A stretch of DNA of 64,000 bases from Adineta ricciae (Eukaryota > Rotifera > Eurotatoria > Adinetida > Adinetidae): contig CAJNOJ010000114.1 in NCBI GenBank assembly GCA_905250025.1, positions 246,775 to 310,774 on the forward strand. Direction: 5' to 3'. Below the pieces are notes generated by a model. That model was not told the origin of the DNA. It was given only the letters and a program-made list of their open reading frames with translations, and did no database searches. This document shows, one piece after another, positions 1-64,000 of the stretch. The first letter of the stretch is position 1. The number at the start of each line of letters is the position of its first letter. A program made the position numbers and the translations under genes.

Positions 1-784
1 ATCTGCTACCAGGAGGTAAATATCTCATCAACCTTGAGTTCGTATAAAACCATTATCTGATATGATAGGCACATGGTCTGAAGTAATTCCTGTACTTGTG
101 AGTACTTGGATGGGCATTCCACTTTCACTATCTCTTTTTCTTGGCGTTGTTTTCTGTATGTTTAACGACATTGTTAATTCTTTGGCAATGGTTTCAGAAA
201 AAGCCGAGCAGGATATTATGTCTCGACCGCCAGCCATTCGTCATAAAACTCATCTGATTGATTGGAAACTACTTGTGCACGCTTACTTAATTATGGGAAA
301 TATTGAATGTTTTACTGCGTTTTTCTGCTTTTTCTGGTATTATGCGTCGGAAGGTATTCCCGTCAGCAGTATCTTTTTCACTTACGCTAGTTTTGGTACC
401 AATCCTCCCATCGATAAGTCAGCGGATGAGCTCACTAGTATTCTACAAACCGGTCAATCAATATATTATGTATCGTTATGTATCATGCAAATGTTTAACC
501 TTATTTCGACAAGAACACGCTATGTATCATTCTTTAAACATAATCCATTCTTTGGAAAAACGCGTAATTTAACCATCTGTATCGGAGTTGTTTTCTCAAC
601 CTCTGTCGGTCTACTTATTACACTAGTACCTTGGTTCAACTCAGTATTTAAAACTAAACCAGTGCCAGTAAAGTATATCTGTCCAGCGCTAGGCTTTGGT
701 GTTGGTTTATTTGTATTCGATGAAGTACGTAAGTTTCTTGTGCGACGTTATCCAAAATCATTGCTGGCCAAAATCGCTTGGTAA
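1..784 (+). CDS. P-type cation ATPase, C-terminal part (copy 1, 5' end outside window)
   Basis: This is the last part of a P-type ATPase ion pump. The end of one exon lies at 1-15, a 53-bp GT-AG intron follows at 16-68, and the final exon runs 69-784 to a TAA. It encodes the C-terminal transmembrane region of about 240 residues with several hydrophobic segments, including the stretch ending LLPGG and the loop EQDIMSRPP, which resembles the type IIC (Na/K-pump-like) C-terminal block. Catalytic motifs are not visible here, but they are present in the second copy at 10490-12548, which is nearly identical in the shared part. Ion specificity cannot be read from this fragment. An alternative is another type II ATPase such as a fungal-type Na or H/K pump. 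Confidence 0.8.
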
Positions 785-1194
785 CATGGTACATTTCACA
801 TTTTAAACTTAACTTATTAATTTGAAGTAGTGTGGATTTTCATTTAGTTACATAAATATAGCTTTTCTGCAACATATTCCTTAGTATATTCTATTATTGT
901 TTTTGCTTCTGTGAGAAATCGCTTTTCTCAATAAATATTTCAAAATTTGCCATACTTATCTTCATGAAAAAAACACAGATCAATTCTAAATAACTACGCA
1001 ATGGAGAATATGACGAGGATAATCGAGTACAGTTTAAACATAGTCATGCAGTATTATCTATCAATGACGACGTTAAATAAAGAACAAGTCTCCATGACCA
1101 TCATCTCTTTCTCTTTATATATAAATATATATATTCAAATATTTGTTCTTAATACATTACGCTATAAATCCTCGTCTACAGTTAAACGTACGCC
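785..1194. other. Intergenic region with AT-rich promoter-like tract
   Basis: No supported gene. A TATA-rich stretch (about 1113-1135, alternating TA) lies about 60-80 bp before the start of the decayed oxygenase at 1195 and is preserved in the second copy (about 12853-12875), so it may be the old promoter of that gene. An AATAAA at 930-936 could serve the ATPase gene. Confidence 0.4.
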
Positions 1195-2065
1195 ATGATA
1201 ATGGCTGGTACCGTAGCTGAAGATATTAATTATCTTGATTCAACAACCGATGATTGTCTTCCTTGGCCAGTACAGCTGTCCATACCAGCAACAATGCGAA
1301 CAAACTTTGCACACACACCGACTCACGTTCCCATCCATGATTTACCAGGCAAAGAAAATAATTTTACTTTGAATGCAAATGCTATCGAAGTAGTGCACTA
1401 TGATGATTCTATACAAACAGAATTTGAACAAGATAGTGAAGAGCAAAAGATTTATTTAAGGAGATGGAAGAATTTCTCAAAAATCACCTGCATGCATCTC
1501 GTGTCATTGCATATCATCAGAGTTTTCGTTCTCGTGCAGTTCATCAAGAGCTGATGACGACTGTGATAATAAACATAGAAATCCTGTTTATTATCCTCAT
1601 GTTGATGTTGACTCTACTCAAGCTTAGAAAACATTGAATAAAGAGCTCGATAGACATGGTGAACGAACAGATCTAGACGACAAAATCAAACGATTTCAAA
1701 TAATCAATCTTTGGCGTTCATTAAGTCCCAACCCAATTACAGACAATCCATTAACCATCTGTGATTATCGTTCGATTGATCCAGTTAAGAATGCTCATAT
1801 GCTGACCGTTCGTGGAGAAACTGACAATACAACAGCGTACACAATCTCGGAAAGTGCACACGATACTCATATGTAGTATTATTTAAGTGAAGTGCGTTCT
1901 AATGAAATGTTTGTTTTGAGAACGTGCGATAGCAAATCTGATGTCGCTCAATATGCATCTCACACTGCTTTTCATAATAGTAGTGCGTCCGTATCAAACG
2001 GAGAACAGAAAAGCTTGGAGATTCGTTGTATAGTTTTGTTTGCATTCATTCACTGGAGATATTAG
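1195..2065 (+). pseudogene. Decayed CmcJ-like oxygenase paralogue (copy 1)
   Basis: This is a broken sister of the intact gene at 2293-3141. The first part keeps the pattern DINYLDSTTDDC...W and the SEEQK block of the intact protein. It then needs frame changes after about 1460 to recover ASRVIAYHQSFRSR, and YYPHVDVD where the intact gene has the HTD metal-binding motif. In-frame stops follow (TAG near 1626 and at 1876), and the tail again matches in pieces (NLWRSL, ICDYRSID, YYLSEVRSNEMF, SDVAQYASHTAFHN). The adjacent position and parallel structure show a local gene duplication followed by inactivation. The second copy at 12938-13516 has four further deletions. Confidence 0.85.
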
Positions 2066-2292
2066 TCATAAATAAATATCCAATAAAAAAGAGGGGAGTG
2101 ATAGGATAAAATTTTATTCATAGCTTTATCAACCGATGACGACATGGGATAGAAAAGAAAAATGCATCTTTTGTGCTGATTTACGTATTCGACCTCCAAA
2201 TCGATTGGTTGCTTTACATTTATCATTATACATAAACAACGATACATTCATTTACTTTTCTTTTTTCTCTTCTCTTTTTCGCACATCATAAT
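2066..2292. other. Short intergenic region upstream of the intact oxygenase
   Basis: 227 bp between the dead and the live oxygenase genes. It contains AATAAA at 2071-2076 and a pyrimidine-rich stretch just before the start codon at 2293. No coding potential was recognised. Confidence 0.4.
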
Positions 2293-3141
2293 ATGGTTGC
2301 TGACGTGCTTGGTGATATTAATTATCTTACTTCCACTACAGACGGATGTCCAGCGTGGTTAAAAACGTATTCCGAAGCTGCATCACAACGGTCAAATCTC
2401 GTACAAGCTCCTACCAACATTCTCATCCATAATTTACGTGGAAAGGAGAATAGTGTTGATTTCGACACAAATGCTTTTGAAGTGCTCAAATACAATGGTT
2501 CTATACAAGCAGAATTTGAGGATGCTAGTGAAGAACAAAAGCGTTGCTATAAGGAAATGGAAGAATTACTTGAGAAGCACCTTGGTGCTTCTCGTGTGAT
2601 CGTCTATCATCATAGTTTTCGCTCCCGTGGTAAGCCGCGGCCAAATGAAGAATTAAATGATACTCATAGAAATCCAGCTTATTATCCCCACACTGATATT
2701 GACGGTTTTGGTGCCGAAAACTTAGTTAAACGACTAATCGATGAAAACAACTGTGAAAACGAAAAGGTCACACGAGCGCAAATAATGAATGTCTGGCGTT
2801 TGTTGGGTTCTAATCCATCGACTGACAAGCCGTTGACGATTTGCGATTATCGTTCGATTGACACTGAAAAGGATGTTCATTCACTCGAAATTCGCGGAAA
2901 TTTGGCACATAAAGAACATCGCACAGCTCGTATTTTGTCTCGAAATCCAGAAGACGCACACAAATGGTATTATCTTAGTGACATACGTCCTGATGAAATG
3001 TTTGCCTTTAAAATGTATGATAGCAAACCTAATGTGGCTCAATATGCATTTCACACAGCTTTTCATAATACTAGTGTGTCCGCATCAGATGAAGAACAGA
3101 AAAGCTTGGAAATTCGTTGTTTAGTTTTGTATTATAATTAA
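2293..3141 (+). CDS. CmcJ/NvfI-like Fe(II) oxygenase (hydroxylase/desaturase family), copy 1
   Basis: An intronless 282-residue protein of the CmcJ/NvfI/AsaB-like hydroxylase-desaturase family, enzymes believed to use non-haem iron and 2-oxoglutarate on small molecules. The visible pattern fits the family: YHHSFRSR at about 105-112, an HxD metal motif (H133, D135) in YYPHTDIDGFGA, the NVWRLL...PLTICDYRSID block at about 187-211, the WYYLSDIRPDEMFAFKMYDS stretch, and a distal AQYAFHTAFH with H254 or H258 as third ligand. Members are mostly fungal and bacterial, so this is a candidate horizontally acquired gene. The substrate is unknown. A polyadenylation-like AATAAA follows at about 3177. The ATG at 2293 is kept in both copies. 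Confidence 0.75.
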   Translation: MVADVLGDINYLTSTTDGCPAWLKTYSEAASQRSNLVQAPTNILIHNLRGKENSVDFDTNAFEVLKYNGSIQAEFEDASEEQKRCYKEMEELLEKHLGASRVIVYHHSFRSRGKPRPNEELNDTHRNPAYYPHTDIDGFGAENLVKRLIDENNCENEKVTRAQIMNVWRLLGSNPSTDKPLTICDYRSIDTEKDVHSLEIRGNLAHKEHRTARILSRNPEDAHKWYYLSDIRPDEMFAFKMYDSKPNVAQYAFHTAFHNTSVSASDEEQKSLEIRCLVLYYN

Positions 3142-4048
3142 TACTGAGTTCTTTCAGTCTAATAATTTTACGGTTCAATAAAAAGCCTTAACTTATTTGA
3201 AGGTACAAAACTGCTCATATATGTTAAATTTTCTGATAGTCATCGGCTTTGTCGAGAGTAAGTAACCCTAAGCAAATCAGTATTGACTTTCAAATTTATA
3301 TTGACGATTGTACCCGCTATAAGATATTACTTTTCACGAAACGGACTCGTACTAACATCAACTGATGAACTACAATTTACCTTGCGTTTCGATCGGATAT
3401 TTCCTGAAAATCACACTATTCAGTAGCGTTTTCGTTGGTCTTCCTCTCATCGAGTACATCACTTATAATAACATATTCATTCTAGTTTAACGTCGACTTT
3501 GTCCAAATGAATATCTCAAAAGTCATTCATTGGAGAAGTTCAGAAATTTTAGAATCACAATTGCGGATCAAACGACGAAATCTATACGCTTTTTATTTTA
3601 CCATTTATTGATTTTAGAACAGAACGAGATATAGCTGTCGCTATTTGCCTAACGTCTGTATATTTACGATCATTGTGTGACATTAGATCAATTACGCCGT
3701 TGCGTAGAAACGTTCTTGTTCGTTGACACGAAGTCAAATTTCAGATGAGTGAAAAATAATCTTTTGGTCATTCATTGTCTCTATATCTATACATTGTTTA
3801 AAGCTGCTGGTTTGAAATACATGACAATGCAGTTTTCGATCCAATAAAAAAATGCTCCGCTATGTGCAAATGTTAATCTGGCCTTGTTACGTATTTCTTT
3901 AAGAATGACAAAGCAAAAATTCAATGGCATACGGCATGGCGAAGCAATACTTTGCTCTTACATAAATAGAATCGTATTTTGTACAAAATTTTCATTCCTC
4001 ATACTTTAGTCATCTTGACTACATACACACATACACATACATTTGATT
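3142..4048. other. Intergenic region, no gene recognised
   Basis: About 900 bp between the oxygenase and the GST. It is well conserved with the second copy (14592-15475) apart from small indels. No open frame that I can support. A CA/TA-rich stretch (about 4019-4040) lies directly before the GST start. Confidence 0.4.
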
Positions 4049-4666
4049 ATGGCGTCATACAAACTCTATTATTTCAATGTTCGTGGCCGTGCTGAAGTTT
4101 CTCGTTTACTATTCGCTGCTGCCGGTCAAAGATTCGAAGATATCCGTATAGAACAAAGTACATGGCCAGCGTACAAATCTCAAATGCCCCTAGGTCAAAT
4201 GCCCGTTCTAGAATTCAATGGTACACAACTGGTTCAATCAATAACAATTGCACGGTTTCTTGCTAGACAATTTCGATTAGGTGGCAAGGACGGCTTTGAA
4301 TTAGCTAAAGTTGAAGCTGTTGTTGATACTGTCAGTGATTTAGTATCCGCCATAACGCCAATTCGACGTGAACAAGACGAAAGAAAAAAACATGACATGT
4401 TACAAAAATTTCTAAGCGAACAGTTGTCAAAACATTTGCAAGATCTCGAAATTTTGGGTCGATTATACGGTCAAGGTGGTCCATACTTTGTTGGAAATAG
4501 TTTAACATTGGCAGATTTAGCGTTCTATGATGCTGGACAATCTCTTCTTGAAATGGATAGAACTGCTCTAAACAATCATCCGTGGTTGAAACAAAATCGG
4601 TCGGAAGTTGAGCGACACCCAAGAATTGCAGAATATCTCCGAAATCGACCCATAACAGCATTTTGA
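4049..4666 (+). CDS. Sigma-class glutathione S-transferase, copy 1
   Basis: A 205-residue cytosolic glutathione S-transferase of the sigma type (the class that includes haematopoietic prostaglandin D synthase), conjugating glutathione to electrophiles or isomerising peroxides. The N-terminal thioredoxin-like domain shows [13 protein letters not shown] with the catalytic Tyr8, the cis-proline motif [10 protein letters not shown] and the glutathione-binding [11 protein letters not shown]. The C-terminal helical domain has the usual [13 protein letters not shown]. Length is normal for the family. The start is the ATG at 4049; an upstream in-frame TTG is not credible. Single exon. The second copy (15476-16093) differs at about five residues. 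Confidence 0.93.
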
Positions 4667-5299
4667 AGAACTTTTCAATGAAATAATGTTTTTTTGTTTC
4701 TTTACGATTAATCATTTGGAAAATATAAATGTGCATTTTTAAATAACTAAAAGAGTTAACTAATCACGAACCTATCTTAGTCAACAATTGAGACTGAATT
4801 TTGTGATGTATAGTACTGCTAGAACTGAAGGAAAACAACGATACTCGCAGTCGATTGAATAACATTTATAATGAAAACTTTGGATGTTGTAAAAGAAATA
4901 GGAGTTCTATAGGCGACAATATGCTTGACATTAGTTACAAGGTGTGCTTTCTCAAATTTAAGTTTAACTAGCTAGCTATTGAAGATGATTTCTGGCAAAG
5001 TTTAACCCTCTCACTCTCGGTTGCTGCTATATCTTATGATACAATTGAAGAGCACATATGTCACTTCTTTCTTCCAATGGCAAGATTGATAACACTATGT
5101 GATGACCTCTATTATAACCAATTATGCAATTATATTGGAAGACAAAATATAACGACTAATAGGCAACAAAGAAAGAGCACAATGTATAAAATGGTTTGCA
5201 TCTATGGCCTCAATGCTACACAACAAAGATGAGAACAAAACGTGAGTAATCATGAATCTAAATATGGCTATTTGTAAGCTAGAAGTTTGCATTTCTTTA
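4667..5299. other. Intergenic and possible 5' exon/intron of the F-box-like gene
   Basis: No supported gene. A GT-AG pair (GTGAGTAATC at about 5241 to TTTCTTTAG near 5300) could be an intron directly before the F-box domain. The second copy lacks this stretch altogether. Confidence 0.3.
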
Positions 5300-6688
5300 G
5301 AAGCAACAGTTTTACTCTCGTTACCTGATGAATTGTTCATCTATCATATTTTCATTTATCTTCGCTCAACAGATTTATTATATTCATTTGGTCAATTGTA
5401 CAATCAACCCATGAATAGTCTTGTTTGTGCACATGTTCGTCATATTGATCTCTTAACTACTAACACACCATTTGTTCCGATTGACAAATGGCTATCTTAC
5501 ATTTCGTATTTGAAAAAAGCAACTTTATCTCTTCGAACGGATTTAGAGTATTTCGACTATTCACTCTCCTTCCTGTTTTCGCGACTTGATCTTCAACTCA
5601 CAGCAACAACACATCAAAATATCTCTAGATTATCCTCATTTACCCAACTGAGAAAACTTTCAATTACTTCAACTGCTACCAAAGCAGAAAAAAATAGAAG
5701 GATTGGTCTCGTTTATATGGCAACCTGATAGTTGTCTAGAAGATTTATCGACTTCCAATTGTTTCATTTTGGATTGATATGATTTACTTCCTAGCTCAAG
5801 TTCTCTCAAGGTTAACCGAAAACTTACACGTTTATCCATTGATTTGGGTCATATTTGTTTTGCCATTGCGTTGATGCCGTTTGTACCAGCTCTTGAACAT
5901 GTTGAGGTTTGCCAAAGTTTTTACAAAAACGAAAAGAGTGGCCTACTAATGTTATATCATTACGTTTTATCGCTTATGACCAATTCATGGATACTACAAG
6001 TTTCTGTGAATTTGTGAAGCGTCTTTCTTCATCATTCGAACATCTATCATTCTACATGAGGACGCATCGACGTTTTCTTATGTCGACACCATGCACATTC
6101 GAGCAACATTTACTCAATTACTTATCACGTTTAAAACACATCAAGTTTTGTGTCTACAATGGAGTGGTGAACACTAAAAGTGATCGTCGCATAGCATTTG
6201 ATTCTTGAACAAAAACGCAAGTCGTTTCAGTATATCATTGGCGTAAGTTTGACATACGATTCACACTTCCATTCACTTTCGATCGTCTTGAATATGTATC
6301 CAATGACTTTATTTATTATCACTGCAGTGTTTATCAATCTGACATCATTACACTTCCATCAATTGTCATGATTATCTTTCATTCTGGCTCTGCCTTAAGT
6401 CTCGCACTATTCACACTTCTTAAGCAAATATGTCCTTTTCTTCGTCATCTTTGCTTTGACAGGTTTTTCAACTTAAGCGATGATTTAATACAAGACACAA
6501 AATTAACATTGCCAAATGTTACATTTCCTATTGATTATCTTGTGTTACGTCGTATTTTCTCTGTGGCACCTTATATAAAACATTTGATTGCTAACCGACT
6601 CAATATCACTGCCATTGACATCATGAACAATGATATGCAGATTTTCGGACACAGTATCCAAATAACAATAGTCGGTTACCATTCATAA
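5300..6688 (+). pseudogene. Broken F-box/LRR-like gene (copy 1)
   Basis: The first part encodes an F-box-like motif (LSLPDELFIYHIFIYLRSTDLLYSF) followed by leucine-rich, repeat-like sequence, typical of a large family in bdelloid genomes that presumably supply substrate adaptors for ubiquitin ligases. The frame is interrupted by a stop at 5726-5728 and by further stops and shifts (about 5760, 5900, 6206). Recognisable pieces continue as FLQKRKEWPTNVISLRFIAYDQ, the SFEHLSFYMRTHRRF block, LCFDRFFNLSDDLIQD and a tail ending at 6688. Copy 2 (16591-17765) keeps the same order with different lesions. Family assignment rests on the F-box-like start and on resemblance to other fragments in this window. 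Confidence 0.65.
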
Positions 6689-8188
6689 AATGAACAACAA
6701 TACATTTAATTATGTCAACTTTTGAATAAATAGAAAACGTGCGGGAAAAGTAATATGCTGTCTATGATTTCATCAGTTTTCCCAGATAAAAGAATACTAA
6801 TATTGTAATGTCTATAATAGGATAATTATTGATCGACATGTGCACGAAAAGATCTCATGTTTGATTATTTTCTTACAGATATTTCGTAGGTAAAAGCAAA
6901 TCATTTGCAGCATTATTAAGTTTCAACTACTTCCTTCATAAATACATCGCTTATATTGCATTCTAGATGCACAGCTGTAGTTGTTGATTTAAGGATATCT
7001 TGGACGAGTAATAGAGCTCCTTCCAGATAGTCTTGGAAAATTGTTAAACGCCGGAGTGTGCATTCGATACTTTCCAACAATCAACAACCAGAACTGCGAG
7101 AGTGAAATCCTTTTCTTGAGTTTACTCACATTTTTTGATGACCCGTTTATTTCGATTAAAACATTGATAACTAGTGGTGCAGGTCGTCAGTCGATATTTT
7201 TGCTAGAGTTGCCGTACTTGCAAGCCGACGGGTGACACCCATTGATAATAATGGACATGTACCAGTACAGTCCGACTACTCTTCTACCAAAAAAGTGTCG
7301 AATGTAGCACCCGAAGGGACGAGTTAGAAGCTGCGGAGTCCTTAGAAAACATTTTCTTGAATTCAAAGTATGGATGAGTTGTGTTCACATAAAGCGTAGC
7401 TTCGACATAAAATATTCCGAAAAAATAATTTATCAGAGTCGGGATGAAGGTGGGTTTCTATCGAGTGAAAAACGATCGAAATGGAGACGAGAAAAAGCAA
7501 TTCTGTCGCACTCTAATTGCATAAGTCTCAATCAGGTGATAATCAATCCAACCTAGTTCAAGTGGATGATATTCAGTTTTGACTATGGATATTGATCGCA
7601 CTGAAACTAAATTTGACTTGGTAATGGGCTCAAAAGCTTCTCTCCAATGGCGTCAAAAAGAAACTGTTGAAAATAGAAACGACGCAACTTTTGATAGATG
7701 GGATTGTTGGCAAAAGGAAGTTAAGGAGAAATGGAGCCTTCCACACCCTCGTCTTGTGATTTCGACATTTTTATTTTTCGATCTAATTAAGGATACTTCA
7801 GGAAAAATGCCATAAAATCAGCTTTCTTTCAACATATCTCAAAAAGAATCTAAGTTATCAATAGGAGAAGATATTTTATCGTAAAATTTGTAGCTTTATC
7901 TATGAAAACTAAAAAATATTTTGTTATTAAATTATTCGGACATAGTCAGTTCTGCCGACAACGTCCTAAAGGACCCAATGGGATGTATTTGACTCAGATA
8001 GTTTAAATAGAAAAGTACGTGTCGATTCGATTTTCCTCTCTATAACGGGCGGAAAGAAAATCGAGGTATATTTGTATTTGTATGTCGATAGGAATAGACA
8101 GACTATGGTGTTCAGCCAGAAAGGAAAAGAATACATCGACGCACATTTCTAAACATATCGCATTTTCGATTGGAAACGACAAAGTAAG
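6689..8188. other. Gene-poor stretch with possible decayed coding on the minus strand
   Basis: No intact gene. The minus strand around 6870-7075 (and its counterpart 18156-18365 in copy 2) reads as a plausible helical peptide ending DLLLPTKYL, and next to it lies ALAINVLIEINGSSNN in another frame, separated by a GTGAGT-like donor. This may be an old gene, but I could not join it in frame or name it. The plus-strand frames here are not convincing. Confidence 0.3.
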
Positions 8189-8984
8189 ATGGAGCTGATT
8201 AATAACATACAAATGGAAAATTTTGGTGTTGATTCGAATATTTTGTGTACTACTGGGGTCTCATCCTGCGTAGCTGCATTAGTTGAACTTCAAGACAAAG
8301 TCTTTATCTATCACATCGATCCCAGTTGTTTCCAAAAATCCACAACCGGCTCAATAAATCATGGTCACAGTCTTTTGATAAAAATATTTGACAAAATATG
8401 TCTAACAGATGGACACGCAAGTGTTCAGAAGACATATTTAATAGGTGGTTGGAAGAACGATCAATATAAAAAACTGCGTGATCAAATTGATTCATTGTGT
8501 AGCAATCCATCATCAGTGATGGATTACAAATATGCATCATCTTGCAGTTTTTATTCGTTTATTGATTCCATTAAATTAAATCTTATTACATTTAATCTAC
8601 CTCAAAAGTCACCAGATGGTCGAGTAAAAAAAGATGATGATGATGATGACGATCCGAATGATTATATAATGGATTGTACAATTATCTTTGGTCGATCATC
8701 AGATAACGTTTTGGTAATTTACCAGTATGATGGTAGAGAACATGAAAGGAATTCTGACAAGCACCGGTCATTATTATTAGGCACATATGTTATCAATGTC
8801 GTATCACATGATATAAAAGCATATTTATTTGATGAAAAACAATCACTTTTATCATGATGAAGCTGTGAAACAAATGATTGATAATATGAAAAGTACTTCT
8901 AATGTATTAAAATGGACCAATGATCATTCAATGGAAAAATTCCAGTGTTTGTTATTGCGAGTGAAACCAACACGTATTCTCTAG
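8189..8984 (+). pseudogene. CheD/NTAN1-like putative amidase, frameshifted near the end (copy 1)
   Basis: An unnamed family that occurs three times in this window (here, 18951-19508, 47953-48729). The N-terminal half reads CTTGVSSCVAALVELQDK then IYHIDP, followed by TYLIGGW. The spacing of Thr, Cys and His (T-x5-C, C-x14-H) and the later GG motif resemble the catalytic core of CheD glutamine deamidases and of N-terminal asparagine amidohydrolase. The second half has an acidic run (GAT repeat, about 8633-8655) followed by DPNDYIMDCTIIFGRSSDN. A one-base loss near 8847-8850 shifts the frame to an early TGA at 8855-8857. Without it the protein would continue to TAG at 8982-8984. The fold assignment is my inference. 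Confidence 0.5.
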
Positions 8985-9943
8985 GATGGTGATTAGATCT
9001 CTATGGATAGTTCTTTTTTTCTTGTTTCAACAATTTATTACGGTGAAAGAAATCTATGGCATAGTAGAATAACTAGGAACTTCAGAAAGTCTGCTCAAGG
9101 TTCTTGACTCAAGCCTTATGCCTATTTAGGAGTGGTTTTTCATTTAGTTTGCTGGACATTTGATGAAGATTTATGTTCGCCTTTTCTTCTTGTTTCTTAT
9201 CTTCATTATTTTTCCATTGGTGATTAAGTTTGTTAGAAGTGTTGTAGCACATGTTTTATTGCAAGCTGATTTCTTTATGTCTATTCTCTTTCCCGCAGAG
9301 AAGAGTCTTGCAAGGTATTTTTGAGGATGAAAAGGTAGGTAAAACATATGCACCTTCTCAACCTTCAGATGGTATTGGCTTAAATGGTAATTGCACAAAT
9401 CAATAGGTAAATAGTTCTTGCATATGAAAAACAGGAAGTTAAACCTCAAGTACTTACTTTGCTAAAATCATAAATTTTCTCAAGTTTAAAACTACTGCAC
9501 CACCAAATTGGAATCACTTGCTATATCTAACCAAAATGATCATATACATAGATATTCGAATCTGAATGTTGAGTACAAGAACAGTTGGACAATAGAACTC
9601 AACTTTGAAGTTAATTGATACGACACATTACTGAAACAGAACATATGTTTATACGGATAATTTTTTCCAACCTTCAATCTTAAACATCTCAAATACACTA
9701 TTATTCAAATTTTCCTTCGATCATTCTTTTTACTCTTCATAGTCCTTTACCTTCGTATCGATCATCAACATTTTCTGTTCACGTTCGTTTTTGTCCTTCA
9801 GTTTGCTTTCAACATACTTCAATCGTCTATATTTATCACAAACAAAACAATTTCAACCATTATGTCTCATTGTCCTTCACATTGTTTTATTTCTTCAACT
9901 TCAATTACCTGTATGCTTCTTTTCACATCAGAACAATTTCTAC
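8985..9943. other. Intergenic region, no gene recognised
   Basis: About 960 bp between the CheD-like pseudogene and the GTPase, conserved in copy 2 (19509-20460). It is AT-rich with pyrimidine-rich runs near the GTPase start. No frame with family-like features was seen on either strand. Confidence 0.4.
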
Positions 9944-10485
9944 ATGCCATCTGTTGAGCACAGGATGAAGACCCAGATTGACAATTTCAGGTAAGATTAC
10001 TTCATCTGACATGCTGTATGCAACATAAACCTTCTTTCTGTAGTGCCGAGGAAACCATTGAAGAGCCTTCGCATGGTAACATACGTAAACTACTCATTAT
10101 GGGCTTAGAAGGGAGTGGCAAAACATCGCTGATTAACAATTTATGTGGAACATCGTACCTTACGGGAACAAATCGATATGGTTATAGAATTATGGACAAT
10201 CAAAGAGGTTCGTTTAAAACCATCTCTCCACCTTGTGAGATTATTCTCTACGACACGAATGGTCTGAGAATCAATGAGCCGGGCAAATGGCATGAACATC
10301 TTAGAAGTACATTAGAAATCCATGGTGTCATCTTCTTTATTGATGGACATGATAAACGATGCAGTTTACACGGTGATCTACCACGATTGATTGAATATTG
10401 TCGAAATTTAGAATTACCTGTATTGTATCTATTTCGATCGGATCTCGTCGATTGGTTAGACGAGGAGTGCAGTTTTGATAATTTA
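9944..10485 (+). CDS. P-loop GTPase, truncated at assembly break (copy 1)
   Basis: The 5' part of the gene that is complete at 20461-21674. Exon 1 is 9944-9990, a 53-bp intron follows (9991-10043), and exon 2 runs from 10044 until the N at 10486. It encodes the G domain: the P-loop GLEGSGKTS, a DTNG that fits the switch II DxxG, and RSDLVD in the place of NKxD. The coiled-coil tail seen in copy 2 is missing because the sequence jumps directly into the P-type ATPase gene. Up to the break only a few substitutions separate the two copies, so the truncation is probably an assembly or duplication boundary and not gene decay. Confidence 0.85.
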
Positions 10486-10486
10486 N
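10486..10486. other. Single N at the junction between copies A1 and A2
   Basis: An ambiguous base sits exactly where the GTPase sequence of copy A1 stops and the interior of the P-type ATPase begins. Twenty bases later (10505-10510) a run of six A puts the ATPase frame out of register, where five A would restore PFNS-like coding. Both signs point to a poorly supported join. Confidence 0.9.
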
Positions 10487-10489
10487 AGC

Positions 10490-12548
10490 GTTCCGTTTAA
10501 TTCGAAAAAATAAATTCATGATTACGGCCAATCTTCTAGAACATAAATCAAATGACGAGGAAATGGTGCTGATTACATTGAAAGGTGCACCTGATTTTAT
10601 TTTATCACGTTGTTCAACGTACAAAACCGACTGTGACGAAGACACGTTGCCGATGACCGATGAATTTCGAACTATCCTTCAACAACGACAAGAAACATTA
10701 GGTGAATCAGGATATAGAGTGATAGCGATGATTCAACAAAAACTGACCAAACGGCGATACGATGCTATGATGGAGTCGTACAGGGCAGGCAAAAGCCATC
10801 CCCAATCACCCGAAGAGTCATCGTCTAGCGTACTCGACTTGAATGGATTACCAGCAGATAACTATTGCTTCATTGGTAAGTAAAAATACAAGTGAATTCT
10901 ACAAATCAAGCCCATTTGATCAATATTCGACTTAGGTATGTTTGCACTGCTTGATCCAGCGCGTCTGGAAGTACCCGAAGCTGTGCTCAAAGCACGCCAT
11001 GCTCATATTCGTGTTGCTATGGTTACTGGCGACCATCCGACGACAGCAGCGGCGATTGCCAAGAAGGTCAATATTTTTACCAAAGAAGTCAGTATTGATG
11101 GTGGTATTGACAAATTCAAAATAGAATACAATAGTGAAACACAAGAAACTGTAGCCCATTTTCTACGTAATACACATACATTGCTTGAACGTCATATTGT
11201 TGAAGATTTAACAACACCCACCAATATAAAAGGCATCAAATCAGTTTCGAATCCGAGGAAAAAGTCGAACATTTTTAAAAGACTCTGGAACGGTTTTCTC
11301 TACTACTTGCGCGATCCAAACCAAGTCAAAAGTGTGAAAAAACTTGATATTATTCCCTACGGAGTCATTGTTACCGGTAGTGATATGCATTCAATGGACG
11401 TATGTGTCTTCATTGACAGATGGGAATCCTATTTTTAGTCAAAGATTTCATTTCTTTAGGAACATATGTGGGATTGGGTCTTGTCTCATAGAGAAATTGT
11501 TTTTGCTCGAACATCGCCAGAACAAAAACTACAGATTGTTATGGCATTTTCCAAACGTGGTGAAGTCGTCGCTGTGACAGGAGACGGAACAAACGATGCG
11601 CCTGCACTTAAACAGGCCGATTTAGGTGTCGCAATGGCAGCAGGAACAGAGGTCGCCAAGGAAGCTGGAGATCTGATCTTACTAGATAACAACTTTTCAT
11701 CAATTATCAGTGCAATTGAAATGGGTCGATTACTAAGTGATAACTTGAAAAAAGTTGCCATCTATCTGCTACCAGGAGGTAAATATCTCATCAACCTTGA
11801 ATTCGTATAAAAATCATTATCTGATATGATAGGCACATGGTCTGAAGTAATTCCTGTACTTGTGAGTACTTGGATGGGCATTCCACTTTCATTATCTCTT
11901 TTTCTTGGTGTTGTTTTCTGCATGTTTAACGACATTGTTAATTCTTTGGCAATGGTTTCAGAAAAAGCCGAGCAGGATATTATGTCTCGGCCGCCAGCCA
12001 TTCGTCATAAAACTCATCTGATTGACTGGAAATTACTTGTTCACGCTTACTTAATTATGGGAAATATTGAATGTTTTACTGCGTTTTTCTGTTTTTTCTG
12101 GTATTATGCGTCGGAAGGCATTCCCGTCAGCAGTATCTTTTTCACCTACGCTAGTTTTGGTACAAATCCTCCCATCGATAAGTCAGCGGATGAGCTCAAT
12201 AGTATTCTACAAACTGGCCAATCCATATATTATGTATCGTTATGTATCATGCAAATGTTTAATCTAATTTCGACAAGAACACGTTATGTATCATTCTTTA
12301 AACATAATCCATTCTTTGGAAAGACGCGTAATTTAACCATCTGTATAGGGGTTGTTTTCTCGACGTCTGTCGGCCTGCTTATTACACTAGTACCTTGGTT
12401 CAACTCAGTATTTAAAACCAAACCGGTGCCAGTAAAGTATATCTGTCCAGCGCTAGGCTTTGGTGTTGGTTTATTTGTATTCGATGAAGTGCGTAAGTTT
12501 CTTGTGCGACGTTATCCGAAATCATTTCTGGCTAAAATCGCTTGGTAA
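10490..12548 (+). CDS. P-type cation ATPase, C-terminal two-thirds (copy 2, 5' cut at junction)
   Basis: Four exons can be read: about 10490-10875, 10936-11399, 11460-11778 and 11833-12548, separated by GT-AG introns of 60, 60 and 54 bp that join in frame. Visible P-type motifs are [11 protein letters not shown] (nucleotide-binding domain), [15 protein letters not shown] and [20 protein letters not shown] (phosphorylation-domain hinge), then [12 protein letters not shown] leading into the membrane region. The DKTGT phosphorylation site and the N-terminal part are absent because the sequence starts at the N at 10486. An extra A at 10505-10510 breaks the frame at the very 5' end. The order and the C-terminal block fit a type IIC Na/K-pump-like ATPase. 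It pumps cations across the plasma membrane; specificity was not determined. Confidence 0.85.
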
Positions 12549-12937
12549 CATGGTACATTTCATATTTAAACTTGATTTATTATTTTTAAGTAATGTGGAT
12601 TCTCATATATTTACATAAATATAGCTTTTCTGCAACATATTTCTTAGTATTCTATTACTGCTTTTGCTTCTGTGGAAAATCGCTTTTCTCAATAAATATT
12701 TCAAAATTTGCCGTACTTATCTTCATGAAAAAAATACAGATAAATTCTAAATAACTACGCAATGGAGAAGTACGATTCAAACACAGTCATGCAATATTAT
12801 CTATCAATGACGACGTTAAATAGAGAACAAGTATCCATGACCATCATCTCTTTTTCTTTATATATAAATATATATATTCAAATATTTGTTCTTAATACAT
12901 TACGCTATAAATCCTCGTCTACAGTTAACCGTACGCC
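12549..12937. other. Intergenic region with AT-rich promoter-like tract (copy 2)
   Basis: Counterpart of 785-1194. The alternating TA tract is retained near 12853-12875. No gene was recognised. Confidence 0.4.
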
Positions 12938-13516
12938 ATGATAATGGCTGGTGCCGTAGCTGGAGATATTAATTATCTTGATTCAACAGCTGATGATTGT
13001 CCTCCTTGGCCAGTACAGCTGTCCATACCAGCAACAATGCGAACAGAATTTGAACAAGATAGTGAAGAGCAAAAGATTTATTTAAGGAGATCGAAGAATT
13101 TGTCAAAAATCACCTGCGTGCATACATCTCGTGTCATTGCATATCATCAAGAGCAGATGACGACTGTGATAATAAACATAGAAATCCTGTTTATTATCCT
13201 CATGTTGATGTTGACTCTACTCAAGCTTAGAAAACATTGAATAAAGAGCTCTATAGACGACAAAATCAAACGATTTCAAATAATCAATCTTTGGCGTTCA
13301 TTAAGTCCCAATCCAATTACAGACAATCCATTAACTATCTGTGATTATCAGTCGATTGATCCAGTTAAGGATGCTCATATGCTGACCGTTCGTGGAGAAA
13401 CTGACAATACAACAGCGTACACAATCTCGGAAAATGCGCACATTACCCATATTTAGTATTATTTAAGTGAAGTGCGTTCTAATGAAATGTTTGCATTCAT
13501 TCACTGGAGATATTAG
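12938..13516 (+). pseudogene. Decayed CmcJ-like oxygenase paralogue (copy 2)
   Basis: Same dead gene as 1195-2065 but more eroded. Relative to copy 1 it has lost 117 bp after GCGAACA, 27 bp between two CATCA repeats, 23 bp between two TAGAC repeats and 129 bp between two TGTTTG repeats. Each loss leaves one copy of the short repeat. The C-terminal third including the distal histidine block is gone. The shared inactivating stop (caagcTTAG near 13230) shows that the gene died before the two copies separated, and the extra deletions came later. Confidence 0.85.
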
Positions 13517-13742
13517 TCATAAATAAATATCCAATAAAAAAGAGGGGAGTGATAGGATAAAATTTTATTCATAGCTTTATCAACCGATGACGACACGGGA
13601 TAGAAAAGAAAAATGCATCCTTTGTGCTGATTTACGTATTCGACCTCCAAGTCGATTAGTTGCTTTACATTTATCACTATAAATAAAGAACGATACACTC
13701 CTTTACTTTTCTTTTTCTCTTCTCTTTTTCGCACATCACAAT

Positions 13743-14591
13743 ATGGTTGCTGGCGTGCTTGGTGATATTAATTATCTTACTTCTACTACAGACGGATGTC
13801 CAGCGTGGTTAAAAACGTATTCCGAAGCTGCATCGCAACGGTCAAATCTCGTACAAGCTCCTACCAACATTCTCATCCATGATTTACGTGGAAAAGAGAA
13901 TAGTGTTGATCTCGACACAAATGCTTTTGAAGTGCTCAAATACAATGGTTCTATACAAGCAGAATTTGAGGATGATAGTGAAGAACAAAAGCGTTGCTAT
14001 AAGGAAATGGAAGAATTACTTGAGAAGCACCTTGGCGCTTCTCGTGTGATCGTCTATCATCATAGTTTTCGCTCCCGTGGTAAACCGCGGCCAAATGAAG
14101 AATTAAATGATACTCATAGAAATCCAGCTTATTATCCCCACACTGACATTGACGATTTTGGTGCTGAAAAATTAGTTAAACGACTAAACGACGAAAACAA
14201 CTGTGAAAACGAAAAGGTCACACGAGCGCAAATAATGAATATCTGGCGTTTGTTGGGTTCTAATCCATCGACTGACAAGCCGTTGGCGATTTGCGATTAT
14301 CGTTCGATTGACACTGAAAAGGATGTTCATTCGCTCGAAATTCGCGGGAATTTAGCACGTAAAGAACATCGCACAGCTCGTATTTTATCTCGAAATGCAG
14401 AAGACGCACACAAATGGTATTATCTTAGTGACATACGTCCTGATGAAATGTTTGCCTTTAAAATGTATGATAGCAAACCTGATGTGGCTCAATATGCATT
14501 TCACACAGCTTTTCATAATACTAGTGTGTCCGCATTAGATGAAGAACAGAAAAGCTTGGAAACTCGTTGTTTAGTTTTGTATTATAATTAA
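13743..14591 (+). CDS. CmcJ/NvfI-like Fe(II) oxygenase, copy 2
   Basis: Intact 282-residue counterpart of 2293-3141. All candidate metal and cosubstrate positions are preserved: the HTD motif at 133-135, ICDYRSID, WYYLSDIRPDEMF and the C-terminal FHTAFH. Differences are few and mostly conservative (for example A3G, G137D and N243D relative to copy 1), which suggests both copies are under constraint. Single exon, with AATAAA about 35 bp after the stop. As in copy 1, the family is mainly fungal and bacterial and the substrate is unknown. Confidence 0.75.
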   Translation: MVAGVLGDINYLTSTTDGCPAWLKTYSEAASQRSNLVQAPTNILIHDLRGKENSVDLDTNAFEVLKYNGSIQAEFEDDSEEQKRCYKEMEELLEKHLGASRVIVYHHSFRSRGKPRPNEELNDTHRNPAYYPHTDIDDFGAEKLVKRLNDENNCENEKVTRAQIMNIWRLLGSNPSTDKPLAICDYRSIDTEKDVHSLEIRGNLARKEHRTARILSRNAEDAHKWYYLSDIRPDEMFAFKMYDSKPDVAQYAFHTAFHNTSVSALDEEQKSLETRCLVLYYN

Positions 14592-15475
14592 TACCGGCTG
14601 TTTTTCGGTCTAATAGTTTTACAGTTCAATAAAAAGCCTGAATTTATTTGAAGGTACAATATTGCTCATATATGTTAAACTTTCTGATAGTCGTCGGCTT
14701 TGTCGAGAGTAGCCCTAAGCTAATCAGTATTGACTTTCGAATTTATATTGGCGCTTTTCACGAAACGGACTCGTACTAACATCAACTGATGAGCTACAAT
14801 TTACCTTGAGTTTCGATCGGATATGTCCTGTGAAAATCACATTATTCAGTAGCGTTTTCGTTGGTCTTCCTCTCATCGAGTACATGCCACTTATAATAAC
14901 ATATTCATTCTAGTTTAACGTCGATTTTGTTCAAATGAATATCTCAAAAGTCATTCATTGCAAAAGTTCAGAAATTTTCGAATCACAATTGATCAAACGA
15001 CGAAATCTATACGCTTTTTATTTTACCATTTATTGATTTTAGAACAGAACGAGATATAGCTGTCGCTATTTGCCTAATGTCTGTATATTTACGATCATTG
15101 TGTGGTATAGATCAATTACATCGTTGCGTAGAAACTTTCGTGTTCGTTGACACGAAGTCAAATTTCAGATGAGTGAAAAATAATATTTTGGTCATTCATT
15201 GTCTCTCTACCCATATACTGTTTACAGCTGCTGGTTTGAAATACATGACAATGCAGTTTTCGATCCAATAAAAAATGCTCCGCTATGTGTAAATGTTAAT
15301 CTGGCCTTGTTAAGTATTTCTTTAAGAATGACAAAGCAAAAATTCAATGGCATACGGCATGGCGAAGAAATACTTTCCTCTTACATAAATAGAATCGTAT
15401 TTTGTACAAAATTTTCATTCCTCATACTTTAGTCATCTTGACTACACACGCACACACACACACACACGTTTGATT
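14592..15475. other. Intergenic region, no gene recognised (copy 2)
   Basis: Counterpart of 3142-4048 with small deletions, for example about 22 bp near 14751. No supported coding region. Confidence 0.4.
15444..15468 (+). repeat. CA microsatellite directly upstream of GST
   Basis: A run of about eleven CA units ends 8 bp before the GST start codon. Copy 1 has an interrupted, shorter version (about 4019-4040). It therefore lies in the 5' leader and is a length polymorphism between copies. Confidence 0.85.
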
Positions 15476-16093
15476 ATGGCGTCATACAAACTTTATTATT
15501 TCAATGGCCGTGGTCGTGCTGAAGTTTCCCGTTTACTATTCGCTGCTGCCGGTCAAAGATTCGATGATATCCGTATAGAACAAAGCACATGGCCCGCATA
15601 CAAATCTCAAATGCCCCTAGGTCAAATGCCCGTTCTAGAATTCAATGGTACACAACTGGTTCAATCAATAACAATTGCACGGTTTCTTGCTAGACAATTT
15701 CGACTGGGTGGGAAGGACGGTTTTGAATTAGCTAAAGTTGAAGCTGTTGTTGATACTGTGAATGATTTAGTAACAGCAATAACACCAATTCGACGTGAAC
15801 AAGACGAAAGAAAAAAACATGACATGTTACAGAAATTTCTAAACGAACAGTTGTCAAAACATTTGCAAGATCTCGAAATTTTGGGTCGATTATACGGTCA
15901 AGGTGGTCCGTACTTTGTTGGAAATAGTTTAACATTGGCAGATTTAGCGTTCTATGATGCTGGACAATCTCTTCTTGAAATGGATAGAACTGCTCTAAAC
16001 AATCATCCGTGGTTGAAACAAAATCGGTCGGAAGTTGAGCGACATCCAAGAATTGCAGAATATCTCCGAAATCGACCCATAACAGCATTTTGA
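15476..16093 (+). CDS. Sigma-class glutathione S-transferase, copy 2
   Basis: 205-residue counterpart of 4049-4666 with about five amino-acid differences, including V11G next to the catalytic Tyr8 (FNGRGRAE here, FNVRGRAE in copy 1) and Ser to Asn or Thr changes in the helical domain. Glutathione-site motifs ([20 protein letters not shown]) are unchanged, so activity is expected in both. Start chosen at ATG 15476. Confidence 0.93.
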
Positions 16094-16590
16094 AGAACTT
16101 TTCAATGAAATAATGTTTTTTTTTGTTTCTTCACGATTAATCATTTGGAAAATATAAATGTGCATTTTTAAATAACTAAAAGAGTTAACTAATCACGAAC
16201 CTACCAGAACTGAAGGAAAAAAACGATACTCGCAGTCGATTGAATAACATTTATAATGAAAACTTTGCATGTTGTAAAAAATATAGGAGTTCTATAGGCG
16301 ACAATATGCTTGATATTAGTTACAAGGTGTGCTTTTTCAAATATAAGTTTAACTAGCTAGCTATTGAAGATGATTTCTGGCAAAGTTTAGACTTCTCACT
16401 CTCGGTTGCTGCTATATCTCATGATACAATTGAAGAGCACATATGTCACTTCTTTTTTCCAATAGCAAGATTGATAACACTATGTGATGACTTCTATTAT
16501 AACCAATTATGCAATTATATTGGAAGACAAAATATAACGACTAATAGGCAGCAAAGAAAGAGCACAATGTATAAAATGGTTTGCATCTAT
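16094..16590. other. Intergenic region upstream of the broken F-box-like gene (copy 2)
   Basis: Counterpart of 4667-5299. It lacks about 58 bp near 16203 and the presumed intron found in copy 1. No gene was recognised. Confidence 0.35.
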
Positions 16591-17765
16591 GTTTTACTCT
16601 CGTTACCTGACGAATTGTTCGTCTATCATATTTTCATTTATCTTCGCTCAACAGATTTATTATATTCATTTGGTCAATTGCACAATCAACGTATGAATAG
16701 TCTTCTTTGTGCACATGTTCGCCATATGGATCTCTTAACCACTGACACACCGTTTGTTCCGATTGACGAATGGCTATGTCACATTTCGTATTTGAAAAAA
16801 GCAATTTTATCTCTTCGAACGGATTTAGAGTATTTCCACTATTCACTCTCCTTCCTGTTTTATATGGCAACCTATGGTAGTTGTCTAGAAGATTTTATCG
16901 ACTTCCAATTGTTTCATTTTGGATCGATATGATTTACTTCCTAGCTCATCATGTTCTCTCAAGGTTAGCCGAAAACTTACACGTTTATCAACTGATTTGG
17001 GTCATATTTGTTTTGCCATTGCGTTGATGCCGTTTGTAACAGCTCTTGAACATGCTGAGGTTCGCCTCCATAACGTCTACAAATATCAATCATCAGTTTT
17101 TTCGCCGAAGTTTTTACAAAAACGACAAGAGTGGCCTACAAATGTTATATCATTACGTTTTATCGCTTATGACCAATTCATGGATACAACAAGTTTCTGT
17201 GAGTTTGTGAAGCGTTTTTCTTTATCACTCGAACATCTATCATTCTACATGAGGACGCATCGACGTTTTCTTATGTCGACACCATGCACATTCGAGCAAC
17301 ATTTACTCAACTACTTATCACGTTTAAAACACATCGAGTTTTGTGTCTACAATGGAGTGGGGAACACTAAAAGTGATCGTCGCACAGCATTTGATTCTTG
17401 GACAAAAATGCAAGTCGTTTCAGTATATCATTGGCGTAAGTTTAACATACGATTCACACTTCCATCAATTGTCATGATTATCTTTCATTCTGGCTCTGCC
17501 TTAAGTCTCGCACTATTCACACTTCTAAAGTAAATATGTGCTTTTCTTCGTCATCTTTGCTTTGACACGTTTTTCAACTTAAGCGATGATTTAATACAAG
17601 ACACAAAATTAACATTGCCAAATGTTACCGAACTTTGTCTTAAAAACGTTACATTTCGTATTGATTATCTTGTGTTACGTCGTATTTTCTCTTTGGCACC
17701 TTGTATAAAACATTTGATTGCTAACCAACACAATATCCAAATAACAATAGTCGGTTACCATTCAT
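16591..17765 (+). pseudogene. Broken F-box/LRR-like gene (copy 2)
   Basis: Counterpart of 5300-6688. The F-box-like start (LSLPDELFVYHIFIYLRSTDLLYSF) is followed by a deletion of about 137 bp and a stop at 16930-16932. The middle third (16919-17533) is still an open frame with AEVRLHNVYKYQSS retained where copy 1 has lost it. A TAA at 17531-17533 interrupts it, and the tail lacks 51 bp. Both copies are non-functional but carry different lesions, so disruption was at least partly independent. Confidence 0.65.
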
Positions 17766-18950
17766 AAAATGAGCAACAATACATTTAATTATGTGTTTTG
17801 ATTAAACTAATTTTAAGAACCACATATGATATGTAATTATGATGTATGAATCAATAACTGGCAAAGTAAATAGACGATAGATATTCTACATGGATTATAC
17901 TTTAGTTCGATTGTCAATAATTTATACATATGCTTTGAAGTGCTATTGATTATTGTATTACACATTGAAGATTCGAAAAAATATACACTTAATTATGTAA
18001 ACTTTTGAATAAATAGAAAACGTGCGGGAAAAGTAATCTGCTGTCTATGGTTTCATCAGTTTTCCCAGATAAAAGAATACTAATAATGTAATGTATACAA
18101 TAGGATAATTATTGATCGACATGTGCACGAAAAGATCTCATGTTTGATTATTTTCTTACAGATATTTCGTAGGTAAAAGCAAATCATTTGCAGCATTATG
18201 ATAAGTTTCAACTACTTCCTTCATAAATACATCGATTGTATTGCATTCTAGATGCACAGCTGTAGCTGTTGATTTAAAGATATCTTGGACGAGTGATAGA
18301 GCTCCTTCCAGATAGTCTTGGGAAATTGTTAAACACCGGAGTGCGCATTCGATACTTTCCAACAATCAACAACCAGAACTGCGAGAGTGAAACCCTTTTC
18401 TTGAGTTTACTCACATTGTTTGATGACCCGTTTATTTCGATTAAAACATTGATAGCTAGAGCTGCCGTACTTGCAAGCCGACAAGTGACACCTATTGATA
18501 ACAATGGACATGTACCAGTACAGTCCGACTACTCTTCTACCAAAAAAATGTCAAATGTAGCACCCGAAGGGACGAGTTAGAAGCTGCGGAGTCCTTAGAA
18601 AATACTTTATTGAATTCAAAGTATGGACGAGTTGTGTTCACATGAAGCGTAGCTTCGATATCAAGTATCCCGAAAAAATAATTTATCAGAGTCGGGATCA
18701 AGGTGGGTTTCTATCGAGTGAAAGACGATCGATATGGAGACGAGAAAAAGCAATTCAGTCGCACTCTAATTACATAAGTCTCGATCAGGTGATAATCAAT
18801 CCAACCCAGTTCAAGTGGATGATATTCAATCTTGACTATGGATATTGATCGCACTGAAACTAAATCTGACGTGGTAATGGGCTCAAAAGCTTCTCTCCAA
18901 TGACGTCAAAAAGAAACCGTTGAAAATAGAAACGACGCAATTTTTGATAG
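17766..18950. other. Gene-poor stretch with possible decayed minus-strand coding (copy 2)
   Basis: Counterpart of 6689-8188 with 204 bp extra at 17785-17988 (between two TTAATTATGT repeats) and lacking 711 bp at its right end. The minus-strand open stretch 18156-18365 ends in the same peptide as in copy 1. No named gene. Confidence 0.3.
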
Positions 18951-19508
18951 ATGGAATACGCAAGTGTTCAGAAGACATATTTAATAGGTGGTTGGAAGAA
19001 CAATCAATATAAAAAACTGCGTGATCAAATTGATTCATTGTGTAGCAATCCATCATCAGTGATGGATTACAAATATGCATCATCTTGCAGTTTTTATTCG
19101 TTTATTGATTCCATTAAATTAAATCTTAATACATTTAATCTACCTCAAAAGTCACCAGATGATCGAGTAAAAAACGATGATGATGACGATCCGAATGATT
19201 ATATAATGGATTGTACAATTATCTTTGGTCGATCATCGGATAGCGTTTTGGTAATTTACCAGTATGACGGTAGAGAACATGAAATGAATTCTGACAAGCA
19301 CCAGTCATTATTATTAGGCACATATGTTATCAATGTCCTATCACATGATATAAAAGCATATTTATTTGATGAAGCTGTGAAACAAATGATTGATAATGTG
19401 AACAGTACTTCTAATGTATTAAGATGGGCCAATGATCATTCAATGGAAAAATTCCAGCGTTTGTTATTGCGAGTGAAACCAACACCTATTCTCAAGGATG
19501 ATGATTAG
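18951..19508 (+). pseudogene. CheD/NTAN1-like putative amidase, N-terminus deleted (copy 2)
   Basis: Counterpart of 8189-8984. A 711-bp deletion flanked by AGATGG has removed the start and the candidate catalytic Thr-Cys-His region. The remaining open frame begins just before SVQKTYLIGGW and runs through the acidic patch, DPNDYIMDCTIIFGRSSD and the C-terminal helix to TAG at 19506-19508 with a DDD end. The C-terminus is intact here while it is frameshifted in copy 1, so the two copies are broken in complementary places. The remaining piece lacks the presumed active site. Confidence 0.6.
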
Positions 19509-20460
19509 ATTTCTATGGATAGTTCTTTCTTTTTTTTTCTTGTTTCAACAATTTATTATGGTGAGCTAAATCTATGGCATAGTAGAACAACTAGGAACTT
19601 CAGAAAGTCTGCTCAAGGTTCTTGACTCAAGCCTTATGCCTATTTAGGAGTGGTTTTTCATTTAGTTTGCTGGAAATTTGATGAAGATTTGTGTTCGACT
19701 TTTTTCTTGTTTCTTATCTTCATTTTTTTTCCATTGGTGATTAAGTTTGTTAGAAGTGTTGTAGCACATGTTTTATTGCAAGCTGATTTCTTTATGTCTA
19801 TTCTCGTTCCCGCCCAGAAGAGTCTTGCGAGGAATTTTTGAGGGTGAAAAGGTAGGTAAAACATATACACCTTCTCAACCTTCAGATGGTATTGGCTTAA
19901 ATGGTAATTGCACAAATCAATAGGTAAATAGTTCTTGCATCTGGAAAACAGGAAGTTAAACCTCAAGTACTTACTTTGCTAAAATCATAAGTTTTCTCAA
20001 GTTTAAAACCACTGCACCACCAAATTAGAATCAGTCGCTATATCTAACCAAAATGATCATATACATAGATATTCGCATCTGAATCTCGAGTACGAGAATA
20101 GTTGGACAATAGAACTCAACTTTGAAGTTAATTGATACGACAAATTACTGAAACAGAACATACGTTTATACGGATAATTTTTTCCAATCTTCAATCTTAA
20201 ACATCTCGAATGCACTATTATTCAAATTTTCCTTCGATCATTCTTTTTACTCTTCATAGTCCTTTACCTTCGTATCGATCATCAACATTTTCTGTTCTCA
20301 TTCGGTTTTGTCCTTCAGTTTGCTTTCAACATACTTCAATCATCTATATTTATCATAAACAAAACAATTTCGACTATTGTGTCTGATTGTCCTTCACATT
20401 GTTTTATTTCTTCAACTTCAATTACCTATATGCTTCTTTTCACGTCAGAACAATTTCTAC
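19509..20460. other. Intergenic region, no gene recognised (copy 2)
   Basis: Counterpart of 8985-9943, nearly colinear. Nothing coding was supported. Confidence 0.4.
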
Positions 20461-21674
20461 ATGCCATCTGTTGAACACAGGATGAAGACCCAGTTTGACC
20501 AATTTAGGTAAGATTACTTCATCTGACATGCTGTATCTAACATAAACCTTTTTTCTGTAGTGCTGAGGACAACATTGAAGAACCTTCACATGGTAATATA
20601 CGTAAACTGCTGATTATGGGCTTAGAAGGGAGTGGCAAAACATCGCTGATTAATAATTTATGTGGAACATCGTACCTCACGGGAACAAATCGATATGGTT
20701 ACAGAATTATTGACAATCAAAGAGGTTCGTTTAAAACCATCTCTCCATCTTGTGAGATTATTCTCTACGACACGAATGGCTTGAGAATCAATGAGCCGGG
20801 CAAATGGCATGAACATCTTAGAAGTACATTAGAAATCCATGGTGTCATCTTCTTTATTGATGGACATGATAAACGATGCAGTTTACACGGTGATCTACCA
20901 CGATTGATTGAATACTGTCGAAATTTAGAATTACCTGTACTGTATCTATTTCGATCGGATCTCGTCGATTGGTTAGACGAGGAGTGCAGTTTTGATAATT
21001 TAGTCATTGCGAAAAAAATTGAGAAGACTAGCAACGGCAATGATATTGCTTGGTACACTCAAAGAGACAAACAACGTTTGAAACAACTTATCGCCAGTCG
21101 ATTTGCCTCTGCTACGGTCTCGAAAGCACTCATCGATCCTGTTCAATTGGCATTGAAAATACGTGAGATCGAAACTCGCCATCAGCAAGAGATGAGAAAA
21201 CTGAAGGACGAATATCAACAGATTATTAATGAAAAAGATCTATATTATGTCAATCTCGAAAAATTGTATGAAAACGAACAGAAGCATTTAGAATATCTAC
21301 AAAAGAATTTAAATGATGCTCAAAAACTTTGCGAAGATTTTAGAGCCAAATGTGATCAGATGTCAACGGCGAAGAGAAAATTACAGCAAGAGATCGAAGA
21401 TTTGAAACGGAAAAAGCAAAGCAGTCTACAAACGATAAAAGTCACAATGAATTATCTACGTACGAACATTAATGCAGTCGCAGTTCCCAACATTCGCGAC
21501 GATGGCAAATTACGTGTTCGAAGCAAAAGACATCAATGCAAAAAACACAAAGCCTGGTTACCTTTTATCGGTCTGACGATTTCCAATGACTATGATATCT
21601 TGAGTGAGAAGATTGCAGAACTTCTTAATGAAGTTGCTAGTAAACTAGAGGATGTTGACGATACATTCTTATAG
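20461..21674 (+). CDS. P-loop GTPase with coiled-coil C-terminal region
   Basis: A two-exon gene: 20461-20507, a 53-bp intron, then 20561-21674, giving 386 residues. The first half is a small P-loop NTPase: GLEGSGKTSLINN (Walker A/G1), a switch II DTNG, hydrophobic strands ending IFFIDGHD, and LFRSDLVD in the NKxD position, closest in style to Arf/SRP-receptor-beta or AIG1-like GTPases. The second half (about 205-310) is charged and heptad-rich (KIREIETRHQQEMRKLKDEY and following), indicating a coiled coil, then a lysine-rich stretch and a short acidic tail. It probably acts as a membrane- or cytoskeleton-associated switch; the partner is unknown. AATAAA at about 21739. Confidence 0.75.
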
Positions 21675-22188
21675 ATCAATCGTTAATAGGACTGACTCTT
21701 TGTGTAATACATAACAATTGTTTAACTATAAATAATGTAATAAAACAAGTAACGCTCGTCGAGGCAGACTCGCTTGACCCTCGACTGAATGATCATATTG
21801 AATTACATTCTCTGTTTATGAGACCTTTCAAAATAATTTGAATGAGCTGTATTTTTCTCTTCTTCTCCATTTTACTTTGAAGCCACTTTCGTTGCAATTG
21901 CAAAAAATATTGATTTGAGGTACAGCTAGAACGTTTATTTACAAAACTCTCCTAAACAACTACATAACAGAAAAAAACTTGCATTATATGTGATTAAAGT
22001 AAAGAAAATTTCCTATATACCCGGCATCATGCATAGCATAGCCAAGAAAGAAAAAAATCTAATTAAAAGAATATCAAATTTTTAAAAATTCACGATTATA
22101 TCGATTAGAAGGGAACCTATGGAAAAGACAAATTGTTTATAGTAAAATTACGCAGCAATAATGAGAATTCTGTTGTAAGGACGAAAAT
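21675..22188. other. Intergenic region containing one short dispersed-repeat motif
   Basis: No gene. At about 21746-21785 it carries ACAAGTAACGCTCGTC followed by GACTCGCTT, the start of the dispersed repeat also found near 22840, 27872 and 31310. Confidence 0.5.
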
Positions 22189-22755
22189 TTATTGAAACCA
22201 TTCTGAGAAATGTCTTTGGGTGTTTGTATATAGTTGATCAAGTCGTGCTATTTCCGCAACTTGAGACTGATTTGGCTTCATAAGTAAAATGTTGTAATCA
22301 AATGGTCGCAATATTGCTAGATCGACTAAACGTTTTACACGGGATAATGGTACGTATACTGCTGCGATGTCATCAGTTTCACTTGGCAATTTTAAATGAA
22401 CAACCACTTTGTTTAATGTTTGACCTTGACTTTTATGTGTTGTAATACAATAAGCAGGTACAAGTGGTAGTGCAGATCGTTTGATTGATAGAAGTGTCTT
22501 TTGATTTGATTTTGGTTACTTGTCTTTCGGAAGGATATCGGCCACATCAACATGAAATGTTTGCTCCACTAATGGGATTGGAATAAGTTTCGGTCCAAGA
22601 TCTTGAAGTTTACATTCGATTTTCTATTTAGTAATTTCGATCAAAGCATATATTGGTCGACGAATATATGTTGTATTGCTTGGAAACATTTCAGATAAAG
22701 TTTCTGTTGATACCGATTCTTCATGATATACTAGCTGTCGAAAGATTCCATCAGA
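22189..22755 (-). pseudogene. Pif1-like DNA helicase remnant (Helitron-type)
   Basis: Read on the minus strand this is the C-terminal end of a Pif1-family superfamily 1 helicase. The diagnostic stretch is AYCITTHKSQGQTLNKVVV (the conserved helicase block near motif VI), followed by AAVYVPLSRVKRLVDLAILR. Upstream in the same frame come VEQTFHVDVADILP and YIRRPIYALIEITK, interrupted by a TAA (about 22516) and a TAG (about 22627), so it is dead. Such helicases are carried by Helitron transposons, which are plentiful in bdelloids, and the flanking dispersed repeats here fit a mobile origin. No Rep/HUH domain or Helitron ends were identified. Confidence 0.75.
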
Positions 22756-22838
22756 GATGAGCAAATACCAATACAATTTGTACTCTGAATTTTACTATGA
22801 AATATTTTGATCTCACAATACTGTATTCCATAAATCTA

Positions 22839-23057
22839 CAAGTAACGCTCGTCTAGCGACTCGCTCAGCTCTTTCTCGTAGAAATCGTGCTTTCAGATAT
22901 TACACTTTAAAGCTATTATTGTGTACATTAATTTATTTTTAGTGTAGATTAGATATTTTCACGAAAGTAGTAATAGATATTTATACCAAATATCAAATTG
23001 AGAATCAGGCATTCTAAATAAGTGTCAATACAATTAAGTAGATTATGAGTTATTACA
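22839..23057 (+). repeat. Dispersed repeat beginning ACAAGTAACGCTCG
   Basis: About 220 bp that match 31309-31500 along most of the length, including TCTTTCTCGTA, TGCTTTCAGAT and GATATTTATACCAAAT. It ends at an N (23058), where the A/T-rich repeat follows directly. At the second site a Pif1 remnant lies between the two repeat types. Confidence 0.75.
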
Positions 23058-23058
23058 N

Positions 23059-23311
23059 CCCTAAAAACCCTTTGGTAAAATTTTATGAAAAAAAAAACTT
23101 TTTGTAAAAAATTGGGCCTTTGTCTCAAAAAAACTTTTTTTATGAAAAATTTCCAAAAAATAACATCAGATTCGAAGTCTCCGCATCGAAATACATCTAT
23201 AAATGTCTTTTCGGAAAAATCGATTTTCAATGTTTTTTTGACCCTGCGGACATACAAGCAAACAAGCAAACAATTTATGTTTCTAAGACTCTTCTCTACG
23301 AGAAAGAGAAC
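23059..23311 (+). repeat. A/T-rich repeat unit (AAAACTTTTT type)
   Basis: It matches the last part of the tandem array at 32003-32482 almost base for base, including TTTCCAAAAAATAACATCAG, the stretch around GAAGTCTCCGCATCG and the end at CTCTACGAGAAAGAGAACAT. Here only about one and a half units are present. Confidence 0.8.
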
Positions 23312-23892
23312 ATTCAAAATGTACTCTCACGTACTGACTTGTATTGCCATGTACTGACCTACTTTGGGTCTGGAAAAGCTAGAGCCGATTAGCTAGTGGG
23401 TGATTCCATGGGACTTGTGACACGTTTACACCGACAGTCTCCAAATCGTTTGAAACTTTCAGGACTTATATAAGAGGGTGTGGGTGAGGGTGTGGGTGTG
23501 GAGTGTGGGTGTGGAGTGTGGGTGTGGAGTGTGAGTGTGGGTGTGGAGTGTGAGTGTGGGGTGTGGGTGTGAGGTTGTGGGTGTGACGGTGTCGGTGTGG
23601 GTGAGGGTGTGAGGGTGAGGGTGTGGGTGAGGGTGTGGTGAGATTGGCTGACGTTTGGTTGGTAGTTTAGTGATTGATTTGCAAAAGATTTTCTACGGGT
23701 TATGTGCCAATTTGTACTGACCAAAAGCGATTTTTCTACTGACCAAGAATGAGTTAGTTACTGACCAATTTATGGAACTGATCATTCACAATAAAATACT
23801 GATTGTTCACAAAAAAATACTGATCAGTTAAATACGACCATTTTTTTCGTGTGACCCTCCTTTCAGTCGAAGGAATGAAATATCAATGATTC
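23312..23892. other. Non-coding stretch with TACTGACC repeats around a telomere-like tract
   Basis: Apart from the G-rich tract described separately, the sequence contains at least seven degenerate copies of TACTGACC or ACTGATC: 23333-23360 on the left, and 23714-23830 on the right of the tract. No gene. Confidence 0.6.
23474..23642 (+). repeat. Interstitial G-rich telomere-like tract
   Basis: About 170 bp of irregular GTGTGGG, GTGTGGA and GTGAGGG units with no C-rich interruption on the plus strand. The core TGTGGG equals the telomere repeat reported for the bdelloid Adineta vaga (recalled from literature, not checked). Shorter tracts of the same kind and orientation lie at 25361-25390 and 30981-31004. 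Confidence 0.8.
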
Positions 23893-25241
23893 TTAACAAT
23901 GCGAATGGCAGTCTAGTGCGGGTGGACAGTACGAAGCACAGCCAGTGTAGCAATACAGTTCCCATCTCCACTGAACACCTGCGGACACTTTTTGTCCACC
24001 CGGCAAAGTGCAGTGACACTCGCTTGGGCTACCAAGCGTACAGCAGCAACCATTATAGTTTGCGTTTGTTGGTATTGTTGTCGTTTTCTTACAATCGGTC
24101 ATCAAAGTATTAATAGTTTTTTTAAGAGCTTCAGCCGTATCGGCGGCAATAACGAGCCCGCCGACACCCTTCGCAATCACTTTCAGAGATGTTTCGGCCA
24201 TAGCCTGTTCGAATTTGCCAAGGTCTTTGAAATAATCTTTCGGAATATTGCTGATTATTTCACCTGGCACTTTGGGTCCAACGCCTTTCAAATAATCTTT
24301 CAGGGCGCTTAGAGGATCACTTGGAGGTGGCGGACAGTCTTTCCAACACTCAATAAGAACAGGTACTGCTGTCCTATTAACAGGAGTAGGGTATAACATA
24401 AGTTCAGCAAAACAAACGGTTGAAAAAAATCTAAAACTTACGGGATAAAATCAGTAAGAAATCCCCTTACAAAGCACCATGCAAAAGCAGCCGGTGCCGC
24501 GGGGAATAACAAAGCGGCTCCTATGGCACAAGCCACTAGATTGTTAATTGCAACACGGGCTAAATCTCTAGCCATTCTATTTTCGCAGGCTGCGTCCAAG
24601 GCCCTCTTGGAGCGTTGTGAGGCGACACTGTTCAAAGAAACATTTGCGCAATTTTCACCCATAGCTAAAGCATTTTGATTTGTTATTGGTTGATATCCTT
24701 TGATAGAGGTAAGAGGTGTGTCTATGCCGGTTTTTATCAGCTGATCAACAATATGTTCCAGCGAGTCCAGCATTGCTGTAACAGCTTGTTCGTTTGAGAA
24801 AAAGCCGTCCAATATGTTGATGCAGGGTTGGCAGGTGCATTGCTTTGATGAAGAAGCAACTACGTCAGTACAACTCGTTTGTACAAGTTCACCCATGCAC
24901 CAGTGTAAAAAGTGTGGATCTTGTGGGCAAGTATTCTTGTCGCTGACGCACCGCTTTACCAATTGATTCGAAATGGACTGGTCGCTAGATTTCTTCACAA
25001 GTTTAAAGTAAATTTTGACACCAGCAACAGCTGCGACGATCAAAAGCCCGAGTGTAACACTAATGATAACTGCCCACTTTAAGCTTCGTCGCGTTTTGGA
25101 ACAGCCTGAGCCACGACGTGAAGAAGAAGAAGAAGCTGGTTGTCTGACTTGTGTTGTTGTTTCTACCACGTCCTGACAAGTGGCTGCCTTACTATAAGTC
25201 ACTTTGGCATAGGCTGATTTACTCCGACTAGCTTTCGACAT
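23893..25241 (-). CDS. Unrecognised cysteine-rich single-pass membrane protein
   Basis: Two exons on the minus strand: 25241-24442 and 24373-23893, joined in frame across a 68-bp GT-AG intron (24441-24374), giving 426 residues. The ATG at 25241 follows a TTTTTTTTAG that looks like a 3' splice site, so a leader intron is likely. A serine/arginine-rich cytoplasmic segment precedes a transmembrane helix at about 55-78 (WAVIISVTLGLLIVAAVAG). The extracellular part is cysteine-rich, contains a basic SKRALD site that may be a protease site, a second hydrophobic segment (about 230-260), and ends in a Cys-dense region (NGCCCTLGSPSECHC). I do not recognise the family. It is single-copy in the window and flanked by telomere-like tracts on both sides. 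Confidence 0.7.
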
Positions 25242-25360
25242 ATCTCTAAAAAAAAGGGAATCTGCAAACAATGAAATATAATGAATTTGTGGGGCTGGCA
25301 TGGGCCTAAGTATTCGAATATAAAAACATCATGTGAGCGAGGGCTGCGCGAATCTTTTTT

Positions 25361-25390
25361 GAGGGTGAGGGTGTGGGTGAGGGTGGGTGA
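25361..25390 (+). repeat. Short G-rich telomere-like tract
   Basis: GAGGGTGAGGGTGTGGGTGA followed by GGGTGGGTGA: the same unit family and orientation as 23474-23642, about 120 bp upstream of the membrane-protein start. Confidence 0.7.
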
Positions 25391-26591
25391 CATTTTTTTA
25401 TGATTGGAATCGATAGAGCTGATCGAGTTGTATCTGGAACAAGTGTTGGAATGGTAGTTGAAAGTGAAGAAACGAATCGGCGCTGGGTTTTTTTTAAATT
25501 TTCATGTTTTTTTAGGACTTTGTTTGCAATGTTTTGCATTTTTATGGGCAAGGAATGATATTTTCGGGAGTATTTTTTTTGAATAGATAGAGCTCACCGA
25601 GTTCTACTTGGAACGAATGCGATCAGAGTTGGAATACACTCCTGTGCGAATCCGTTACAGAAAAGGTCGAATCCGTGTCCAAGATATCCTACATCCCGAT
25701 CTTTGACCACTAGAGATGCACCGTTACTGTTTCAGGAACGGAGAAAGGATCAAGTGGGAAACAGCGGATTTTCGGGGTTGTCAATTCATAAAAAATCCTT
25801 GAAAATCCTTGACGTCCGTGAAATACGAAATCCGTCATTTCCCCCTTGCTTGGACATAGTTTGTTGAACGGGATTTTAACCCTTATTGCAACGTGCAGTT
25901 GACTCATTAAGTTTTCTCAGGTATAAGCCAGGATTTAGACTTAATAAGCTAGAAACTCATAGATCGCAATTTTATCTCAGCTGGATAGGACTCGAATCGG
26001 GATTCAACCAGATGCGCACTCGTCTAAGCACAAATGTGGCTCAAAAGGCACCATCCACATCTTGTGCTAATGTCAGTATGGTAGTAGCGCGAGCGAAAAT
26101 GCGGACGAAGAAAACTCGTATCACGCCCAAGTATATTTTCAGTGATCTTCAAATTCTATTGGAACACAGCCTTTATAACTAAAACCTTCTTTTGGATCAG
26201 GCCGAACAATATCAGAACCACTTAGGATCGAGCAGGGTTATGAAAATGTGGTCCATTTCGAGCTCTACTGGGTCACATAGTAATGTGGAAGAGATACGCT
26301 TACCTCAAAGTGTTCTAAACGTCGTTATAATGTTTGCCGATTCTGCGCTCCTATGTCTGTGTATTAGCTTTTTGTTCTTTTCTATGCACTTTACAAAAAA
26401 AAAATCACTAACGACAACCAATAAAATTCACCATTCTCCACTTTTTTATCAGATATTTACTTCGCAAATAAAGGCTACTATTCAAGTACGCTACGTACAT
26501 GGATATCGACTTTTTATGAAAGAAAACAAGAGCACATGCGTCAACGACGCTGTTTTTTTCTCTGTGAATACCTGTTGTGATACATGGCATA
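25391..26591. other. Gene-poor stretch
   Basis: No supported gene on either strand. The open frames here lack family features and have low-complexity composition. Confidence 0.4.
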
Positions 26592-26845
26592 CACTGGTAA
26601 AAATTTTCGTAGAATGATAAGCCCTCAAAAAAGGGTTTGTAGCTGAGAAATGCGTTTATCAACGTGATTCACCCCTTGATCAACCCTTTTCTCTTGATAA
26701 ACCCCAAAAAGGTATATTATCCGTTGCAAACTGATAAACTCTGACTTTGAGGGTTGATCAAGGGGTGGATCACGTTGATAAACGAATTTCTCAGTTATAA
26801 ACCCTTTTTTGAGGGCTTATCATTCTACGAAAATTTTTATCAGTC
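26592..26845. mobile_element. Fold-back element (MITE-like), long inverted repeats
   Basis: 254 bp. The left arm starts CACTGGTAAAAATTTTCGTA and the right arm ends with its near-perfect complement, TACGAAAATTTTTATCAGTC. Pairing continues for about 85 bp per arm through the GATAAGCCCTCAAAAAAGGG and GATCAACCC stretches around a loop of about 75 bp. No coding capacity. The size, the inverted repeats and the shared start with the two elements below support a non-autonomous DNA transposon family. No clear target-site duplication was seen. Confidence 0.85.
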
Positions 26846-27207
26846 TATGATTGTAGTCCACTAATTCCATTGAACCATCTGGTGATGTTCATATTAAGAT
26901 TAAGTGATATAGTCTTCCTTGTCTGTATCGAGAAACTTTCGGATTTCGATCGATACGTTTCATTTACTAGTGGGTTTATATGAGTCTGACGAATACTAAA
27001 GACCTCTACGGATTCCACAATTTTTCTAACTTCTCTAGATGCTCAAATGACGATAAACTATGCACTATGTAGCTGAAAGACTCCTATTTATCATCTATAT
27101 TGATGCTTAGTGATGTTTAAACGAATAATCTATCTTGATGAAGTTACACTTAGAAGAAAAACATTCGTTTATTACAATCGTGCAGCTGATTGATCGTGAT
27201 ACTGCGC
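26846..27207. other. Gene-poor stretch
   Basis: No feature was recognised. Confidence 0.4.
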
Positions 27208-27873
27208 ATTGTTAAACAGCCTAACGAGCTGAGAGATCATAACTGCTATATCTGTAAATCGATATTTTGAGAAAACAGCACATATAGTATTTAGTACACG
27301 TATTTCAAATGTATCCGTTAAAAAAGATTTGTTCAACACTGAAAAATCTGTGGTGAATAATAAACTCTTCAAAATGATTTATCAAACTGATCAACTCTAT
27401 AAGATACTTTTTTTCCGTTTATTAGCATCATAAATCTTTCGATATGCTGTCTCTTGTGATCTACTCAAACAAAGTATTTTATACGTTGCAATCTGATAAA
27501 CGTTTTAGGTTATATCAAAAGATTTATTGTGCTAATAAACAGAAAAAATGTATCTCAACGAATTAATCAGTTTAATAAATCCTTTTGGAGGGTTTATTAT
27601 TCCCTACGGATTTTTTTGCAGTGAATCTACGTTTGAGTTTCAACGATATCCTTGGATTGTGATAAACAGCTGTCTTTTACTGAAATCTTATCAATATTTT
27701 AAACTATTTTAGAACTAAATTTTTAATGAAATACATGTATGAGAGCAAATTGACATTTATTAAATCTTTATATAACTCTAACGACGAATATTATCTACAT
27801 GGGCGAGCTTATCTGTAAAAAAAAGTACTCCTTGTTTGAATATCTTCAAGGTACATTTCAAGACAGATAATAA
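27208..27873 (+). repeat. Duplicated 0.67-kb repeat segment, copy 1
   Basis: It matches 29714-30376 with a few percent divergence, from ATTGTTAAAC through the fold-back element to TTTCAAGACAGATAATA. It is followed directly by the dispersed motif AACAAGTAACGCTC at about 27872. The minus-strand frame 27172-27372 is conserved in both but not recognised. Confidence 0.85.
27337..27623. mobile_element. Fold-back element (MITE-like), second family member
   Basis: 287 bp with arms of about 110 bp. It starts CACTGAAAAATCTG, contains AATAATAAACTCTTCAAAA on the left, and the complementary AATAATAAACCCTCCAAAA when the right end is read backwards. It ends at CAGTG (27619-27623). The terminal CACTG and the inner order resemble the element at 26592-26845, so the two probably share a superfamily. 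Confidence 0.85.
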
Positions 27874-29391
27874 CAAGTAACGCTCATGCTTTGGATTCGC
27901 TGATCCTTTTCTGAAAGACTTTTCCGAATGCTGAACGCATTCAGAGATTTCGAAAGAGAAAAAACACACTGCGATTGCTATTAGGGCTCAACTGACTCAT
28001 GGCACTATGTCACACACTAGAATGAATGGGATGCAAAAGTCTTTTTAGGAATCAGATCGATTAGCCATTTGTCACTGGATAATTCTCCAGCACTAACTAT
28101 GTTGACTGAAAAATTCATCGATCAACGGCTAGCCAGACGGCCACTCACAGCCAACCATTGACCTTTGTCATCTGTTTTTCTATTTTCACATCACGCGCAT
28201 GGAAATTTTCATAAATGCTTCACTAAACCACTCATAGACGGCCGATATACAGTACACTACTTGAAAAGTGTGAACATTCGCCTGTGTCGTCCAGCGATAA
28301 ACCGATTCTTTTCTCTCCTGTCAATAAAATGATACCTTGTCGAATATTTTCAATGAGGAATATCCATTCGTCAAATCCCTTTCAAAATTATTTGAAGCCT
28401 GGCAAGGTTATTCTAAGCGTACACTTTAGGATTAATCTAGCATTTAAACGCCTGGTCGTTCGTCGACTTTCCTCCGTTGAGCCACTCACGGCTAGTCTTT
28501 GCCATGCTGTCTCTGTTATTCCTTTCGCTTTTGATCAACTTTTAAACTGAACGATTGGGCTTTCTTTTATGGTCACTTCGACTGCCCAAAGAAACTAGAT
28601 GAGAAAGTCTTATTATATGACTTGCTTCGAAACGAACATCTTTCAAAGCGCTGCATGTGTTCACAATACTGTTTCTACAGCCCACGCGTCTGTGGTTACT
28701 AAGATGGAATTTCACCGATGGGTATATCGCTTTGCGAACTACTTCTACTAAATTCCCATGAAGGGACATGATGTATGTAGCCTACAAAGCAAAGATGATA
28801 CTAAGCTCGTATCACTTTTTCGAATTTCTTGAATTAGAAACATCATTATGTACATTGCATTAGATCTTCTCGTGTAAGTTCTTGAGCTACTATCTTTGTA
28901 CACATGACGTCTGTGAATAGCGTTCAGCTCACCATCTCCTGCAAAAGATTTTAGAACAGATAAAGAAAATTATCTCCTTTGTAAAGAGGAAGGAACAACC
29001 CCAGGCTCAGCGAATAAAACGAAATTCACCCTCAAATTCGAATTTCCCGACGTCAGAAATCCTTCGGTCTACTCTGACAATGGATGTTAATAAGTTGTGG
29101 GTAGTTAATGAAAAGCTAATAATTAATTAATCAACACTAACCTCCAATTCGAGATCCTCGACCTCGATTACCCTACGGGCAATCATTTTCTAGCAACTAT
29201 CGATCAATTTCTTTGTTTTTAGAAATGCTGATTTCTGATTGGATAGGACAGACAGACAAACTTTAAGCTTTTTAACACAGCATTTAAACGCTGTATAACC
29301 CTTTCTTTCAGAAAAGGGAATAAGTAAGTTTTGTATTGATGTTCATACTTGTGGCTAATTCAGGATGTTCATGATGGAATCGAAGAGTAAC
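27874..29391. other. Gene-poor stretch
   Basis: It contains the dispersed motif AACAAGTAACGCTCATG at about 27872-27890. The frame 28284-28550 has no features I can support. No RNA gene was seen. Confidence 0.4.
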
Positions 29392-29711
29392 TCAATTGAG
29401 TGAGGATAGTTCATTCAACACAGCCATTTTGGTAAACGCATCTGCATGCGTTCTAAGTAAGATATCTTCACCAGGATCATAAGATTGAAGTATATGAAAT
29501 GAAACCATCTGCGTTTGTAATCTTAATTTCTCGATAACATTTGTTAGTTTAGACGATGCGTTCATACACAAAAATATGCAGGAACGAAGATTAGGAAAGC
29601 TATGCCGATTAAAAAAATATGCGATGACATTTGTCTGATCGCATATTTGATCACAAACATAGAACGAAATGACTTGATCGGAATGAAAAGTCAGATTACG
29701 AGATAAAAACT
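29392..29711 (-). pseudogene. Fragment, possibly C-terminal part of an F-box/LRR-like gene
   Basis: The minus strand is open for about 105 codons up to the N at 29713. It starts KFLSRNLTFHSDQVISFYVC and ends in a TGA at 29392-29394. Leucine- and serine-rich, alternating pattern with segments such as FPNLRSCIFL resembles the LRR tail of the F-box-like genes here, but there is no F-box. The upstream part is lost at the N, where an unrelated repeat begins. Confidence 0.35.
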
Positions 29712-29712
29712 T

Positions 29713-29713
29713 N
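29713..29713. other. Single N at a repeat junction
   Basis: It lies exactly where the F-box-like fragment stops and the second copy of the 0.67-kb repeat starts. Confidence 0.9.
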
Positions 29714-30376
29714 ATTGTTAAATGGCCTAACGAGTTGAGAGATCATAACTGCTATATCTGTAAATCGATATTTTGAGAAAACAACACATATAGTATTTAG
29801 TACACGTATCTCAAATGTATCCGTCAAAAAAGATTTGTTCAACACTGAAAAATCTGTGGTGAATAATAAACTCTCCAAAATGATTTATCAAACTGATCAA
29901 CTCTTTAAGACACGTTTTTTCCGTTTATTAGCATAATAAATCTTTTGATATATTGTCTCTTGTGGTCTACTCAAAAAAATTATTTTATACGTTGCAATCT
30001 GATAAACGTTTTAGGTCATATCAAAAGATTTATGATGCTAATAAACAGAAAAAATGTATCTTAACAATTAATCAAATTAATAAATCATTTTGGAGGGTTT
30101 ATTATTCCATACGGATTGTTTTGCAGTGAATCTACGTTTGAGTTTCAACGATATGATTGGATTGTGATAAATAGCTGTCTTTTACTGAAATCTTATCAAT
30201 ATTTTAAACTATTTTAGAACTAATTTTTTAATGAAATCCATGTATGAGAGCAAATTGACGTTTATTAAATCTTTATATACCTCTAACGATGCATATTATC
30301 TACATGGGTGAGCTTATCTGTAACAAAGTACTCCTTGTTTGAATATCTTTAAGGTACATTTCAAGACAGATAATAA
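29714..30376 (+). repeat. Duplicated 0.67-kb repeat segment, copy 2
   Basis: Counterpart of 27208-27873. The match begins immediately after the N at 29713. Confidence 0.85.
29843..30128. mobile_element. Fold-back element (MITE-like), copy within second repeat
   Basis: 286 bp, same ends (CACTG ... CAGTG) and arms as 27337-27623. It was probably copied with its surroundings rather than by independent transposition, because the flanks match too. Confidence 0.85.
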
Positions 30377-31308
30377 TAGAGAGGATGCTGAGTTTATTAT
30401 CGTTTGATTAAAAACAAGCGGGTTTATATTCTCTCGTTAACTTTTCTAATAAATCATACTGTTTATCAACTAAAAGAGAGATAAATCGATTTGAGTTTGA
30501 ATTCCTATTTATCGTATCGTGATTTAAAGTATCGAAGTTGTTGCGATACATTCCCATAACAAAAAAATATATGAAAAGTCTAATTAAAAACAAGAACTAA
30601 AGTATTCTGGACATCAATATCCTTAGGGAAAATTTGAAGATCGCAGAATATAAACTTGTGGCAGATGACGCCTCTCAAATACCACTGCTAATCTACATTT
30701 CACTGCGCATTTTCCGAATCGCGGCGATCAGCAGTATCTGTTTCAAAGTTTTTTCGTGGGTATGTGAATCTTTATGATAAGCGCATAAGGGTGTTAGAAT
30801 TAGTAAAAGGAGCCATTACCAGTTTCGACTTTGCTTACAAGTCTCACCATATGGCTTTCTTCAATAGAATTCATCATCATACACTGCAACACTGTATCTT
30901 CTCTATTTTATAGGGGTTGATTGCGGCTTCATTGTCATTTTATGATGATGAATTCTTGAGGTTGAGTAGAGCTGCTATCTTGAGGGTGATGGTGTGGGTG
31001 TGAGATAGATAGAGATAGCTACGACTATAGTTTCCGCCTTTCTCAAGGGCCGTATTCGTCAGGTAGCTTTTATTGTCTTTGCATATGAGATTCAATTCTA
31101 ATGTCGAAGGCTCATAGAATGAATCTCCAAACTATTTAAATTAAATTCAAAGTAAAGCAAAGGGATCTACTTTTCTACTTTAGAGTATATCACGACCGGT
31201 TTCGTCCTTGCTCAAGGGACTCCAGTTGGCTTAAGGCATTTCTATTTGATCTGAATAAAATCAAACTAAAATATCATCTACATTGTGTTGTTATGAAAGC
31301 AATTAAAA
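30377..31308. other. Gene-poor stretch with a short telomere-like tract
   Basis: No supported gene. It includes the G-rich tract at 30981-31004. Confidence 0.4.
30981..31004 (+). repeat. Short G-rich telomere-like tract
   Basis: TGAGGGTGATGGTGTGGGTG followed by TGAG: the same composition and orientation as the tracts at 23474 and 25361. Confidence 0.55.
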
Positions 31309-31500
31309 ACAAGTAACGCTCGTCTTTAGACTCGCTTAGCGCTTTCTCGTAAAAATTTGCTTTCAGATGTTATATTTTTAATGCATTACTGTGTATATAA
31401 GTTTGTTCGCAGCACATTAGATATTTATACCAAATGTTAAATAGAGCATTAGATATTGTGAAGAAATATCAATACAGTTAGGAAGATTATGGATGATAAC
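31309..31500 (+). repeat. Dispersed repeat beginning AACAAGTAACGCTCG, second long copy
   Basis: It matches 22839-23057: ACGCTCGTC, GACTCGCTTAGC, TTTCTCGTA, TGCTTTCAGAT and GATATTTATACCAAAT in the same order. It lies about 290 bp before the second Pif1 remnant. Confidence 0.75.
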
Positions 31501-31786
31501 ATCAAAAAACGAAATCAAGAAAACACGATAGGCAATATCTGATGCAATGAGAGAAAAGAGACAGTTACTACAATAATTAAGATAAATGTAAAGAAAGAGA
31601 TAAAGAAAATAAACATGCATGAATAAGTATCTGAAGGTAATTTCAAAGTATAACACGTTTTATATGCTTGCAATAACACTAGACTCTTAGCAAAGTATCG
31701 ATTTACACATGTTTCAAAAAATGAAAGAGGTACACTCTCGTTTTGTCTTTTTTGTCAAGTTCATCTAAACGTTTCAGTTCAGCGTC

Positions 31787-32002
31787 TTACCCAGAAGAAG
31801 ATTGAACTTGTAGAACCTTCATGTGGAAAGGTCGAAGGATAACTATATCATCCACTTTCTTCACTCTACTGAATGGTACATATATCGATGCTACTTTCAG
31901 TGTCCCAGGCGGAACTTGAAGATCGACTACGATTTTGTTCATTGTGAGTCCTTGCGCCTTGTATGTAGTTATAGCGAAGGCAAGTACAATGCTCGACCCC
32001 AA
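31787..32002 (-). pseudogene. Pif1-like helicase C-terminal fragment
   Basis: A 71-codon minus-strand frame containing AITTYKAQGLTMNKIVVDL followed by VASIYVPFSRVKKVDDIVIL: the same helicase block as 22189-22755 but a clearly different sequence, so it is from another element or subfamily. Only the end of the protein is present. The frame reaches a TGA near 31787. It lies between the dispersed repeat and the A/T-rich tandem array. Confidence 0.7.
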
Positions 32003-32482
32003 AATGTCTTCGGTGAATTTTTATAAAAAAAACTGTTTTTTACAATAAAGTCGCCCTCTGTATAAAAAAACTAGTCCATGTAAACATTTTAAAAAAATAG
32101 CGCCAGATTCGAGTTCATCGGCCCAAATAACTCCTTAGTCAAATTTTATAAAAAAGCTTTTTTTTGTAAAAAACGGCTCTTTGTCTAAAAAATCATTTTT
32201 TACAAAAAATTTTGACAAACTAACATCAGATTTGAATTCCTGGACCCCAAAAACGCTTTGGTAAAATTTTATTAAAAAAAATTTTTGTAAAAGTTGGGTC
32301 TTTGTCTCAAAAAAAATTTCTTATGAAAAATTTCCAAAAAATAACATCAGATTCGAAGTCTCCGCATCGAAATACATCTAGAAATGTCTTTTCGGAAAAA
32401 TCGATTTTCAATGTTTTTTTGACCCTGCGGACATACAAGCAAACAATTTGTTTCTAAGACTATTCTCTACGAGAAAGAGAAC
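32003..32482 (+). repeat. A/T-rich tandem array, about three ~120-bp units
   Basis: Successive degenerate units share the order CC-AAAAAC-CTTTGGTAAAATTTTAT, a poly-A/poly-T centre, GGTCTTTGTCTCAAAAAA, a second A/T run and AACATCAGATT. Units start near 32003, 32120 and 32245. The last one matches 23059-23311. Confidence 0.75.
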
Positions 32483-32483
32483 A

Positions 32484-33093
32484 TGTGTTCACAACGATAA
32501 ACTTTCAACTCCTCTTTCGTCAAACGAAGATATTCAACGCAGTTTTGTTGGTAATTTATATGGTCCAGTGGGTTGGTATGTTCATAATTTAAAATATGAT
32601 TGCATTGATAGATGTCATGTCTATTCACTTCCGTATCAATTCAACGAATTTCTTCATCTGAACAATTCGTTTCCCGGTGGTATGTTTGATAAAGTTAGAT
32701 CGTTGACAATGAATGATACGAGTCCTTTTAAACAAAAATTTTTTCAAATTATTTCTGGAGATTTTCCTTTTCTTAACGAGTTACGTATATGGAATGATCA
32801 GCCAGAAAAAAAACAAACAACATTCATCAATACTCATTATCTTTCGTCATCTGACTCGTCTCAACCTGTTTTGCGCACATTCAGATTATGTTGAACAATT
32901 TCTCGTTGATAAGACCACTGCTCTTCCTTGCTTGTCGTATCTATCCGTCACATATCAATCACTCGTAAAAGTGACAAAAAATTTTACCAATAATTCAACA
33001 CGTGTCACTTGTGTTAAGTTAAAAAGACTTCGTGTAAATGATGATCATTTTGTTCGACCAGATAACTTTGACCAATATTTTCCTTTATGGTAA
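32484..33093 (+). pseudogene. F-box/LRR-like gene, C-terminal remnant (copy B1)
   Basis: Two overlapping frames continue each other: the first encodes GNLYGPVGWYVHNLKYDCID, SLPYQFNEF and KVRSLTMNDTSPF to about 32810. The second continues HLTRLNLFCAHSDYVEQFL, LPCLSYLSVTYQSL and RPDNFDQYFPLW to a TAA at 33091-33093. The shift falls at or near the run of eight A (about 32810). Leucine-rich spacing resembles the bdelloid F-box/LRR family; the F-box itself is not present. The right part is duplicated at 50161-50411. Confidence 0.6.
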
Positions 33094-33794
33094 CTATTGC
33101 TTAATTCTTTCAATAAATTTTTTTTCTGTGAAAAGTAGATTTTTTCATACTAGCGAAAAAAAACTGAAATTTCAAACATTACATGCTTTACTGATTCAGC
33201 CAAAGAAAAAATCAGTTATGGAGAAACGAGAAAGAAATTCCCCCATTGGCCAATGTTAATATCTGAAGTTGTAATACGTTACTAATCAAATGTTCTTCCA
33301 CGAATTGTTCAACTTTTGGTAATTATGAAGTAATTTTATTCCCTTGATGTTGTTTTTGAATATAGTCATTGGGGAAATCATTATTTGGAATATGTTGCTT
33401 TACTCGTATACTTTATTCTTCGTCTTGCTAAGAATATACATATATGATTCTTTAGTATTTTTCCCTTCTTATAAGGACGTGCATCTAAATGTATATGCAC
33501 ACATACAGAACTTCGTTATTCTAGTTACTATTCGTTTCTCTTTCTGTTTTTGTGTCTCTGATTTTCTTCCCTTCTGTATCATTCGATTCATTGAATAAAA
33601 TCAACTGAAGATGAAGAACATCTATGACATCCCACCTAGTTGTTTATTTCGGTTGATTGATATATCGTAAAATCACATATATGTATATACTGACGGTTTT
33701 TGCGTTCGTACAGAACGCTCAAAGAAAAACAAATCCGGATTCTATTGATGTGAGCAAAATCTTCTTTATAGATCAAAAACAAAATAAAAGAAAG
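33094..33794. other. Intergenic region, no gene recognised
   Basis: About 700 bp. It includes the site (33355-33364, TTTTGAATAT) where copy 2 has 271 bp more. No supported coding region. Confidence 0.4.
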
Positions 33795-35488
33795 TTATAT
33801 AGATTTGAAAAGTTCACCAAACGTTTCATTCACGCCTTCACTTTCCATTGCATTGAAAAAAGAACAATTCCTATCCCATACTTCCGTTATAAATCCGCGA
33901 TCGGGCGTTATATGAAAATGTTTCGGTGCATACGGATTATAACTCGGCCACTGAATCAGCGGTCTTCCCGTTGTTGCTATGTTTATCCAATGTGCAATGA
34001 TTCTATTGGAAAATAACCGTGTTGATTGATCCCAAGTGCAATTAAATACTTCTTCGGAATGAAAAGTACTGATAGTGCCGAAGACAAATGGAAGTTCGGC
34101 AGAATGTAGACAAAGTCCTTGTTCGGGAACGATTGGACATTTCGGATAACAGTTTAAATGGTATGAAAAAAATTTATTTTGCGCGAATTGAGGACCGTAT
34201 TTAGAATAGAAGGCATCGAATATTCGGCGAATATCACAGTCGAATAATTTATCCGTGGCGATGACATTCACGATGTGGCAACAACGACTTACATTTGCTG
34301 TTCGATTTGCTGAACAATTCTCTAGTTGATAGTATTCAACAATTGACGGAATCCATTTTCGGTTCACCGATTGACTGATCAATCCAACTGCTTCGGTATA
34401 ATTCATATCCGGATATTGTAAGCACAATGTTAAATCATAATCATTATTACCCATGATAAGACTGATGTTATTGTATTGGCCATTTTGAATTGCTAAAGGT
34501 GGATAGAGAGGGAAAAAGTATCTGTCGATAATTGGTTTTGTATAGTAGTCGCCATAGATTTGAAACAAATCTTCAATCGAAGCGTTCCGTATGCAAGAAA
34601 GCAGCTTTTGTTTATCTTCGCTAGTACAGTTCAAGTTTCGAACAATATAGCTAGAGACGTTGAGAGCAGATGTGATGTTATAGTAAGATAAATAAGTTCC
34701 TGGTGAATCTAAACCTGATTGACTTACTGCCGTTCGATAGAGACCAGCCGATCCTTTCAATGCACCAAGATCGGTCACAGATAAGCCACCAGCACTTTGT
34801 CCGAACAACGAAACGTTATCTTCATCGCCACCATAATCACGAATGTTTCTTTTGATCCAGCGCAACGCAGATAACATGTCCAAATACATATAGTTACCTG
34901 CTGTTGGCCATTGAGGATCTTCATCGACTAATTCGGTCAGAAACATATCCGCTAACACGCCCAATCGATAATTAATCGTAACGATAATCACTGGTTGATC
35001 TGGTGGCGAATGAGCAATCATATTGGTGCCATTGTAGATCAACGGAATACTTTGAGACGAACATCCGATTTTATGTGCACCGCCATGGATCCAAACAAAC
35101 ACAGGCAATAGAGAGTGATTGGAAGGAATGATAGGTTTGTAGATATTCAAATAGAGACATTGCTCGTTTTGTTCAGGAATAGAAGTATTCGTTTTAGGTT
35201 GTGGACAACACGGGCCAAATGATGTCGCATGAAATGAACCGTTCGGAAATTTTTCTGATGCAAGATCGATTGGCGGTTTCCATCGAATAACTTTTGCGTA
35301 CTGAATTCTAGTGAGAGGAAAGTATCAGTATTACATATCAAGAGATTATCATACCCGAGATATTCAATCGAACTCTGCGTTTGTCGCCCGTAGACTATGC
35401 CTTGTTGAGTTCGAAGTCCGACATGTACACAAGTGATTGTCGTCACGAGACAAAATAGTAGAACTTCTAAAGCCCAATAGCACCTCAT
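33795..35488 (-). CDS. Secreted type-B carboxylesterase (cholinesterase-like), copy B1
   Basis: Minus strand, two exons (35488-35355, 35307-33795) around a 47-bp intron, 548 residues. The start MRCYWALEVLLFCLVTT is a signal peptide; an upstream GTG-initiated extension is not credible. Family signs in order: YLGIQYAKV...WKPP across the splice, the oxyanion-hole region WIHGGAHKIGCSS, the nucleophile elbow FGQSAGG, and the histidine block GLCLHSAELPFVFG. In the position of the usual catalytic Glu (GxxxxEG) the sequence is MGNNDYDLT, so an Asp may take that role. Many NxT/NxS sites and paired cysteines fit secretion. It hydrolyses esters; the substrate is unknown. Confidence 0.88.
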
Positions 35489-35892
35489 CGAATATGTTCG
35501 CCTTATAGAGACTAGTAAACCTACAAAGTGTCTTATCTGACATCGTTCGTTCTGTTCGTATAAGTTATCTTTCTTGGTCAACAGTGACACAATAAGAAAA
35601 TGACACTGTCATGTTTACATCTCGTATTTCAATTTGTTTATTAACCATCGTCTCACATTCGAAAGTGGAATTTATCACGAAAATCATTAAACCCTATCGC
35701 TCTGTTACCTCATACAAACAGATTCAGTCACCTATGACTTTCAATTTCACGTAGGAAAATATTGCCGATGGTCTATCAATAACAATGCGTGCAACAAGTG
35801 TAAATTTTTACAATTCAGCCAAATCAATCATCTGTTCATTGTCTATGTTTGAAATCATATTTTATTCAAAAATATAAAACAAAACAATATTT

Positions 35893-37508
35893 TTATCTTA
35901 AAATACGACGATCGATGCCAGTCATATATAAGATACTATCGTATAGCAGAATACCATCGACTAGACATATCTGTGGTCCTTGAGATGAATTACGTCCTAA
36001 TTGGCAATAAGCAACTAAGATATCACCAGGTCGTAGGTAGATCGCCCAAGGAAACAACGTTTGTCGTGGTTGTGGATTCTGTCGAAAGACTTTCACTTGT
36101 TCATCCTCGTTCTCCGATTGAATCTTATGTTGATACGATACTAAAGAAAGTACAACATTAAGTCGATCAGAGTCTAACGATTCAGCAGTAGTTGATGGAT
36201 TTTGTTTTTTAGTTTTTCGTTCAACTGTAGAATCAAAGGAAGCAATTGCTTGAAGATGCTGTTGGTATTCAACGTAAGTCCACATATGATCAGCAGATTT
36301 CAACTTCCCAGGAGATGCGTTCATTCGTTCTTCATTAATATCTGACTTAGATGAAACACGATCAGAAGATCGTAGAATAGCTTCGAGTTGGTCCGATGGT
36401 ACAGCACATGTGTTTAATTCATAGAAAATTGTATGTTTACATCGTCGCACAGCTCCAATGGTTCCGACAACTAAGATAGGTTTTTGAAACCATGCTGTCG
36501 ATGTTGGACTACACGTTTTTATGAATGAAGATAATTCTTTTGGTGACCACACTGATGTTGCCCATGGCCACGAATCCAAATCGGCTACAAATCAATCTCA
36601 TATTTCTTGGAGCAAATCTTATTTTTCCTACCTGATACTTGATGATTGTCATTCATATCGAATGCTTTAATACCTTGATGAAAGATGTGCGGCCACATAT
36701 CAATTGCTCGTTGTTTCACTCCATGACGGGTAGACAGAATACTTTCCATCTGTTTCAGATCTAAACCCCATACATTTTTTTCTGGCAACACGATTTCATT
36801 CGATGTTATCGATGGCGTATTCACACGACAACCTTCTGGAAAATACCATACATTCATTTGGTTCTTGGTACTTAATAAATTCGAATCTTTGTACTGTTGG
36901 TGAGGTGACTTTCCCAGCCATTCTTGTTGGTATGGTCCCCATTTGCAACATGGACATGTGACAATACCAACGATGCCTTCTGACGCATCAATCGCTGCTA
37001 TTGCGTCATCCAGAGTGACATGTGCATGCATCATAACGACAATAGCTTGTCGACAGAGAATAGAAACTGATTGAATCTTTGCACGTGCCATTCGTAAACC
37101 TTCCGTCGCTTTCCATTCATTGCAATGATCGATTGTCGTTAAACTTCGTCGATTAAGAAATGCCATGTCAGTATACGAATCGTACTGAAGTATCGGATCG
37201 ATACTGAAACATTGCCATAAACCTTTGGTTAAATATGCACACAGACCAGCAGTTCGAGGGGTCATACCATCACCAACAACAATAATTGCATTTCGACGAC
37301 CAGTTGTAGAGGACGTCGATGATAAGTTAGGTAGAATATGTCGTCGAATGGCACTCCAAATCGCAAAAGATTCTGTAACTTCTTTCGCATTTGGAAAGAT
37401 TCCCATGGAAATTAGATCTGGAGCACATCTTAATCGTAAAAACTCGTCCAAATAATCTAAATGGTATGTAGTAGACGATTCATTGTGTGGAGATTCACTT
37501 TCAGCCAT
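35893..37508 (-). CDS. Unrecognised Rossmann-like protein, copy B1
   Basis: Minus strand, two exons (37508-36632, 36584-35893) joined in frame over a 47-bp intron, 522 residues. The N-terminal half has NAIIVVGDGMTPRTAGL followed by WQCFSIDPI, a glycine-rich turn and acidic residue that look like a nucleotide or SAM-binding Rossmann fold, and TCPCCKWGP with a Cys cluster. The second half contains ILVVGTIGAVRRCKHTIFYE, a low-complexity linker and a C-terminal beta-rich stretch (WAIYLRPGDILVAYCQLG). No signal peptide. I do not recognise a named family. It lies 404 bp beyond the esterase in the same direction and is divergent from the amine oxidase. The whole protein is conserved in copy 2, so it is probably functional. 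Confidence 0.75.
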
Positions 37509-38507
37509 TGCATGTGTATATCAAGACTTGATTTAAAGAGAAAAAGAAACGTGTCCGATAGAAGCCGTTAAAAGAAAGGAAAGAAAAAGAAAAACGATGT
37601 TTTTTTTCGTTCTTCTCCTCCACGTTGTATTTCTGATGTCTAATAACATGATGAAGGAATGAAAGTGACTTCTGATAGATATAGTAGCTGGTATCAGACT
37701 ATCATGTAACTCTCGAGGATTTACCACATAAAAATTCGTGTCAACGACTGAATATCATACTTTTATGATAAGCAAACAAATTGAATTATTTTTAGTTTTA
37801 ATTTTGAATTTGAGAGTGATTTACTATTTCACGAATAAAATTCATTTGACTCTCAGTGGTGGTGATATAATTAACATAGATTCATCTCAATCAGTTTTTA
37901 AAACGATTATTCATTGTGATTGTTGACAATCAATAACGTGTGCAGCGAATTGCCATAGTGGATTTCGAAGCTAATTGATTGATGCATTTCATTTCATATC
38001 ACTTGATGTTTGTCATATTTACGAGAAAAACACTCTCCTCGTAGTTCGAAGTATTACATTTACATGCAAAAAATTTGATTAGCGAAACAGCTTTCATCAT
38101 TGATACTCTTTCTGGTCAGGAACTTACATTTTGGTTCATTTTACTTTAAATTTCCAACATATTCGTGTTTTATCACATTTAACTGACGAAATGGCACCTG
38201 GACCCTTTAATAGTAGAACAGAATGAATATCGATCGTTTGTGTAATCGTTCCAAACTGTGTTTTGTCGATACTTAGTTGCCAGTATTTTTCTTTCTTGTT
38301 TCGTTAACGATGTTAGTAATAGAATCGAAATCATATACATAGAGTGTTCTCAGTTATATCAAGGCACTAGATGAATGGAGAAGAAACTGTTTTCAAGTAG
38401 GCCGATATCAGTTCGTCGATCCACACGACTTTCATAGACATGTAAACTTCGATAAATAAAGAAAAACAGAGAATCTAAAGGGTGTATATCAGTTTCACAA
38501 GTGAAAG
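37509..38507. promoter_or_regulatory. Divergent intergenic region between the Rossmann-like gene and the amine oxidase
   Basis: About 1 kb separating two genes that point away from each other, so it should hold both promoters. Copy 2 (55100-55893) lacks about 215 bp (37742-37957) but keeps both flanks, which bounds the essential part. No specific factor site was identified. Confidence 0.45.
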
Positions 38508-40598
38508 ATGTCGGTCGAAGTAGGTCAAGGTACGAAGACGATGCGCCATCCGTTAGAACCTCTATCGCTTAGTGAAATTCAACTTGCGATAGACGTTTTG
38601 AAACAGCAAAGTGATAAAGTGACGTCGACAACGCGATTTGTATCGGTGAGTTTGCATGAAGCACCTAAGGAAAAAATCCTTCAACCGTGCAATGAATATG
38701 TTCCACGCGAAGCCGACGTGATTCTTTTCGATAACGGAACGAATTCGTGTTACGAAGCTCGAGTTTCACTTGAAAATCAAGGTCAGCTTATTTCCATTCA
38801 GCATATACCGAACGTTCAACCAACAATGACTATTGATGAACAAGTCGAATGTGAACAAGCCGTACTGAGTTGTGTAGAATTTCAAAAGCTACTTCACGAA
38901 CATTATGCAATCGATGATATTAGCCGAGTTATGGTTGATATATGGTCTGGTGGTTATTATGGACAAGAAGAAGAGCGTACACGTCGTTTAGCACGGCCAT
39001 TATGTTTCCTACGATCGGATTCAACTGATAATGGATACGCACATCCTATCGAAGGTTTGAGACCGGTGGTTGATCTGAATCTAAGTAAAGGGAAAAGGCA
39101 ACATGAAAATAAGAAATCTGGAAAGTTTCTTTCTCTTTTAAGTGGAAGTCATTCGCGTTGAAGTCTACAACAAATTTCCCATTCCTTCGAAAGGTTTCAA
39201 TTATTCATCAGATCGGGTCACGGAAACTCGTGATGATATTAAACCTTTGGAAATTCTTCAGCCCGAAGGTCCAAGTTTTCAAGTCGATGGCTATCAAGTT
39301 TCCTGGCAAAAATGGTCGTTCGTCATCGGTTTTACTATGCGTCAAGGTTTAATTCTTCACCATTTGACCTATGATCATCGTTCGATCTTATATCGAGCTG
39401 CATTGAGTGAAATGGTTGTACCTTACGGCGATCCAGCTGAGCAGCAAGCACGAAAAAATGCTTTCGATTGTGGTGAATATGGCATCGGGTGTTGTACAAA
39501 CAGTCTTGAACTTGGTTGTGACTGTCTTGGCCACATAAAGTATTTCGATGGAAACATGTGTACAAGTCGAGGAGAATTGCTAGTGATTAAAAATGCAGTT
39601 TGTCTTCATGAAGAAGACGCAGGAATATTGTGGAAGCATACCGATCGACGACTAAACAATCCGGAAGTAATTCATACTAGATAATGTATTTTGCGCTTTA
39701 TTTTCTCATTCAGGTACGACGAAGTCGAAGATTAGTTATTTCGAACATCGCCACGATCGAGAATTATGAATACGGATTCTATTGGTAAATATCTATTGAC
39801 AAAACTTCTGCTAGGATTCCTTGTCTTATTACTAGGTATTTATATCAAGATGGTACTATACAATTTGAGGCGAAGTTAACCGGTGTTCTGTCAGTGGGTG
39901 CATTACCACCGGATGCCAAATCTCCCTATGGAACATTAATCGCTCCCCAATTGTATGCGCCGTATCATCAGCACTTTTTTAATATGCGTTTAGATTTGGC
40001 CATTGATGGTATCAATAACACTGCCTATATGATCGACGTGGAAGCCGACCCTGACGATGCCGATTATAATAAATTTCACAATGCATTTCACCTGAAGAAA
40101 ACTCGACTGGAAACAGAAAAACAAGCTCGAAATAATCTATGTTTGGAGACATGTCGTTCATGGAAATTTGAAAACGGGTTGGTTCGAAATGCCATTGGTG
40201 AACCGACTGGTTATAAGCTCCATCCTGGGGAAAATTCTGTTCCGTTTGCTTCATCGAAAGCTTGGTGGCGTCGACGTGCGAGTTTTGTTAATTATCATGT
40301 ATGGATTACACCATTCAATGAAAAGGAAATGTTCGGCGGAGGAGATTATCCGAATCAAAGTCAAGAGGACCACGGTTTATTGAAATATACAGAACAAAAC
40401 CGATCGATTGTTAATCGAGATATTGTCCTTTGGTATACATTGGGTATAACACATATTCCTCGACAAGAAGATTTTCCTGTCATGCCTGTTGCTACAGCAG
40501 GATTTTCCCTCAAGCCCAACGGATTCTTTGATTTGAATCCAGCAAATGACATTCCGAGAGCGAAGAAAATAACCAATGGACATTGTTGCAAAGACTGA
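38508..40598 (+). CDS. Copper amine oxidase, complete (copy B1)
   Basis: Four exons (38508-39084, 39143-39666, 39714-39784, 39836-40598; introns 58, 47, 51 bp) join in frame to 644 residues. It oxidises primary amines to aldehydes with release of peroxide and ammonia. All key sites are visible: the topaquinone precursor in NYEYGFYW (exon 3), the catalytic-base region FDCGEYGIG, the HQHFF copper ligands and the third histidine in [13 protein letters not shown], plus MVVPYGDP. The N-terminus [15 protein letters not shown] resembles bacterial and fungal enzymes, and there is no signal peptide or membrane anchor, unlike vertebrate-type amine oxidases. It may be intracellular. AATAAA at about 40625. 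Confidence 0.92.
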
Positions 40599-40670
40599 AA
40601 TTAAAAGCTTCTTTTTATTTTATCAATAAAAAAGTGTTTCTTCTAGACTACATAGAATGTAAATCTTTGT

Positions 40671-41144
40671 TTATGCATAATTAATAAGAACAAGTATTGG
40701 CAGAATAAGAATCGCTATTATTTGCCGACAGCTAGATGCCGACGATGCATATCGATTGAGAAAGTTGATATTTTGTGAGGTGTCTTTCGTTGTTGGACTG
40801 CACAAACTCACACTCGGATTGTCAGATTCTCCATACGTCCAAACTTGCCACTTTTCACCAACACGCATCGACACACCACAAGATGCGGAATCGAGCGCTG
40901 TTTTGGCGATCAGACGACGGTCAGATGGTATCACGCCTTTGAATACCTTCTCTACTTGGAACGTAATTCGATGTTCAAGTTGCTCCTGAACGAACTCGAT
41001 ATGAGTAACAGTGCCGATAAATACATGTGTTGCTTCAGCCAAATATTTTTGCAACGAAATTTCAGCAAAACAACTACAACCATCGACGGATGCAATAAAA
41101 CTCTGCGAAAATAGAATGAAAATAAAAAGAATGTGTCGTGGCAT
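40671..41144 (-). CDS. Small netrin-like (NTR/TIMP-like) secreted or GPI-anchored protein, copy B1
   Basis: 157 residues on the minus strand, convergent with the amine oxidase with only 72 bp between the stops. A signal peptide (MPRHILFIFILFSQSFIASV) is followed by CSCF, the start typical of TIMP/netrin modules in which the mature protein begins with cysteine. It continues with VFIGTVTHIEF, ITFQVEKVFKGV and SASCGVSMRVGEKWQVW, the beta-strand pattern of an NTR domain. A hydrophobic C-terminus (IIAILILPILVLINYA) after a short Ser-rich stretch suggests GPI attachment. Possible metalloproteinase-inhibitor or extracellular binding role; the C-terminal TIMP subdomain is missing. Confidence 0.75.
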   Translation of the reverse strand: MPRHILFIFILFSQSFIASVDGCSCFAEISLQKYLAEATHVFIGTVTHIEFVQEQLEHRITFQVEKVFKGVIPSDRRLIAKTALDSASCGVSMRVGEKWQVWTYGESDNPSVSLCSPTTKDTSQNINFLNRYASSASSCRQIIAILILPILVLINYA

Positions 41145-41894
41145 CTTTATCGATAAGATTTTGCTTCTTCTATATATACGTTTTATTTATCTGCTACATG
41201 TGTTGATAGGTTTGATTTTCTGTAGTGTAGATATCGTCGTCAACATTAGTTAGTTTGTTTCTTTATCTATCAGAAGAATAAGCGTACGTGCGGGAGATTT
41301 AATACACACATAGTTACTTGCCGTAAGTCATGTGCTGCTGCTTCAAAGAAAACAAAATATTGTTATGCCTATACAAATGCAAAACAGTTTTTATTATTCA
41401 ACTTCGAAAATTCTCGAGAGCTCCCGGTGACTACTCTGAAGGAGAAGTAAACACAGTCTTCTACGTTGTGTTTCGTTCTGCTTAATACTCCAAACGCACA
41501 TTTTTTTCTTGGTGCAGTTAACAGATCGCTTTTTACACACTATCGTACGAAAAATTATCGCGCGAGAAGGAGCTTTTGATAAACTCAACGAACAATGGAT
41601 ACACACGATAGTACTGTGTATGTGTGTATAACAAAACGTGAGAGACGTTCTTATCTAGTCTTCTAATAACAGCGAGAAAAGAAAGATATTATGTTGCATT
41701 GGTAAGTGCATAGTGTAATGAGATGCCGATATAATCACGTACAGTATAGGACAGAATTGTGCAAAAAGGGAGAAATTCGAGATTTTTTTCTTTTTTTTGT
41801 AACGTTTTTGACTCAAGTAAGGTAGATTTTCGATATTATTTAGCGTCGCAGTCTCGCATATTTTCAGAGAGTATTTTGACAACTGACAAACATC
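41145..41894. other. Intergenic region, no gene recognised
   Basis: About 750 bp, matched by 58530-59273 in copy 2. The frames here are not supported. Confidence 0.4.
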
Positions 41895-42696
41895 ATGGAT
41901 CAAAACTGTACGGATGATGAACACACATATGAAAGACTTTATTATAATACGATTCCTTCAGTCCGTTTGAGCAGCGTATCTGAGAGTGAACCAAGATCAT
42001 CTCTACTGCCTAAAGAAGAGATCGTTCCGGAGCGTACAAGTCATATCTCTATCAATGAGCAAAGATCTTATCTGCTGCCCGTACCTGAGAAACCCGATCT
42101 TATTAAAGAATTACCGCGCCCACAGAGTCCAGTTCCATCCAAATGTATAACGAAAAAAACAATATTATATATAGCTATCGTAACTCTTGTTATGGTTGTC
42201 ATATCAGCATGTGTCGGCGGCGTTATTGTTTTCAAGGTAGTGCTGAAAAACACGCATAAGTGAGTATTGTTTAGAATTAGAATGTATACCATTGTTTACT
42301 TGTAGGATAACCAATGGCACCCTTATTCTGGGCGATAGCACATACGTAGGTGAAATATTTGACGGACAGGCGCAGGGCTATGGAACTTTGACGAAACTGG
42401 ATGGCCGTCATTATGTAGGCAATTTCAATATTAATAAACTGGATGGGCAAGGAATGTTATTTGTTCGTGATGGCTCGGGATCTGCTAAAAAGGTATACGA
42501 AGGAAATTTTCTGGAAAATAAATTTGATGGTCCAGGAGTATATTATTATCGAGACGGAAGTCGGTATGAAGGTACATGGGAAAACAATCTAAGACATGGA
42601 GATGGAAAAATAGTTTTCGCCGATGGACGTAGTCGTGGAGGACAATGGGCGTATGATAAACTGATTGAAAACGCGAACACAATAAAAACGAAATGA
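41895..42696 (+). CDS. Single-pass membrane protein with MORN repeats, copy B1
   Basis: Two exons (41895-42259, 42306-42696; 46-bp intron) give 251 residues. About 95 polar residues with Pro/Ser-rich stretches precede a transmembrane helix (TILYIAIVTLVMVVISACVG) at about 93-115. The second exon is almost entirely MORN repeats: YVGEIFDGQAQGYGTL, YVGNFNINKLDGQGML, YEGNFLENKFDGPGVYYY and YEGTWENNLRHGDGKIVF. MORN repeats usually bind membranes or partner proteins in the cytosol. The topology here (a C-terminal MORN domain behind a single membrane helix) leaves the side open. Function unknown. Confidence 0.8.
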
Positions 42697-43019
42697 TCAT
42701 TTCACATAGTTTACATTTCTTCATTACTGCCAGCTGAGAAGAAAAAAAAGTAACTCAGGACCTATAGTTCATTTTTAACTTTTTATTTCATATCCTACAT
42801 AAGAGGGATTTTGTTTCCCTAAATATATGACATATTCATTGTAAGAATGTGACAACATTTTGCACGCTAGTCACAATAATCCTAAACGACCTCATTCTGT
42901 TTCCAAACCAAAACGATGGCGAGGTTACAAGATATTTTGACAGTATTATTAAAATCTAGGATTTATTTCATACACTCGGACAGTTTACATTTGTTCATTG
43001 TTCACATGTATAAGAGAAA
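42697..43019. other. Intergenic region, no gene recognised
   Basis: 323 bp after the MORN gene. Copy 2 has about 25 bp more at about 60193. Nothing coding. Confidence 0.4.
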
Positions 43020-43229
43020 TTGAATTTGATCGAAAAGCTCGTTGGAACAACATTCAGTGAATTGTACATTCCATCTGTAAATCTACCTTATGAAATATAT
43101 CAATCAAGGTCAACTATAAAATCCTTCAGTTCCATCGAGTCAAAAGCAACTTTTGCTAAAATAAAGCCATCTGGTATAACAGCAAATCTTGTTCAATTAG
43201 GAACATCGATGGTTACTCGAGGAAAGTAA
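43020..43229 (+). pseudogene. Unidentified decayed coding remnant (copy B1)
   Basis: A 69-codon frame without an ATG, starting LIEKLVGTTFSELYIPSVNL and ending in TAA, conserved in copy 2 (60424-60633). In copy 2 a further coding-like piece (SVDLGEYKFNASVSL) follows in another frame. In copy 1 that part is deleted. Probably an old gene; no family recognised. Confidence 0.35.
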
Positions 43230-43354
43230 CAAATGAAATTCATTTTCTGTCTATATGTAAATAGTTGTACCAATATTCAAAATAAAAAATAGAGGGTGCG
43301 GTTCAAAAAAGAAACAAGTTCAAATGCATTGAATTTTATTATTGATTAGCCGCC

Positions 43355-43531
43355 TTACAATGGTTCTTGCTCAATTGATCCTGAAATCAAAGGTCTATTC
43401 TTTATAATTAGATGGGAAAAATGATTGATTGCTATCAAATTTTCAAGTTCGATGTTACCAACTGAAGAACTTAATTCAATCATTCGTATATGCTTTCTAA
43501 GTTTTAGCTCTTTATTCTTATACTTGACATT
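43355..43531 (-). CDS. Possible terminal exon of an unidentified gene (copy B1)
   Basis: Minus-strand frame of about 58 codons from a CAG acceptor-like site to TAA, reading NVKYKNKELKLRKHIRMIEL then ENLIAINHFSHLIIKNRPLI and ending EQEPL. Copy 2 (61268-61447) keeps the frame, with substitutions and one 3-bp indel, which suggests coding constraint. Upstream exons could not be assembled; the region further up contains stops in all frames. Confidence 0.4.
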   Translation of the reverse strand, partial: NVKYKNKELKLRKHIRMIELSSSVGNIELENLIAINHFSHLIIKNRPLISGSIEQEPL

Positions 43532-44035
43532 CTGATTGCAGATGCAGATCTTTCGATATCACTATTGGGAAGTGAAAAATCTCGATCTGTAGTTTGACTC
43601 TTTCCAAACTTCTTTCCTTCTCGAACCGATCTCAATATTATTAAATCTGTTAATCATATTTATGTTTCAACTAACAAAATGATGTACAACTATATTTACT
43701 CTAAATTTGGTTTTTTCAAGTATTTTTGCTCCAGTTATAACACTGAAATGGAAACTCGATTCTCTTCACCTTTCAAAAACAGAAAAATATACAAAGTCTT
43801 GTGCAGAGTGAAACTTTTCAAACGGTGACTGGTACATTTAGTGAAGAATTTTCAAGTACTAATTTACAGGAAAGGTTCAAAAACAATTTGTACTCCGTTT
43901 GCTCGAAGAATCCGAAGAAAGTATACATGAAAAGAAGAAAAGCATTTGTCCATTGTAAGAAAGTTCATGACGATTGAATGTTTTCCTCATTTTTCGTTTA
44001 AAAAAAACAATTGATCCGAGTATAAATGTTTTTCT

Positions 44036-44878
44036 TTATCGAATAAGAGCTGTATCGCGTCGGTATATAAACTCATTCGGATTAGTAGAAACATGACACG
44101 TTGAATCATAATAAGTGCCAGATAATCGATCAAGAAATGTCCAAAAAGTCGACACATTCTTTCGACCAAGTTGATGATGAAAATAATGTCCAATTGAACC
44201 ATGCCATGTGAGTCGACCTAAACGACTCCAATTATGAAACATCCAAGGAAAATCATAACCTGAATGAATATTAGTTGCCACAAAGTGAATAAACAGAATA
44301 GATACAAGACGAGTTAATGGATCCATTTGAAGTGGAATCATAGCCGTAAGAAAGAAAATCAGTCCAGCAAAAGCTTCTAATTTGCTACCATAGAATCCAT
44401 TCCATGGATAAATGTATCTTCCACAACTAGCATGGTGTATAGCATGTGATCGATAGAAAAATGACGCAATCCGTGGATGAAGATGAGTAATATGATGAAA
44501 TAAATGTGTTAATATATCAAAAATAAATGTATATGCGACAGACTTCCACAGTAAAGTCCACCAAGTGGGTGTCACATAAAAATGAACATTCGGTCGATAA
44601 AAGAATATCTCATAGAATACTAATGGTAAAATATGCCATTTAATCATGTTCATTAGAGATGATTTCATATAATATAGAATTTCTTTTGATGATGTTTGTA
44701 AATCTTTTCGAATCTTCCATTTTTTACCTGGTAAATAGTCGAGTTCAATTAATGCATATATACACATTAGTATTAAACACCAATAAATACGAATTAGATG
44801 TTCAGGTATAATATGATTCATGTACCATTCTTGTTCCAATAGCTTTGTATGTGCATATTCAAGGATTGATGATGACAT
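44036..44878 (-). CDS. Fatty acid hydroxylase / sterol desaturase family membrane enzyme, copy B1
   Basis: Intronless, 280 residues, minus strand. A di-iron membrane oxygenase of the fatty-acid-hydroxylase superfamily. Histidine boxes are visible in order: HLFHHITHLH, SHAIHH and GHYFHHQ, between hydrophobic segments (about 27-45, 80-92, 108-122, 170-200). WNGFYGSKLEAFAG and HSGYDFPW also fit the family. It probably sits in the endoplasmic reticulum and hydroxylates or desaturates a lipid or sterol; the substrate cannot be told. ATG at 44878. It is about seven residues different from copy 2. Confidence 0.85.
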   Translation of the reverse strand: MSSSILEYAHTKLLEQEWYMNHIIPEHLIRIYWCLILMCIYALIELDYLPGKKWKIRKDLQTSSKEILYYMKSSLMNMIKWHILPLVFYEIFFYRPNVHFYVTPTWWTLLWKSVAYTFIFDILTHLFHHITHLHPRIASFFYRSHAIHHASCGRYIYPWNGFYGSKLEAFAGLIFFLTAMIPLQMDPLTRLVSILFIHFVATNIHSGYDFPWMFHNWSRLGRLTWHGSIGHYFHHQLGRKNVSTFWTFLDRLSGTYYDSTCHVSTNPNEFIYRRDTALIR

Positions 44879-45172
44879 AGCATATATCTTAAGCAGATTG
44901 AAGATAAAATGTCATTTATTTGTGTTTCTGATATATAGTATGTTATTGTTTGATAAGACTTTGCTAACCCATTATTACTAATAGATAAAAATAAGAAAAG
45001 AAATACGCAATGACTGTTTTGTTTTCTCTGTAATTCGTAGTGAATATGTTCTAAACGTTATTTTTGACCGAAAAATACTTGTTTTCAACTTTTTAATGAC
45101 CCATTCTGATACTAACAAAAGTGCATCATAGTTTCCCGATAAAATATTTATATGCTCATATTGATTACAGAT

Positions 45173-45301
45173 ATGTTTCCCTACAAGGAATTGAAAGAAC
45201 AGAAATATTCTTTTATTTATATACTTGTTATTTTACTATGCGCGTGGAAAATATATCATGTAGAGCAACGTCGTTCGTTCCAAATAATGATTTGTTTGTA
45301 G
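45173..45301 (+). CDS. Conserved tiny membrane ORF (copy B1), uncertain
   Basis: 42 codons from ATG to TAG: MFPYKELKEQKYSFIYILVI, a single hydrophobic helix then a basic tail. The same frame is present in copy 2 (63228-63338, 36 codons, ending earlier by a substitution). It could be the anchor exon of a lost type II membrane enzyme, a micropeptide, or chance. Confidence 0.25.
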   Translation: MFPYKELKEQKYSFIYILVILLCAWKIYHVEQRRSFQIMICL

Positions 45302-45602
45302 CTAAGTGGGATTAATTTCTTCATCAAATTATACAATTAGTTGATTATCTAAATACATAAATAACACTAATTGGAGAGACTGGAACATGAATAATGAAAC
45401 GCATATTTCTATTCGTAGAGCACTTTCTAATTGATGGAATTTTATGAAATAAAAATATAGAAATGCTGTGAAAACACCAAATAATAACTAATAGACGAAG
45501 AATTCAACTAGATTCGAATAAATTGATCTATTTTAACTCAATAGAGAGAATACGAATTATTAGATTAAGTTATATGTGAGGAATCTTGTCAATTGAATCC
45601 AT

Positions 45603-47584
45603 CCCATGTGTTCCACTACGATGAAATTACGACGCAGTTACGCCGTAACTGCGATCACGCTGTGACCCGTAATTGCGGAAAACTACGTCGCAGTTACGCG
45701 CAGATACGATGCAAAAATCGCAGATACGCGTAGTTACTATGAAAAAATCGTAGTTACGCCTCAGTGTTTTGAGGATTCTATATTATTGAAAGTACGTTTT
45801 TGAAAAAAGGTTTCGAAGACGCTGGGGTATGATGACTCGAACAATCTATTACCTCTCTTAGTCAGAGTGATTTTTCGAACGAAGGATAATTTACGATCAC
45901 TTTTTCTCTGAGTGCCAACAGGTGGAATCGAACACTGGAACGATGAATTAGAAGATCTAGGAAAGAGTCCACTGAACCAAACTTACTGATTAGACTTGAC
46001 TTCTAATTGACACCTCGTTGTGATGTGGCGCGTGAACAATGATTTTATACGAATATTTATCAAGTTGTTAGATAGAATGAGATGAGTATGTTTCATAGGG
46101 AGTCTCGATTCGATCTTAGAATGGCTGAATGTTTCGGAACTTTCGATCTTCTGACTGGAATCTATCCAATTTATATTCTCAATAAGGTGCCCATAAAGAC
46201 GCAGATAGCGCACAGACGTCTTTTAACTTGGAACAAATGGATTTTGAGGATGATGAGAAGCGGGTACCTGTAACCGTCGACATGTTTATCTTTAAACAAG
46301 TTGTAGGATATCTCTAAGTTTCAGCCACGAAAGACTACCTGCTCAGCTTACAGGAATAAAACATTTACGCCGAGCGCACTGACAGAAGAGACCCTCCGCT
46401 TCCAGTAGATACGAAAGATACGATTCCTTCTACGAAATATCCTACATGAATCAGTTCGAGAAGATAGCATTTTGTAGTCGAGAGTCGAAACTATCTGCCA
46501 GTAAAAGTCGGAGATGTGTATCTTGCAAAAAAAATAGATTAAGCAAGAAACGAGAAGTAACGCGCAGATATTTGGATAAGGCACAGACGTAAACTTATTG
46601 GGCAATAGTCGTAGGACTGAAACTTCGCTTTGCTGCTATCTGTGTAAATTTACAGCACCAAGACAACGAAGTTCATCTATACTTCAAGCTACCACTAGTG
46701 TTTTATGAATCAAAACTTTTCCATTGCTAAAATGGGATAGAAAAAGTAGATTCTTCTCATCTATTTTTTCACGAAAACTACCAAGTTCCGGCTGGAAGGT
46801 ACTATCCTTTTCTCATAGTTATTCAAAAAAACTGCACGTATCGGTGTAGAGCATGCAAAAACATCTACGAAAATTCATAATCAGCGCAAGCTGATAGTCA
46901 CTTTGGAAGAACCGAACGACTCGACCCTAATCGTGCTGATTGAACGTTATCCGTTCTTCATGTTCAATCTTATCACAAGTGTTCCATCATCCTCCAAAGA
47001 TATCTCAGATACTAATTATTCTTCCTTTTCACACGGTATTGCGAGTTCCTTTATGACTGGCAACGCGGATGTCTGTCTGCTGCCTTATCGATAGGAAGTT
47101 TGAAGAGTTTTTCGGTGGTGGTACAAAACTATACAAGCCCTTGATACGTTAGTCTCGAGATCAGTTGCATAGCTCCATACCGTTTTACGGATCATGAAAG
47201 TCGAGCGATCTCGAATAACTCTGAAAGACATCTATGCCTAGCTGTTCGCTAAGATTATTTCTATTTAACTATGCGTAAACACATCGCAGAAGACACAATG
47301 TGTTTACGATTAATCTCAATAGAAGTGGGGAATCATAGTCACGAGCAGTTACCACGTAGATTCTCCGACACACGTAACTTCGCCGTAGTCGTTGAAAATG
47401 TACACGCAGAAGAATACTTGCTGCGAGTATCGCGACGTAGCTACGCAAAAATGCGCCGCAGAGATCGTAATCTCTTTGCGTTCTGTACAAATACGGCTGA
47501 TGCGCCGCAGTTACGCGCAGCTACTCCGTAAATTCATCAATACGCGTAACTACACCGTAATCGTTAAAAAAGAAGCGACATGGG
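45603..47584. mobile_element. 1982-bp transposon-like insertion, absent from the other copy
   Basis: Copy 2 reads straight through the site (63658, gaatccATgttaga). Here the same flanks are separated by 1982 bp bounded by inverted CCCATGT / ACATGGG and a duplicated AT. Near both ends the sequence is packed with variants of GTAGTTACGC and CGCAGTTACG (about 45625-45765 and 47340-47570), a subterminal-repeat layout seen in many DNA transposons whose transposase binds such motifs. No open frame with transposase features was found, so it is probably non-autonomous. Superfamily undetermined. Confidence 0.85.
45911..45983 (-). other. tRNA-like sequence inside the insertion
   Basis: On the minus strand TGGTTCAGTGG fits the Pol III A box, GTTCGATTCC fits the B box, and CTTCTAA is in the place of an anticodon loop (UCU, arginine). 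The stems pair badly, so it is a tRNA-derived relic or chance and not a working tRNA. Confidence 0.3.
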
Positions 47585-47940
47585 ATGTTAGATAACACTG
47601 ATGTGCTGTGGAAAGATCGACGTATTGAAATCACAACCAAGACTATAGCTGTGCTGAGAAGTAGATACACTATACAGAATGTAGATTGTAATTTTTCTTT
47701 CAAATATCGTTAATCTGATTTCATGTATGTATGTTCTTCAAAGATTCCTGCAAAAGAGATCATATTCATTGAATCGAATAAATATCAGACGAATAAGTAA
47801 ATTAATGAATATGAAAGCGAGATTTCTTTGATCTAAATAGATTCAAATCAAAAAGTTTCTAATTAACTTTTACTAAAGCTTGAAGAGAGCTTGTAAATCA
47901 TAATCAAGCAAAGCTTATCAGACAATTTTCATAGTATATT

Positions 47941-47952
47941 NNNNNNNNNNNN
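47941..47952. other. Run of 12 N (assembly gap)
   Basis: Ends duplication B copy 1. What follows (47953-50158) is unrelated to the corresponding region and begins inside a gene. Confidence 1.
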
Positions 47953-48729
47953 AAATCGGTTCTGAAAGCGAATGTTACATTACCACCCGACAATTTTGAT
48001 CACTTTGTCAGTTTAATCAAATTGAATTTGATTGGTTTTAATACACAACGTAAAACATTCGAAGGTGGAAACAAAGAAGAACAAGATGATGACAATCCTA
48101 ATGACTTTGTGTTTGATTGTACAGTTGTATACGATCGGTCATCGATCCCTACAACACTTGCTGTGTGGCAGTACGGCGGGCGCGAACATGAAATGCTTTC
48201 GAATCGATCTGACAAATTATTGCTTGCAATATATCAAGTAGATACAATATCAGACGTTGTGCACGCATATATATGTCCTGATGCTAGTCAATCACTTTTC
48301 TATACCGAATTATTTGCTCAAGTTTTACGCAATTTAACCCAGGACGATCGTTCCTGGAAGCAGTATTCCGCTAATTTCCGACGAAAACCCGCCGGATATT
48401 CATATTTTCCGCGCTGGAAACCACGAGAAAAGACTCGGAGTCCTACTAAAGGAACCGGTAACCGTATCCGACTATCGGTTATGGCGGGTTCTTGCTGGTT
48501 CTCGATAAAACCTTTTAAATCCGATGAAAGGATCCAATCGCCGAAATACTGCTTCCATGAAATCCCCGGAAGGTTCTGGAACAGGTCGGTTCCGGGCCGG
48601 ATTGTTCGACCTGGGAACAGATCCACGGTGTCTTCATCAATCATTGAATGATCAGATTTTGAAAAGAAACTCGATAGTTTGTTATCACGCGTCGAAGAAA
48701 AACATATGTTCGATGATGAAGATTATTGA
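47953..48729 (+). pseudogene. CheD/NTAN1-like family, third member, C-terminal half with insertion
   Basis: Starts mid-gene after the N run. PPDNFDHFVSLIKLNLIGFN, an acidic patch and DNPNDFVFDCTVVYDRSS align with the second half of the genes at 8189 and 18951, as do QYGGREHEMLSNRSDKLLL and SQSLFYTELFAQVLRNL. At about 48352 the coding sequence is interrupted by about 300 bp of GC-richer DNA. Coding resumes in another register with SDFEKKLDSLLSRVEEKHMF and a DDE-type end at TGA 48727-48729, matching the C-terminus of copy A2. It is disrupted by the insertion, and the N-terminal catalytic half is missing. Confidence 0.6.
48352..48649. mobile_element. GC-rich insertion within the CheD-like gene
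   Basis: About 298 bp, visibly richer in G and C than its neighbours, between GACGATC and TGATCAGATTTT. A possible GATC duplication flanks it. It contains internal inverted repeats (TGGAAGCAGTATT at about 48356 against AATACTGCTTCCA at about 48545) and a palindromic stretch around GGTCGGTTCCGGGCC. The related genes lack it. Probably a short non-autonomous element; no family recognised. Confidence 0.55.
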
Positions 48730-50158
48730 AAAGTTCATTTGTGTGATGTTTTATTCTTGACTGACATTTCCGATAGCATCTAAAAGAACGATGCTCCAGT
48801 GATTGCCATTTGTAGTACTTAATATATGTGATTCATAACTTTTCAATAAAACTGACAGTTCGATTAAGATGATCACTCTGAAAATACGTCATCACCATGA
48901 TGTGAGAATCGAATGTTTCTTTACGCATCTCGATAGAAATCACCGAGGAAAGATCATTACAGTGGTCATGATTCTATTCTCCATTCGGGACGAAACAATT
49001 ATTGGTTATAGTTTCTCTGTCTTTTGTGGGATTTACTGTGGCAAGTAGTAAGCATTGCTATTGCGTCATTCGTTGCAGACAGTCTTATGCTATAAAAATA
49101 ATCGATATAGTGTCGATAGCGTGAAACACACGACAGTGAAAATTCACTTCGTCTCCTCGCCATCGCCCTCAGCTGAAAATTCGTTTCACCTATTCGTGTT
49201 CACTGATTAGCCACCATAACCAAGTAATATAATTGGATTGTTCTTTTCTTGAAGTTGGATAGAACAGAAAATTCTTGTTACGAAAAGAGAGAAAAGGAGA
49301 ACATGTGTCAAGATGCTACCTATAATGTGCATATCAAGAGTAGTCGATTTAATAAAAGAGTTATTAAGAATTAAATAGAAAAGTTTCAAAATATTGTGAT
49401 TGGAATACGCGTTGAGAACTTGATCAATTCGAATGGACTCTGGTATCATATCCTAGAATGTCAAAGTGCGAAATACTTTAGAATACCCACTCTTATCTTT
49501 AAAAATAATCTATCTCAACCCAGCAGCTCTATTTATAATCTGTCTGATTAACATTGGCAAATGTGCATACATTGATGGATCGGTTGCTTCTTGAACAAGT
49601 ACATATCGAGCTCGTCCAATTTGATCTGCCGGATTTAAAGCGCAATGGGTAGTTCCACGGAACGTTGTAACATGTGATGGACGATTTCGTTTTGTTGAAC
49701 ACCTGTTATTTTCTTCAGAAGATGAGCAGTTACAATTTGAACGCACTGGATGATTTCGGTAAACGAGAGCATTTACTCATCGAGCATCAGGGCCACTTTT
49801 TGAGACATGTTCTGAGCCTGTTGGAGCAATTCATGGTGAAGTTGCGTTGAGACTGGCATCTGAAGTTGACTCACATCTAAAAACGGAAAATTTGAAAGAT
49901 CGCTCCTTTTAGAGCAGTTATCCTATTGCCGAAGTTACACATTCCCGGAATCGCTTGGAATGTCTAGCTAAGCAACCTTGGATTCCGGATGATAAGGGAG
50001 TGCAGGAATATGTAAATTTTAGGAATAGGAAGTATTCTCAGTTCGTTGGGATCTGAATCTGGATTACCTGTACCGGCCATAATCACTGTCTTCATGTCAT
50101 CGTATGGTCGTATTTTCACAACTTTATTTTCGCCTATCATTGAGCAGTATAAATAATT
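48730..50158. other. Gene-poor stretch with decayed minus-strand coding
   Basis: The minus strand of 49510-49900 reads as a likely protein end in two frames: QLQMPVSTQLHHELLQQAQN to a stop, then frame-shifted HPVRSNCNCSSSEENN and DQIGRARYVLVQEATDPSMY ending in TAG. It looks like a broken C-terminus, unrecognised. Elsewhere nothing was seen. Confidence 0.35.
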
Positions 50159-50160
50159 CT

Positions 50161-50411
50161 TTCGTCATCTGACTCGTCTCAACCTGTTTTGCGCACATTC
50201 AGATTATGTTGAACAATTTCTCGTTGATAAAACCACTGCTCTTCCTTGCTTGTCGCATCTATCCGTCACATATCAATCACTTGTAAAAGTGACAAAAAAT
50301 TTTACCAATAATTCAACACGTGTCACTTGTGTTGAGTTAAAAAGACTTTGTGTAAATGATGATCATTTTGTTCGACCAGATAACTTTGACCAATATTTTC
50401 CCTTATGGTAA
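50161..50411 (+). pseudogene. F-box/LRR-like remnant (copy B2)
   Basis: Only the last 80 codons of the remnant at 32484-33093 are present (HLTRLNLFCAHSDYVEQFL to RPDNFDQYFPLW, TAA). The 5' part is replaced by unrelated sequence at the duplication boundary. Confidence 0.55.
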
Positions 50412-51386
50412 CTAGTGCTTAATTCTTTCAATAAAATTTTTTTCTGTGAAAAGTAGATTTTTTCATACTAGCGAAAAGAAAACTGAAATTTCAAACATTA
50501 CATGCTTTACAGATTCAGCCAAAGAAAATAATCAGTTATGGAGAAACGAGAAAGAAATTCCTCCATTGGGCAATGTTAATATCTGAAGTTGTAATACGTT
50601 ACTGATCAAATGTTCTTCCATGAATTGTTCAACTTTTGGTAATTATGAAGTAATTTCATTCCCTTGATGTTGTTTTTGAATATCTGCTTCTAATTCGCAA
50701 TAAACAAACTCTCGTTCTATCTTGTTCATCTGATCCACTTTTTAAAACGAGTATATCAGCAACATTTGTTACAACAACATCGACACCAAATGCGTTCTCC
50801 TACTGTAGAATTTGCATCGAGGGATTTAGTTCTGTTTTGGGTAATAATAATAGCGAGAATGCCTTACTCACAGAGGTGCAGAATCTTCCTCATGCGCCCC
50901 TGCGCGAGGAGGGAAACTTTTGAAAACTATCACACTGGAAGAAATTTTGAATATAGTCATTGGGGAAATCATTATTTGGAATATGTTGCTTTACTCGTAT
51001 ACTTTATTCTTCGTCTTGCTAAGAATATACATATATGATTCTTTAGTATTTTTTCCCTTCTTATAAGTACGTGCATCTAACTGTATATGCACACATACAT
51101 AACTTCGTTATTCTAGTTACTATTCGTTTCTCTTTCTGTTTTTGCGTCTCTGATTTTCTTCCCTTCTGTATCATTCGATTCATTGAATAAAATCAAGTGA
51201 GGATGAAGAACATCTATGACATCCCACCTAGTTGTTTATTCCGGTTGATTGATATATCGTAAAATCACACATATATATATACTGGCGGCTTTTACGTTCA
51301 TACAGAACGCTCAAAGAAAAACAAACCCGGATTCTATTGATGTGAGCAAAATCTTCTTTATAGATCAAAAACAAAATAAAAGAAAG
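50412..51386. other. Intergenic region with 271 bp not present in copy 1
   Basis: No supported gene. The extra stretch 50684-50954 is bordered by TTTTGAATAT on both sides. Confidence 0.5.
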
Positions 51387-53080
51387 TCATATTGATTTGG
51401 AAAGTTCACCAAACGTTTCGCTCACACCTTCACTTTCCATTGCATTGAAAAAAGAACAATTCCTATCCCATACTTCTGTTATAAATCCGCGATCAGGCGT
51501 TATATGAAAATGTTTCGGTGCATACGGATTATAACTCGGCCACTGAATCAGCGGTCTTCCCGTTGTTGCTATATTTATCCAATGTGCAATGATTCTATTG
51601 GAAAATAACCGTGTTGATTGATCCCAAGTGCAATTAAATAATTCTTCGGAATGAAAAGTACTGATAGTGCCGAAGACAAATGGAAGTTCGGCAGAATGTA
51701 GACAAAGTCCTTCTTCGGGAACGATTGGACATTTCGGATAACAGTTTAAATGGTATGAAAAAAATTTATTTTGCGCGAATTGAGGACCGTATTTAGAATA
51801 GAATGCATCGAATATCCGGCGAATATCACAGTCGAATAATTTATCCGTGGCGATAACATTCACGATGTGGCAACAACGACTTACATTTGCTGTTCGATTT
51901 GCTGAACAATTCCCTAGTTGATAGTATTCAACAATTGACGGAATCCATTTTGGGTTCACTGATTGACTGATCAATCCAACTGCTTCGGTATAATTCATAT
52001 CCGGATATTGTAAGCACAATGTTAAATCATAATCATTGTTACCCATGATAAGACTGATGTTATTGTATTGACCATTTTGAATTGCTAAAGGTGGATAGAG
52101 AGGGAAAAAGTATCTGTCGATAATTGGTTTTGTATAATAGTCGCCATAGATTTGAAATAAATCTTCAATCGAGGCGTTTCGTATGCAAGAAAGCAGCTTT
52201 TGTTTATCTTCGCTAGTACAGTTCAATTTTCGAACAATATAACTAGAGACGTTGAGAGCAGTCGTAGTATTATAGTAAGATAAATATGTTCCTGGTGAAT
52301 CTAAACCTGATTGACTTACTGCCGTTCGATAGAGACCAGCCGATCCTTTCAATGCACCAAGATCGGTTACAGATAAACCACCAGCACTTTGTCCAAACAA
52401 TGAAACGTTATCTTCATCGCCACCATAATCACGAATGTTTCTTTTGATCCAGCGTAGCGCAGATAACATGTCCAAATACATATAGTTACCTGCTGTTGGC
52501 CATTGAGGATCTTCATCGACTAATTCTGTCAGAAACATATCCGCTAACACACCTAATCGATAATTAATCGTAACAATAATCACTGGCTGATCTGCTGGCG
52601 AATGAGCAATCATATTGGTGCCATTGTAGATCAACGGAATACTTTGAGATGAGCATCCGATTTTATGTGCACCGCCATGGATCCAAACAAACACAGGCAA
52701 TAGAGAGTGATTGGATTGAATGATAGGTTTGTAGATATTCAAATAGAGACATTGCTCGTTTTGTTCAGGAATAGAAGTATTCGTTTTAGGTTGTGGACAG
52801 CACGGACCAAATGATGTCGCATGAAATGAACCGTTCGGAAATTTTTCTGATCCAAGATCGATTGGCGGTTTCCATCGAATAACTTTTGCGTACTGAATTC
52901 TAATAAGAGAAAAGTATCAGTATTACATGTCAAGAGATTATCATACCCGAGATATTCAATCGAACTCTGTGTTTGTCGCCCGTAGACTATGCCTTGTTGA
53001 GTTCGAAGTCCGACATGTACACAAGTGATTGTCGTCACGAGACAAAATAGTAGAAATTCTAAAGTCCAATAGTACCTCAT
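51387..53080 (-). CDS. Secreted type-B carboxylesterase, copy B2
   Basis: 548 residues, exons 53080-52947 and 52899-51387, 47-bp intron as in copy 1. The signal peptide (MRYYWTLEFLLFCLVTT), FGQSAGG nucleophile elbow, GNNDYDLT and HSAELPFVFG are all preserved. The Asp in the expected Glu position is therefore not a random error. Differences from copy 1 are scattered and conservative. Confidence 0.88.
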
Positions 53081-53483
53081 TGAATATATTCGTCTTAGAG
53101 CGACTAGTAAACCTACAAAGTGTCTTATCTGACATCGTTTGTTCTGTTCGTATAGGTTATCTTTCTTGGTCAACAGTGACACAATAAGAAAATGACACTG
53201 TCATGTTTACATCTCGTATTTCAATTTGTTTATTAACTATCGTCTCACATTCGAAAATGGAATTTATCACGAAAATCATTAAACCCTATCGCTCTGTTAC
53301 CTCATACAAACAAATTCAGTCACTTATGACTGTCAATTTCACGTAGGAAAATATTGCCGATGGTCTACCAATAACAATGCATGCAGCGAGTGTAACTTTT
53401 TACAATTCAGTCAAATCAATCATCTATTCATTGTCTATGTTTGAAATGATATTTTATTCAAAAATATAAAAAAAACAATATTT

Positions 53484-55099
53484 TTATCTTAAAATACGAC
53501 GATCAATACCAGTCATATATAAGATACTATCGTATAGAAGAATACCATCGACTAGACATATTTGTGGTCCTTGAGATGAATTACGCCCTAATTGACAATA
53601 GGCAACTAAGATATCACCAGGTCGTAGATAGATCGCCCAAGGAAACAACGTTTGTCGTGGTTGTGGATTCTGTCGAAATACTTTCACTTGTTCATCCTCA
53701 TTCTCCGATTGAATCTTATGTTGATACGATACTAAAGAAAGTACAACATTAAGACGATCAGAGTCTAACGATTCAGCAGTAGTTGATGGATTTTGTTTTT
53801 TAGTTTTTCGTTCAACTGTAGAATCAAAGGAAGCAATTGCTTGAAGATGCTGTTGATATTCAACGTAAGTCCACATATGATCAGCAGATTTTAACTTCCC
53901 AGATGATGCGTTCATTCGTTCTTCACTGATATCTGACTTAGATGAAATACGATCAGAAGATCGTAGAATAGCTTCGAGTTGGTCTGATGGTACAGCACAC
54001 GTGTTTAATTCATAGAAAATTGTATGTTTACATCGTCGTACAGCTCCAATTGTTCCGACAACTAAAATAGGTTTTTGAAACCATGTTGTCGATGTTGGAC
54101 TACACGTCTTTATGAATGAAGATAATTCTTTTGGTGACCACACTGATGTTGCCCATGGCCACGAATCCAAATCGACTACAAATCAATCTCATATTTATTG
54201 GAGCAAATCTTATTTTTCCTACTTGATAATTGTTGATTATCAGTCATATCGAATGCTTTAATACCTTGATGAAAGATGTGCGGCCACATATCAATTGCTC
54301 GTTGTTTCACTCCATGACGGGTGGACAAAATACTTTCCATCTGTTTCAGATCTAAACCCCATACATTTTTTTCTGGCAACACGATTTCATTCGATGCTGT
54401 CGATGGTTTATTCACATGACAACCTTCTGGAAAGTACCATACATTCATTTGGTTCTTGGTACTTAATAAATTCGAATCTTTGTACTGTTGGTGTGGTAAC
54501 TTTCCCAGCCATTCTTGTTGGTATGGTCCCCATTTGCAACATGGACATGTGACAATACCGACGATGCCTTCTGACGCATTAATCGCTGCTATTGCATCAT
54601 CAAGAGTGACATGTGCATGCATCATAACGACAATAGCTTGTCGACAGAGAATAGAAACTGATTGAATCTTTGCACGTGCCATTCGTAAACCTTCCGTCGC
54701 TTTCCATTCATTACAATGATCGATTGTCGTTAAACTTCGTCGATTAAGAAATGCCATGTCAGTATAAGAGTCGTACTGAAGTATCGGATCGATACTGAAA
54801 CATTGCCATAAACCTTTGGTTAAATACGCACACAGACCAGCGGTTCGAGGAGTCATACCATCGCCAACAACAATAATCGCATTTCGACGACCAGTTGTAG
54901 AGGATGTCGATGATAAGTTAGGTAGTATATGTCGTCGAATAGCACTCCAAATTGCAAAAGATTCTGTAACTTCTTTCGCATTTGGAAAGATTCCCATGGA
55001 AATTAGATCTGGAGCACATCTTAATCGTAAAAATTCGTCCAAATAATCTAAATGATATGTAGCAGACGATTCGTTGTGTGAAGATTCACTTTCAGCCAT
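53484..55099 (-). CDS. Unrecognised Rossmann-like protein, copy B2
   Basis: 522 residues, exons 55099-54223 and 54175-53484. The same splice positions are used although the codon across the junction changed (Ala in copy 1, Ile here). An in-frame ATG lies 21 bp upstream (55120), but copy 1 lacks it, so MAESES is taken as the start. The glycine-rich VVGDGMTPRTAGL and the Cys cluster TCPCCKWGP are unchanged, arguing that the protein is under selection. Confidence 0.75.
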
Positions 55100-55893
55100 T
55101 ACATGTGTATATCGAGACATGATTTAAAGAAAAAAAGAAATGTGTCCGATAGAAACCGTTAAAGAGAAGGAAAGAAAAAGAAAAACGATGTTTTTCTTCG
55201 TTCCTTTCCTCCACGTTGTATTTCTGATGACTAGTCACATGATGGAGGAAGGAAAGTGACTTCTGTTAGACAGCAGCGGGTATCAAACTATCACATAATT
55301 CTCGAAGATTTACGACGTAAAAATTCGTGTCAACGAACTACCAGTGGATTTCGAAGCTAATTGATTGATGCATTTCATTTCATGTCACTTGATGTTTGTC
55401 ATATTTACGAGAAAAACACTCTCCCTCGTAGTTAGAAGTATTACATTTACATGCAAAAAATTTGCCTAGTGAAGCAGCTTTCGCCATTGATACTCTTTCT
55501 GATCAGCATCTTACAGCTTTGGTTCATTTTACTTTAAATTTTCAACATATTCGTGTTTTATCACATTTAACTGACGAAATAGCACCTCGATCCATTAATA
55601 GTAGAACAGAATGAATATCGATCGTTTATGTAATCGTTCTAAACTGTATTTTGTCGATACTTAGTTGTCAGTATTTTTCTTTCTTGTTTCGTTAACGATG
55701 TTAGTAATAGAATCGAAATCGTATGCATAGATTTTTCTCAGTTATCAAGGCATTAGATGAATGGAGAAGAAACTGTTTTCAAGTAGGTCGATATCAGTTC
55801 GTCGATCCACACGACTTTCATAGACATGTAAACTTTGATAAACAAAGAAAAACAGAGAATCTAAAGGGTGTATATCAGTTTCACAAGTGAAAA
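55100..55893. promoter_or_regulatory. Divergent intergenic region (copy B2)
   Basis: Shorter version of 37509-38507, with about 215 bp absent near 55331. It should hold both promoters. Confidence 0.45.
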
Positions 55894-57983
55894 ATGTCGG
55901 TCGAAGTAGGTCAAGGTACGAAGACGATACGCCATCCGTTAGAACCTCTATCGCTTAGTGAAATTCAACTTGCGATAGACGTTTTGAAACAGCAAAGTGA
56001 TAAAGTGACATCGACAACGCGATTTGTATCGGTGAGTTTGCATGAAGCACCTAAGGAAAAAATTCTTCAACCGTGCAATGAATATGTTCCACGCGAAGCT
56101 GACGTGATTCTTTTCGATAACGGAACGAATTTGTGTTACGAAGCTCGAGTTTCACTTGAAAATCAAGGTCAGCTTATTTCCATTCAGCATATACCGAACG
56201 TTCAGCCAACAATGACTATTGATGAACAAGTCGAATGTGAACAAGCCGTACTGAGTTGTGTGGAATTTCAAAAGCTACTTCACGAACATTATGCAATCGA
56301 TGATATCAGCCGAGTTATGGTTGATATATGGTCTGGTGGTTATTATGGACAAGAAGAAGAGCGTACACGTCGTTTAGCGCGACCATTATGTTTCTTACGA
56401 TCGGATTCAACTGATAATGGATACGCACATCCTATCGAAGGTTTGAGACCGGTGGTTGATCTGAATCTAAGTAAAGAAAAAAGGCAACTTGATAATAAGA
56501 AATCCGAAAAGTTTCTTTTTCTTTTAAGTGGAAGTCATTCGCGTTGAAGTCTATAACAAATATCCCATTCCTTCGACGGCTTTCAATTATTCATCAGATC
56601 GGGTCACGGAAACCCGTGATGATATTAAACCTTTGGAAATTCTTCAACCCGAAGGTCCAAGTTTTCAAGTCGATGGCTATCAAGTTTCCTGGCAAAAATG
56701 GTCGTTCGTCATCGGTTTTACTATGCGTCAAGGCTTAATTCTTCACCATTTGACCTATGATCATCGTTCGGTTCTATATCGAGCTGCATTAAGTGAAATG
56801 GTTGTACCTTACGGCGATCCAGCTGAACAGCAAGCACGAAAAAATGCTTTCGATTGTGGTGAATATGGCATCGGGTGTTGTACAAACAGTCTTGAACTTG
56901 GTTGTGACTGTCTTGGCCACATAAAGTATTTCGATGGAAACATGTGTACAAGTCGAGGAGAGTTGTTAGTGATTAAAAATGCAATTTGTCTTCATGAAGA
57001 AGACGTAGGAATATTGTGGAAGCATACGGATCGACGACTAAACAATCCGGAAGTAATTCATACTAGATAGTGTACTTTGTGTTTTATTTCTCATTCAGGT
57101 ACGACGAAGTCGAAGATTAGTTATTTCGAACATCGCAACGATCGAGAATTATGAATACGGATTCTATTGGTAAATATCTATTGACAAAACGTCTGCTAGA
57201 ACTCCGTGTCTTATTACTAGGTATTTATATCAAGATGGTACTATACAATTTGAGGCGAAGTTAACCGGTGTTCTGTCAGTGGGTGCATTACCACCGGATG
57301 CCAAATCTCCTTATGGAACATTAATCGCTCCTCAATTGTATGCACCGTATCATCAGCACTTTTTTAATATGCGTTTAGATTTGGCCATTGATGGTATCAA
57401 TAACACTGCCTATATGATCGACGTGGAAGCCGACCCTGATGATGCCGATTATAATAAATTTCACAATGCATTTCACCTGAAGAAAACTCGACTGGAAACA
57501 GAAAAGCAAGCTCGAAACAATCTGTGTTTGGAGACATGCCGTTCATGGAAATTTGAAAACGGGTTGGTTCGAAATGCCATTGGTGAACCGACTGGTTATA
57601 AGCTCCATCCTGGGGAAAATTCTGTTCCATTTGCTTCATCGAAAGCTTGGTGGCGTCGACGTGCGAGTTTTGTTAATTATCATGTGTGGATCACACCATT
57701 CAATGAAAAGGAAATGTTCGGCGGAGGAGATTATCCAAATCAAAGTCAAGAGGACCACGGTTTATTGAAATATACGGAACAAAATCGATCGATTGTTAAT
57801 CAAGATATTGTCCTTTGGTATACATTGGGTATAACACATATTCCCCGACAAGAAGATTTTCCTGTCATGCCTGTTGCTACAGCAGGATTTTCCCTCAAGC
57901 CCAACGGATTCTTTGATTTGAATCCAGCAAATGACATTCCGAGAGCGAAGAAAATAACTAATGGACATTGTTGCAAAGACTAA
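55894..57983 (+). CDS. Copper amine oxidase, complete (copy B2)
   Basis: 644 residues from exons 55894-56470, 56529-57052, 57099-57169 and 57221-57983, with the same intron positions as copy 1. NYEYGFYW (topaquinone site), HQH and THIPR copper ligands and FDCGEYGIG are identical. Substitutions concentrate at the start (TIRHP) and around residue 85 (NLCYE), away from the active site. Confidence 0.92.
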
Positions 57984-58055
57984 CATTAAAAGCTTCTTTT
58001 TATTTTATCAATAAAAAAGTGTTTCTTTTAGACTACATAGAATGTAAATCTTCGT

Positions 58056-58529
58056 TTATCCATAATTAATAAGAACAAGTATTGGCAGAATAAGAATCGC
58101 TACTATTTGCCGACAGCTAGATGCCGACGAAGCATATCGATTGAGAAAGTTGATATTTTGTGAGGTGTCTTTCGTTGTTGGACTACACAAACTCACACTC
58201 GGATTGTCAGATTCTCTATACGTCCAAACTTGCCACTTTTCACCAACACGCATCGACACACCACAAGATGCGGAATCGAGCGCTGTTTTGGCGATCAAAC
58301 GACGATCAGATGGTATCACGCCTTTGAATACCTTCTCTACTTGGAACGTAATTCGATGTTCAAGTTGCTCCTGGACGAAGTCGATATGAGTAACAGTGCC
58401 GATAAAGACTTGTGTTGCTTCAGCCAAATATTTTTGCAACGAAATTTCAGCAAAACAACTGCAACCATCGACGGATGCAACAAAGGCCTGCGAAAATAGA
58501 ACGATGATAAAAAGAACGTGTCGTGGCAT
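58056..58529 (-). CDS. Small netrin-like (NTR/TIMP-like) protein, copy B2
   Basis: 157 residues. ATG at 58529 corresponds to copy 1; an upstream in-frame non-ATG extension is ignored. Signal peptide, CSCF mature start, NTR strand pattern and hydrophobic tail (IVAILILPILVLINYG) are maintained. 72 bp separate its stop from that of the amine oxidase, as in copy 1. Confidence 0.75.
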   Translation of the reverse strand: MPRHVLFIIVLFSQAFVASVDGCSCFAEISLQKYLAEATQVFIGTVTHIDFVQEQLEHRITFQVEKVFKGVIPSDRRLIAKTALDSASCGVSMRVGEKWQVWTYRESDNPSVSLCSPTTKDTSQNINFLNRYASSASSCRQIVAILILPILVLINYG

Positions 58530-59273
58530 CTTTATCAATAAGATTTTGCTTCTTCTTCTATATATACGTTTTATTTATCTGCTACATGTGTTGATAGGTT
58601 TGATTTTCTGTAGTGGAGATATTGTCGTCAACATTAGTTTGTTTCTTTATCTATCAGAAGAATAGCGTACATGTGGGAGATTTAATCCACATATAGTTGC
58701 TTGCCGTGAGTCACGTGCTGCTGTTTCAAAGAAAACAAAATATTTTTATGCCTATACAAATGCAAAACAGTTTTTATTATTCAACTCCGAAAATTCTCGG
58801 GCGCTCCCGGCGATTACTCTGAAGGAGAAGTAAACACATTCTTCTACGTTGTCTTTCGTTCTGCTTAACACTCCAAACACACGTTTTTTCTTGGTGCAGT
58901 CAACAGATCGCTTTTTACACACTATCGTTCGAAAAATTATTGCGCGAGAAGAAGCTTCTGATAAACTCAACGAACAATGGATACACACGATAGTACTATA
59001 TGTGTGTGTGACAAAACCTTAGAGACGTTCTTATCTAGTCTTTTAATAACAGCGAGAAAAGAAAGATATCATGTTGCATTGGTAAGTGCATAGTGTAATG
59101 AGATGCCGATATAATCACGTACAGTATAGGACAGAATCATGCAAGAAGGGAGAAATTCGAGATTTTTCTCTTTTTTTTGTAACGTTTTTGACTCAAGTAT
59201 GGTAGATTTTCGATATTATTTATCGTCGCAGTCTCGTATATTTCAGAGAGTATTTTGACAACTAACAAACATC
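58530..59273. other. Intergenic region, no gene recognised (copy B2)
   Basis: Counterpart of 41145-41894, colinear. Nothing supported. Confidence 0.4.
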
Positions 59274-60075
59274 ATGGATCGAAACTGTATGGATGATGAA
59301 CACACATATGAAAGACTTTATTACAATACGATTTCTCCAGTCCGTTTGAGCAGCGTATCTGAGAGTGAACCGAGATCATCTCTATTACCTAAAGAAGAGA
59401 TCGTTCCGGAGCGTACAAGTCATATCTCTATCAATGAGCCAGGATCTTATCTGCTGCCCGTACCTGAGAAACCCGATCTTAGTGAAGAATTACCGTGCCG
59501 AAGGAGTCCAGTTCCATCCAAATGTATAACAAAAAAAACAATATTAATTATAGTTATCGTAGCTATTGTTATTGTTGTCATATCAGCATGTCTCGTCGGC
59601 GTTATTGTTTTCAAGGTAGCGCTGAACAACACGCATAAGTGAGTATTGTTTAGAATTGGAATGTATATCATTGTCTACTTGTAGGACAACCAATGGCACC
59701 CTTATTTTGGGCGATAGCACATACGTAGGTGAAATCTTCGACGGACAGGCGCAGGGCTATGGAACTTTGACGAAAGGGGATGGCCGCCGTTATGTAGGCA
59801 ATTTCAATATTAATAAATTGGATGGGCAAGGAATGTTATTCCTTCGTGATGGCTCGGGAACTGCTAGAAAGGTATACGAAGGACATTTTCTGGAAAATAA
59901 ATTTGATGGTCCAGGAGTGTATTATTATCGAGACGGAAGTCGGTATGAAGGTACATGGACGAGCAATCTAAGACACGGAGATGGAAAAGTAGTTTTCGCC
60001 GATGGACGTAGTCGTGGAGGACAATGGGCGTATGATAAACTGATTGAAAACGCGAACACAAGAAAGACGAAATGA
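59274..60075 (+). CDS. Single-pass membrane protein with MORN repeats, copy B2
   Basis: 251 residues from 59274-59638 and 59685-60075 (46-bp intron). The membrane helix differs more from copy 1 than the rest (TILIIVIVAIVIVVISACLV) but stays hydrophobic. MORN units are conserved (YVGEIFDGQAQGYGTL, RYVGNFNINKLDGQGML, YEGHFLENKFDGPGVYYY, YEGTWTSNLRHGDGKVVF). Confidence 0.8.
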
Positions 60076-60423
60076 TCATTTCACATACTTTACATTTCCT
60101 CATTACTGCTAGTTGAGAAGAAAAAAAAGTAACTCAGGACCTATAGTTCGTTTTTAACTTTTTATTTCATATTCTACATAAGAGGGATTTTGTAGCATTT
60201 CATTCAATATAATTTCGTTTCCCTAAATATATGACATATTCATTGTAAGAATGTGACAACATTTTGCACGCTAGTCTCAATAATCCTCAGCGACCTCATT
60301 CTGTTTCCAAACCAAAACGATGGCGACATTACAAGATATTTTGACAGTATTATTAAAATCTAGGATTTGTTTCATACACTCGGACAATTTACATTTGTTC
60401 ATTGTTCACATGTTTAAGAGAAA
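60076..60423. other. Intergenic region, no gene recognised (copy B2)
   Basis: Counterpart of 42697-43019. Nothing coding. Confidence 0.4.
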
Positions 60424-61060
60424 TTGAATTTGATCGAAAAGCTCGTTGGAACAACATTCAGTGAATTGTACATTCCATCTGTAAATCTACCTTATGAAAT
60501 ATATCAATCAAGGTCAACTGTAAAATCCTTAAGTTCCATCGAGTCAAAAGCAACTTTTGCTAAAATAAAGCTATCTGGTATAACAGCAAATCTTGTTCAA
60601 TTAGGAACATTGATGGTTACTCGAGGAAAGTAGCAAAAGAATTTCATTTTCTGTCGATCTTGGTGAATATAAATTCAATGCAAGCGTAAGTTTATAAATT
60701 AGAGAAAATTCTTTCGAAATTTCCAAGATTCGTTATTAACGAATGATAAATTCAAAAGTTGACCTGTGAAATCCATTATGTTCGTCATCATGATCAGGTA
60801 TAGCGATTCACTTCATCCGGATTGAACACATTACTTGATGATACATACAGAAAATCGAAAGCATTCATCATTGCAGACAACCGGTTATGTACTTGTTAAA
60901 TGACATTGAAAATACTGGTCCACAAGCAGTTGCTATTGAATATAGAATATTTGTCCTTATTAATGATAGTTGTGCTATATAGACAATGTGTGTATTAAAT
61001 TTAGAATTTCAACATGTTGATCTAACAGCACAAGTTGCTTTATTTTCTGTCTATATGTAA
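60424..61060 (+). pseudogene. Unidentified decayed coding remnant, longer copy (B2)
   Basis: The 69-codon frame 60424-60633 matches copy 1. After its TAG, coding-like pieces follow in other frames (SVDLGEYKFNASVSL near 60651, LEFQHVDLTAQVALFSV near 61005). The stretch 60646-61041 is missing in copy 1. Family unknown. Confidence 0.35.
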
Positions 61061-61267
61061 ATAGTTGTACCAATATTCAAAATAATAAATGGAATATCTA
61101 TCGTAGATAAATGAAGCTATATTTGAATTATACAAACATCTGTTTTTTTTTCGGTGATAGACAAAGTTTTTTTGTACTATTCTGGTTTTGTATTTAAAAT
61201 ACATTAAGGCGCGTTTCAAAAAAGAAACAAGTTCAAATGCATTAAATTTTATTATTGATTAGCCGCC

Positions 61268-61447
61268 TTACAATGGTTCTTGCTCAATTGATCCATTTGA
61301 AATTAAAGGTCTATTCTTTATAATTAGATTGGAAAAATGATTGATTGCTATCAAATTTTCAAGTTCGATGTTACCAACTGAAGAACTTAATTCAGTCATT
61401 CGTATATACTTTCTAAGTTTTAGCTCTTTATTCTTATACTCAACATT
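61268..61447 (-). CDS. Possible terminal exon of an unidentified gene (copy B2)
   Basis: 59-codon frame on the minus strand matching 43355-43531, with one extra codon (SNGSIEQEPL here, SGSIEQEPL in copy 1). Upstream exons not identified. Confidence 0.4.
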   Translation of the reverse strand, partial: NVEYKNKELKLRKYIRMTELSSSVGNIELENLIAINHFSNLIIKNRPLISNGSIEQEPL

Positions 61448-62064
61448 CTGATTGCAGATGCAGATCTTTCGATATCACTATTGGGAAGTGAAAAATCTCA
61501 ATCTGTAGTTTGACTCTTTCCAAACTTCTTTTCTTCTCGAACCAATCTCAATATTATTAAATCTGTTGAACATATTTATGTTTCAACTAACAAAATGATG
61601 TACAACTATATCTACTCTAAATTTGCATTTTTCAAGTATTTTTGCTCCAGTTGTAACATTGAAATGGAAACTCGATACTCTTCACCTTTCAAAAACAGAA
61701 CTGTCGGAGCTATTACGCTTCTTCTCTAATATTTGCGTATTAATCTTCCATTTGTTTTCATTTTCTAAACTTAATATATAAAGTCTTGTACAGAGTGAAA
61801 CTTTTCAGACGGTGACTAGTACATTTAGTGAAGAATTTTCAAGTACTTACGACTTTGTGCCTTCAAATGCAATGTTTTCGTGTACTAATTTACAGGAAAG
61901 GTTCAAAATCGATTTGTACTCCGTTTGCTCGAAGAATGCAAAGAAAGTATATATGAAAAGAAGAAAAGCATTTGTCCATTGTAAGAAAGTTCATGGCGAA
62001 TTGAATGTTTTCCTTATTTTTCGTTTAAAAAAAAAACAATTGATCCGCGTGTGAATGTTTTTCT
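61448..62064. other. Intergenic region (copy B2)
   Basis: No supported gene. It keeps about 80 bp near 61697 and about 39 bp near 61847 that copy 1 lacks. Confidence 0.4.
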
Positions 62065-62907
62065 TTATCGAATAAAAGCTTTATCGCGTCGATATATAAA
62101 CTCATTCGGATTAGTAGAAACATGACACGTTGAATCATAATAAGTGCCAGATAATCGATCAAGAAATGTCCAAAAAGTCGACACATTTTTTCGACCAAGT
62201 TGATGATGAAAATAATGTCCAATTGAACCATGCCATGTGAGTCGACCTATACGACTCCAATTATGAAACATCCAAGGAAAATCATAACCTGAATGAATAT
62301 TAGTTGCCACAAAGTGAATAAACAGAATAGATACAAGACGAGTTAATGGATCCATTTGAAGTGGGATCATAGCCGTAAGAAAGAAAATCAATCCAGCAAA
62401 AGTTTCTAATTTGCTACCATAAAATCCATTCCATGGATAAATGTATCTTCCACAACTAGCATGGTGTATAGCATGTGATCGATAGAAAAATGACGCAATC
62501 CGTGGATGAAGATGAGTAATATGATGAAATGAATGTGTTAATATATCAAAAATAAATGTATATGCGACCGACTTCCACAGTAAAGTCCACCAAGTGGGTG
62601 TCACATAAAAATGAACATTCGGTCGATAAAAGAATATCTCATAGAATACTAATGGTAAAATATGCCATTTAATCATGTTGATTAGAGATGATTTCATATA
62701 ATATAGAATTTCTTTTGATGATGTTTGTAAATCTTTTCGAATCTTCCATTTTTTACCTGGTAAATAGTCAAGTTCAATTAATGCATATATACACATTAGT
62801 ATTAAACACCAATAAATACGAATTAGATGTTCAGGTATAATATGATTCATGTACCATTCTTGTTCCAATAGCTTTTTATGTGCATATTCAAGAATTGATG
62901 ATGACAT
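62065..62907 (-). CDS. Fatty acid hydroxylase / sterol desaturase family membrane enzyme, copy B2
   Basis: 280 residues, intronless. The first histidine box reads HSFHHITHLH here (HLFHH in copy 1); its histidines and those of SHAIHH and GHYFHHQ are unchanged. Other differences are few (A to T in KLETFAG, the last residues). Confidence 0.85.
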   Translation of the reverse strand: MSSSILEYAHKKLLEQEWYMNHIIPEHLIRIYWCLILMCIYALIELDYLPGKKWKIRKDLQTSSKEILYYMKSSLINMIKWHILPLVFYEIFFYRPNVHFYVTPTWWTLLWKSVAYTFIFDILTHSFHHITHLHPRIASFFYRSHAIHHASCGRYIYPWNGFYGSKLETFAGLIFFLTAMIPLQMDPLTRLVSILFIHFVATNIHSGYDFPWMFHNWSRIGRLTWHGSIGHYFHHQLGRKNVSTFWTFLDRLSGTYYDSTCHVSTNPNEFIYRRDKAFIR

Positions 62908-63227
62908 AGCATATATCTTAAGCAGATTGAAGATAAAATGTAACTTATTTGTGTTTCTGATATATAGTATGTTATTGTTTGATAAGACTTTGCTAACCCA
63001 TTATTACTAATAGATAAAAATAAGAAAAGAAATACGCAATGACTGTTTTGTTTTCTCTGTAATTCGTAGTGAATATGTTCTAAACGTTATTTTTGACCGA
63101 AAAATACTTTTTTTCAACTTTTTAATGACCCATTCTGATACTAACAAAAATGCATCATAGTTTCCCGATAAAATATTTATATGCTCATATTGATGAAAAT
63201 ACTATTAACCAATGATATCATACAGAT

Positions 63228-63338
63228 ATGTTTCCCTACAAGAAATTGAAAGAACAAAAATATTCTTTTATTTATATACTTGTTATTTTACTATGCGTGT
63301 GGAAAATATATCATGTACAGCAACGTCGTTCGGTCTAA
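63228..63338 (+). CDS. Conserved tiny membrane ORF (copy B2), uncertain
   Basis: 36 codons, MFPYKKLKEQKYSFIYILVI then a basic end, TAA at 63336-63338. Same frame as 45173-45301 with a changed stop position. Confidence 0.25.
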   Translation: MFPYKKLKEQKYSFIYILVILLCVWKIYHVQQRRSV

Positions 63339-64000
63339 ATGATGATTTGTTTGTAACTAAGTGGGATTCATTTTTTCATCAAATTATACCATTAGTTGAT
63401 TATCTAAATACATAAATAACACTGATTGGAGAGACTGAAACATGAATAATGAAACGCATATTCCTATTCGTAGAACACTTACTAATTGATGGAATTTTAT
63501 AAAAAATAAAAATATAGAAATGCTATGAAAACACCAAATAATAACTAATAGACGAAGAATTCAACTAGATTCTAATAAATTGATCTATTTTAACTCAATA
63601 GAGAGAATACGAATTATTAGGTTAAGTTATATGTGAGGAATCTTGTCAATTGAATCCATGTTAGATAACACTGATGTGCTGTGGAAAGATCGAGGTATTG
63701 AAATCACAACCAAGACTATAGCTGTGCTGAGAAGTAGATACACTGTACAGAATGTAGATTGTAATTTTTCCTTCAAATATCATTAATCTGATTTCATATA
63801 TGTATGTTCTTCAAAGATTCCTGCAAAAGAGATCATATTCATTGAATCGAATAAATATCAGACGAATAAGTAAATTAAGGAATATGAAAGCGAGATTTCT
63901 TTGATCTAAATAGATTCAAATCAAAAAGTTTCTAATTAACTTTTACTAAAGCTTGAAGAGAGCTTGTAAATCATAATCAAGCAAAGCTTATCAGACAATT
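63339..64000. other. Intergenic end of window with empty transposon site
   Basis: No gene. Position 63658-63659 (AT in gaatccatgttaga) is the uninterrupted target of the 1982-bp insertion in copy 1. Confidence 0.7.

Follow-up and report, generated by a model that had tools for sequence, protein, structure and literature searches.

What kind of element occupies positions 45603-47584 of the window, and which transposase may have moved it there? The window is the whole stretch of DNA analysed here, 64,000 nucleotides at positions 246775-310774 of contig C114 with a G+C content of 36.0%. Genome searches were run on the 130.5-Mb assembly, which consists of 1033 contigs. Much of the window (1-64000) occurs as two tandem copies: among its 39 repeat families, the 20 largest are 93-98% alike, and most of their offsets are about 11 kb or 16-18 kb. 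The tandem copies look like alleles that were put end to end by the assembler, although a true duplication is possible. The argument from the empty site given below holds either way. A run of N is also found at 47941-47952, and the ends of contigs C454 and C793 match 100% on either side of it.

The insertion and its empty site

The insert is 1982 bp long and free of N. It starts with CCCATGT (the 5' terminal inverted repeat, 45603-45609, plus strand) and finishes with ACATGGG (the 3' terminal inverted repeat, 47578-47584, minus strand). The same 7 bp are found at the 5' end of relatives elsewhere in the genome and the same 3' end recurs there as well. In the window element the inverted ends are perfect over 7 bp only. 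An AT borders the element on each side (45601-45602 and 47585-47586), and the insert amounts to 1982 bp plus one AT. With the element in place, the sequence is ...AATCCAT[CCCATGT...ACATGGG]ATGTTAG. In the sister copy, at about 63658, the corresponding sequence is ...AATCCATGTTAG: the element is missing and a single AT is present (63658-63659), without scar or footprint. When the joined flanks are aligned to the sister copy, 690 of the 718 columns are identical; taken separately, the left flank is 92% identical over 600 bp and the right flank 98% over 343 bp. As the filled site has AT on both sides and the sister site a single AT, the insertion duplicated AT. The exact ends of the 1982-bp element and the AT duplication, both claimed in the initial annotation, are borne out by this empty site. 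The insertion is real and well defined, and ordinary in kind.

The two copies have diverged by 2 to 8%, depending on the stretch, and the insertion is more recent than this divergence unless the sister copy lost the element by precise excision. Cut-and-paste elements can excise, yet the sister site shows one AT and no trace of a footprint, and an excision that leaves no footprint would be less likely than plain absence; loss from the sister copy is for this reason held to be rather unlikely. The initial annotation had also suggested that the element could be recently active. This stands relative to the 2-8% divergence of the copies, but a near-identical second copy of the element was not found when the genome was searched with its whole length.

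Subterminal repeats and interior

The motif GCAGTTACGC was counted at up to two mismatches and compared with 300 dinucleotide shuffles of each segment. The first 200 bp of the element contain seven matches (shuffle mean 0.30) and the last 260 bp contain six (shuffle mean 0.53), numbers that are reached in 0/300 shuffles in both cases. The 1522-bp middle contains two matches, which 47 of the 300 shuffles also reach, and no matches are found in the flanks (1000 bp on the left and 350 bp on the right). The clusters extend over 45634-45759 at the 5' side and 47345-47553 at the 3' side and are likely transposase binding sites. They had been described as mirror images of each other. Their density near both ends is confirmed, but the GCAGTTACGC-like motifs occur in both orientations and do not form a strict mirror image.

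The interior is single-copy apart from one stretch (46199-46588, plus strand), which shares about 66% identity with another repeat, found on contigs C718 and C279. This separate repeat is 1436 bp long (locus L023, 4627-6062; locus L024, 4823-6258), its two copies are 95% alike and it bears GTAACGCACAGACG-like repeats of its own. The interior of the element matches its start. The 1436-bp repeat was considered as the source of the element's ends and rejected, as the interior match does not explain them. On C718, a 1235-bp tandem duplication is present at the 1436-bp repeat.

The absence of a transposase frame, noted from the start, is upheld by the searches. With the five frames of the transposase-bearing relative described below as queries, tblastn against the element gave a best E of 0.52, and six internal frames of the element had no Pfam match. 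In addition, each of the 26 element frames of at least 40 residues was set against the transposase loci. Where L018 and L028 were matched, the similarity lies within the subterminal repeats; one weak 20-residue match of an element frame to L034 was seen as well (E 0.076). A decayed transposase inside the element was rejected.

A family of elements with the same ends

The repeat counts obtained from the genome search are lower bounds. The whole element matched itself and at least 11 other sequences, namely eight to the 5' end, one to the 3' end and two to the interior. Searches with the ends alone gave at least eight other places for the 5' end and at least one for the 3' end. When the 5' end of the relative on C967 was used as query, at least 27 matches were obtained, with C967 itself and the window counted and with several matches per locus in some cases. 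A family 5' pattern is found at 18 places and a subfamily 5' pattern at 11, each with 0 matches in the reversed control; C716 is common to both sets, and the subfamily set holds the window and C245 by construction. The 3' pattern has six exact places and six with one mismatch, the window being among the latter. At up to three mismatches this pattern is noisy (62 hits, 36 + 26, versus 38 in the reversed control, 16 + 22), and 3' hits were used as family members only with 0-2 mismatches or a matching 5' end. Three of the hits at up to three mismatches (L066, L067 and L071) look like tRNA genes by eye.

It is the ends of the window element alone that match the family. Identity to its best relatives amounts to 76-78% across about 153 bp, or to 83% across 80 bp. 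The initial annotation had pictured a one-off insertion or assembly filler in case other copies had different ends or were all single. Searches with the ends found same-ended elements at many sites, and as far as the family ends are concerned, neither differing ends nor solely single copies were encountered. That the element is a one-off insertion, assembly filler or scaffold artefact is hardly credible: a near-identical second copy is missing from the assembly and the contig contains doubled regions and the N run at 47941, but the element itself is N-free, it comes with an exact duplication and an empty site, and the same 5' ends occur at many other places with 0 control matches.

Very short members are also seen. 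The element on C337 (L053, 1501-1560) measures 60 bp and consists of little beyond the two ends of the family; an empty allele of this copy was looked for and none was found. C245 contains a 108-bp mini-element, and C186 one of about 100 bp, as judged by end coordinates alone. On C89 (L016, 5056-5278) the 5' end of an element with an inferred length of 8.6 kb is doubled, 222 bp apart and with the same 30-bp flank, which represents a local duplication.

Target site duplications across the family

The flanking duplications, which the initial annotation had proposed to tabulate, were read at single loci for 12 end pairs. A 2-bp duplication of mixed sequence is present in seven of the 12, where about 0.084 would be expected per pair from the base composition of the flanks (binomial 1.5e-5). 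The duplicated dinucleotides are AT in the window, TT on C102, TA on C145, AA on C965, TT on C535, CA on C89 and CT on C687. The pairing of the ends is inferred on C89, where they are 8.6 kb apart, and on C687, where they are about 5 kb apart and the 5' tip is CCCATAT. No matching 2-bp duplication was found at C555 (gc/ta), C246, C337, C245 and C79. Six further places (C738, C269, C26, C346, C75 and C37) were left out of the 12 pairs, one end being degenerate or unseen.

C246 (L020, 4163-4974) was rejected as a true case without duplication, since it is interrupted by an N gap and its left and right flanks are matched at different places in the genome. By its sequence, it is probably a scaffold misjoin of two elements. 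A second empty site is available on C621 (TTTA/CAAA), where TA was duplicated: a single insertion at TTTA/CAAA would account for the left flank of C246, the 3' half on C621 and the empty copy there.

A transposase-bearing relative

A longer relative with a transposase, such as the initial annotation had proposed to look for, is located on C555 (L018). There, a 6267-bp stretch runs from CCCATGT (35165) to ACATGGG (41431), and no other exact end 7-mers lie between them. Five frames, all on the minus strand and 107-388 residues long, lie within this element and are apparently exons. The longest, of 388 residues, gives a hit to Pfam Transposase_21 (PF02992, tnp2) at 8.5e-11, over the curated cut-off, and one to DUF1258 below the cut-off; Pfam has no match for the remaining four. 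In gene order, the motifs TDGAP, SDLPA, CTEC, DYMH, HAHIH and FES are found. Frames 1 and 3 show the D, D, C(2)C, H(3)H, E arrangement known from the CACTA/EnSpm-Mirage-Chapaev group, in which we take the D of TDGAP, the D of SDLPA and the E of FES to be catalytic, as in relatives.

At least 18 Transposase_21 matches are present in the genome, at least 14 of them over the cut-off, and the one on C555 is the only one that was traced to the ends of an element. L026, L033 and L041 retain all of these positions. L030 has S in place of the first C of C(2)C, and its first D lies past the end of the contig; L034 carries Q instead of the first H of H(3)H and K instead of the E. On C558 (L062), related frames are situated about 0.7 kb inside a GACATGGG end, with other subterminal repeats and with another CCCATGT in between. 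A tie between these frames and the GACATGGG end is suggestive.

Probable placement in the CACTA/EnSpm superfamily

Because the same-ended element on C555 bears a Transposase_21 gene, the family can be placed with CACTA/EnSpm of the TRC type. The window element (45603-47584, 1982 bp), as defined by its empty site and its family in the genome, is very probably a non-autonomous CACTA/EnSpm (CMC) element of the animal, TRC-like form, with CCC ends and 2-bp duplications and mobilised by Transposase_21. The initial annotation had not placed the element in a known superfamily and had considered an undescribed non-autonomous family. Its reading as a non-autonomous element of the transposase type is retained, but the superfamily can be named as CACTA/EnSpm.

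SmTRC1 from Schistosoma mansoni and its relatives in Tribolium and Aedes have been described as TRC, the animal branch of CACTA; they encode Transposase_21, have a CCC core at the tips and show 2-bp repeats in 7 of 14 SmTRC1 copies (PMC1636069). The family reported here shares with TRC the CCC tips, the 2-bp duplications flanking about half of the copies and the Transposase_21 in its gene-bearing member. It differs in that the tip continues with ATGT and is perfect over 7 bp, in its GCAGTTRCGC subterminal repeats and in that the window copy has no gene. The subterminal repeats of CACTA elements are described as 10-20 bp long and present in both orientations (PMC8978399). As in that superfamily, those of the window element are direct and inverted.

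A tnp2-type transposase in the family and close direct and inverted subterminal repeats are likewise shared with the plant CACTA elements (En/Spm). The tips are CCCATGT rather than CACTA, and the duplication is 2 bp long, while 3-bp duplications are usual in plants. ISL2EU, considered for the AT duplication, also duplicates 2 bp but has a different transposase, and this transposase was not seen in the same-ended element on C555, the one with a gene.

For the wider CMCT clade, the transposase order is given as D, D, then C(2)C and H(3-4)H, and a last E; the tips are CA..TG in most cases, and CAC..GTG tips with 3-bp duplications are regarded as consistent with EnSpm (PMC12730594). The C555 family transposase has this order as D, D, C(2)C, H(3)H, E. 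The tips of the present family are CCC..GGG, unlike the CA..TG that is usual, though not defining, for the clade. Two groups of this clade are of interest for their duplications: ESTA is CACTA-like with TA duplications, and Plavaka has tips TGT..ACA or CATCA..TGATG and 2-bp duplications in part (PMC12730594). The transposase clade and, for ESTA and part of Plavaka, the 2-bp duplications are shared with the family described here. In contrast to ESTA, it duplicates AT, TT, AA, CA and CT besides TA, and in contrast to Plavaka its tips are CCC..GGG.

It could be argued that the window element belongs to another superfamily with 2-bp duplications (ISL2EU, PHISTA or ESTA) and that the Transposase_21 gene on C555 is nested or a chance neighbour. 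The C555 element has no target duplication, and its ends might not represent one insertion; moreover, ESTA with its TA duplications is itself described as CACTA-like (PMC12730594). Against this, the C555 transposase frames sit between ends with no other exact end 7-mer, the related frames on C558 lie near a GACATGGG end (though another CCCATGT intervenes), the duplications are of mixed sequence and not solely TA, and the combination of CCC ends, 2-bp duplications and Transposase_21 is a published one (PMC1636069). Membership of another superfamily is regarded as quite improbable, and CACTA/EnSpm is kept as the placement. Among the literature matches listed, no title refers to a CCC-ended CACTA/EnSpm family from rotifers, which is not proof that the family is undescribed. 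Within the main text of a paper on bdelloid transposons, the words CMC and EnSpm are absent (PMC7943196).

A subfamily with a partly shifted subterminal motif

As far as its sequence tells, the window element belongs to a diverged subfamily in which the subterminal motif has partly shifted from TGCG to TACG. For the substitution counts, the 5' end of the window element was aligned to that of C967. Six of the eight TGCG sites are now TACG. Of the eight CGCA sites, two have become CGTA, four are unchanged and two are otherwise changed. G>A is the commonest substitution (13/39), and C>T accounts for 6/39. Over the first 160 bp, TACG/CGTA versus TGCG/CGCA amount to 12 versus 6 in the window element and to 2 versus 16 in C967. 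The last 260 bp give 12 versus 9 in the window element, 1 versus 24 in C555 and 2 versus 23 in C246.

Ordinary methyl-CpG decay fails to explain the change from TGCG to TACG, because the changed base lies outside the CpG. A strand-biased mutation may also lie behind it: CGCA became CGTA in two of eight cases only, with four of eight unchanged, and G>A is the commonest substitution. As the motif has shifted at both ends and the tips are unchanged, a different binding preference of the subfamily's transposase is suggested. Fixed tips combined with the TACG shift at both ends could tentatively be read as a switched binding preference of the transposase or as capture by a different transposase lineage, a reading that we consider possible but doubtful. 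Among the at least 18 Transposase_21 matches, of which that on C555 alone was traced to its ends, an autonomous partner bearing the TACG motif was not encountered.

Proposed mobilisation

In the proposed mechanism, the repeated subterminal motifs would serve as binding sites for a Transposase_21-type transposase that is encoded elsewhere in the genome. The enzyme would then pair the ends of the element and cut at CCCATGT/ACATGGG. A staggered cut at insertion would duplicate 2 bp, presumably by cut-and-paste chemistry. The gene-less window copy would have been moved in trans, either by the C555 transposase or by a relative with a TACG-type preference. The C555 enzyme may be unable to recognise the window element, given its partly different subterminal motif.

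Significance

Apart from the family and the motif shift, the locus represents an ordinary transposon insertion. It adds, from a single and apparently animal genome, a CCC-ended CACTA family together with an exact empty site. As the tips are kept and the subterminal motif shifts between subfamilies, the co-evolution of transposase and binding site becomes testable on natural variants.
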